From positions 1 through 38,295 of the forward strand of contig PQXD01000014.1 in NCBI GenBank assembly GCA_003194485.1: a stretch of DNA of 38,295 bases, in the 5' to 3' direction. Made by a program: the position numbers and the translations under genes. Of this stretch, positions 1 to 38,295 are shown in pieces; within the stretch, counting starts at the first letter, position 1; every line of letters starts with the position of its first letter. Source of the stretch: Deltaproteobacteria bacterium (GTDB lineage Bacteria > Desulfobacterota > Dissulfuribacteria > Dissulfuribacterales > UBA3076). Under the pieces are notes generated by a model that worked only from the letters and a program-made list of their open reading frames with translations, searched no databases and was not told the origin of the DNA.

Positions 1-597
1 GACGTCCTACATTGGCCGCTGCCGGCCTTTTGGGCCTTGGTATAGGAGGGGATATATACTAACCGTCAAGCACCCGGCTATCGCCGCCACAGGCACGTTA
101 AATGATACGGAAATAACATTGACGGAAAATCACCGTCATGGACAAATTTTTCGTTTTGTGAAAAAAAAATTAGAAAAATTGAGGAGTTGACTCAAAAAAT
201 GGTTGCTCTATGAAAGAATCTTCAGACCAATGGCAGTAATTGTATGGCAAGCAGCCTACCCGGTGCTTGCTGCCTGTATCTTATATGAAATATCCAGTGC
301 AAGGATTTTCTCCTTGACAATTTCCCTCGGCATTAATATAAGGAAAATAGAAATTACTGAGCGGGAATTCAGTATTGTTCTGCTCCAAAAGAGGTCCTTG
401 GGTGCAAAGTGGGATTGTGTTTAAAAGTCAACCTGATTGCGGGACACATATTAATTGATATTTTGTGTTATTAGAAAATTTCCATAATGATTTTGTAAAT
501 ATTCGAAGGGAGGTGAAGAGGAAAAAGGACTAAACACGAGATCACAGCCGGAAACGTTAATAATTTGAAAAAATAATAAAACAGGAGGTATTATATT
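1..597. other. Leading intergenic region upstream of aprB, no supported gene
   Basis: I see no convincing gene here. Frame 3 is open from the window edge to a TAA near position 60 and reads as a short hydrophobic, Gly/Ala-rich tail. It could be the C-terminus of an upstream gene, but about 19 residues are too few to identify. A possible ORF at 203-424 has no ribosome binding site and no recognisable motif. The stretch 430-597 is AT-rich and probably holds the apr promoter and leader, but I could not fix a -35/-10 pair with confidence. A small inverted repeat (ACTGA/TCAGT near 355-374) might be an operator. Confidence 0.4.
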
Positions 598-1020
598 ATG
601 CCAAGCTATGTCATTGAAGAGAAGTGTGACGGTTGTAAGGGCGGGGAGAAGACGGCGTGCATGTACATCTGCCCCAACGACCTCATGGTTCTTAACCCCG
701 ATGCAATGAAGGCCTACAATCAGGAACCTGACCAGTGCTGGGAGTGCTATAATTGCGTAAAGATCTGTCCGCAGGGCGCTATCGAGGTCCGCCACTATGC
801 CGACATTGCTCCCATGGGCGGCTATGTCCAGCCTATGCGCAGCTCCGATTCCATCATGTGGACTGTCAAGTTCCGCAACGGCAACATAAAGCGTTTCAAA
901 TTCCCCATCCGGACTACCCCTGAAGGTTCCATCAAGCCGTACGAGGGCAAGCCCGAACCAGGCTCGATCGACGACGGTCTTCTGTTTACGGAGGCAGGCA
1001 AGACGCTTGAAACTCCGTAA
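598..1020 (+). CDS. aprB: Adenylylsulfate (APS) reductase beta subunit, ferredoxin-like
   Basis: AprB is the electron-transfer subunit of dissimilatory APS reductase. It passes electrons to the FAD of AprA in the cytoplasm during reduction of APS to sulfite and AMP. The 140-residue protein shows two [4Fe-4S] motifs: C10-x2-C13-x7-C21-x3-C25 with the loop expansion typical of AprB, and C47-x2-C50-x2-C53-x3-C57. The C-terminal part (about 65-140) has no cysteines and matches the AprB tail that wraps around AprA. Length is normal for the family. The ATG is preceded by a strong AGGAGG at about 583-588. aprA follows after 96 bp on the same strand, the usual aprBA order, so co-transcription is likely. 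Confidence 0.97.
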   Translation: MPSYVIEEKCDGCKGGEKTACMYICPNDLMVLNPDAMKAYNQEPDQCWECYNCVKICPQGAIEVRHYADIAPMGGYVQPMRSSDSIMWTVKFRNGNIKRFKFPIRTTPEGSIKPYEGKPEPGSIDDGLLFTEAGKTLETP

Positions 1021-1116
1021 GACTTTTAAGGCTTTAAGGTTAAGAAGTGGCTGAACTTGAGAATTGAGAAAAAAGGCATAGACAACGAACGAGTAAAATT
1101 AAGGAGGATATAAGAT

Positions 1117-3105
1117 ATGGCTCTTCGCAATAAACCGCAGTGGGAACTCCTGGCCGAACCGGATCTGTCCAAGGTCCCGGTTGAGGAGTATGAATATGAC
1201 GCCATAATCGTTGGCGGTGGTATGGCTGCATGCGGCACGGCTTTTGAGATAGGCAAGTGGATGCCTGCCGGCTCCAAGGTATGTCTGATCGACAAGGCCG
1301 CCCTTGAGCGTTCAGGCGCTGTGGCTCAGGGTCTTTCCGCCATCAATACCTATATTGGCGAAAACGCCGTGGCTGATTACGTCCGCATGGTCCGTGGCGA
1401 TCTCATGGGCGTTGTTCGTGAGGACCTGATTTTTGACCTGGGCCGTCACGTTGACGACTCCGTCCACCTCTTTGAGGAATGGGGGCTTCCCATCTGGAAG
1501 CAGAAGGGAGACGAAGGCAAGCCGCTAACCGAGGGTGGCCGGCCTGTGCGCACCGGTAAGTGGCAGATCATGATCAACGGCGAGTCCTACAAGTGCATCG
1601 TGGCCGAGGCCGCGAAGAATGCCCTGGACGAGATGGGCTATGACCTCCATGAGCGTATCTTTATCGTAAAGCTCCTTCTGGACGCCAACAAGCCCAATAC
1701 CATCGCCGGCGCGGTCGGATTCAGCGCCCGCGAGAACAAGATATGCATCTACAAGTGCAAGGCCATGATGGTGGCCTGCGGCGGCGCGGTCAATATCTTC
1801 CGCCCGAGGACAACGGACGAGGGCAAGGGCCGCGCATGGTACCCCATCTGGAACGCCGGTTCCACCTATACCATGTGCATGCAGGTCGGTGCCGAGATGA
1901 CCATGATGGAGAACCGCTTCACCCCGTCCCGCTTCAAGGACGGCTATGGGCCTGTGGGCGCATGGTTCCTGCTCTTCAAGGCTGGTGTGACCAACTGTTA
2001 CGGCGAGTCTTATGCGTTCAGTGATCATGCCAAGGAGGAGCTGGCAAAGTACCCGCCGTACGGCCAGCAGCCGGTTACCCCCACCTGCCTCAGAAACCAC
2101 CTCATGCTCATAGAGATGAAGGAAGGCCGCGGCCCTGTTTTCATGGACACTGCTGCCGCACTCAAGAAATTCCTGGATGACAAGAAGGCAGAGGGCATGG
2201 ATGACAAGGCCCTCAAGAAGTACTGGAAGGAGCTTGAGAGCGAGGCGTGGGAGGACTTCCTCGATATGTCCGTCGGCCAGGCAGGCCTGTGGGCCTCCAT
2301 GAACATCGAGCCCGAGAAGGTCGGCTCCGAGATCATGCCCACAGAGCCCTACATGCTGGGGAGCCACTCCGGCTGCTGCGGCATCTGGGTCAGCGGCCCC
2401 AACGAAGACTGGGTTCCTGATGACTACAAATGGGGCTACAACCGCATGACGACCGTCAACGGCCTGTTTACCGCCGGTGACGGCGTGGGCGCTTCCGGGC
2501 ACAAGTTCTCATCCGGTTCACATGCCGAGGGCCGTATGGCTGCCAAGGCCATGGCCAAGTACGTTATGGATAATGCAGGCTTTACGCCGGCACTGAAGCA
2601 GAGTGCAGACGAGCTCAAGGCGGAGATCTATAAGCCGGTCGTAACGTATTACGAGCACAGCAAGATGACCACCGATGACATGATCAACCCCAACTATATC
2701 AGGCCGCGTCACATGATGGAGCGCCTGATGAAGTACACCGACGAGTATGGCGGCGGCTGGTCTCCTTACTACATGACCAATGCAAAGCTCCTTGAAATAG
2801 CCATGCACCATCTACAGATGCTCCGTGAGGACTCTGAGAAGATGGCCGCAAGCGGTCTGCACGAGCTGATTCGTGCATGGGAGATGGTCCACCGTATCTG
2901 GTGTGTTGAGGATCACCTGCGTCACATCCAGTTCCGCGAAGAGAGCCGTTATCCCGGCTTTTACTATCGTGGTGACTTCCCTGAGGCGGATTCCAAGACC
3001 ATGGAGGAAGGCGGCTGGAAGTGCTTTGTCAATTCTAAGTACGATCCTGAAAAGGGCGAGTGGTCCATATTCAAGAAGCCGTTGCACCAGATCATCCCTG
3101 ACTAG
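1117..3105 (+). CDS. aprA: Adenylylsulfate (APS) reductase alpha subunit, FAD flavoprotein
   Basis: AprA is the catalytic subunit of dissimilatory APS reductase, interconverting APS with sulfite plus AMP at a non-covalent FAD. At 662 residues it has the usual length. The N-terminal Rossmann FAD motif is visible (YDAIIVGGGMAACG, residues 27-40), followed by the fumarate-reductase-type RSGAVAQGLSAIN segment. Further on lie the conserved NRFTPSRFKDGYGP and GSHSGCCGIWVSG blocks, which carry the Arg and His expected in the active site, and the GLFTAGDGVGASGHKFSSG flavin-binding block. An AGGAGG lies upstream of the ATG (about 1102-1107). aprB is immediately upstream. A strong terminator follows at 3161-3195, so qmoABC probably has its own transcription or relies on read-through. 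Confidence 0.98.
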   Translation: MALRNKPQWELLAEPDLSKVPVEEYEYDAIIVGGGMAACGTAFEIGKWMPAGSKVCLIDKAALERSGAVAQGLSAINTYIGENAVADYVRMVRGDLMGVVREDLIFDLGRHVDDSVHLFEEWGLPIWKQKGDEGKPLTEGGRPVRTGKWQIMINGESYKCIVAEAAKNALDEMGYDLHERIFIVKLLLDANKPNTIAGAVGFSARENKICIYKCKAMMVACGGAVNIFRPRTTDEGKGRAWYPIWNAGSTYTMCMQVGAEMTMMENRFTPSRFKDGYGPVGAWFLLFKAGVTNCYGESYAFSDHAKEELAKYPPYGQQPVTPTCLRNHLMLIEMKEGRGPVFMDTAAALKKFLDDKKAEGMDDKALKKYWKELESEAWEDFLDMSVGQAGLWASMNIEPEKVGSEIMPTEPYMLGSHSGCCGIWVSGPNEDWVPDDYKWGYNRMTTVNGLFTAGDGVGASGHKFSSGSHAEGRMAAKAMAKYVMDNAGFTPALKQSADELKAEIYKPVVTYYEHSKMTTDDMINPNYIRPRHMMERLMKYTDEYGGGWSPYYMTNAKLLEIAMHHLQMLREDSEKMAASGLHELIRAWEMVHRIWCVEDHLRHIQFREESRYPGFYYRGDFPEADSKTMEEGGWKCFVNSKYDPEKGEWSIFKKPLHQIIPD

Positions 3106-3160
3106 TCCGGTCTTCTTAAGTTTAAGGATGGTCGGATGATTTAGACCTTCTAACAGATGT

Positions 3161-3195
3161 CCAGGCGCCGCTATGGCGGCGCCTGGCATTTTTTT
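3161..3195 (+). terminator. Rho-independent terminator of aprBA
   Basis: An 11-bp perfect GC-rich stem (CCAGGCGCCGC at 3161-3171, TATG loop, complementary arm 3176-3186) is followed by CATTTTTTTG. It lies 55 bp after the aprA stop and is the most convincing terminator in the first 8 kb. Confidence 0.9.
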
Positions 3196-3196
3196 G

Positions 3197-3287
3197 AATT
3201 GGAAATTGGAAATTGGAAATGAGTGATAGTGTCTGAAAATCTGATCGCATTTTTCAGTAGCTAATTTCCAATTTCCAATTTCCAATT
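3197..3287. repeat. Period-7 inverted repeat between aprA and qmoA
   Basis: The left arm 3197-3220 is about three copies of the heptamer AATTGGA. The right arm 3264-3287 is its perfect 24-bp reverse complement. The 43-bp loop contains a second small stem (CTGAAAA / TTTTCAG). It sits directly after the aprBA terminator and 39 bp before qmoA. Related architecture recurs at 10634-10727 and 22603-22680. Function is unknown. Confidence 0.9.
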
Positions 3288-3326
3288 TAGATTGCATTTT
3301 TTAATTTTTGAAGAAGGAGCGGGCGT

Positions 3327-4574
3327 ATGAGTAAAAGTATACTCGTGATAGGCGGCGGCTTCAGCGGCCTTACAGCCGCGGTTGAGGCCGCTGAAATGGG
3401 ATATGATGTCTATATAGTGGAGAAGGAAAGTTATATGGGAGGGCGGGTGGCCCAGCTTAACAAGTATTTCCCGAAGCTGTGTCCTCCCACATGCGGGCTT
3501 GAGATAAACTACAGGCGCATTAAGACAAACCCGAGGATCACCTTTTACAGTCTGGCGGAGGTGGAGTCTGTGTCCGGGGGACCCGGGAACTTTAATGTAC
3601 AGGTGAGGGTGAATCCGAGGTACACGACCCCGCAGTGCACCAATTGCGCTGCAGGAGCCGAGGCGGTCGCGACCGAGATTCCCAATGATTTCAATTTTGG
3701 TATGGATACGCGGAAGCCCTTATATATGCCCAACATGATGGCCTTCCCCAATCAGTGTGTGCTGGATCCCTCTGCAGTCTCTTCGGGCGACGGCCAGCAG
3801 ATCAAGGCGGCCATGCCGGCCGGGCATGTAGACCTTGATCAGAAGGCAGAGACCGTAAGCCTGAATGTCGGGGCCATCATCGTGGCAACCGGGTGGAATC
3901 CGTATGATGCCACAAAGATAGATAATCTCTGTTTTGGGAAATACGATAATATCGTTACCAACATGATGGTGGAGCGCATGGCGTCCCCCTCAGGACCTAC
4001 CGATGGGAAGATCGTCAGGCCGTCCGACAAGGAGGAGCCGAAGACAGTGGGCTTTGTGCAGTGCGCAGGTTCCAGAGACGAGAATCATTTGAAATATTGT
4101 TCGTACATCTGCTGTATGGCTACACTGAAGCAGGCCTGTTATCTGAGGGAGCAGTCGGAGGATGTTGAGATATATATTTTCTATATTGATATCCGCTCTC
4201 CGGGGCTGAAATATGAGAAATTTTATAATAAGGTCAAGGAAGACAAAAAGGTCCACTTTATCAAGGGCAAGGTGGCTGAGGTAAGAGAGGGGTCGAGCCC
4301 CGGCGGCGTTGTTCTGGTGGCGGAAGACACCATTGGCGGAGGCAAGGTCGAACAGGAAGTAGACCTTGCGGTACTGGCCACAGGCATGCAACCGGCAGGG
4401 GCAACAACACAGATCCCCGGGATCGAATACAACTCCGACGGTTTTGTGGTCCCCAAAGATGGCATTATTCCTTGCGGTTGCGCCAAGCGGCCTATTGATG
4501 TAGTTTCATCTGCTCAGAGTGCAACTGCTGCGGCCTTGAAGGCCGTCCAGACGCTGGTGAGGAGGGCAGGCTGA
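3327..4574 (+). CDS. qmoA: Quinone-interacting membrane-bound oxidoreductase subunit A (HdrA-like flavoprotein)
   Basis: QmoA is a cytoplasmic FAD protein related to heterodisulfide reductase HdrA. With QmoB and QmoC it moves quinol electrons to APS reductase. The 415-residue protein starts with a Rossmann motif (ILVIGGGFSGLTAAVEAAEMG, about residues 5-25), followed by the HdrA-type EKESYMGGRVAQLNKYFPKLC block and a CPPTCG segment. Mid-protein blocks (VGFVQCAGSRDE, YCSYICCMATLKQA) are characteristic of HdrA/QmoA and carry several Cys. The C-terminal AVLATGMQPAG closes the FAD domain. GAAGGAG lies upstream of the ATG. The stop overlaps the qmoB start by one base (TGATG), showing translational coupling. 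Confidence 0.95.
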   Translation: MSKSILVIGGGFSGLTAAVEAAEMGYDVYIVEKESYMGGRVAQLNKYFPKLCPPTCGLEINYRRIKTNPRITFYSLAEVESVSGGPGNFNVQVRVNPRYTTPQCTNCAAGAEAVATEIPNDFNFGMDTRKPLYMPNMMAFPNQCVLDPSAVSSGDGQQIKAAMPAGHVDLDQKAETVSLNVGAIIVATGWNPYDATKIDNLCFGKYDNIVTNMMVERMASPSGPTDGKIVRPSDKEEPKTVGFVQCAGSRDENHLKYCSYICCMATLKQACYLREQSEDVEIYIFYIDIRSPGLKYEKFYNKVKEDKKVHFIKGKVAEVREGSSPGGVVLVAEDTIGGGKVEQEVDLAVLATGMQPAGATTQIPGIEYNSDGFVVPKDGIIPCGCAKRPIDVVSSAQSATAAALKAVQTLVRRAG

Positions 4575-6892
4575 TGTCGAGAAAAGTAGGACTTTACATA
4601 TACACTGGAGATGGTATTGCCGAGGCCTTGGATATAGACAAGCTTGTGGAAGTTGCAACCGGGCTCGGCCTTGAGATAGTGCGTACCCATGCCGACCTGT
4701 ATTCATCTGAAGGCGCTGCCATGGTGAAGCAGGATATAGATAATGAAGGGGTGAACGCGGTTGTTCTGGCCGGAATTTCTCCCAGGTATGAGTTCAAGAT
4801 CTTTGATTTCCCTGGCATAATAGTGGAGAAGACGAGTCTTCGCGAGCTGGTTACGTGGAGTCATCCGGTAAAGGCGGACGATGAGAATGCCGAGGCCCAG
4901 AAAGAGCACGTGCAGGAGCTGGCTGAGGACTATATCCGCATGGCAGTGGTCAAGGCGCAGAAGGCCAATCTGGCGGAGCCTTTTAAGGCAGAGGAGATCA
5001 ATCAGCGCCTTCTTATCATTGGTGGCGGGGTTACAGGTCTGACTGCCGCGCTTGAAGCGGCTGAGGCAGGACACGAAAGCATTTTGGTCGAGCGCCAGGC
5101 GGAGCTTGGCGGCTGGGCTGCACAGCTCAGGAAGCAGGTCCCTGTGGGTCCTGAATACTCCGAGCTTATCAATCCCGTGGTCCAGGACCTGATTGACAGG
5201 GTCAACGCCAATGACAAGATAACAGTCAAGACCAATACCGAAGTGGCCCGTATCGGCAATTTCCCCGGAGACTTCAGGGTCAGCCTGAAGGAGGCGGGGA
5301 CAAAGAGTGAGTGGGATGCCCCGTTTCCGCTGACCGACGAGGAAAAGCTGGACGAGAGCGGAAAAGAGCTTTCGGCAGAGGATCAGAAAAAGAGATACGA
5401 AGAGAAGAACGAGGGACGTAAGCACTACATGGAGGAAGATCCCAACGCCGAGGTGTGCGGGGCGGTGATCCTGGCATCAGGGTGGAAACCTTACGTGCCG
5501 GCAGAAGATGAGTTCCAGCATCTGGCCTGGGGCAATCCCAATGTCATTACCAACTGCCAGTTTGAGGAAATCGCCAAGAAGGGCAAGATCGTTCGCCCAT
5601 CCGATGGCAGGGAAGTCAAATCGGTGGCCTTTATCCAGAGCCCCGGGGGCTCAAAGGACGATGCTGATTTCCCGTATGCCTCGGTAGTAACAAGCCTTGT
5701 GGCCCTCAAGCAGGCCAAGTACCTGCGTGAGGACCAGCCTGATGACGGCAAGGCATATGTCTTATACGAGCACATGCGCACTTCAGGTCAGTATGAGTAC
5801 TTCTACCAGGGCCTTCAGAACGATCCCGGGATCTTTCTTACCAAGGGAGATGTCACTGAAATCAAGGACAACGGCTCAGGCGGGCTGACCGTCAATGTGG
5901 ATAATACTCTTATCGGCGGCAACATCAGCCTGGATGTGGATCTCGCGGTACTTGCCACAGGGATGGTCCCGACCACCAGGGATGACGCGGTAGTGAACAT
6001 GGCATACAGGCAGGGCCCGGCATTCCGTGATCTGGACCTCTTCGGAGGCTACTGCGATTCCAACTTCATCTGTTTCCCATATGAGACAAGGCGGACAGGG
6101 ATCTATGCCGCAGGTGCAGTGCACAGGGCAATGACCATAGAGGAGGCAATGGAGGACGCCGCAGGCGCAACACTCAAGGCCCTCCAGTGCCTGAAGGCCA
6201 TTGACGAGGGCCACTCGGTCCATCCGCGCGTATGGGATTTTGATTATCCTGACTTCTACTTCCAGCGCTGCACTCAGTGTAAGCGCTGCACTGAAGAGTG
6301 TCCGTTCGGGGCCCTTGATGACGATGAGGCAGGTACTCCCAAACTCAATCCCACGAGGTGCCGCCGCTGCGGTACGTGCATGGGCGCATGTCCGGAGCGC
6401 ATAATCAACTTCAAGGACTACAGTATCGACATCGTAGGCTCGATGATCAAGGCGATCGAGGTGCCTGACGACGACGAAGACAAGCTCAGGTTGCTCATTT
6501 TTGCCTGCGAGAACGACGCCTATCCAGCCCTGGATATGGCAGCCAGAAAGGGGCTTTCCTGGTCACCCTTGGCCAGGATCATTCCTGTCCGGTGCCTTGG
6601 TTCTGTTAACGTGGCATGGATCAAGGACGCCATGTCAAGTGGAATAGACGGCGCCTTGCTGCTTGGCTGCAGGTTCGGTGATGATTACCAGTGCCACTTT
6701 GTGAAGGGCAGTGAGCTGTCAGAGAAGCGCATGGCAAATGTTGCCGAGTCACTCAGCTCCCTGGGAATCGAGGCGGAGCGTGTAAAATTGGCACAGGTTG
6801 CCATTGACGAGTATGATCAAATCCCCAAGATCATAAATGAGTTTACAGATGAGGTGATCGAATTGGGACCGAATCCATTCAAAGGTTTCTAG
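4574..6892 (+). CDS. qmoB: Quinone-interacting membrane-bound oxidoreductase subunit B (HdrA/MvhD-like, Fe-S, FAD)
   Basis: QmoB is the second HdrA-like subunit of the Qmo complex and a candidate contact for AprBA. The 772-residue protein has an N-terminal HdrA-type domain (about 1-130). A Rossmann FAD motif follows (LLIIGGGVTGLTAALEAAEAG, GGG at 150-152), then an HdrA-like core with a Lys/Glu-rich insertion around 255-290. Two [4Fe-4S] ferredoxin motifs (CTQCKRCTEECP and CRRCGTCMGACP, about residues 565 and 595) come next. The C-terminal MvhD-like domain (about 640-760) contains VRCLGSVN and LLLGCRFGDDYQCHF. This domain order is the QmoB signature. It starts one base inside the qmoA stop and lies 12 bp before qmoC. 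Confidence 0.95.
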   Translation: MSRKVGLYIYTGDGIAEALDIDKLVEVATGLGLEIVRTHADLYSSEGAAMVKQDIDNEGVNAVVLAGISPRYEFKIFDFPGIIVEKTSLRELVTWSHPVKADDENAEAQKEHVQELAEDYIRMAVVKAQKANLAEPFKAEEINQRLLIIGGGVTGLTAALEAAEAGHESILVERQAELGGWAAQLRKQVPVGPEYSELINPVVQDLIDRVNANDKITVKTNTEVARIGNFPGDFRVSLKEAGTKSEWDAPFPLTDEEKLDESGKELSAEDQKKRYEEKNEGRKHYMEEDPNAEVCGAVILASGWKPYVPAEDEFQHLAWGNPNVITNCQFEEIAKKGKIVRPSDGREVKSVAFIQSPGGSKDDADFPYASVVTSLVALKQAKYLREDQPDDGKAYVLYEHMRTSGQYEYFYQGLQNDPGIFLTKGDVTEIKDNGSGGLTVNVDNTLIGGNISLDVDLAVLATGMVPTTRDDAVVNMAYRQGPAFRDLDLFGGYCDSNFICFPYETRRTGIYAAGAVHRAMTIEEAMEDAAGATLKALQCLKAIDEGHSVHPRVWDFDYPDFYFQRCTQCKRCTEECPFGALDDDEAGTPKLNPTRCRRCGTCMGACPERIINFKDYSIDIVGSMIKAIEVPDDDEDKLRLLIFACENDAYPALDMAARKGLSWSPLARIIPVRCLGSVNVAWIKDAMSSGIDGALLLGCRFGDDYQCHFVKGSELSEKRMANVAESLSSLGIEAERVKLAQVAIDEYDQIPKIINEFTDEVIELGPNPFKGF

Positions 6893-6904
6893 GAGGTACT
6901 AATC

Positions 6905-8158
6905 ATGGCTGAACGAAATCAGGTGGAGCCGGACCTGGCGTTCGTAAAGGGCGTCATGGAGGCAGGCGGGGACACGGTTAACCGCTGTTATCAGTGTGCG
7001 ACGTGTTCCATAGTCTGTCCCTTGTCCACGGACGAGAGCCCGTTTCCCAGAAAGGAGATGCTTTGGGCTCAGTGGGGTCTGGGATCCAGAGTCGCAGGGG
7101 ATGCAGATGTCTGGTTATGTCATAACTGCGGTGATTGCACAAAGTATTGTCCAAGGAATGCCCGTCCAGGTGACGTGCTGAGCGCAATCAGGATAAATGC
7201 CATAAAGCACTATGCCAGGCCCAAGGCCCTGGCGAATATGCTGGACAGCGCGGGCGGGGTGATAGGCACTGTAATCGCGTCGATGTTTACCGTGATGGTC
7301 GTGGCATTTCTCTGGGCACAGTACACAAAAGAGGCATTTCCGATTCCTGAGGGCACGGTCGTATATCACAAGTTCCTGACCGTGGTGCCAATAGACGCTC
7401 TATTCCTTTCCATTTCTGCCCTTGTGATCTATGCCAGCGTAAAGGGAGTACTCCAGTTCTGGAGCGATATCTCCAAGGGCGCCGGACTGCCGAGTTCATA
7501 CACCGGGAAGGCCGCAACGCCTGCACTGGGTCCCTTTCTGACAAAATATGTATGGCCTGCCGTTAAGGAGATATTGACCCATGAGCGCTTCAAGAAGTGC
7601 GGAGAGGTGGCAGAGCGTTCAACAGGGCATCTCTGGGTCCTGTGGTCATTCATTATCCTGTTTACTGTGACCATCCTCGTCATGATCCAGGCGGACGTGC
7701 TGAGCATTCTATTCCCTGAGGCCGGATTCGAAACACCTCTTGTCCTGTATCATCCGGTCAAGATTGCGGCCAATATCGGCGCTGTCATGCTCATAGCCGG
7801 GATATGGATGCTCAGGAATATGAGGAGACGGAAGACTGCAGAGGGTACCATTACGAGCTCAACACAGGACTGGATCCTGATATGGCTCATTTTTGCAGTG
7901 GGAGTGAGCGGTGCAGCGGCAGAGATAATACGCCTGGCGGACGTGGCGGTCCTTGCCTACCCGGTATACGTGCTGCATCTGGGGTGTGTGGCGACCCTGT
8001 TCCTTTCTCTTCCGTACTCCAAATTCGCCCATCTGCTCTACAGGACCACTGCCTATGTGCATGAGCGCTGGGCAAGGGATGTGAGAGCAGGCAAGGCAGG
8101 TTTCGGACTTGAGAAAATGGTGACTGCATGGCAGTATGAAGGAAAAGATATACATTAG
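6905..8158 (+). CDS. qmoC: Quinone-interacting membrane-bound oxidoreductase subunit C (HdrC/cytochrome b fusion)
   Basis: QmoC anchors the Qmo complex in the inner membrane and takes electrons from menaquinol. The 417-residue protein has an N-terminal HdrC-like domain with two [4Fe-4S] motifs, CYQCATCSIVCP (about residues 28-39) and CHNCGDCTKYCP (about 75-86). The rest is a cytochrome b / NarI-like membrane domain with several hydrophobic helices, for example GTVIASMFTVMVVAFLW, LWVLWSFIILFTVTILVMI and IAANIGAVMLIAGIWML. Histidines in and near the helices could ligate haem b. The ATG has TAGGAGGT 8-9 bp upstream. It is the last gene of the qmoABC operon; a terminator follows at 8194. Confidence 0.95.
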   Translation: MAERNQVEPDLAFVKGVMEAGGDTVNRCYQCATCSIVCPLSTDESPFPRKEMLWAQWGLGSRVAGDADVWLCHNCGDCTKYCPRNARPGDVLSAIRINAIKHYARPKALANMLDSAGGVIGTVIASMFTVMVVAFLWAQYTKEAFPIPEGTVVYHKFLTVVPIDALFLSISALVIYASVKGVLQFWSDISKGAGLPSSYTGKAATPALGPFLTKYVWPAVKEILTHERFKKCGEVAERSTGHLWVLWSFIILFTVTILVMIQADVLSILFPEAGFETPLVLYHPVKIAANIGAVMLIAGIWMLRNMRRRKTAEGTITSSTQDWILIWLIFAVGVSGAAAEIIRLADVAVLAYPVYVLHLGCVATLFLSLPYSKFAHLLYRTTAYVHERWARDVRAGKAGFGLEKMVTAWQYEGKDIH

Positions 8159-8193
8159 GAGCTAGATGGCTCGATTGCCCGAGTAATGACAGG

Positions 8194-8227
8194 GGCGGCG
8201 CTGGCTGGATATGCGCCGCCTTTTTTT
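8194..8227 (+). terminator. Rho-independent terminator of qmoABC
   Basis: The stem GGCGGCGC (8194-8201) pairs with GCGCCGCC (8213-8220), with an 11-nt loop, and is followed directly by seven T residues. It lies 35 bp after the qmoC stop. Confidence 0.9.
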
Positions 8228-8241
8228 GTGATCAAAAGGTC

Positions 8242-8269
8242 TTGCTTTTTTTAAAAAGATCACTATTAT
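8242..8269 (+). promoter_or_regulatory. Sigma70-type promoter for the tRNA–tuf operon
   Basis: TTGCTT (8242-8247) and TATTAT (8264-8269) are separated by 16 bp. They lie just after the qmoC terminator and 15 bp before the first tRNA. The position is right for a strong stable-RNA promoter driving the four tRNAs and tuf. Confidence 0.65.
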
Positions 8270-8284
8270 GGATTGTTTAACTTG

Positions 8285-8360
8285 GCTGGTGTAGCTCAAT
8301 CGGTAGAGCAGCTGATTTGTAATCAGCAGGTTGCGGGTTCGAGTCCCATCGCCAGCTCCA
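8285..8360 (+). tRNA. tRNA-Thr (anticodon UGU)
   Basis: This is a 76-nt cloverleaf with acceptor GCTGGTG/CGCCAGC, an encoded CCA end and the TTCGAGTC T-loop. The anticodon stem GCTGA/TCAGC encloses loop TTTGTAA, giving TGT, which reads ACA. It is the first of four tRNAs ahead of tuf, the classical tufB arrangement. Confidence 0.97.
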
Positions 8361-8377
8361 TTGCATTGGAAAAGTAT

Positions 8378-8463
8378 GGAGAGGTTCCCGAGTTGGCCAA
8401 AGGGGACAGACTGTAAATCTGTTGGCGATGCCTTCGGAGGTTCGAATCCTCCCCTCTCCACCA
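8378..8463 (+). tRNA. tRNA-Tyr (anticodon GUA)
   Basis: This is an 86-nt class II tRNA with a long variable arm, acceptor GGAGAGG/CCTCTCC and an encoded CCA. The anticodon stem ACAGA/TCTGT encloses loop CTGTAAA, giving GTA. The long variable arm and GUA anticodon fit bacterial tRNA-Tyr. Confidence 0.97.
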
Positions 8464-8488
8464 ATGGATATAGTTAGTTTCCCTTTGG

Positions 8489-8565
8489 GCGGGAATAGCT
8501 CAATTGGCTAGAGCATTAGCCTTCCAAGCTAAGGGTTGCGGGTTCGAGTCCCGTTTCCCGCTCCA
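8489..8565 (+). tRNA. tRNA-Gly (anticodon UCC)
   Basis: This is a 77-nt cloverleaf with acceptor GCGGGAA/TTCCCGC and an encoded CCA. The anticodon stem TTAGC/GCTAA encloses loop CTTCCAA, giving TCC, which reads GGA/GGG. It is the third tRNA of the tuf cluster. Confidence 0.97.
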
Positions 8566-8577
8566 CTGAGATTAGAC

Positions 8578-8653
8578 GCCCATGTAGCTCAGTCGGCAGA
8601 GCACTTCCTTGGTAAGGAAGAGGTCACCGGTTCAATCCCGGTCGTGGGCTCCA
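8578..8653 (+). tRNA. tRNA-Thr (anticodon GGU)
   Basis: This is a 76-nt cloverleaf with acceptor GCCCATG/CGTGGGC and an encoded CCA. The anticodon stem CTTCC/GGAAG encloses loop TTGGTAA, giving GGT, which reads ACC/ACT. It lies 43 bp before tuf. The order Thr-Tyr-Gly-Thr-tuf is the same as in E. coli tufB. Confidence 0.97.
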
Positions 8654-8696
8654 TATGGGTCTCAAAAACGTATTATTTGAGGAGTAACTGAGAAAA

Positions 8697-9887
8697 ATGA
8701 GCAAACAAAAGTTTGAGCGTACTAAGCCGCACATTAATGTAGGTACAATCGGTCATATTGATCATGGCAAGACCACGCTTACCGCAGCCATGACTCGTGT
8801 TTTGGCTGAACAGGGCAAGGCGAAGTATATTCCTTTTGACGACATCGATAAGGCCCCTGAGGAGCGGGAGCGTGGCATTACCATAGCTACTGCTCATGTG
8901 GAGTATGAAACAGACAAGCGTCATTATGCCCATGTGGATTGTCCCGGCCATGCCGATTATATCAAGAACATGATCACAGGTGCTGCCCAGATGGACGGTG
9001 CCATTCTGGTAGTCGGTGCCGATGACGGCCCGATGCCTCAGACCCGTGAGCACATCCTGCTTGCCCGTCAGGTAGGTGTACCTTCTATTGTGGTTTTTCT
9101 GAACAAGTGTGACATGGTGGATGATCCCGAGCTTATCGAGCTGGTTGAGCTTGAGTTGAGGGACCTTCTCACCAAGTACGAATTTCCGGGCGATGATATT
9201 CCTATTATTAAGGGCAGTGCGCTTGAGGCCCTGAACAATCACACAGACCCTGAGAAGACCAGGTGCATTTTCGAGTTGATGGAGGCACTTGATAGTTACA
9301 TCCCTGAGCCTGAGCGTGACATAGACAAGCCTTTTTTGATGCCCATTGAGGACGTATTCAGCATCAGCGGCCGCGGTACGGTTGTGACCGGCCGTGTTGA
9401 GCGCGGCGTACTCCATGTCGGCGAAGATGTGGAGATAATAGGGCTTCGTCCTACCCGCAAGACGGTATGCACCGGTCTTGAGATGTTCCGGAAGCTTTTG
9501 GATGAAGGCCGTGCCGGCGACAATATCGGTATATTGCTTCGCGGTACGAAGCGTGACGAAGTCGAACGCGGTCAGGTAGTGGCCAAACCGGGATCCATTA
9601 AGCCTTACAAGAAGTTCAATGCAGAGGTATATGTATTGAGCAAGGAGGAGGGCGGCCGTCACACCCCGTTTTTTGCAGGATATCGTCCGCAGTTTTATTT
9701 CCGGACCACGGATGTTACAGGTGTGGTGACACTGCCGGAGGGCGTTGAGATGGTTATGCCAGGGGACAATGTATCTCTTGAGGTCTCGATGATCCAGCCC
9801 ATTGCCATGGAAGAGGGAGTCAGGTTTGCGATCCGTGAAGGCGGCCGGACGGTCGGGGCCGGCGTGGTAACCAAGATCGTGGAGTAG
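8697..9887 (+). CDS. tuf: Translation elongation factor Tu
   Basis: EF-Tu is the GTPase that delivers aminoacyl-tRNA to the ribosomal A site. The 396-residue protein has the G1 P-loop GHIDHGKTT, the switch I RGITI motif, G3 DCPGHADY, G4 NKCD and G5 SAL, followed by the two beta-barrel domains ending in [11 protein letters not shown]. Length is normal. GAGGAG lies upstream of the ATG. It follows four tRNA genes and precedes rpmG, the usual tufB context; no second tuf copy is in this window. Confidence 0.98.
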
Positions 9888-9897
9888 GAGGCAGGTT

Positions 9898-10047
9898 ATG
9901 AGAGAGATAGTCACCCTTGCGTGTACGGTCTGCAAGCGGCGTAATTATACTACTACAAAGAACAAGCGGATTACTCCGGATAAGCTTGAATTAAAGAAAT
10001 ATTGCCGATTCGACAGGCGGCATACCATACATAGGGAGATAAAGTAG
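9898..10047 (+). CDS. rpmG: Ribosomal protein L33
   Basis: L33 is a small 50S subunit protein. The 49-residue product reads [17 protein letters not shown] and continues with the diagnostic TTKNKR, LELKKYC and HTIHREIK blocks. It keeps the first CxxC pair of the zinc-binding form (C9, C12) but only one cysteine (C36) at the second site, so it looks intermediate between the C+ and C- types and zinc binding is uncertain. AGGAGG lies 7 bp before the ATG. It lies 10 bp after tuf and 41 bp before tRNA-Trp, the common tuf-rpmG-trnW-secE order. Confidence 0.95.
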
Positions 10048-10088
10048 GTTCAATAAAGCCGGTGCGGGAAAAGGGGGCGGATATCAGT

Positions 10089-10164
10089 AGGCCAGTAGCT
10101 CTAACGGTAGAGCACCGGACTCCAAATCCGGGAGTTGGGGGTTCGAGTCCCTCCTGGCCTGCCA
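10089..10164 (+). tRNA. tRNA-Trp (anticodon CCA)
   Basis: This is a 76-nt cloverleaf with acceptor AGGCCAG/CTGGCCT and an encoded CCA. The anticodon stem CCGGA/TCCGG encloses loop CTCCAAA, giving CCA, which reads UGG only. It sits between rpmG and secE as in many bacteria. The C34 anticodon is not suited to reading UGA, which is relevant to the TGA-interrupted genes at 31867 and 34738. Confidence 0.97.
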
Positions 10165-10215
10165 TCGTTTGTTGCCAGAAAGCGAAAATCGACTCCGGTA
10201 AGTTGAGAAATTTAA

Positions 10216-10554
10216 GTGTCTAAAAAAAAATCCAAAAAGATACAGAGCAGAAAAAAAGCACAGGCTGCAAAACAAGGCAATGTCAAGCCTGTCAAGAGCT
10301 ATTCCCCACCCAACGATGTCTCTGGTCGGGCGGAGGTCAGCCCTGCCTTGAGAAGCGGCATTAAAGATTGGGTCGACAAGGTTAAATCCTTTTTCATAGA
10401 GGTCCGTGTTGAATTTGATAAAATAACCTGGCCTTCCAGGAAAGAGGCAATTGCGCTGACCACCGCCGTATTGGCAATTACCTTTTTCTTTACCGCCTAC
10501 CTTGGTATAGTGGACTTTTCCTTGACAAAGCTTGTCAGCTTCCTCATTTATTAG
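10216..10554 (+). CDS. secE: Preprotein translocase subunit SecE
   Basis: SecE is the essential small subunit of the SecYEG inner-membrane translocon. The 112-residue protein has a Lys/Gln-rich N-terminal extension (about 1-50), then the conserved amphipathic segment VEFDKITWPSRKEA, and ends with one membrane helix (ALTTAVLAITFFFTAYLGIV). This matches the single-helix SecE type. The start is GTG and there is no strong Shine-Dalgarno, so translation may be modest. It is followed by nusG, the standard secE-nusG pair, but here a hairpin repeat (10634-10727) separates them. Confidence 0.95.
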   Translation: MSKKKSKKIQSRKKAQAAKQGNVKPVKSYSPPNDVSGRAEVSPALRSGIKDWVDKVKSFFIEVRVEFDKITWPSRKEAIALTTAVLAITFFFTAYLGIVDFSLTKLVSFLIY

Positions 10555-10633
10555 CAGGAGTCTGATGATGTATATTTGCAGATTAATGGCTGCCGGTTGA
10601 GGCAATTCCTTTAAAAAAGTAGCCGTTCATGGC

Positions 10634-10727
10634 TTGAAATTGGAAATTAGAAATTAGAGATTAGGAAAAGATGAAACGAAACAAAAGCATGAAAGCCAAA
10701 TTTCCAATTTCTATTTTCTAATTTCAA
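10634..10727. repeat. Period-7 imperfect inverted repeat between secE and nusG
   Basis: The left arm 10634-10665 is built from GAAATT(G/A) heptamers. The right arm 10696-10727 is its imperfect reverse complement, with AATTTC(C/T) units. The loop is 30 bp and A-rich. The unit is the same as in the repeat at 3197-3287. It ends 30 bp before the nusG ATG, whose own Shine-Dalgarno is weak. Confidence 0.85.
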
Positions 10728-10757
10728 CGTTCCGTAGCTTTTAAATGAGTAATTTAT

Positions 10758-11291
10758 ATGGAGCATAAATGGTATATTGTTCATACTTATTCCGGGTTTG
10801 AGCATAAGGTCAAGGCCTCTATAGAGGAGAGGATCAAGCAGCACGGGATGGAGGAATATTTCTCCGATATTGTTGTCCCAATGGAGAAGGTGGTAGAGAT
10901 ACTGGGAGGAGAGAGACGCACCTCATCCAGAAAGGTTTTCCCCGGCTACATCCTGGTGCATATGGAATTGAATGATAAGTCGTGGCACTTGGTTCAGGAT
11001 ACCCCAAAAGTGACCGGTTTTATCGGCGGCCTGAAGAATCCGGTACCCCTTTCAGATGAAGAGGCTGAACACATAATCCGCCAGATGGAAGAGCGGGCGC
11101 TGAAGCCTGTACCCAAGTATAGCTTTGAAAAAGGTGATCATGTGACCGTGACAGAAGGGCCTTTTGCCAATTTTAACGGTGTCGTGGATAAAGTCAGCCC
11201 TGAGAAAGGGAAGATCCGTGTACTTGTCTCTATTTTTGGAAGGTCAACACCTGTTGAACTGGAATTCGGAAGCGTACAAAAGGCCGGTTAA
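10758..11291 (+). CDS. nusG: Transcription termination/antitermination factor NusG
   Basis: NusG binds RNA polymerase, suppresses pausing and links it to Rho and the ribosome. The 177-residue protein has the NGN domain ([22 protein letters not shown] at the N-terminus, then [14 protein letters not shown]) and a C-terminal KOW domain ([21 protein letters not shown]). The length is standard. The ATG has only a poor GAG upstream, unusual among its neighbours. It lies 12 bp before rplK, so the secE-nusG-rplKAJL-rpoBC order is conserved. Confidence 0.97.
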
Positions 11292-11302
11292 AGGAGAATA
11301 TT

Positions 11303-11728
11303 ATGGCCAAGAAAATCTTATCATATATCAAGCTCCAGATCCCCGCCGGACAGGCAAATCCGTCACCGCCTGTGGGACCGGCTTTGGGCCAGCATGGAGT
11401 GAACATAATGGAGTTTGTGAAGGCCTTTAATGCGAAGACAGAGGACCAGATCGGGATGATAATACCGGTTGTGATAACAGTATATGCAGACAGGTCATTC
11501 AGCTTTGTTATGAAGACGCCTCCTGCATCTGTATTGCTGAAGAAGGCGGCTGGTATCGAGAAAGGTTCAGGGATACCTAACCGGGACAAGGTCGGCAAAG
11601 TTACCAGGAAGCAGGTAGAGGAAATCGCCATGAAAAAGAAGCCGGATCTGACTGCTGTCGATTTGCATGCAGCTGTACGTTCCATTGAAGGCACAGCCAG
11701 CAGTATGGGCATCGAAATCGTTGATTAA
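11303..11728 (+). CDS. rplK: Ribosomal protein L11
   Basis: L11 sits at the GTPase-associated centre of the 50S subunit, with L10 and L7/L12. The 141-residue product has the typical N-terminal [29 protein letters not shown] block and the C-terminal rRNA-binding domain ending [14 protein letters not shown] lies upstream of the ATG. rplA follows after 12 bp. Confidence 0.98.
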
Positions 11729-11740
11729 AGGGAGAGTTGT

Positions 11741-12448
11741 ATGGCAGGAAGTCATGGCAAAAAATATCGTGACGCAAGGGCCAGAGTAGATACCAGCAGA
11801 AGGTACAGCCTGGATGAGGCAATAGACATTGTCATCAGCACAAGCTATGCCAGATTTGATGAGAGTATAGATACGGCCATAGTTTTGGGTGTTGATCCCA
11901 GGAAGGCGGATCAGAATGTGAGAAGCTCTGTTGTCCTTCCTCATGGTACCGGACGTACTCAAAGTGTCCTGGTCATTGCCAAGGGCGAAAAGGCCAGAGA
12001 GGCTGAAGATGCCGGTGCCGACTATGTCGGTGCCGAGGATGTGATAGAAAAGATTAAAGGAGGATGGCTTGATTTTGATAAAGTCGTCTCTACTCCCAAT
12101 ATGATGTCCATGGTGGGCAGGATCGGCAAGATTCTCGGGCCAAGGGGTATGATGCCAAATACCAAAACCGGGACTGTCACATTTGATGTCTCCAGGGCGG
12201 TTAATGAGATAAAGGCAGGGAAGGTGGATTTCCGTGTAGACAAGGGCGGGGTTGTTCATATTCCCTTGGGTAAGGTTTCCTTTGGCTCCAGTAAAATCAG
12301 GGAGAATTTTGCAGCGATTGCCGAGGCATTACTTCGAGTAAAGCCTTCCACAAGCAAGGGGGCCTATGTGCGGGGCGTTGCAATATCCACTACAATGGGC
12401 CCTGGAGTGAAGGTGGATCCAGCTGAAGTCAAAGCAGTCGCTTCCTAA
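11741..12448 (+). CDS. rplA: Ribosomal protein L1
   Basis: L1 forms the L1 stalk of the 50S subunit at the E site and in many bacteria represses the rplKA mRNA. The 235-residue protein has the family blocks VVLPHGTGR, the [21 protein letters not shown] signature (about residues 125-145) and the terminal [16 protein letters not shown] precedes the ATG. A 469-bp gap with a hairpin repeat, an inserted mobile element and the L10 leader separates it from rplJ, longer than usual. Confidence 0.98.
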
Positions 12449-12454
12449 ATAATT

Positions 12455-12768
12455 AATGTTGAATTCTGAATGCCGAATTAAGGTGCTGGACTATATTTTG
12501 AGTGTTAAATTCTGAATTTCTAAGGAATAATATTATATTTTGTGTAAATATCCGGTGAACCCGTTATATCCTGCCTTGAAGCGGTTACCTTTTTCCGGGT
12601 TTCAAAGCTCACTCATCGCGGACCGGAGAGGCAGTGCAATCCGGCCCGCGATCGAAACCCTGCAAAAGGCAAACCGCTCCTGCGGCAGGGCACGGATGGC
12701 AACTTCCACAGTGGACCACGGGTTCACCGAATATTTACTATTTTGTCCGCAATTCAAAATTCAACATT
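12455..12768. repeat. Inverted-repeat arms flanking the rplA/rplJ mobile element
   Basis: The left arm at about 12455-12475 (beginning AATGTTGAATTCTGAATG) is matched in reverse complement at about 12750-12768 (AATTCAAAATTCAACATT). A related TTAAATTCTGAATT unit lies at about 12505-12520. This resembles the other short-period intergenic hairpins, but its loop is enlarged by the 195-bp element at 12544-12738. Confidence 0.6.
12544..12738. mobile_element. 195-bp palindromic MITE, IS66-like ends
   Basis: The terminal inverted repeats are 21 bp and begin GTAAATAT(C/T)CGGTGAACC, with one mismatch between the ends. The element is flanked by a perfect 8-bp direct repeat TATTTTGT (12536-12543 and 12739-12746). 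Inside, GCGGTTACC...GGGTTTCAAAG pairs with CGAAACCC...GGCAAACCGC, and a further inner stem CGCGGACCGGA/TCCGGCCCGCG follows, so the whole element folds as a long hairpin. It has no coding capacity. GTAA ends plus 8-bp duplications are known hallmarks of the IS66 family, so trans-mobilisation by an IS66 transposase is inferred. Its first 160 bp recur at 28114-28273. Confidence 0.88.
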
Positions 12769-12783
12769 TCCATATCTGCTCAT

Positions 12784-12876
12784 TTGTCAGAGACAGTAGG
12801 TACACCTCATGTGTTTAATAGAGTCGGCTCAGTACTTGGCTCTACCTGCCCAGATAGGTGAGGCCTCTGCCTTTGG
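12784..12876 (+). ncRNA. Ribosomal protein L10 leader (rplJL autoregulatory RNA)
   Basis: The segment carries the signature AGAGACAGTAGGTAC (12789-12803) and, about 45 nt later, the complementary CTACCTGCC/TAGGTGAGGC blocks (12843-12873). This matches the known L10-binding leader in front of rplJ, where L10(L12)4 represses its own operon. A small hairpin CTGCCTTTGGCAG follows and the rplJ start is about 40 nt downstream. Exact ends are approximate. Confidence 0.75.
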
Positions 12877-12917
12877 CAGTAAAAAATAACTGCCTGTGGT
12901 AGAAAGGGGGGAGAAAT

Positions 12918-13439
12918 TTGTCTTTAAGGATTAAGGAGAAAGAGACAATCGTCCAGGATCTGCATGAGAAGTTTTCCAGGTCTGCAACTGTAATTATGAC
13001 CCGGTTTCCAGGTCTCGATGTTGCTGGTGCCAATGAACTTCGAAAAAAGCTCAGGGAGTCAGGCGCCGAGTTTAAGGTGTCGAAAAATACCCTTTTCAGA
13101 AGGGCCGTACAAGGTACTCCGGCGGAAGTGCTTTCAGATCAGTTTTCAGGCCCTAATGCCGTGGTTTTTGCCTATGAAGATCCGGTGTCCATGGCTAAGG
13201 TCATAGCGGAGTTCGCAAAGGAGAATGAGGTCCTTGAAATCCGCGGCGGCGTTATGAACGGAAAGTTGATTGATGCTGCCCAGATCCAGGCCCTGTCAGA
13301 ACTGCCTGGTCTGGAGGTTCTGCTTGCAAAACTGCTTGGGGTTTTTGTTGCCGTTCCTGCGTGTCTTGTCAGGGTCCTGTCGGGCATACCGCAAAAATTG
13401 CTCTATGCGTTAATGGCGATTGAAGACCAGAAAAAATAA
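12918..13439 (+). CDS. rplJ: Ribosomal protein L10
   Basis: L10 is the base of the L7/L12 stalk on the 50S subunit. The 173-residue protein begins MSLRIKEKETIVQDLHEKF and has the RNA-binding N-terminal domain (TRFPGLDVAGANELRKKLRESG, FKVSKNTLFRRA), then the C-terminal helix that binds L12 dimers. I chose the TTG at 12918 because an AAAGGGGGG Shine-Dalgarno lies just upstream and the protein then starts like its relatives. It is preceded by the L10 leader. Confidence 0.95.
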   Translation: MSLRIKEKETIVQDLHEKFSRSATVIMTRFPGLDVAGANELRKKLRESGAEFKVSKNTLFRRAVQGTPAEVLSDQFSGPNAVVFAYEDPVSMAKVIAEFAKENEVLEIRGGVMNGKLIDAAQIQALSELPGLEVLLAKLLGVFVAVPACLVRVLSGIPQKLLYALMAIEDQKK

Positions 13440-13472
13440 TAATGACAATTGAATAAGTGATTCTGCCCAAGA

Positions 13473-13594
13473 GGTTCAGGGTTCATGGGTTCAAAGGTTC
13501 AGAGTTTAACGGAAATTTGAACCTTTGATTCGTGAGTTCGGAATGGAGAAGGCATCAAAGCAATCCTGAACGGTAAACCCTGAACCTGTGAACG
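13473..13594. repeat. GGTTCAG-type period-7/8 inverted repeat between rplJ and rplL
   Basis: The left arm 13473-13511 has repeated GGTTCA units (GGTTCAG GGTTCAT GGGTTCA AGGTTCAG). The right arm 13565-13594 has CTGAACGG/CCCTGAACC/TGTGAACG units in reverse complement. The spacer holds another GAACCTTTGATTC unit. The same unit occurs at 28014-28099 and at 31619/32434. It occupies most of the unusually long 188-bp rplJ-rplL gap. Confidence 0.8.
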
Positions 13595-13627
13595 CCTATA
13601 ATCATAGATAGTTAAAAGGAGACTGAA

Positions 13628-14014
13628 ATGGCTATTTCCAAAGAGGACGTAATTGAATTCATATCTAATATGACAGTGCTTGAGCTTTCTGAGCTCATCA
13701 AGGATCTGGAGGATAAATTTGGTGTCAGTGCCGCGGCGCCGGTCGCAGTAGCAGCTGCCGGTGCAGCTGCCGGTGCAGCTGCCGGTGCTCCCGCTGAGGA
13801 AAAGACAGAGTTCGATGTCATTCTGGTGGAATTCGGCAGTGAGAAGATCAAGGTAATCAAGGAAGTCAGGGCTGTAACAAATCTGGGCCTTAAGGAGGCT
13901 AAAGAACTGGTTGAGAGTGCACCAAAACCCATCAAAGAAGGGGTTTCCAGGGAAGAGGCCGAGAAAATAAAGGAGCAAGTCGAGAAGGTCGGCGCAAAGG
14001 TAGAGATAAAATAA
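13628..14014 (+). CDS. rplL: Ribosomal protein L7/L12
   Basis: L7/L12 forms the flexible multimeric stalk that recruits translation GTPases. The 128-residue product has the N-terminal dimerisation domain (about 1-35), an Ala/Gly hinge, and the globular C-terminal domain ([21 protein letters not shown], then [10 protein letters not shown]). The hinge is encoded by three perfect tandem copies of GCAGCTGCCGGT (13751-13786), giving Ala-Ala-Gly-Ala periodicity. AAAGGAG precedes the ATG. An attenuator-like hairpin follows before rpoB. Confidence 0.98.
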
Positions 14015-14039
14015 AGGAACGGGAATAAACCCCGTTCCT
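14015..14039 (+). terminator. Attenuator-like hairpin between rplL and rpoB
   Basis: A perfect 9-bp stem AGGAACGGG (14015-14023) / CCCGTTCCT (14031-14039) with a 7-nt loop begins immediately after the rplL stop. It is followed by only a weak T-rich stretch. A partial terminator at this point is known in other bacteria and sets the ratio of L12 to RNA polymerase beta; that role here is inferred. Confidence 0.65.
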
Positions 14040-14101
14040 GTATTCAGTTTCCCCTATCGTAAATAAAGCGCAATAAAAAGGCTGACTCGAGGCAATACTC
14101 T

Positions 14102-17100
14102 ATGACAAAAACTCAGACACTTCCAGTGAGGAAGAACTTTGGTCGTGTAAAAAAAGTCATTGATATTCCAAACTTAATTGAAATGCAGCAGCATTCCTAC
14201 GCTAAGTTCCTGCAAAAAGACGTGGCTCCGGAAGTCAGGGAAGATGTGGGAATTCAGGCAGCATTCCAAAGCGTCTTTCCGATAACGGATTTCACAGGTG
14301 CGTCTTCTATTGAATTTGTTCAATATTCTATAGGCGAGCCCAAATATTCCGAGGAGGAATGCATTTCACGCGGCGTAACTTATGACGCGCCGGTGAAGAT
14401 CGTGGCGCGACTCCTTTCTTATGACATAGATAAAGAAAGCGGAGTACAAAGTATACGGGATATCAAGGAGCAGGAGATTTACTTTGGCACAATTCCTCTT
14501 ATGACGAGGACAGGCACCTTTATTATTAATGGTACCGAAAGAGTTGTGGTCAGCCAGCTTCAGAGGTCCCCCGGGGTCTTTTTCGACCATGACAAGGGAA
14601 AGACGCATGCCAGCGGGAAACTGCTTTATTCCGCCAGGATCATTCCTGTCCGTGGTTCTTGGATAGACTTAGAGTTTGATCCAAAAGACATCTTGCATGT
14701 CCGGATAGATCGCAGGCGGAAATTTCCTGTAACAGTGCTGTTGAGAGCCATGGGTTACAGCACCGAGGATATACTGAGCATTTTCTATCACTGGGATACG
14801 TATATTATTGATAACCGTCTTCTGTATCGCAAGGTGAATGCAGAGACTATGTTGGGCCAGAAAGCCACTCTGGACGTGGTGAATCCTGTTACGGGCGAGA
14901 TCATTTTACGAAAGAACCGCAAGTTCTCCCGGACCACGATGAAGAAATTCGAGGAGGCGGGTATCACCATGGTACCTGTTGAAGAAAATGATCTCATAGA
15001 AAAGATTACCGCCCTTGATGTAGTTGATCCTGAAACCGGTGAGGTTTTGATTCCCATGAACTCTTCGGTCACAAAAAAGGACCTGGCGCTCTTGAGAGAG
15101 AAAGGAATTGCGGAATTACAGGTTCTGTTCATCGATGAGATCAAGGTAAGTTCTTCCATGAGGGACACATTACTCCAGGACAAGACGCAGAGTCAGGAAG
15201 AGGCCATTATAGAGGTATTCCGAAGGCTCCGTCCCGGCAGTCCCCCGATACCCGAGGTGGCCGAGAAGTTTTTTAATTCCCTTTTTTTTAATCCCAGCAC
15301 CTATGACCTTTCAGAGGTAGGCCGTTTTAAGATTAATCAGAGGCTGGGTATGGATTTACCCCTTTCCCTGAAAGTCCTCACGGCCGAGGACATAATGGAG
15401 ACCGTGAGGGAGCTGGTCCGCTTAAAGGACCGGCAGGGGCCGGTGGATGACATAGATAATCTGGGTAACCGGCGGGTCAGATCGGTAGGCGAGCTTATAG
15501 AGAACCAGTACAGAATCGGGTTGGTCCGGATGGAGCGGGCTATTAGAGAGAGAATGACCCTCCAGGAAGTCGAGGCGCTAATGCCTAATGATCTGGTGAA
15601 CCCCAAGCCCGTAAGCTCTGTCATAAAAGAGTTTTTCGGCTCCAGCCAGCTTTCCCAGTTCATGGACCAGACAAACGCACTTGCTGAAATAACTCACAAG
15701 CGAAGGTTGTCCGCTTTGGGGCCGGGGGGCCTGTCCAGGGAGAGGGCAGGGTTTGAGGTGCGGGACGTACATCCCACTCATTACGGGAGGATTTGTCCCA
15801 TTGAAACACCTGAAGGTCCGAATATCGGGCTGATAGTCTCTCTGAGTTGTTTTGCCAGAATAAACAGGTACGGTTTTCTGGAGACTCCCTATCGTAAGGT
15901 TAAGGACCGCAGGACCACAGGGGAGGTGGTCTACATGACCGCCATTGAAGAGGAGAAGGAGACCATAGCGCAGGCGACGATCAATCTTGATGATGACGGA
16001 TATATTATTGATGACAGTGTCGGCGCCAGGAGAATGGGCGAGTTTATTATTGTCCCGGCAGAGGAGATTACTGCCATAGACGTGGCCCCCAACCAGTTAG
16101 TCAGTGTTTCTGCAGGTCTTATACCGTTCCTGGAAAATGATGATGCAAACCGGGCCTTAATGGGTTCCAACATGCAGCGGCAGTCAGTTCCTTTGCTGGT
16201 TTCAGAGGCCCCGCTCGTGGGTACCGGAATCGAGAAAAAAGTGGCTACGGATTCCGGTGTGACCGTGGTTGCGAGAAGGGACGGATGGATGGAAGATGTC
16301 GATGCCTCACGCCTGGTAGTGGTCTATGATGAGGATGAGTCAAAGGAACTGCCGGTGGAGGTGGAAATACATAAACTTACCAAGTACCAGAAGTCCAATC
16401 AGACCACAACGCTTAACCAAAGGCCATTAGTGCTTCCCGGGCAGAAATTTAAAAAGGGGGACGTGCTCGTAGACGGCCCATCTACTGACAACGGAGAACT
16501 GGCATTGGGCAAGAATGTCGTGGTGGCTTTTATGCCGTGGCGGGGCTACAACTTCGAAGATGCAATGGTCGTGAGTGAACGTTTGGTCAAGGAAGATGTC
16601 TATACATCGATACACATTGAGGAATTCGAGGTAGAGGCCAGGGATACCAAGCTGGGCAAGGAGGAGATAACCCGTGACATACCTAATGTAGGGGAGGATG
16701 CCCTGAGCGATCTGGACGACAGCGGCATTATACGTATAGGGGCAGAGGTTAAGCCCGGAGACATACTTGTGGGCAAGGTCACACCAAAAGGAGAGACCCA
16801 ACTCACTCCCGAGGAAAAGCTCCTTCGGGCCATCTTTGGCGAGAAGGCAGGAGACGTAAAGGATACGTCTCTCAGAGTGCCGCCCGGAATCCATGGTGTA
16901 GTGACAGAGGCCAGGGTCTTTTGCCGCAGAGGTGTGGAAAAGGATGAACGGATCCAGGCCGTTGAGGACTTTGAAATAGCACGTATGCTTAAGGATCAGG
17001 CGGATGAGATCAATGTGATTCGCCGGACCGCTCTTAAGAAGCTGGAGGGTCATCTCAAAGGGCATAAGGCATCGGTTTCAATAATAGACAGCAAAGGCAA

Positions 17101-18193
17101 GGTATATCTTGAAGCAGGGCAGGAGATCAGTGGCGATATGCTCCGGAAGATTCCCATCCATCGCCTGAGAGATCTCATGCTGGAGGGCAGCAGGGGGCTG
17201 CCTCCTGCAGTCAGTGATGTGCTGTCATGGTATGAGAGTGAAGTCCGGCAAAAGACCGAATATTTTGAAGGAAAAATTGAGCGTCTGAAGAAAGGGGATG
17301 ATCTTCCGCCAGGTGTGATCAAGATGGTCAGGGTCTGCGTGGCAATGAAGCGGAAGCTGGCCGTGGGTGACAAGATGGCAGGACGTCATGGAAACAAGGG
17401 CGTGGTTTCCGCTATCGTGCCGGTAGAGGATATGCCATATTTCGCGGACGGCACCCCGGTTGACATTGTTTTAAACCCACTGGGCGTACCCTCACGGATG
17501 AATATTGGCCAGATTCTGGAGGTCCATCTGGGCTGGGCCGCAAAAAACCTCGGAGCGCAGCTCGCTGGGTTGGCAAGAGATTACAAGATCGACATGATCA
17601 AAAAAAAGATGGCCAATGTATATTCGGAAGACGAACTGAATGCCCTGTTAGGCAACCTGGATGACGAACAGCTGCGGGATCTTGCCTTGAGCCTTGAAAA
17701 GGGCGTGCCGGTTGCGTCTCCGGTGTTTGACGGAGCAGGTGAGGAAGAGATACGCCGGCTCCTGGTAGAATCAGGACAATCAGAACTCGGCGAGGTGGTT
17801 CTTTACGATGGCTATACGGGAGAGCCTATTGCCGATCCGGTCACAGTCGGGGTCATGTATGTAATGAAACTTCATCACTTAGTGGATGATAAGATACATG
17901 CCCGCTCTACCGGTCCATATTCCCTGGTTACCCAGCAGCCCCTTGGAGGAAAGGCCCAGTTCGGTGGGCAGCGATTGGGTGAGATGGAAGTGTGGGCCAT
18001 GGAGGCTTACGGAGCTGCTTACGCCCTTCAGGAGTTTCTGACAGTCAAGTCCGACGATGTAGCCGGAAGATCCAGGATGTATGAGAAGATCGTCAAGGGC
18101 AACAATTTCCTTGAGGCAGGTCTTCCGGAATCCTTTAACGTATTGGTGAAAGAGCTCCAGGGCTTGTGTATGGATATAGAGTTGATGGAGTAA
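14102..18193 (+). CDS. rpoB: DNA-directed RNA polymerase beta subunit
   Basis: RpoB forms one half of the RNA polymerase active-site cleft. At 1363 residues it has normal length for this group. Visible landmarks are the N-terminal RKNFGRV and DIPNLIEMQ; the rifampicin region [40 protein letters not shown]; the [21 protein letters not shown] block; GYNFEDAMV; the catalytic-side [11 protein letters not shown]; and the C-terminal [12 protein letters not shown](M)EAYGAA block. The rifampicin region has the wild-type H and S positions. The ATG has a modest GAGG upstream. rpoC follows after 14 bp. Confidence 0.99.
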
Positions 18194-18207
18194 CAGGGGT
18201 TTAATGA

Positions 18208-21200
18208 ATGGAAGATCTTCTTTCTCTTTTTACAAAGCCAAAAGATCCTTTAAGTTTCAGGTCCGTCAGGATTTCTCTGGCCTCTCCCGAGAAGATTCTC
18301 GGAAGGTCACATGGAGAGGTAAGGCAACCTGAGACCATCAATTACCGGACCTTTAAGCCGGAACGGGAAGGCCTTTTTTGTGCCAAGATTTTTGGCCCTG
18401 TAAAGGATTATGAGTGCCTGTGCGGAAAGTACAAGCGCATGAAGCACCGTGGCATCATCTGCGAAAAATGCGGAGTTGAGGTCATCCAGTCAAAAGTCCG
18501 GCGGGAGCGGATGGCACACATTTCCTTGGCGGCTCCGGTAGCTCATATATGGTTCTTAAAGAGCCTTCCCAGCAAAATCGGCGTACTTCTGGATTTGAGC
18601 CTGAGAGAGCTTGAAAGGGTCCTGTATTTCGAGTCACACATAGTGATCGCATCGGAGATGCCTGAGATCCCTGTAGGCACCCTTATGTCCGATGAGGCCT
18701 ATTACAAGAATAAGGAACAATTCGGTGACAAGTTTGAGGTAGATATAGGGGCGGAGGCAATCCATCTGCTGTTAAGCCGTCTCGATCTGGATGCCCTGTC
18801 CGCGGAACTCCGGGCAGAGATGATCAAGACCCGTTCAGAGGCCAAAAGGAAGAAGCTCGGTAAGCGGTTGCGGGTCGTCGAGGCCTTTCGGGATTCAGGT
18901 AACCGGCCTGAATGGATGATTTTGAGCGTTATACCCGTTCTTCCTCCTGATTTAAGGCCCCTTGTCCCCCTGGATGGAGGGCGTTTTGCCACATCGGATC
19001 TCAATGACCTCTATCGCAGGGTCATCAATCGGAATAATCGACTAAAGAAGCTCAAGGAGCTGGATGCCCCGGACATCATTATCAGGAATGAAAAAAGGAT
19101 GCTCCAGGAGGCAGTGGATGTCCTCTTTGACAACGGCCGGAGGGGCCGGGTAGTTACAGGACCGAACAAGCGTCCCCTGAAGTCATTGTCGGATATGCTC
19201 AAGGGCAAGCAGGGACGTTTTCGTCAGAACCTCCTTGGAAAGAGAGTCGATTACTCAGGACGTTCGGTCATTGTAGTAGGCCCGGAACTCAGGCTCCACC
19301 AGTGCGGCCTGCCGAAGCGGATGGCGATAGAGCTCTTTAAGCCCTTTATTTACAATAAACTTGAAGAGAAAGGGCTTGTTGCCACCATCAAGAGCGCAAA
19401 GAAGATGGTGGAAAAGGAGGCCCCTGAGGTATGGGATGCCCTTGATGAGGTTGTGAGAGAGTATCCTGTTCTGCTGAATCGTGCTCCCACTTTGCACCGT
19501 TTGGGCATTCAGGCCTTTGAGCCCGTACTTATTGAAGGTAAGGCCATTCAGCTCCATCCGTTGGTGTGCGTCGCATACAATGCCGATTTCGATGGGGACC
19601 AGATGGCAGTTCATGTACCCCTGTCAGTGGAGGCCCAGACAGAAGCAAGGGTGCTCATGATGTCAACCAACAATGTGCTTTCTCCTGCCCACGGAGAGCC
19701 TATCATCATGGCCACTCAGGACATAGTCCTCGGCATATATTACATGACCAGGGAGAGGTTAAATGCAAAGGGTGAAGGCAAGGTATTTGGTTCCAGGGAA
19801 GAGGTGTTGCTTGCATGGGAGGCCGGTGTGGTCCATCTGCAGGCAAGGATTAAGGCCAGGATTCGAGGCGAGCTGACAGAGACCACTGTGGGCCGGGTAA
19901 TCCTCTCTGATATTCTGCCTGATGAGGTGCCCTTTTCTGTTATCAATAAAACCATGCGCAAGAAGGATCTCGGCAGACTTATCGACGAGAGTTACCGTGC
20001 AGCAGGGGCCAAAAAGACAGTGATTCTTGCGGATCACCTCAAGGACATGGGATATCGCTTTGCCACCCTGGCCGGGATTTCCATCGGCATCAACCATGTG
20101 ATGGTCCCGGTGCAAAAGGAGGAAATTCTTGAAAAGGCCCAGAAAGAGGTATTAGATGTCCAGCACCAGTATTCTGAGGGCCTGATAACTGATGGAGAAA
20201 AATACAACAAGGTGGTTGATATCTGGACCAGGGCGACCGATGAAGTGGCAAAGGAGATGATGGACGGTATTTCCGTAGAGTATCACCGCGGGCCTGAAGG
20301 AAAGGCGGTGCCGTCTCCCAGTTTCAATCCTATTTTCATCATGGCCGATTCCGGTGCCAGGGGCAGTAAGGATCAGATCAGGCAGCTTGCAGGAATGCGC
20401 GGTCTGATGGCTAAACCGTCAGGAGAGATCATAGAGACCCCCATTCAGGCAAACTTCCGTGAGGGCTTGAGCGTGCTGGAATATTTCGTATCCACTCACG
20501 GGGCACGGAAGGGTTTGGCGGACACCGCGCTCAAGACCGCTAATTCCGGCTATCTCACCAGGCGCCTTGTTGATGTTGCCCAGGACGCCACCATAACAGA
20601 GGAGGACTGCGGGACCATTGACGGCATAGAGATCGGGCACCTGCTGGAAGGCGGTGAGATTATCCAGCGTCTTGGCGAGCGTATTCTTGGGCGTGTAGCC
20701 TTGATGGACATAGTTGATCCCGTGACAGGAGAGGTCCTTGTCAAGGCCAATGAGGAGATTGACGAGGAAGGGGTGCGCAAGATTGAGGATGCGGGTATTT
20801 CCAGCGTGGAGATTCGATCGGTGCTCACCTGCAGGTCTCCTTACGGGGTCTGTGCCAGGTGCTACGGAAGGGATCTGGCCCGTGGCGGTATTGTGGCTAT
20901 GGGTGAGGCAATTGGCATCATAGCCGCGGAGTCCATAGGGGAACCGGGAACACAACTTACCATGCGGACCTTTCATATTGGCGGTACTGCGAGCGGCAAG
21001 GTGGAACAGGCTGAAATTTGCTCAAGAGGGTCCGGTGTGGTGCATTTTGAGAGGTTAAATACCGTGCGGAATCCGTCCGGCCGGCATGTAGTGCTGAACC
21101 GGAATGGAGAGATAGTGATTGTGGCCCCGGACGGACGCGAGAGGGAGCGCTTCCCTGTAATATACGGTGCCGAACTGGTAGTGGAGGAAGGTCAGGAGAT

Positions 21201-22287
21201 AGATGCAGGCGAGAAGCTTGCCCAGTGGGATCCATTCACCGTACCGATTCTTACAGAGGTGCCCGGGGTGGTGAAATTCGGTGACCTCATCGAGGGGGTC
21301 ACCATGCAGGAGAAGGTGGATCCGGTCACCGGAAAGGCAAGCAGGGTGGTGATACAGTACTGTGCAGCAGATTACCGGCCCAGGATTTCCATAAAGGACG
21401 AGCGGGGACGCACTTTGAAGCTGGGCGACGGCAAGGGCGAGGCCCGCTACCAACTCCCGGTAGGTGCCATCATCATTGTCAATGAGGGAGATAAGGTGGA
21501 GGCCGGAGAGCCCCTGGCGAGAATCCCCAGAGAGACCACCAAGACCAAGGATATTACAGGGGGTCTTCCAAGGATCGCCGAACTCTTTGAGGTAAGGAAG
21601 CCCAAAGAGTATGCAGTCATTACAGAAATCGACGGGGTGGTGTCTTTCGGCAAGGATGTCAAGAACAAGAGGCGGGTTATTGTGACTCCGGAGTATGGTG
21701 AACCAAAGGAGTACCTGATACCCAGGGGCAAATATATAAAAGTCCATGAAGGAGATTATGTCAGGGCCGGTGAGTCGTTGATGGACGGGGTTATCGATCC
21801 CCATGACTATCTCAGGGTGAAAGGCATAAAGGACCTTGCCAGATACATGGTGGGCGAGATTCAAGAAGTATACAGGCTCCAGGGGGTCAAGATTAATGAC
21901 AAACACATCGAAGTGATAGTGCGGCAGATGCTTCGCAAGGTAAAGATCACCGGTGTGGGAGACAGTACGTTCATGCTTGGAGAGCAGGTAGAACGCAGCC
22001 GCTTTGAGGAAGAAAACGAACGGATACTGGCAGAAGAAGGAGGCGAGCCTGCTTCTGCCGAACCCATGCTTCTTGGCATTACCAGGGCATCTCTCAGCAC
22101 AGACAGCTTTATTTCAGCAGCGTCTTTCCAGGAGACCACCAAGGTCCTGACCGAGGCCTCCATAGCCGGGAAGGTGGATTACCTGAGAGGGCTGAAAGAA
22201 AACGTGATCATGGGGCGCCTCATACCTGCCGGTACGGGAAAGGTATTCTATGAAGAGAAAGAGCGCAGAAGGGCCGCGGCAGTCTGA
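18208..22287 (+). CDS. rpoC: DNA-directed RNA polymerase beta' subunit
   Basis: RpoC carries the catalytic magnesium of RNA polymerase. The 1359-residue protein shows the N-terminal zinc site ([20 protein letters not shown]), the clamp and rudder blocks ([36 protein letters not shown]), the absolutely conserved [12 protein letters not shown], the bridge-helix/trigger-loop region ([22 protein letters not shown]) and the second zinc site ([13 protein letters not shown]). The end includes [23 protein letters not shown]. It starts at ATG 18208 with AGGGG upstream. A weak hairpin follows at 22306. The str operon (rpsL, rpsG, fusA) that often follows rpoC is absent. Confidence 0.99.
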
Positions 22288-22305
22288 TGTTGTGTTGGGT
22301 GGAGA

Positions 22306-22328
22306 ACAGGCCGGGCGAAAGGCCCTGT
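22306..22328. terminator. Candidate bidirectional terminator between rpoC and the zinc-ribbon gene
   Basis: ACAGGCC (22306-22312) pairs with GGCCCTGT (22321-22328) around a short loop, with one bulged C. It lies between two convergent genes, 18 bp after rpoC and directly beyond the minus-strand gene stop. No long T run follows, so termination is uncertain. Confidence 0.4.
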
Positions 22329-22329
22329 C

Positions 22330-22581
22330 TTACCTTTCATATCCCGGCAGGTCGATTGTGGCGCATGAGCCGGAATCGCACGTATGTTGCTGCACAGGAG
22401 GTTGAGACCGGGAAGACCTGCTCGGGCGTTTGTCTACAGCAATATTGGCAACACTCATGAGCTTGCCGACATTGGAACTCTCGCATTTGGGGCATATAAC
22501 GGAGTCCATCTCATTTTTGCTCATAATAAGGAGTTCAAAGATATAGTCACAATCCAGGCATCTGAATTCATGAATAGGCAT
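22330..22581 (-). CDS. FmdB-type zinc-ribbon protein
   Basis: The 83-residue protein begins MPIHEFRCLDCDYIFELL and contains CLDC and CPKC pairs about 20 residues apart, the FmdB/CxxC_CxxC_SSSS zinc-ribbon fold. The remainder is a Ser/Arg/Gln-rich tail ending with a CDSGSC pair. These proteins are common in anaerobes and often annotated as FmdB regulatory proteins; no precise function is known. A GGAGG lies upstream of the ATG on the minus strand. It is convergent with rpoC and divergent from the MoaE-like gene, with a hairpin repeat in the divergent gap. Confidence 0.85.
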   Translation of the reverse strand: MPIHEFRCLDCDYIFELLIMSKNEMDSVICPKCESSNVGKLMSVANIAVDKRPSRSSRSQPPVQQHTCDSGSCATIDLPGYER

Positions 22582-22602
22582 GTTATTAGTCCTCCGATGT
22601 TT

Positions 22603-22680
22603 AAACTGGAAATTCGAAATTTGAAATTAGGTAACGTATCTACATCTTTGTGTTTTCCCAATTTCCAGTTTCCAATTTTA
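22603..22680. repeat. Period-7 imperfect inverted repeat between the zinc-ribbon and MoaE-like genes
   Basis: The left arm 22603-22631 carries GGAAATT/CGAAATT/TGAAATT heptamers. The right arm 22657-22680 carries AATTTCC/AGTTTCC/AATTTTA in reverse complement. The unit is the same as at 3197-3287 and 10634-10727. It sits in a divergent intergenic region that must hold the promoters of both neighbours. Confidence 0.75.
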
Positions 22681-22738
22681 CTGCAAAATACAAGATCTTT
22701 AATATTAATTGTTCTTTGTCTATCTTGCAACCGGCGGT

Positions 22739-23101
22739 ATGGCTTATATGGATCTGATTGAATTCGCGGCCAGGCTCAGGGAAAAAGCTGGCAGCGATAC
22801 GGGCATGATTTTGATCCACAATGGGATTGTGCGGAATTCCAGCAGGGACGGAAGACCTGTTAAATCCATTGAGGTCAAAGTGGACCGGGGGAAGTTGTCC
22901 CGGGTACTGACCGATGCGCGAAAGCTCACCGGCATCACAGCGGCTGAGGCTGAAATACAAGAAGGAAGACTGGGCGTGGGAGAAGATATTATGCTTCTTG
23001 GAATTGCCGGAAGTACCAGGGAACATGTTATTACGGCCCTGGCATCCACCCTGGACAGAATAAAGAAAGAGGTCACCAGGAAACAGGAGTTCAGCAATTG
23101 A
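22739..23101 (+). CDS. MoaE-like protein (molybdopterin synthase large-subunit family)
   Basis: MoaE, with MoaD, makes the dithiolene of molybdopterin. This 120-residue protein is shorter than typical MoaE (about 140-150) but shares its pattern: GMILIHNGIVRNSSRDGRPV near the start, EGRLGVGEDIMLLGIAG, then a C-terminal helix LDRIKKEV with Lys. The usual His-Arg pair of the family (SHR) reads STR here, and the LxYE segment is changed to IEVKVD, so catalytic competence is uncertain. I prefer the ATG at 22739; a TTG 30 bp upstream is in frame, and neither has a strong Shine-Dalgarno. Its stop overlaps the aldolase TTG start (TTGA), pointing to an operon. No MoaD is adjacent. Confidence 0.65.
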   Translation: MAYMDLIEFAARLREKAGSDTGMILIHNGIVRNSSRDGRPVKSIEVKVDRGKLSRVLTDARKLTGITAAEAEIQEGRLGVGEDIMLLGIAGSTREHVITALASTLDRIKKEVTRKQEFSN

Positions 23102-23709
23102 CGGCACAAGAAGACAGCGGACTCCGGCTTCAGGTCATAAGGGTATGCAGGCAACTGTATAACAAGGGCTTGATCGCCGCTGCAGATGGAAATGTAAGTG
23201 TCCGGCTTTCCGGAGGAGATATACTCATAACCCCCAGCGGGATGCACAAGGGCTTTTTGAATGAAGCGGACCTGATTGTCGTGGATTCTGAAGGGCATGT
23301 CCTCAACGGGCCGGGACGTCCCTCTTCGGAGATTGTCATGCATATGGCAATCTATCGGCAGGATCCGGATGCCAGGGCGGTAGTGCATACCCACCCTCCA
23401 TGGACCCTGGCGCTCAACCTGTCAGGAAATCAATTGCTGCCCCATTTGCTGATTGAGGGGAGGATGTTTCTTGGAGAAGTTGCCGTAGTGCCCTTTGAAA
23501 GGCCCGGCACTGATGCGTTGGCCCATGCAGTTGTGGATGCACTCTGTAAAGGGCCTGTCCAGATACTTGCCCATCACGGGGCCATTACCAGGGGGCCGAC
23601 TCTCTGGAGGGCCTTTGAGCTCATGGAATGCCTTGAGCATGCCGCCCGCATAACTGCCTTGGCGAAGATGCTGGGTGAACCTGCGCTCTTGCCGGGAGGA
23701 AAAGTATGA
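23098..23709 (+). CDS. Class II aldolase/adducin family protein (fuculose-phosphate-aldolase-like)
   Basis: This 203-residue protein belongs to the zinc-dependent class II aldolase family (L-fuculose-1-phosphate aldolase, AraD, MtnB and similar). Visible hallmarks are the N-terminal LYNKGLIAAADGNVSVRL block (phosphate-binding GN.S), ITPSGMHKG, the P-S-S-E segment with the likely catalytic Glu, the zinc-binding VVHTHPP pair, and the third ligand in LAHHGAI. The substrate cannot be decided from sequence; 5-deoxyribulose-1-phosphate or methylthioribulose-1-phosphate salvage are options. It begins at TTG, overlapping the previous stop (TTGA), and ends overlapping the LysR ATG (ATGA), so it is translationally coupled on both sides. 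Confidence 0.85.
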   Translation: MTAQEDSGLRLQVIRVCRQLYNKGLIAAADGNVSVRLSGGDILITPSGMHKGFLNEADLIVVDSEGHVLNGPGRPSSEIVMHMAIYRQDPDARAVVHTHPPWTLALNLSGNQLLPHLLIEGRMFLGEVAVVPFERPGTDALAHAVVDALCKGPVQILAHHGAITRGPTLWRAFELMECLEHAARITALAKMLGEPALLPGGKV

Positions 23710-24608
23710 TGGAAATACGCCAGCTCCAGGTCTTTTTGGCTGTGTGGGAAAACCGCAGTTTCAGCCGGGCGGCACACGAAGTGCACCTCACACAGCCGAC
23801 AGTCAGCGGTCACATCCAGGTCTTAGAAGAAAACCTGGGCGTTCGTTTGTTCGATCGGAGCGGAAGAGAGGTGACGCCCACCAAGGCCGGAGAACTACTT
23901 TATCCTTTTGTACGCCAGATATTGAGACTTAATCTCCAGGCCGAACGGGAAATTGCCAAGTTTTTAGGCCAGGAAAAGGGCAGCCTGGACCTTGGAGGCA
24001 GTAATATCCCCGGGCAGTATATCCTTCCGGGTCTGATCGGTCGATTCAAGGCCGGGCGTCCCAACATAAGGGTGATGTTGCGCATATCGGATACGGCAGC
24101 AATCGCTGCTGCTGTTGCCAGTGGTGAGCTGGAAATGGGGATGGTAGGGGCGGTTGTCCGCGAGAAAGGCCTCAGCTTTGAACCGTGCTTTCACGATGAG
24201 ATGGTCCTGATCGTACCTCAGGGGCACCGCCTTGCTGATTGCGGGAAGGCGTCTATAGACGATCTTGCGTCCGAACCCTTTGTTTTGAGAGAAAAGGGAT
24301 CGGGTACACGTTTGGCCACGGAGCGTGCCCTGCAGGCCGCAGGTAATTTGCAGCTCAGCGACCTTCAAATTGTGGCAGAGATGGGGAGTACAGAGGCAAT
24401 CCGCCAGGCCGTCAGGGCAGGGCTTGGATGCTCCATCGTTTCCCGGCTTGCCGTGAGAGACGATCTGGAGCACGGTCTGTTACACGCCCCTGTCCTGGAA
24501 GGAGTCCAGCTTAGCCGGAAGTTTTACCTGATATGGCATAATCAGCGATCTCTTTCACCTCTTGCTCTTGCCTTTCGGAATTTTTTACTACCGGATTGCA
24601 CCTCTTAA
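23706..24608 (+). CDS. LysR-family regulator, resembles selenium-metabolism-associated LysR
   Basis: This 300-residue LysR regulator has an N-terminal winged HTH (MEIRQLQVFLAVWENRSFSRAA, then LTQPTVSGHIQVLEENLGVRLFDRSGREVTPTKAG) and a periplasmic-binding-like effector domain from about residue 90. The blocks LFDRSGREVTPT, GSNIPGQYILPGL and MLRISDTAAIAAAVASGELEMGMVG strongly recall the family annotated as selenium metabolism-associated LysR regulator in anaerobic Firmicutes and Deltaproteobacteria; this is from memory and not searched. The ATG at 23706 overlaps the aldolase stop, and a second ATG follows directly. It precedes pta by 80 bp. Confidence 0.85.
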   Translation: MMEIRQLQVFLAVWENRSFSRAAHEVHLTQPTVSGHIQVLEENLGVRLFDRSGREVTPTKAGELLYPFVRQILRLNLQAEREIAKFLGQEKGSLDLGGSNIPGQYILPGLIGRFKAGRPNIRVMLRISDTAAIAAAVASGELEMGMVGAVVREKGLSFEPCFHDEMVLIVPQGHRLADCGKASIDDLASEPFVLREKGSGTRLATERALQAAGNLQLSDLQIVAEMGSTEAIRQAVRAGLGCSIVSRLAVRDDLEHGLLHAPVLEGVQLSRKFYLIWHNQRSLSPLALAFRNFLLPDCTS

Positions 24609-24613
24609 AAGGA

Positions 24614-24680
24614 TTTTGCGGTTTCCTTCCCAGAAACCCATCCAATAGGCCTCTCGCAAAACTCGGCTCCGGGAAGGAGG
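24614..24680 (+). promoter_or_regulatory. Candidate pseudoknot leader that hides the pta ribosome binding site
   Basis: In the 80-nt lysR-pta gap, TTTTGCG (24614-24620) is complementary to CGCAAAA (24655-24661). TCCTTCCC (24624-24631) is complementary to GGGAAGGA (24671-24678), which is the core of the pta Shine-Dalgarno GGGAAGGAGG. The strands interleave in the order S1-S2-S1'-S2', the geometry of an H-type pseudoknot. Forming the second stem would block initiation. No known riboswitch class is recognised. Confidence 0.4.
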
Positions 24681-24688
24681 TTATTATT

Positions 24689-26806
24689 ATGTCAAACAAC
24701 CTTTATATCACGGCTACTGAAGCAAGGAGCGGAAAATCAGCCGTTATTCTGGGAGTGATGGAGATGCTGCTCAGGAAGATCGACAGGGTGGGCTTTTTCC
24801 GCCCGATTATAAACGTCGATCCAGGGCTCAATGATCCGGATCATGACATCGTGCTGGTCTCCTCGCACTTCAACCTTAAGATCCCTTATGATCAAATGTA
24901 CGGATTTACAGGAACAGAGGCCGGCAATCTGGTTTCATCAGGCAGGCAAACGGAGATGATCGAAGGGATAATATTTAAATATAACCAATTGAGTAATAGT
25001 TGCAATTTTATGTTGTGTGAAGGCACCGACTTTGTGAGTTCCTCGGCCGCTTTTGAGTTTGATATAAATGCGGAGATCAGCAAAAACCTGTCATGCCCTG
25101 TATTATTGGTGACCAATGCATACCAAAAGAGCACGGATGACACGGTCCGGTCTGTCGAAGTGGCCCTTGAGTCTCTGAGCAGAAAAAAATGCCACACAAT
25201 TGCCACAATCATCAACCGCACAGACCCAAAGGATGGAGAGGCGATCATCAGGCTTCTGAAAGATAAGGATTTGACCAGAGAACAGTTGCTTTACGCCATA
25301 CCGGATGAACCGTCTCTCGGGAAACCCACGGTGGGCGAGGTCGCAAAGCTTTTGGGTGCTGAGGTGTTATACGGGGAAGAACAGTTGAACCGACACGTGC
25401 ACAACTTCACGGTAGCGGCGATGCAACTGCACAACTTCCTGACCAGAATAGAATATGGTTCGCTGATTATTACCCCCGGAGACAGGGCGGACGTGATCGT
25501 TGCCTGCCTGGCCGTTGTCTCGTCCGCATCCGAGCAGAAGATCTCAGGGATCGTGTTGACCGGCGGCCTGAAGCCCGAAAAGCCTATATGGGAACTCATC
25601 AAAGGATTCCCAAGGATGGTGCCCATTCTCAGCGTCAAAGAGAACACCTTCCCCACTGCAACAAACGTCAGCAGAATCCATGCCGTAATCTCACCGGATG
25701 ATGAGCGGAAGATAACGCTGGCCCTGGCGGTCTTTGAAAAAAGCGTGGATATTGAGCAATTGGAGGAAAAGCTCATTACAACCCGGACCAGCATTGTCAC
25801 GCCGAAGATGTTCGAGTATGAACTATTGCAGAGGGCCAGGGCAGACAAGCAACATATAGTCTTACCCGAAGGCGGGGAGGAAAGGATATTAAGGGCTGTT
25901 GAAATACTCCTTCGCCGGGAGGTGGCGGATATTACCCTCCTTGGCAATGAAGAGCTGATCCGTGGGAAAATCGGGCAACTGGGGCTGCGAATGGACCTTG
26001 TGGATATCATCGATCCCCTGAAGTCAGAACTCCTTGACCAGTATGTACGGACTTACTTTGATTTAAGAAAGCACAAAGGGATTACGGAGGAATACGCTCG
26101 TGATATTATGAAGGATGTAAACTATTTCGCAACCATGATGGTCTATAAGGGACATGCCGATGGAATGGTCTCCGGCGCGGTCCACAGTACTGCAGAAACG
26201 ATTCGTCCCGCACTTCAAATCATCAGGACAAAGCCGGGTTTTTCCATTGTTTCGAGCGTATTTTTTATGTGCATGGAAGACAGGGTGCTTGTCTACGGGG
26301 ACTGTGCGGTGAATCCCGATCCGAATGCCCGCCAACTGGCTGAAATTGCGATCAGTTCCGCACAGACTGCGAAGACCTTCGGTATCGAACCGGTTGTAGC
26401 CATGCTTTCCTATTCTACAGGGGAGTCAGGAAAGGGAGTGGACGTTGACAAGGTCCGCGAGGCAACCAGGATTGCAAAGGAGAAGGCGCGGAAATCCTTC
26501 CCGGGCCTGAAAATCGAAGGGCCGATCCAGTATGATACGGCCGTTGATTCTTCCGTGGCCAAAACCAAGTTGTCTGAGAGCGAGGTTGCAGGAAAGGCCA
26601 CGACGTTTATTTTTCCTGATCTGAATACGGGTAATAACACATACAAGGCGGTTCAGAGGTCGGCCGGAGCGGTGGCTATAGGCCCGGTGCTTCAGGGTCT
26701 GAGGCATCCAGTGAATGATCTGAGCCGTGGATGCACAGTCCAGGATATAGTGAGTATGGTTGCAATTACGGCAATTCAGGCACAATCAGAGAAAAGGTCG
26801 TCATGA
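24689..26806 (+). CDS. pta: Phosphate acetyltransferase (long, DRTGG-containing form)
   Basis: Pta interconverts acetyl-CoA and acetyl phosphate. The 705-residue protein is the long E. coli-like type. Its parts are an N-terminal P-loop/BioD-like domain (MSNNLYITATEARSGKSAVILG), a central DRTGG domain (GDRADVIVACLAV region), and the C-terminal PTA_PTB catalytic domain (VLPEGGEERILRAVEIL, then GMVSGAVHSTAETIRPALQIIRTKPG and SSVFFMC). I chose the ATG at 24689 rather than a codon 93 bp upstream because GGGAAGGAGG lies 8 bp before it and the protein then starts like its relatives. The stop overlaps the ackA ATG (ATGA), so the two enzymes are coupled, linking acetate and ATP metabolism. Confidence 0.97.
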   Translation: MSNNLYITATEARSGKSAVILGVMEMLLRKIDRVGFFRPIINVDPGLNDPDHDIVLVSSHFNLKIPYDQMYGFTGTEAGNLVSSGRQTEMIEGIIFKYNQLSNSCNFMLCEGTDFVSSSAAFEFDINAEISKNLSCPVLLVTNAYQKSTDDTVRSVEVALESLSRKKCHTIATIINRTDPKDGEAIIRLLKDKDLTREQLLYAIPDEPSLGKPTVGEVAKLLGAEVLYGEEQLNRHVHNFTVAAMQLHNFLTRIEYGSLIITPGDRADVIVACLAVVSSASEQKISGIVLTGGLKPEKPIWELIKGFPRMVPILSVKENTFPTATNVSRIHAVISPDDERKITLALAVFEKSVDIEQLEEKLITTRTSIVTPKMFEYELLQRARADKQHIVLPEGGEERILRAVEILLRREVADITLLGNEELIRGKIGQLGLRMDLVDIIDPLKSELLDQYVRTYFDLRKHKGITEEYARDIMKDVNYFATMMVYKGHADGMVSGAVHSTAETIRPALQIIRTKPGFSIVSSVFFMCMEDRVLVYGDCAVNPDPNARQLAEIAISSAQTAKTFGIEPVVAMLSYSTGESGKGVDVDKVREATRIAKEKARKSFPGLKIEGPIQYDTAVDSSVAKTKLSESEVAGKATTFIFPDLNTGNNTYKAVQRSAGAVAIGPVLQGLRHPVNDLSRGCTVQDIVSMVAITAIQAQSEKRSS

Positions 26807-28041
26807 AAATACTTGTCATCAATACAGGGAGCTCATCCATCAAGTATGAATTATTCGACCTGGACCACCACAAGATACTGGCAGGAGGACTGGCTGAAAA
26901 AATCGGTGAAGAAAACGGCATTCTCACTTACAAGAGAATCCTGACCAATGGTGTATCTGAAAAAGATGTAGAAGAGGGCGTGATCGTTGACCACCATGAG
27001 GGGCTGAGCCGTATCGTGGATCTGCTGGTTGATCCGGAACGCGGGGTCATCGCGGATAAGGACGAGATTTCGGCTGTGGGTCACCGCGTAGTCCACGGCG
27101 GGGAAACATTCAACTCAACAACGATTATTGATGAAGACGTGATCGCTGCCATTAAGGAGAACATCCCCCTGGCCCCGTTGCATAATCCTTCCAACCTGAT
27201 GGGGATCGAGGTCGCCGGATCGATCTTTCCGAATGCACCACAGGTCGCGGTATTTGATACGGCCTTTCACCAGACCATCCCCGGCCGCGCCTTTCTCTAT
27301 GCTATTCCCCTTGAGATGTATGAGCGGCACAGGATAAGGCGTTACGGTTTCCACGGCACCTCCCACGCCTACGTCTCCGGGCAGGCGGCGGAGTATCTGG
27401 GCCGGCCGCTTGCAGGGCTTAATCTCATTACCATTCATATAGGTAATGGGGCCAGCATGGCAGCCGTAAAAAACGGTAAATCCATTGATACCACCATGGG
27501 CATGACTCCTCTGGCCGGACTGGTGATGGGAACGCGATCAGGAGACATCGACCCTGCCGTGCCTTTTTTTATGGCTGACCACCTGGGCATGTCATTGCAG
27601 GAAATAGACAGTTTGCTCAACAAGGAGAGCGGGCTCAAGGGGCTGTGCGGCACCAATGATATGCGGGAAGTCATTGAGAATATGGAGAAGGGCGATAAGC
27701 GGGCCGCAGTGGCGCTTGATATTTACACCTACCGGATAAAGAAGTACATCGGTGCCTATTTTGCGGCCCTTGAAACGGTTGATGCCATCATCTTTACGGC
27801 AGGAGTGGGAGAAAACGCGCCACTCGTCAGGGAAAAATCGTGTCAGGGCCTGGGCAGGCTCGGCATTGAAATCGATACCAGCAGGAACGCCGCCCCTGGC
27901 GGCAGTATCCGGGAGATCAGTACCCCGGACAGCGAGGTCAAGGTACTGGTTATCCCGACAAATGAGGAGCTGAAGATCGCACGGGAGACAAAAGAGGCGA
28001 TTGAGAACCATAGTGAGGTTCAGGGTTCAGGGTTGGACTGA
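26803..28041 (+). CDS. ackA: Acetate kinase
   Basis: AckA makes ATP from acetyl phosphate and ADP, or activates acetate in reverse. The 412-residue protein shows the N-terminal MKILVINTGSSSIKYELFD, the catalytic-region HRVVHGG, DTAFHQT, RRYGFHGTSHAYV, HIGNGAS, GLVMGTRSGDIDP and the C-terminal FTAGVGENA motif. I use the ATG overlapping the pta stop (ATGA); a longer ORF upstream only reads into pta. The last residues (SEVQGSGLD) are encoded by the left arm of a GGTTCAG-type repeat, so the C-terminus may have been altered by that repeat. Confidence 0.97.
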   Translation: MKILVINTGSSSIKYELFDLDHHKILAGGLAEKIGEENGILTYKRILTNGVSEKDVEEGVIVDHHEGLSRIVDLLVDPERGVIADKDEISAVGHRVVHGGETFNSTTIIDEDVIAAIKENIPLAPLHNPSNLMGIEVAGSIFPNAPQVAVFDTAFHQTIPGRAFLYAIPLEMYERHRIRRYGFHGTSHAYVSGQAAEYLGRPLAGLNLITIHIGNGASMAAVKNGKSIDTTMGMTPLAGLVMGTRSGDIDPAVPFFMADHLGMSLQEIDSLLNKESGLKGLCGTNDMREVIENMEKGDKRAAVALDIYTYRIKKYIGAYFAALETVDAIIFTAGVGENAPLVREKSCQGLGRLGIEIDTSRNAAPGGSIREISTPDSEVKVLVIPTNEELKIARETKEAIENHSEVQGSGLD

Positions 28042-28099
28042 TTATCGGGGCCTGATAACTTGCATGTAATAAGGCGACCAACCTTGAACCTGACAACTT
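28014..28099. repeat. GGTTCAG-type inverted repeat overlapping the end of ackA
   Basis: The left arm 28014-28036 (GAGGTTCAGGGTTCAGGGTT) is complementary to the right arm 28078-28099 (CCAACCTTGAACCTGACAA). The left arm lies inside the ackA reading frame and includes its stop. The unit matches the repeat between rplJ and rplL. A mobile element follows 14 bp later. Confidence 0.7.
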
Positions 28100-28113
28100 A
28101 AATAATTATAGAG

Positions 28114-28503
28114 GTAAATATCCGGTGAACCCGTTATATCCTGCCTTGAAGCGGTTACCTTTTTCCGGGTTTCAAAGCATACTCATTGCATTTTGCAAAG
28201 GCAGTGCAATTTGGCCCGCGATCGAAACCCTGCAAAAGGTAAACCGCTTCTGCGGCAGGGCACGGATGGCAACCGTTCACTAACAGGGGATATTTCTTTG
28301 AACAGTTTAACGGAAGTCCCCGTAGTCTTTCTTGGCTTTTGCTATGGGGAAAACCGCATCGCCGTGAGCGCAGCGTAAGGCGAATGCGGAGGGGGCAGGA
28401 CATCCCCCATGTCAAAAGCCTTAAGAAAACAAGGGGCTGAATGGTGGAAGTGAAAAGAAATATCCCCTGACTGTAAACGGTTACGCGCATACCGAATATT
28501 TAC
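28114..28503. mobile_element. 390-bp composite palindromic MITE, IS66-like ends
   Basis: The left end is identical for 65 bp to the element at 12544, and similarity extends to about 160 bp. The right end ends in ACCGAATATTTAC, the reverse complement of the left terminus with a shorter match than in the other copy. It is flanked by a perfect 8-bp direct repeat TTATAGAG (28106-28113 and 28504-28511). Its right part contains an extra inverted-repeat module (28269-28484). It has no coding capacity. It lies between ackA and the enolase, and its right flank is directly followed by the enolase Shine-Dalgarno. Confidence 0.87.
28269..28484. repeat. Internal second palindromic module of the composite MITE
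   Basis: The termini are G(C/T)AACCGTT(C/T)AC followed within three bases by CAGGGGATATTTCTTT, in inverted orientation at 28269-28299 and about 28454-28484. The interior is also palindromic (TTCTT-GGCTTTTG..ATGGGG against CCCCCATG..CAAAAGCC; CCGCATCGCC against GGCGAATGCGG). The right end again reads GTAA inward. Flanking 8-mers (CACGGATG, GCGCATAC) do not match, so a clean nested insertion is not proven. Confidence 0.65.
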
Positions 28504-28523
28504 TTATAGAGAGGTAAATATAA

Positions 28524-29831
<1,308 letters not shown>

Positions 29832-29867
29832 GCATAGAATACATACATGATCACCAGGGTCGTCCTG

Positions 29868-29933
29868 TGCAAAAATATTGGGTATCGAATCAGGAAAAGG
29901 CCTTGCAAAAATAACGAGGGTATCGGATTACCC
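29868..29933 (+). repeat. Imperfect direct repeat with small hairpin downstream of the enolase
   Basis: TGCAAAAATA..GGGTATCG(A)AT occurs at 29868-29890 and again, slightly altered, at 29904-29928. The second copy ends in a small hairpin GGGTA/TACCC (29918-29933). It may be a pair of binding sites or a duplication footprint. No T run follows, so it is not a clear terminator. Confidence 0.45.
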
Positions 29934-29940
29934 ATAATGC

Positions 29941-30068
29941 AGGACACCAGCCGCAGAAGCGGGTCGCCTTTTGCGGGGTTTCAATCGCGGGCCAAACTGC
30001 ACTTTTTTGGAACTATGCAATAGGTTAGCTTTGAAACCCGAAAAAAAGCGGCCGGTTCAAGGCGGATG
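29941..30068 (-). repeat. Inverted core-only copy of the palindromic element
   Basis: Read on the minus strand, this stretch shows CGCCTTGAA..CGG, TTTTTTCGGGTTTCAAAGC, GTTTGGCCCGCGATTGAAACCC and GCAAAAGGCGACCCGCTTCTGCGGC. These match the hairpin core of the two MITEs at 12571-12690 and 28141-28257. The GTAA termini and an 8-bp duplication are not visible, so it is an old remnant or a related subfamily. It ends 17 bp before the gpmI start. Confidence 0.75.
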
Positions 30069-30085
30069 TTGTACAATAGAATATC

Positions 30086-31597
30086 ATGACTGAAAAGAGA
30101 CCTGTCTGCCTCATAATAATGGACGGCTGGGGCATTGCACCGGCTGATGAGAGAAATGCCCTGGCAAAGGCCCGTACGCCCAATCTTGATAGATATCTAT
30201 CCCGGTTCCCCAATGCGACTTTAAGGGCACACGGCCTTGATGTGGGACTGCCAGAGGGCTATCAGGGCAATTCCGAAGTAGGCCATCTCAACATCGGCGC
30301 AGGCAGGATAATAAAACAGATGATCGTGCGTATCGACAGCGCAATCGAGGATGGGAGCTTCTATGAAAACGAGGTCCTCAGGGGCGCTGTTGATCATTGC
30401 AGAAAAAACGGATCAAACCTTCATCTCATGGGACTCATACAGGATCAGGGTGTACATGCCGTCACACGTCACTGCAACGCACTGCTTATGCTCTGCCGCA
30501 GGATGGATTTCCATAATGTCTATGTCCATGTCTTTTCGGACGGGCGCGATACCCCGCCCAGGTCCGCAGCGGAATATATCAAAGACCTGGAGCAAGGGAT
30601 AAAAAAAGCGGGCAGGGGAAAGATCGGTACGATTATCGGAAGATACTATGCCATGGACCGCGATACGAACTGGGACAGGATAAAGATAGCATACGACGGC
30701 CTCACCAAACCGGAAGGCATTGTCTGCAGGGACTGGAAAGAGGCCGTTGCGAGCGCCTATGCTGCCGGAGAGACGGACGAGTTCATCAGGCCGAGAATAA
30801 TCAACGGGTTTCCGGGGATCAGAGACGGCGATGCAGTGATCAACTTCAACTTCAGGCTCGACCGGGCAAGAGAGATCACGCATGCCTTTACTGATACGGA
30901 TTTCGAGGGATTTGAGAGACGTAAACTCGATATAAAATATGTAGGCTTTACGGATTACTATGATGACGGTGAGTTTGAGATAGCATTTCCTCCGGTGAGG
31001 CATAAGAATATCCTGGGAGAGGTCCTAAGCGACCACGGGCTCAGGCAACTGAGATGTGCAGAGACCGAGAAATACGCACATGTGACCTTCTTTTTTAACG
31101 ATTCGAACGAGACCCCTTTTGAAGGAGAGGACAGGATACTAGTACACTCTCCAAAGGTAGCGACCTATGATCTGCAACCGGAAATGAGCGCTTATGAGGT
31201 AAGAGATAAGCTCCTGGAGGCCATTGCCGCAGACAAGTATGACGTGATTATCTGCAATTTCGCCAACTGCGATATGGTAGGCCATACCGGTGTCTTTGAT
31301 GCGGTCGTCAGGGCAGGGGAAGTTGTGGATGAGTGTGCAGGCGCTGTTGCTGATGCCGTTCTTGCAAAGGGGGGTGCGGTTATCATAACTGCCGACCACG
31401 GAAACGGCGAATGCATGTTGTTGGATGACGGCTCACCCATGACCGCCCATACAACCAACCCGGTCCCTGTAATCATCTGTGGGGCCAGTGATGTTGAGCT
31501 GAGAAAGGACGGCAGGCTTTGTGACCTTGCACCTACTTTGCTTAAGATACTGGGAGTTGAGCAACCTGCGGAGATGACGGGAAAGCCGTTGTTTTAA
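30086..31597 (+). CDS. gpmI: 2,3-bisphosphoglycerate-independent phosphoglycerate mutase
   Basis: GpmI interconverts 3- and 2-phosphoglycerate with two metal ions and a phosphoserine intermediate. The 503-residue protein shows LIIMDGWG (metal Asp13), YQGNSEVGH with the catalytic Ser63, HVFSDGRDTPPRS, GRYYAMDRDTNWDR, NFRLDRARE, FANCDMVGHTG and TADHGNGE. Length is slightly below the usual 510. The ATG has no visible Shine-Dalgarno; a TACAAT hexamer at 30072-30077 lies only 8 bp upstream, so a leaderless transcript is possible. It follows the enolase, its neighbour in glycolysis. Confidence 0.97.
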   Translation: MTEKRPVCLIIMDGWGIAPADERNALAKARTPNLDRYLSRFPNATLRAHGLDVGLPEGYQGNSEVGHLNIGAGRIIKQMIVRIDSAIEDGSFYENEVLRGAVDHCRKNGSNLHLMGLIQDQGVHAVTRHCNALLMLCRRMDFHNVYVHVFSDGRDTPPRSAAEYIKDLEQGIKKAGRGKIGTIIGRYYAMDRDTNWDRIKIAYDGLTKPEGIVCRDWKEAVASAYAAGETDEFIRPRIINGFPGIRDGDAVINFNFRLDRAREITHAFTDTDFEGFERRKLDIKYVGFTDYYDDGEFEIAFPPVRHKNILGEVLSDHGLRQLRCAETEKYAHVTFFFNDSNETPFEGEDRILVHSPKVATYDLQPEMSAYEVRDKLLEAIAADKYDVIICNFANCDMVGHTGVFDAVVRAGEVVDECAGAVADAVLAKGGAVIITADHGNGECMLLDDGSPMTAHTTNPVPVIICGASDVELRKDGRLCDLAPTLLKILGVEQPAEMTGKPLF

Positions 31598-31618
31598 ATA
31601 TATTAAAATAATTGCTCT

Positions 31619-31648
31619 GGTTCACGGTTCCAAGGTTCACAGTTCAGG
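31619..31648. repeat. GGTTCAC-type repeat arm (left of the DUF2283 locus)
   Basis: GGTTCACGGTTCCAAGGTTC and its continuation form a period-7/8 arm. The best complementary arm lies about 800 bp away at 32434-32474, on the other side of the TGA-interrupted gene and the DUF2283 gene. Between this arm and that locus, 31650-31866 holds no gene that I can support. Confidence 0.6.
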
Positions 31649-31866
31649 CCTGCCCTGGTGCGACGTAACGTGCGATTCAACACGGTTCTTCTAGGCACTA
31701 CATCCAAGGATTCTATGAAAAGGACTGCTAAACCAGGTCTGGGCCAGGGGTTAGAGAGCGATGAAAATTGAACGTTTTGAAGATATTTAGGCACGCCCGC
31801 CTCGCCTGAGCTCGCGATGGCGGGGGCCTGGCAACTCGTGCATTATTCGTGGAAAGTGACATAAGT

Positions 31867-32181
31867 ATGCATATATTTTGTGATAGCAACGGACGACGAA
31901 TTCGATTATCAGACGAACGGAAAGAACATTTGGAATCCGAACACCCTGAGATGGAAAATCAAATTGACCGTATAGCCTTGACGCTGCTTGCGCCAGACTG
32001 AATTATCAGATCAAGAACTGATGATGAGGTTGAACTTCACTATAGATTCTTTGAAACTACACCAGTAACCAGAAAGCACCTTTGTGTTGTTGTCAAGTCA
32101 TCCGCTGCTGATTCGTTTATTATCACGGTATATTTCACCGATAGCGTCAAGAAAGGAGATGTCTTATGGGAGAAGAAATAA
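31867..32181 (+). pseudogene. Small gene interrupted by one in-frame TGA, partner of the DUF2283 gene
   Basis: From ATG 31867 the frame reads MHIFCDSNGRRIRLSDERKE and continues through a single TGA at codon 45 (31999-32001), in the context APD-stop-IIRSR. It then reads VELHYRFFETTPVTRKHLCVVVK, FIITVYFTD and KKGDVLW to TAA at 32181. As one 104-residue chain this matches, from memory, a small conserved family (HPEM..PD.I..S..YR.Y..VVVK..F..T.YFTD..K.G..LW), often encoded beside DUF2283 and possibly toxin- or nuclease-like. The TGA sits where Trp is plausible. The end overlaps the DUF2283 start by 16 bases. It may be inactivated or depend on read-through. Confidence 0.75.
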
Positions 32182-32381
32182 GGGTATGGTATGATCAGGA
32201 AGGCGATTATTTAGAAGTGATCTTTGATCGAAAGAAGGGATTCTTTCGTGAAACAGAGATCGACGCTGTTATGGAAAAGGTCGACGAAGATGGGAACATA
32301 TTGGGCTTTTCGATATTGAAGGTAAGTGCACTAAAGGGTCAACAGCCTCTGTCCGTCGCATTGCGCAGACAGACCGCATAA
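32166..32381 (+). CDS. DUF2283 family small protein
   Basis: The 71-residue protein begins MGEEIRVWYDQEGDYLEVIF, the typical DUF2283 start (Y-D-x-E-x-D-x-L-x-I-x-F), followed by GFFRETEIDAVMEKVDEDGNILGFSIL. Function is unknown; such proteins are often in two-gene cassettes with the small protein encoded just upstream, suggestive of a toxin-antitoxin-like pair (inference). AAGGAGATG lies upstream of the ATG. It overlaps the interrupted upstream gene by 16 bases, so the two were translationally coupled. Confidence 0.85.
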   Translation: MGEEIRVWYDQEGDYLEVIFDRKKGFFRETEIDAVMEKVDEDGNILGFSILKVSALKGQQPLSVALRRQTA

Positions 32382-32433
32382 CCAAACTAATAAGGATTGA
32401 GTCGGTCCTGGGAGAAGGTTAGCGAAAAAAGTA

Positions 32434-32474
32434 ACCCTGAACGGTGAACCCTGAACCATTGAACCCGTGAACGG
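32434..32474. repeat. GGTTCA-type repeat arm, reverse orientation (right of the DUF2283 locus)
   Basis: CCTGAACGG/TGAACC/CTGAACC/TTGAACCCGTGAACGG units are the reverse complement of the arm at 31619-31648. Together they bracket the interrupted gene and DUF2283. From here to 33047 I see no gene; the gap holds only the TAGTTGAG hairpin (32724-32877) and the palindrome at 32985. Confidence 0.65.
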
Positions 32475-32723
32475 TTAGAGATAAGGCCCTGGAGCATGCC
32501 GTTTTTTTTCACTCTTTCCGGGTCCCATAGAGCTGACTCACCTGTCACCTCTTTCTTTCAGTCCGGTGACAATTCATGACCATTGAGGCCGCAAATTGGG
32601 CAGCTCTTTGTGCCGATGATTATTCATTCCGGCTACCCATTATTATAAATTTGCTACTTTGTTCTCTACTTTTCTTAGCCTTAAAACAATATCTGCCGTT
32701 ATCGCCTTATCCAGACCTCGTTA

Positions 32724-32877
32724 AGTAGTTGAGTAGTTGATTAGTTAAGTGGTTATTATTGTATGAATTTATATCGTTTGCACAAAAATTGGACACTTGA
32801 TGTAGTTGAAAATCTAATATACTGATTTAACATGCTTATTTTTCGACTCAACGACTCAACGACTCAACTATTTGACG
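32724..32877. repeat. Period-8 inverted repeat (AGTTGAGT / CGACTCAA)
   Basis: The left arm 32724-32753 has AGTTGAGT, AGTTGATT, AGTTAAGT in tandem. The right arm 32844-32877 has three perfect CGACTCAA octamers, then CTATTTGACG, in approximate reverse complement. The loop is about 90 bp and AT-rich. The architecture is the same as in the other short-period hairpins, with a different unit. Confidence 0.8.
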
Positions 32878-32984
32878 ATCTCTGTTATCCTTTTTAATTC
32901 GTTCCATCTCCTGAGCAATCTTTGCCATTTGTGAACGATATTAAGCTTGGCAACGTATTAATAGAGTGCTATTTTGAGTAGCCT

Positions 32985-33015
32985 GGTAATTAAAAATGGT
33001 ACCAAATTGATTACC
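32985..33015. promoter_or_regulatory. Operator-like palindrome upstream of the AAA ATPase gene
   Basis: GGTAAT (32985-32990) and ATTACC (33010-33015) flank a central perfect palindrome TGGTACCA (32997-33004). It lies 32 bp before the ATG at 33048, a position suited to an operator. The binding protein is unknown. Confidence 0.4.
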
Positions 33016-33047
33016 GTTGGAATTAATGTCCGCAAAAAGAAGAAACC

Positions 33048-34454
33048 ATGCCCGACCTTCTGTTATTTAATCCCTGGTGGGAAAATCCTGAAAGCATCGA
33101 ATCAGATCGATATCTTTCTGCCTATCAGCAATCCTTGATTCAGTGGCGGCCGAACATCCTGAATGAATTTGATTTCAATCAAGACGCTGTCTATACCCTT
33201 CGTGGCCCTCGTCAGGTAGGAAAAACGACCCTGACAAAACTCATCATTCACAATCTTATAAAATCAGGCGTGCCTCCAAGAGCCATTTTTTATTATTCCT
33301 GCGATCTGATTCCCGGCACCGACGAAGTATTCGAGCTTCTCAGGCAATACCATGAATTTTCCCAGCCACTCAAGTTCAAGAGGCGGTACGTTTTCCTGGA
33401 TGAGATTTCCCTGGTCCCTGAATGGCAGTATGCTGTTAAACAGGCCATTGACCTTGGATGGGGCCAAGCCACAACCTTCTTATTCACGGGTTCCTCCGCG
33501 GTAGATATTAAACGGGGAGCAGAAAGACTTCCAGGCCGTCGTGGGAGAATTCCCTTCCCAGACAAGGTCCTGTTGCCCATGAACTTTGCCGAATTTGTTG
33601 AAAAATGCTCTGATTTATCCCTCTCCATGACCAAGCCATCCTTCAGCAAACTCCTGGGAGATCTTGATGAGATTAAGAAACTTAAGTCACAGACCAATGT
33701 TTTTCTCCCAAGATTGTCCTCTCTTTTAACCGATTTTCTCAAGGTAGGCGGGTTCCCTTTGGCTGTAGAGCAGTTTTTGAGGGCAGGATCACTTTCTGAG
33801 GATATACTCGAAATCTACTTGACCGTAATTCGATCCGATTTTGAAAAGATAAAAAAAAGCCGAATCCTCCTCCGGCAAGTTATGATCAGAATCCTGTCGA
33901 TCTCAGGAACCCCTGCCAGTTGGCAGAGCCTGGCCAGGCCGATTGATACCCCGTCCTACAGAACTGTCCGGGAATACAGTGAGCTCCTATCCGACTCCTT
34001 TCTGATGGCCATACTTTATTTTCTGGAAAAGAACAAGAAATTGGCCAATCCCAATAAGGGCAAGAAATTTTATTTCTCCGACCCTTTGATCCTAAACCTC
34101 GCCGGTCGCGAGGCAGGCGTTCCTATGCTCCAGGACCTCGGCAAAGCCGTGGAAGCTGTAATGGCTATCCATCTGATCAGGAAATTTGAAAAGCGGATTT
34201 TTGAGGGTCTTGGCAACATCGAAAAAATTTTCTACTGGAAATCTACCAGAGGCAAAGAAGTTGATTTCGTGATCCTCCACGAGGACAGCTTTATTCCGGT
34301 GGAAGTCAAATTCCAGGGTATTATTACCCCCATTGATTATTCTGCCATGAAGAGAGCTTTCGGCAGGGGCATTCTGGTTACCAAAGATATGTTCTTCCGC
34401 GATAACCAGATTGTCGGGATTCCGGCACCCGTGTTTCTGCTCCTTTTGGAGTAA
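33048..34454 (+). CDS. AAA ATPase with DUF4143 C-terminal domain
   Basis: This 468-residue protein belongs to the AAA_14/DUF4143 family, mobile, patchily distributed ATPases of unknown role. The Walker A motif is GPRQVGKTT (residues 53-61), Walker B is YVFLDEI (114-120) and a sensor-like FTGSSA follows. The C-terminal DUF4143 part contains GKEVDFVI..IPVEVKF, resembling the D-x(n)-E-x-K core of PD-(D/E)xK nucleases. The start has only a weak AAGAAG upstream. It stands alone between repeat-rich intergenic regions, next to the DUF2283 locus, consistent with an acquired accessory island; a toxin or defence role would be speculation. Confidence 0.88.
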   Translation: MPDLLLFNPWWENPESIESDRYLSAYQQSLIQWRPNILNEFDFNQDAVYTLRGPRQVGKTTLTKLIIHNLIKSGVPPRAIFYYSCDLIPGTDEVFELLRQYHEFSQPLKFKRRYVFLDEISLVPEWQYAVKQAIDLGWGQATTFLFTGSSAVDIKRGAERLPGRRGRIPFPDKVLLPMNFAEFVEKCSDLSLSMTKPSFSKLLGDLDEIKKLKSQTNVFLPRLSSLLTDFLKVGGFPLAVEQFLRAGSLSEDILEIYLTVIRSDFEKIKKSRILLRQVMIRILSISGTPASWQSLARPIDTPSYRTVREYSELLSDSFLMAILYFLEKNKKLANPNKGKKFYFSDPLILNLAGREAGVPMLQDLGKAVEAVMAIHLIRKFEKRIFEGLGNIEKIFYWKSTRGKEVDFVILHEDSFIPVEVKFQGIITPIDYSAMKRAFGRGILVTKDMFFRDNQIVGIPAPVFLLLLE

Positions 34455-34603
34455 TAGTTCAGCTCATCTTTTGAAAAGCGTATCCACCGCCCGCTTTGCT
34501 CAAGGCGCAGAGATCGCGGATTGCTCTTCCAGGGCCATGACAAGGATGATATTGCAAGGCATTATAACATGGACGTCCCCTTCTTTCCCGTCCTTTAAGG
34601 ATT

Positions 34604-34628
34604 TGATTCCCCGCTTATTGGGGAATCA
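34604..34628. terminator. Hairpin between the convergent ATPase and cytochrome genes
   Basis: A perfect 9-bp stem TGATTCCCC (34604-34612) / GGGGAATCA (34620-34628) with a 7-nt loop lies between two converging genes. No T run follows on either strand, so intrinsic termination is possible but not certain. Confidence 0.5.
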
Positions 34629-34662
34629 GGCCTTTATCAAGACCTGGCCCTGATTAACTTAA

Positions 34663-34737
34663 TTAATTCTTCTGGGTATGGCAGTAGAAGCAGCCTTTAT
34701 CATCTCCTCCGCCACCTGCCTGTTGTGCTACATAATC
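34663..34737 (-). pseudogene. Stranded C-terminal haem segment of the downstream cytochrome
   Basis: Directly after the TGA at 34738-34740 the same frame stays open for 24 codons to TAA at 34663-34665. It encodes DYVAQQAGGGGDDKG, then CFYCH and TQKN. This aligns with the end of the upstream paralogue (DYSLMDAG...GGCFICHTTK). It is the natural last haem site of the protein at 34738-35808, now beyond a stop. Confidence 0.85.
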
Positions 34738-35808
34738 TCACCTGAGCAAATCAGGATAGGGTGAACCATGAGGCCTGTGACAGGAAAGGCACATAACAAA
34801 GTCCGTGCCGGGGGTAACGGTTCCGTCAGGTGTCCCGTCTACGGTTGGACTGGCTACCGGAGAAAGCGGGTCATATAGGTGGCTTGAGCCTCCTGTATCT
34901 GCATATTCCGAACCTGCTGTATCTGGAATAACGGCGTCAGAAGGATGACGGATCCAGGAAACACCACTTTTTTGTGTATGAAATTTTAGATGGCAACCCC
35001 CATAAAAAGCGGTCGTTGTGGGGGTTGCATTTAAAAGTCCCCCGCTTGCGGAGCCCAGATACTCATTGTGATTGTTAGCCTGACCTTGAGCAAGACTTGG
35101 CTGACCTGCCTCCCAAAGACCGTGTTCATAGCCTTTAACTCCATATTCCCAATGTCCTGAGAGAAAACGATACCAGCCCTGGTCTATGGTTGTTACGAGC
35201 CCCCCTTGACCATTTGGATGGTCGTTGGCATGATGTCTTACATTTAGATGGCAGCCCTCACAGCCATATTTGCCTGGAAGATTGTAGCCCATATCAGGGC
35301 CAGTAAAAGGTTCACTTAAATTTTGATGGCAAGAATTCTCTACACCACCACAGCTTAAAATAGTATTCCCGGGAGCGTTATTAGTACCATCTGGGCCAAA
35401 ATATTGGTCTCCCTCATGTAAAAATACATTGTGCCCCTTTGTATCATCGGCATCCCCGTCTGGGCTTACCCACCAGAAGTTTCCATCAGCCAGGTATGAG
35501 CTAGGTTCACCACCTGTGTAAAGCACCACTGGAACCTTACAGCCATCTAAATCATACCAGGTAGAAGAAGTAGCAGAAGAATGGCAGCCCACACAGGCGC
35601 TGGAGCCTGCTTTAGCTAAGAGACGTTTTTTAGGGAGTTTAGATGGATCTCCCCAAGCAGGCTCCCCAGGCTCAGAACCATCAGGCCAAGGTGTCTGGCT
35701 GGCATGCATGGTATGACAGTTTGCGCAAAGTCCTGAAACATGAGCAAAGGCCGAATAGGGCATAAAGACCAGGCCCAAGAAAATGCTAAAGACCACGTAT
35801 TTCTTCAT
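34738..35808 (-). CDS. OmcS-like multihaem cytochrome c, truncated by TGA and missing a haem Cys
   Basis: This is an exported c-type cytochrome of 356 residues. I prefer the ATG at 35808 over one 30 bp upstream because GGAAGGGG lies before it and the protein then starts with a clean signal peptide (MKKYVVFSIFLGLVFMPYSAFA, cleavage after residue 22). Haem motifs are CANCHTMH (28-32), CVGCH (72-76), CEGCH and CLSCHRPHG, plus an odd C-x6-CH (CGGVENSCH). A fourth-site equivalent reads FYGGCHLKFH, where the paralogue has LCAECHGDFH, so the first Cys is Tyr (TAT at 35002-35004). The TGA replaces the Trp of DILRWDY in the paralogue and removes a final CFYCH. Together the defects suggest decay. Confidence 0.85.
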   Translation of the reverse strand: MKKYVVFSIFLGLVFMPYSAFAHVSGLCANCHTMHASQTPWPDGSEPGEPAWGDPSKLPKKRLLAKAGSSACVGCHSSATSSTWYDLDGCKVPVVLYTGGEPSSYLADGNFWWVSPDGDADDTKGHNVFLHEGDQYFGPDGTNNAPGNTILSCGGVENSCHQNLSEPFTGPDMGYNLPGKYGCEGCHLNVRHHANDHPNGQGGLVTTIDQGWYRFLSGHWEYGVKGYEHGLWEAGQPSLAQGQANNHNEYLGSASGGLLNATPTTTAFYGGCHLKFHTQKSGVSWIRHPSDAVIPDTAGSEYADTGGSSHLYDPLSPVASPTVDGTPDGTVTPGTDFVMCLSCHRPHGSPYPDLLR

Positions 35809-36044
35809 TGTTCTTCCCCTTCCTGAATGAGTTGACATACTTTATAGGAAGAAGTGGTGTATATACGCCTTAGTATAAATTTGTGGTGCTAACTAAGTAC
35901 TAAACTTTTATCAGGTTCTGGCAACAAAAACCCAATTTTTGGATAAATTACGAGAATATCAACAAGAAGATGTAAAACCTGAGAAAGATATATAGCCCTC
36001 CTTTTCTTCCCCTATCCATCTTCTCCTCCTTAAACAAATATTAG

Positions 36045-36085
36045 ATACGGATTTATTAGAGGGATTTCCCCTAATAAATCCGTAT
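36045..36085. terminator. Perfect 15-bp inverted repeat between the two cytochrome genes
   Basis: ATACGGATTTATTAG (36045-36059) and CTAATAAATCCGTAT (36071-36085) are exact reverse complements, and the short loop can extend the stem with GGG/CCC. It lies 57 bp past the stop of the upstream minus-strand cytochrome. The stem is AT-rich and lacks a T tail, so it may be a terminator, an mRNA 3'-end stabiliser or a protein site. The rest of 35839-36141 shows no gene. Confidence 0.6.
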
Positions 36086-36141
36086 TCTTAAATAAATGCC
36101 CAAAAGCTAGCCTAATTAATTATTATCTAACTGCACTACTA

Positions 36142-37338
36142 CTACTTCGTTGTATGACAGATGAAGCAGCCGCCTACGTTATTTCTTGGGTCTAAATCAG
36201 AGCCAGCATCCATCAACGAATAATCCCACCTCAGGATGTCGTCATTTGGTGTTCCGTGAGCACGGTGACAGGAGATACAGGTAACTACGGTATCATCGCT
36301 GAAAGTAACCGGAGTAATAGTCATACTGGCACTAAGCGTAACCCAGGCAACAGGGGCGATGGTACTGTAAGTATGATCACTTGTCCCAGGTGCGCCATAG
36401 CCTCCATATTCTTTTGTTTTCACATTCCCCATGTCATAATCAGTGGGATGTCTTAACCAGGGAGCCCCTATGTTAGCATCGGGATTATCCATTCCTAAAT
36501 CACCTGTACCGCCATGGAAATCGCCATGACACTCAGCACAGAGGTAACTGATGGTAGAAGTATCACTCCTGGCATCAGTTGTCCTATCTTCACCTTTATA
36601 GACATTGTGATTACTACCGCCTGTGGGGCTGGCATTCTCTTCCCAATCTGGGTCCTCAATGCCCTTGATGCCTAAAAGAAAACGGTAGCTTTTAGCCACC
36701 GAAGAACCGGCTTCAGCATCGTTATAGGTATCCAATTTCAGGCAGGTATCGTCACCATGATGTGCACCAGAGATACCAGCAGCCGAGCCTTCAACTGAAG
36801 GGTCACCATGGCAGCCATAGGTGCCACCGCAGCTAAATTTGGCCATGTCCCAGGAATCTGGGCGTGCGGGCAAAGGATAATCATACTTATACCCAGGTGG
36901 ATCAGTAAAACCAGTTGTACCTATGCCTTCATCTTGAACATTGTGACCTTTTGCGTCACCTGAGCCGAGTGCTGCCCAGTAGAAATTACCGCCTGCCAGG
37001 ACTTCACCCACACCTGCAACCAGACCGGTGGTGGTATAACTTGGTCCACCTGTAGTCCAGACAACAGGAACAGTGGAGGTACCTAGTGTCTTTGTGACAC
37101 CAGTAGTAGCACTGTGACAGCCCACACAGTCACCCACAAGGAGAGCAGGTTTAGGAAGATTAGATGGATTTCCCCAATCAGGCTCATCCACTTCAGAACC
37201 ATCAGGCCAAGGTGTCTGGCTGGCATGCATGGTATGACAATTATTACACGGCCCTGTTACCCTTGCCATAGCCATACTGACAGAAAAAAGAATTACACCC
37301 AGAAAAACGATAGTAACTAAGAGATTTTTGCTCTTCAT
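36142..37338 (-). CDS. OmcS-like multihaem cytochrome c (putative extracellular electron conduit)
   Basis: This is an exported cytochrome of 398 residues with a signal peptide ending SMAMA (about 1-25) and AGGAGGT upstream of the ATG. Haem motifs in order are CNNCHTMH (31-35), CVGCH (71-75), C-x5-CH (CGGTYGCH), CAECHGDFH, CISCHRAHG and a terminal CFICHTTK. Spacing and flanking words follow Geobacter OmcS, as I remember it: first haem CxxCHTMH, a GHN block, a YRxL block, CANCHTDIH then LRHP, CLSCHRAH, and a CxxCH at the extreme C-terminus. OmcS is a hexahaem protein that polymerises into extracellular nanowires; the same role here is inferred. A shorter, damaged tandem paralogue follows downstream, like the omcS-omcT pair. 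Confidence 0.85.
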   Translation of the reverse strand: MKSKNLLVTIVFLGVILFSVSMAMARVTGPCNNCHTMHASQTPWPDGSEVDEPDWGNPSNLPKPALLVGDCVGCHSATTGVTKTLGTSTVPVVWTTGGPSYTTTGLVAGVGEVLAGGNFYWAALGSGDAKGHNVQDEGIGTTGFTDPPGYKYDYPLPARPDSWDMAKFSCGGTYGCHGDPSVEGSAAGISGAHHGDDTCLKLDTYNDAEAGSSVAKSYRFLLGIKGIEDPDWEENASPTGGSNHNVYKGEDRTTDARSDTSTISYLCAECHGDFHGGTGDLGMDNPDANIGAPWLRHPTDYDMGNVKTKEYGGYGAPGTSDHTYSTIAPVAWVTLSASMTITPVTFSDDTVVTCISCHRAHGTPNDDILRWDYSLMDAGSDLDPRNNVGGCFICHTTK

Positions 37339-37669
37339 CTTTCTTTACCTCCTCAAAAAATATATAGTGATTTCTGTATACATTGTCAAGATACTTTACC
37401 TTAAACTGGATATTTCATATAAGCGCAGGCGAATTTTGTGACGCAGCACAGGAGGCTCTTTTGAGCCTTCAGAGGCAAGCTGTGATCGTCTTTTCTCAAG
37501 CTATGGGTAAAAATACCACCATAGCCAGGATTGAGACGGCAACAGCGCAGATTATTTATGGGGTATAAAATTCGAACAACGAGGCTGGCAGATTGTCTCT
37601 GACAACAGCAGTACTCAAAAAAGGTGGAGGGAGAATTTCAGGAAAGAGCAGTAAAGTTCAGGAATAAAA
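37339..37669. other. Intergenic region between cytochrome and transposase genes
   Basis: I support no gene in this 331-bp stretch. It should hold the promoter of the upstream cytochrome on the minus strand (AT-rich near 37340-37400). A small hairpin GGCTC-TTTT-GAGCC lies at 37454-37467. The right-hand end of the insertion sequence must fall somewhere before 37669, but I could not recognise its terminal repeat because the other end is outside the window. Confidence 0.5.
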
Positions 37670-38295
37670 TCATTCCAGCTGAACACTGTACTTTTGTAAT
37701 ATATCTTCTTTGGTGATCCTTTCAGGAACTCCGGTTGGCATAAGAACATTACGACCGCAGAGAATGAAAACCTCATAGGCATCAAAGATGGCGTAGCGGT
37801 CCTGGTCAAAGATTATAAGCTTGTTGCCGTTTTCTTCCTTGACCTTTTCCCGGAATTTACGAATTCCGGTATCTTGGCCGTTCTGTTCCAATTTATCCTG
37901 TTGATCCATCCAGCCTTGATAGGCAGTGGTCAGGGCCATGGTCAAGATGGTTAGATACGCATGGGCTCTAAAAGCAGCCTTGGTATTTTGTGGAGGCCTC
38001 TGGATGAACCACGCCTGCTTTGCTTCCCGAAACAGGGAGTTTTCAATTTCGCTGCGGGGATCATACCCGTCATAGACCTTTAACGGTTTACTTGCAGGGC
38101 TGTTGGTCAGGATAACCAGGGTCTTGGAATCGGGATTGTTTTCTTTGTAAGGATCCTGCAAAACGACGACCGCATTTATGGGATTGGCCACGAAATCTTT
38201 ATGGGTTTCATGGCTGCCACTGCCAAGCGGCCCATAAAACCCTGCAGTGGTCAAACCTTCGATACCCACAACCTCCCATGAGTCAATTACAATAG
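37670..38295 (-). CDS. Transposase, IS4-like DDE family, 3' part (runs off the window)
   Basis: The reading frame is open from the window edge (IVIDSWEVVGIEG...) to the stop at 37670, so this is the C-terminal about 208 residues of a larger transposase. The segment YDPRSEIENSLFREAKQAWF, followed by AFRAHAYLTILTMAL, resembles the Y-x2-R-x3-E-x6-K region of IS4-superfamily enzymes (here with one extra residue before Lys), containing the last catalytic Glu. The start, terminal repeats and target duplication lie outside or could not be seen. It borders the cytochrome pair and supports the view that this end of the window is mobile. Confidence 0.8.
   Translation of the reverse strand, partial: IVIDSWEVVGIEGLTTAGFYGPLGSGSHETHKDFVANPINAVVVLQDPYKENNPDSKTLVILTNSPASKPLKVYDGYDPRSEIENSLFREAKQAWFIQRPPQNTKAAFRAHAYLTILTMALTTAYQGWMDQQDKLEQNGQDTGIRKFREKVKEENGNKLIIFDQDRYAIFDAYEVFILCGRNVLMPTGVPERITKEDILQKYSVQLE

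Follow-up and report, generated by a model that had tools for sequence, protein, structure and literature searches.

The window, by which we mean the whole stretch of 38,295 nucleotides analyzed here, carries on its minus strand a tandem pair of OmcS-like multiheme cytochrome genes, an intact type I gene followed by a damaged type II gene. Gene content and order identify the pair as the 3' end of the known oet (OetABI) cluster. The likely explanation of the locus as a whole is that an OmcS homolog, probably a polymerizing one that would take electrons from an archaeal partner, is the product of the type I gene, and that the type II gene has decayed, its role probably being covered by a third copy.

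A signal peptide is predicted at the start of the type I product, consistent with an exported multiheme protein. The gene and its heme sites are as follows:

36142..37338, minus strand: intact OmcS-like cytochrome, type I, 398 aa
37234-37248, minus strand: heme site CNNCH (motif CNNCHTMH)
37114-37128, minus strand: heme site CVGCH
36808-36831, minus strand: heme site CGGTYGCH (CX5CH)
36526-36540, minus strand: heme site CAECH (motif CAECHGDFH)
36265-36279, minus strand: heme site CISCH (motif CISCHRAHG)
36154-36168, minus strand: heme site CFICH (C-terminal motif CFICHTTK)

The motifs KGHN, SYRFL, and LRHP are also present. For this gene, the motifs and motif order listed in a first-pass annotation of the window were correct; the CX5CH site was absent from that list.

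Both window genes encode true homologs of OmcS of Geobacter sulfurreducens, as judged from profile comparisons. The first-pass annotation had singled out OmcS, and the profile search agreed: a 32-member family profile matched OmcS in the PDB (6ef8/6nef) with an E value of 1.5e-23 and another family profile did so with 3.5e-20, the next matches being 0.019 or worse. OmcE (7tfs) reached 0.064, and OmcZ did not appear among the matches at E values up to 10; having no significant sequence match to the family, these two resemble it only in general kind, as multiheme c-type cytochrome filaments. Only profiles reached OmcS, and single-sequence phmmer searches of the PDB returned no match. An hhalign comparison to the OmcS residues taken from the PDB match gave a probability of 99.4%, with 283 aligned columns at 24% identity. 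The two systems share homology over ~300 residues, tandem paralogs, and the order CHTMH, CxxCH, GHN, YR(I/F)L, CxxCHxxxH, RHP, and C(L/I)SCHRAH. The OmcS histidines in CHTMH (His16), GHN, CHTDIH, RHP, and CHRAH fall on positions kept in 61-63 of 63 family members, and the residue aligned with His16, a putative ligand here, is invariant (63/63). OmcS has an inter-subunit histidine ligand, which we take to be His16; a literature search on OmcS His16 gave no result. The likeness has limits: the remodeled region of the third heme site aligns poorly, type I having CX5CH there in place of the third CXXCH of OmcS; the C-terminal heme is unaligned; the invariant HH of type I has no aligned OmcS counterpart; and type II has a seventh heme site. 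An AlphaFold2 run on eight sequences reached no usable confidence (pLDDT 32.9, pTM 0.25), with no heme chain or polymer interface seen, and we therefore propose filament formation by homology only.

The two window proteins are ~40% identical and have ~40 invariant columns in common with 30 further homologs, a resemblance in sequence that is not due to chance. Family matches were found in 10 of the 46 genomes of the order and in 46 of the 395 sampled genomes of the phylum, and Pfam and NCBIfam searches of the cytochromes returned only a generic doubled-CXXCH family. In an alignment of 63 members, the CHTMH histidine, the GHN histidine, the HH pair, the RHP histidine, and the C-terminal heme site are invariant, and seven candidate distal histidines are conserved across the family. 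Type I proteins have six heme sites, one of them a putative CX5CH site (CAGTYGCHG-like); intact type II relatives have seven. The term CX5CH did not occur in the papers that a literature search listed. One type II site varies in spacing among intact relatives, being CX2CH in ~12, CX3CH in 8, and CX4CH in 5 (hand count). This series from CX2CH to CX4CH (for example, loci L003, L005, L029, L066, and L089), with CX6CH in the broken window copy, is a natural set on which heme attachment could be tested.

Phylogeny and gene order place the two window genes in two subfamilies, and the pair, at 39% identity, is old, not a recent duplicate. In the tree, the type II window gene groups with a third family member from its own genome inside the type II group, at 92/93 support, and type I members fall outside it; the root is uncertain, since OmcS sits on a very long branch. 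Type I is followed by type II on the same strand in all 14 distinct tandem pairs examined, the window included. The third copy, which brings the source genome to three members, lies at position 56349-57437 of the same contig, 20 kb away in the same cluster, and is an intact type II gene. The split offers a handle for testing separate roles, as the two proteins are related, one of them carries an additional heme site, and their genes lie adjacent across the phylum.

The tandem arrangement noted in the first-pass annotation was borne out: the type II gene starts 333 bp downstream of the type I gene on the same strand, its frame running from 35808 to 34663. This frame carries two lesions:

34663..35808, minus strand: degraded OmcS-like cytochrome, type II, open only to 34738
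35002..35004, minus strand: TAT (Tyr) replacing the first Cys of a CXXCH heme site, giving YGGCHLKFH; Cys in 62 of 63 aligned members, Tyr only here
34738..34740, minus strand: in-frame TGA at a near-invariant Trp; W in 60 of 63 aligned members, F in 2
34678-34692, minus strand: last heme site, CFYCH (motif CFYCHTQK), lost because it lies beyond the TGA

The gene thus lacks an intact frame with all heme sites. Both lesions fit G-to-A changes on the coding strand. The frame also holds CGGVENSCH (CX6CH) and CEGCH, both missing from the earlier motif list. Among 107 near-full-length homologs (at least 300 of 353 profile positions, counted by hand from the match table for the sampled genomes of the phylum), an internal stop occurs in this one only, and for this reason the gene is probably a pseudogene. 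The first-pass annotation had described two exported paralogs with the same motif order. That description holds for 36142-37338; for 34663-35808 it would require read-through of the TGA, and the CxxCH..FH motif is there YGGCHLKFH. The notion of two working paralogs gives way before a nonsense codon and a lost heme cysteine in one of them. Convergent with the broken gene on the plus strand (33048-34454) is an AAA_14/DUF4143 ATPase gene.

Could both genes nevertheless be functional, the two lesions being assembly or population artifacts of a metagenome-assembled genome (MAG) in which an intact type I and type II couple exists as in relatives? We think this unlikely. The lesions are known from the MAG assembly, and the stretch past the TGA (DY..Q.AGGGGDDKGCFYCHTQKN) still closely matches the intact HotSeep-1 ortholog. 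Against an artifact stand two independent lesions, both at near-invariant positions and both fitting G-to-A changes on the coding strand, an unusual CX6CH site, a transposon nearby, and the lack of an internal stop in every other one of the 107 homologs. That the source organism reads TGA as tryptophan, or otherwise suppresses it, is far less probable still, even with the TGA falling exactly on a near-invariant tryptophan: QmoA, RpoC, Pta, AckA, and Eno all end in TGA, TGG is used nine times in 34663-35808 itself, and an internal TGA is absent from 18 window genes. We rejected recoding on these grounds. Decay of the type II gene remains our preferred reading, and the broken copy is a warning that an omcS-like gene in a MAG need not mean a working protein.

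The two genes also share a short tract, and a hairpin lies between them:

37150..37242, minus strand: tract in the type I gene, partner in the 93-nt match
35629..35721, minus strand: 93-nt tract in the type II gene, sharing 88% identity with 37150-37242, including 47 bp that match exactly; holds CHTMH
36045..36085, no strand assigned: strong hairpin (18-nt arms) within the 333-bp intergenic gap; -29.4 kcal/mol for a 71-nt segment, z -7.1

As overall nucleotide identity between the two genes is ~50%, the 88% identity in this N-terminal tract suggests gene conversion. A conversion-like mosaic was also seen between the type II third copy (L003) and a genus mate's type I gene (L009), with DNA identity of ~85% at the N terminus, ~80% at the C terminus, and ~53% between. 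The hairpin is the only copy in the genome, and the gap between type I and type II genes is only 15-131 bp in other genomes.

Beyond the window, read toward the pair on the same strand, the contig carries a 12-heme gene, the third OmcS-like gene, a 7-heme gene, genes for a beta-propeller lipoprotein, a putative porin of 686 aa, and a PPIase, the 26-heme and 16-heme cytochrome genes, and two NHL propeller genes. An IS701-like fragment, with an N run of 1.5 kb, separates these from the OmcS-like pair. The neighboring 7/8-heme protein had no match to any solved structure. The N stretch of ~1.5 kb (L015:297-1811) after the IS701-like fragment could be either a gap in the assembly or masked sequence. 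Inside the window, the element appears as:

37670..38293, minus strand: partial IS701-like transposase running into the N run, between the pair and the beta-propeller genes

In relatives, the beta-propeller genes adjoin the OmcS-like pair, and one genome (G177) has the same gene order without the insertion; the block of PPIase, 26-heme, 16-heme, NHL, and type I genes is conserved in relatives. The oet core (propeller, 16-heme, 26-heme, and PPIase) was found at 38-59 kb of the contig. The core operon has been described by Skennerton 2017 (PMC5539420), and the cassette by Murali 2023 (PMC10553843). The locus agrees with that oetABI/omcX/omcS-like cassette of syntrophic sulfate-reducing bacteria in its PPIase, 26-heme, and 16-heme genes, its six-bladed propeller, its putative OetI porin with OmcS-like genes, and the set of genomes concerned; unlike the cassette, it has an IS701-like element splitting the pair from the propellers and a broken type II gene. 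The pair of HotSeep-1 (Ca. Desulfofervidus auxilii; L094, G082:C1:634849-635991 and 633647-634828) likewise has type I then type II on one strand, with a type II tail almost identical to the post-TGA part here, but it is intact and does not adjoin the 16/26-heme genes.

The putative OetI porin (C14:51398-53455, L015:13399-15456), whose barrel is predicted, had no Pfam or NCBIfam match and is 71% identical to the HotSeep-1 homolog in the matching cluster position. It is 83% identical to its counterpart in one genus mate (G008) and only 26% to that in another (G004), whereas for RpoB the identity is 90% with genus mates and 60% with HotSeep-1. Because the porin identities are at odds with those of RpoB, the cluster has probably moved between lineages; inter-clade transfer was already proposed by Murali 2023 (PMC10553843). 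A second OetI-type porin was sought in the source genome and not found, the only one being HotSeep-1-like (71%). The S7 Fig legend of Murali 2023 (PMC10553843), by contrast, places E20 OetI beside Thermodesulfobacteria and Dissulfurirhabdus and G37 OetI beside Desulfofervidales; the labels or sequences used may differ.

The source genome (2,549,842 bases) is putatively assigned to the ANME partner Seep-SRB2 sp. 4 strain E20 (PQXE00000000). That the organism is a sulfate reducer, as the first-pass annotation had said, is supported by aprBA-qmoABC in the window and dsrA in the genome. The same annotation had electrons exported, to minerals or a syntrophic partner. In this ANME partner, flow is thought to run inward, from the archaeon to sulfate, so the proposed direction is probably backwards. 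The E20 enrichment consists of ANME-2 and Seep-SRB2, and hydrogen gave no stimulation of its sulfate reduction (PMC4736303). Redox conduction consistent with multiheme cytochromes has been described for ANME consortia (PMC12372872), and Murali 2023 (PMC10553843) proposed OmcS-like filaments receiving electrons from ANME. We suggest that the exported type I protein most likely polymerizes, OmcS-like, into an extracellular heme chain in which a histidine of one subunit would ligate a heme of its neighbor. Electrons from the archaeal partner would enter this chain, perhaps a filament, and cross the putative OetI porin together with its 26-heme and 16-heme cytochromes, reaching periplasmic carriers and finally sulfate reduction. 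The type II gene downstream would be a decayed copy, with the intact type II copy 20 kb away probably covering its role. A working OmcS-like chain would form part of the wire that carries methane-derived electrons to sulfate in marine sediments.

It is somewhat unlikely that we are dealing with non-polymerizing multiheme carriers of OmcS descent, either soluble or bound to the surface, long-range transfer being the work of OmcX or another cytochrome. Type II exceeds OmcS by one heme site, the structure prediction was uninformative (pLDDT 33), and for ANME-2c/Seep-SRB2 consortia Murali 2023 (PMC10553843) lists OmcX, not OmcS-like, among the extracellular cytochromes with the highest expression. 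Such expression also fits a decaying OmcS-like gene, though it is not proof. Whether Geobacter has a physiological need for OmcS filaments is itself disputed (PMC11077965). Against non-polymerizing carriers stand the conservation, in 63 of 63 members, of the histidine aligned with OmcS His16 and the high expression of OmcS-like cytochromes in other ANME partnerships, reported by Murali 2023 (PMC10553843). We retain a polymerizing type I protein as the preferred reading. An extension of it, tentative and on balance doubtful, is that syntrophic sulfate reducers build nanowires of two components, with six-site type I and seven-site type II proteins copolymerizing or forming two filaments with different jobs and the extra type II heme serving as a side exit or junction. 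If so, gene conversion confined to the N terminus would keep the joining surfaces compatible.

The OmcS-like role has already been proposed in print for this set of organisms. To this our analysis adds that the second gene is broken, that type I and type II follow a fixed order, that type II has a seventh heme site, that heme-site spacing varies, and that the N-terminal part holds a tract suggestive of conversion; some of these details may already be listed in the supplementary tables of Murali 2023. We also observed the same PPIase, 26-heme, 16-heme, NHL, and type I block on a contig filed as Chloroflexi (L004), whose type I protein clusters, at 98/97 support, with that of a genome from the window's genus, pointing to mis-binning or transfer.
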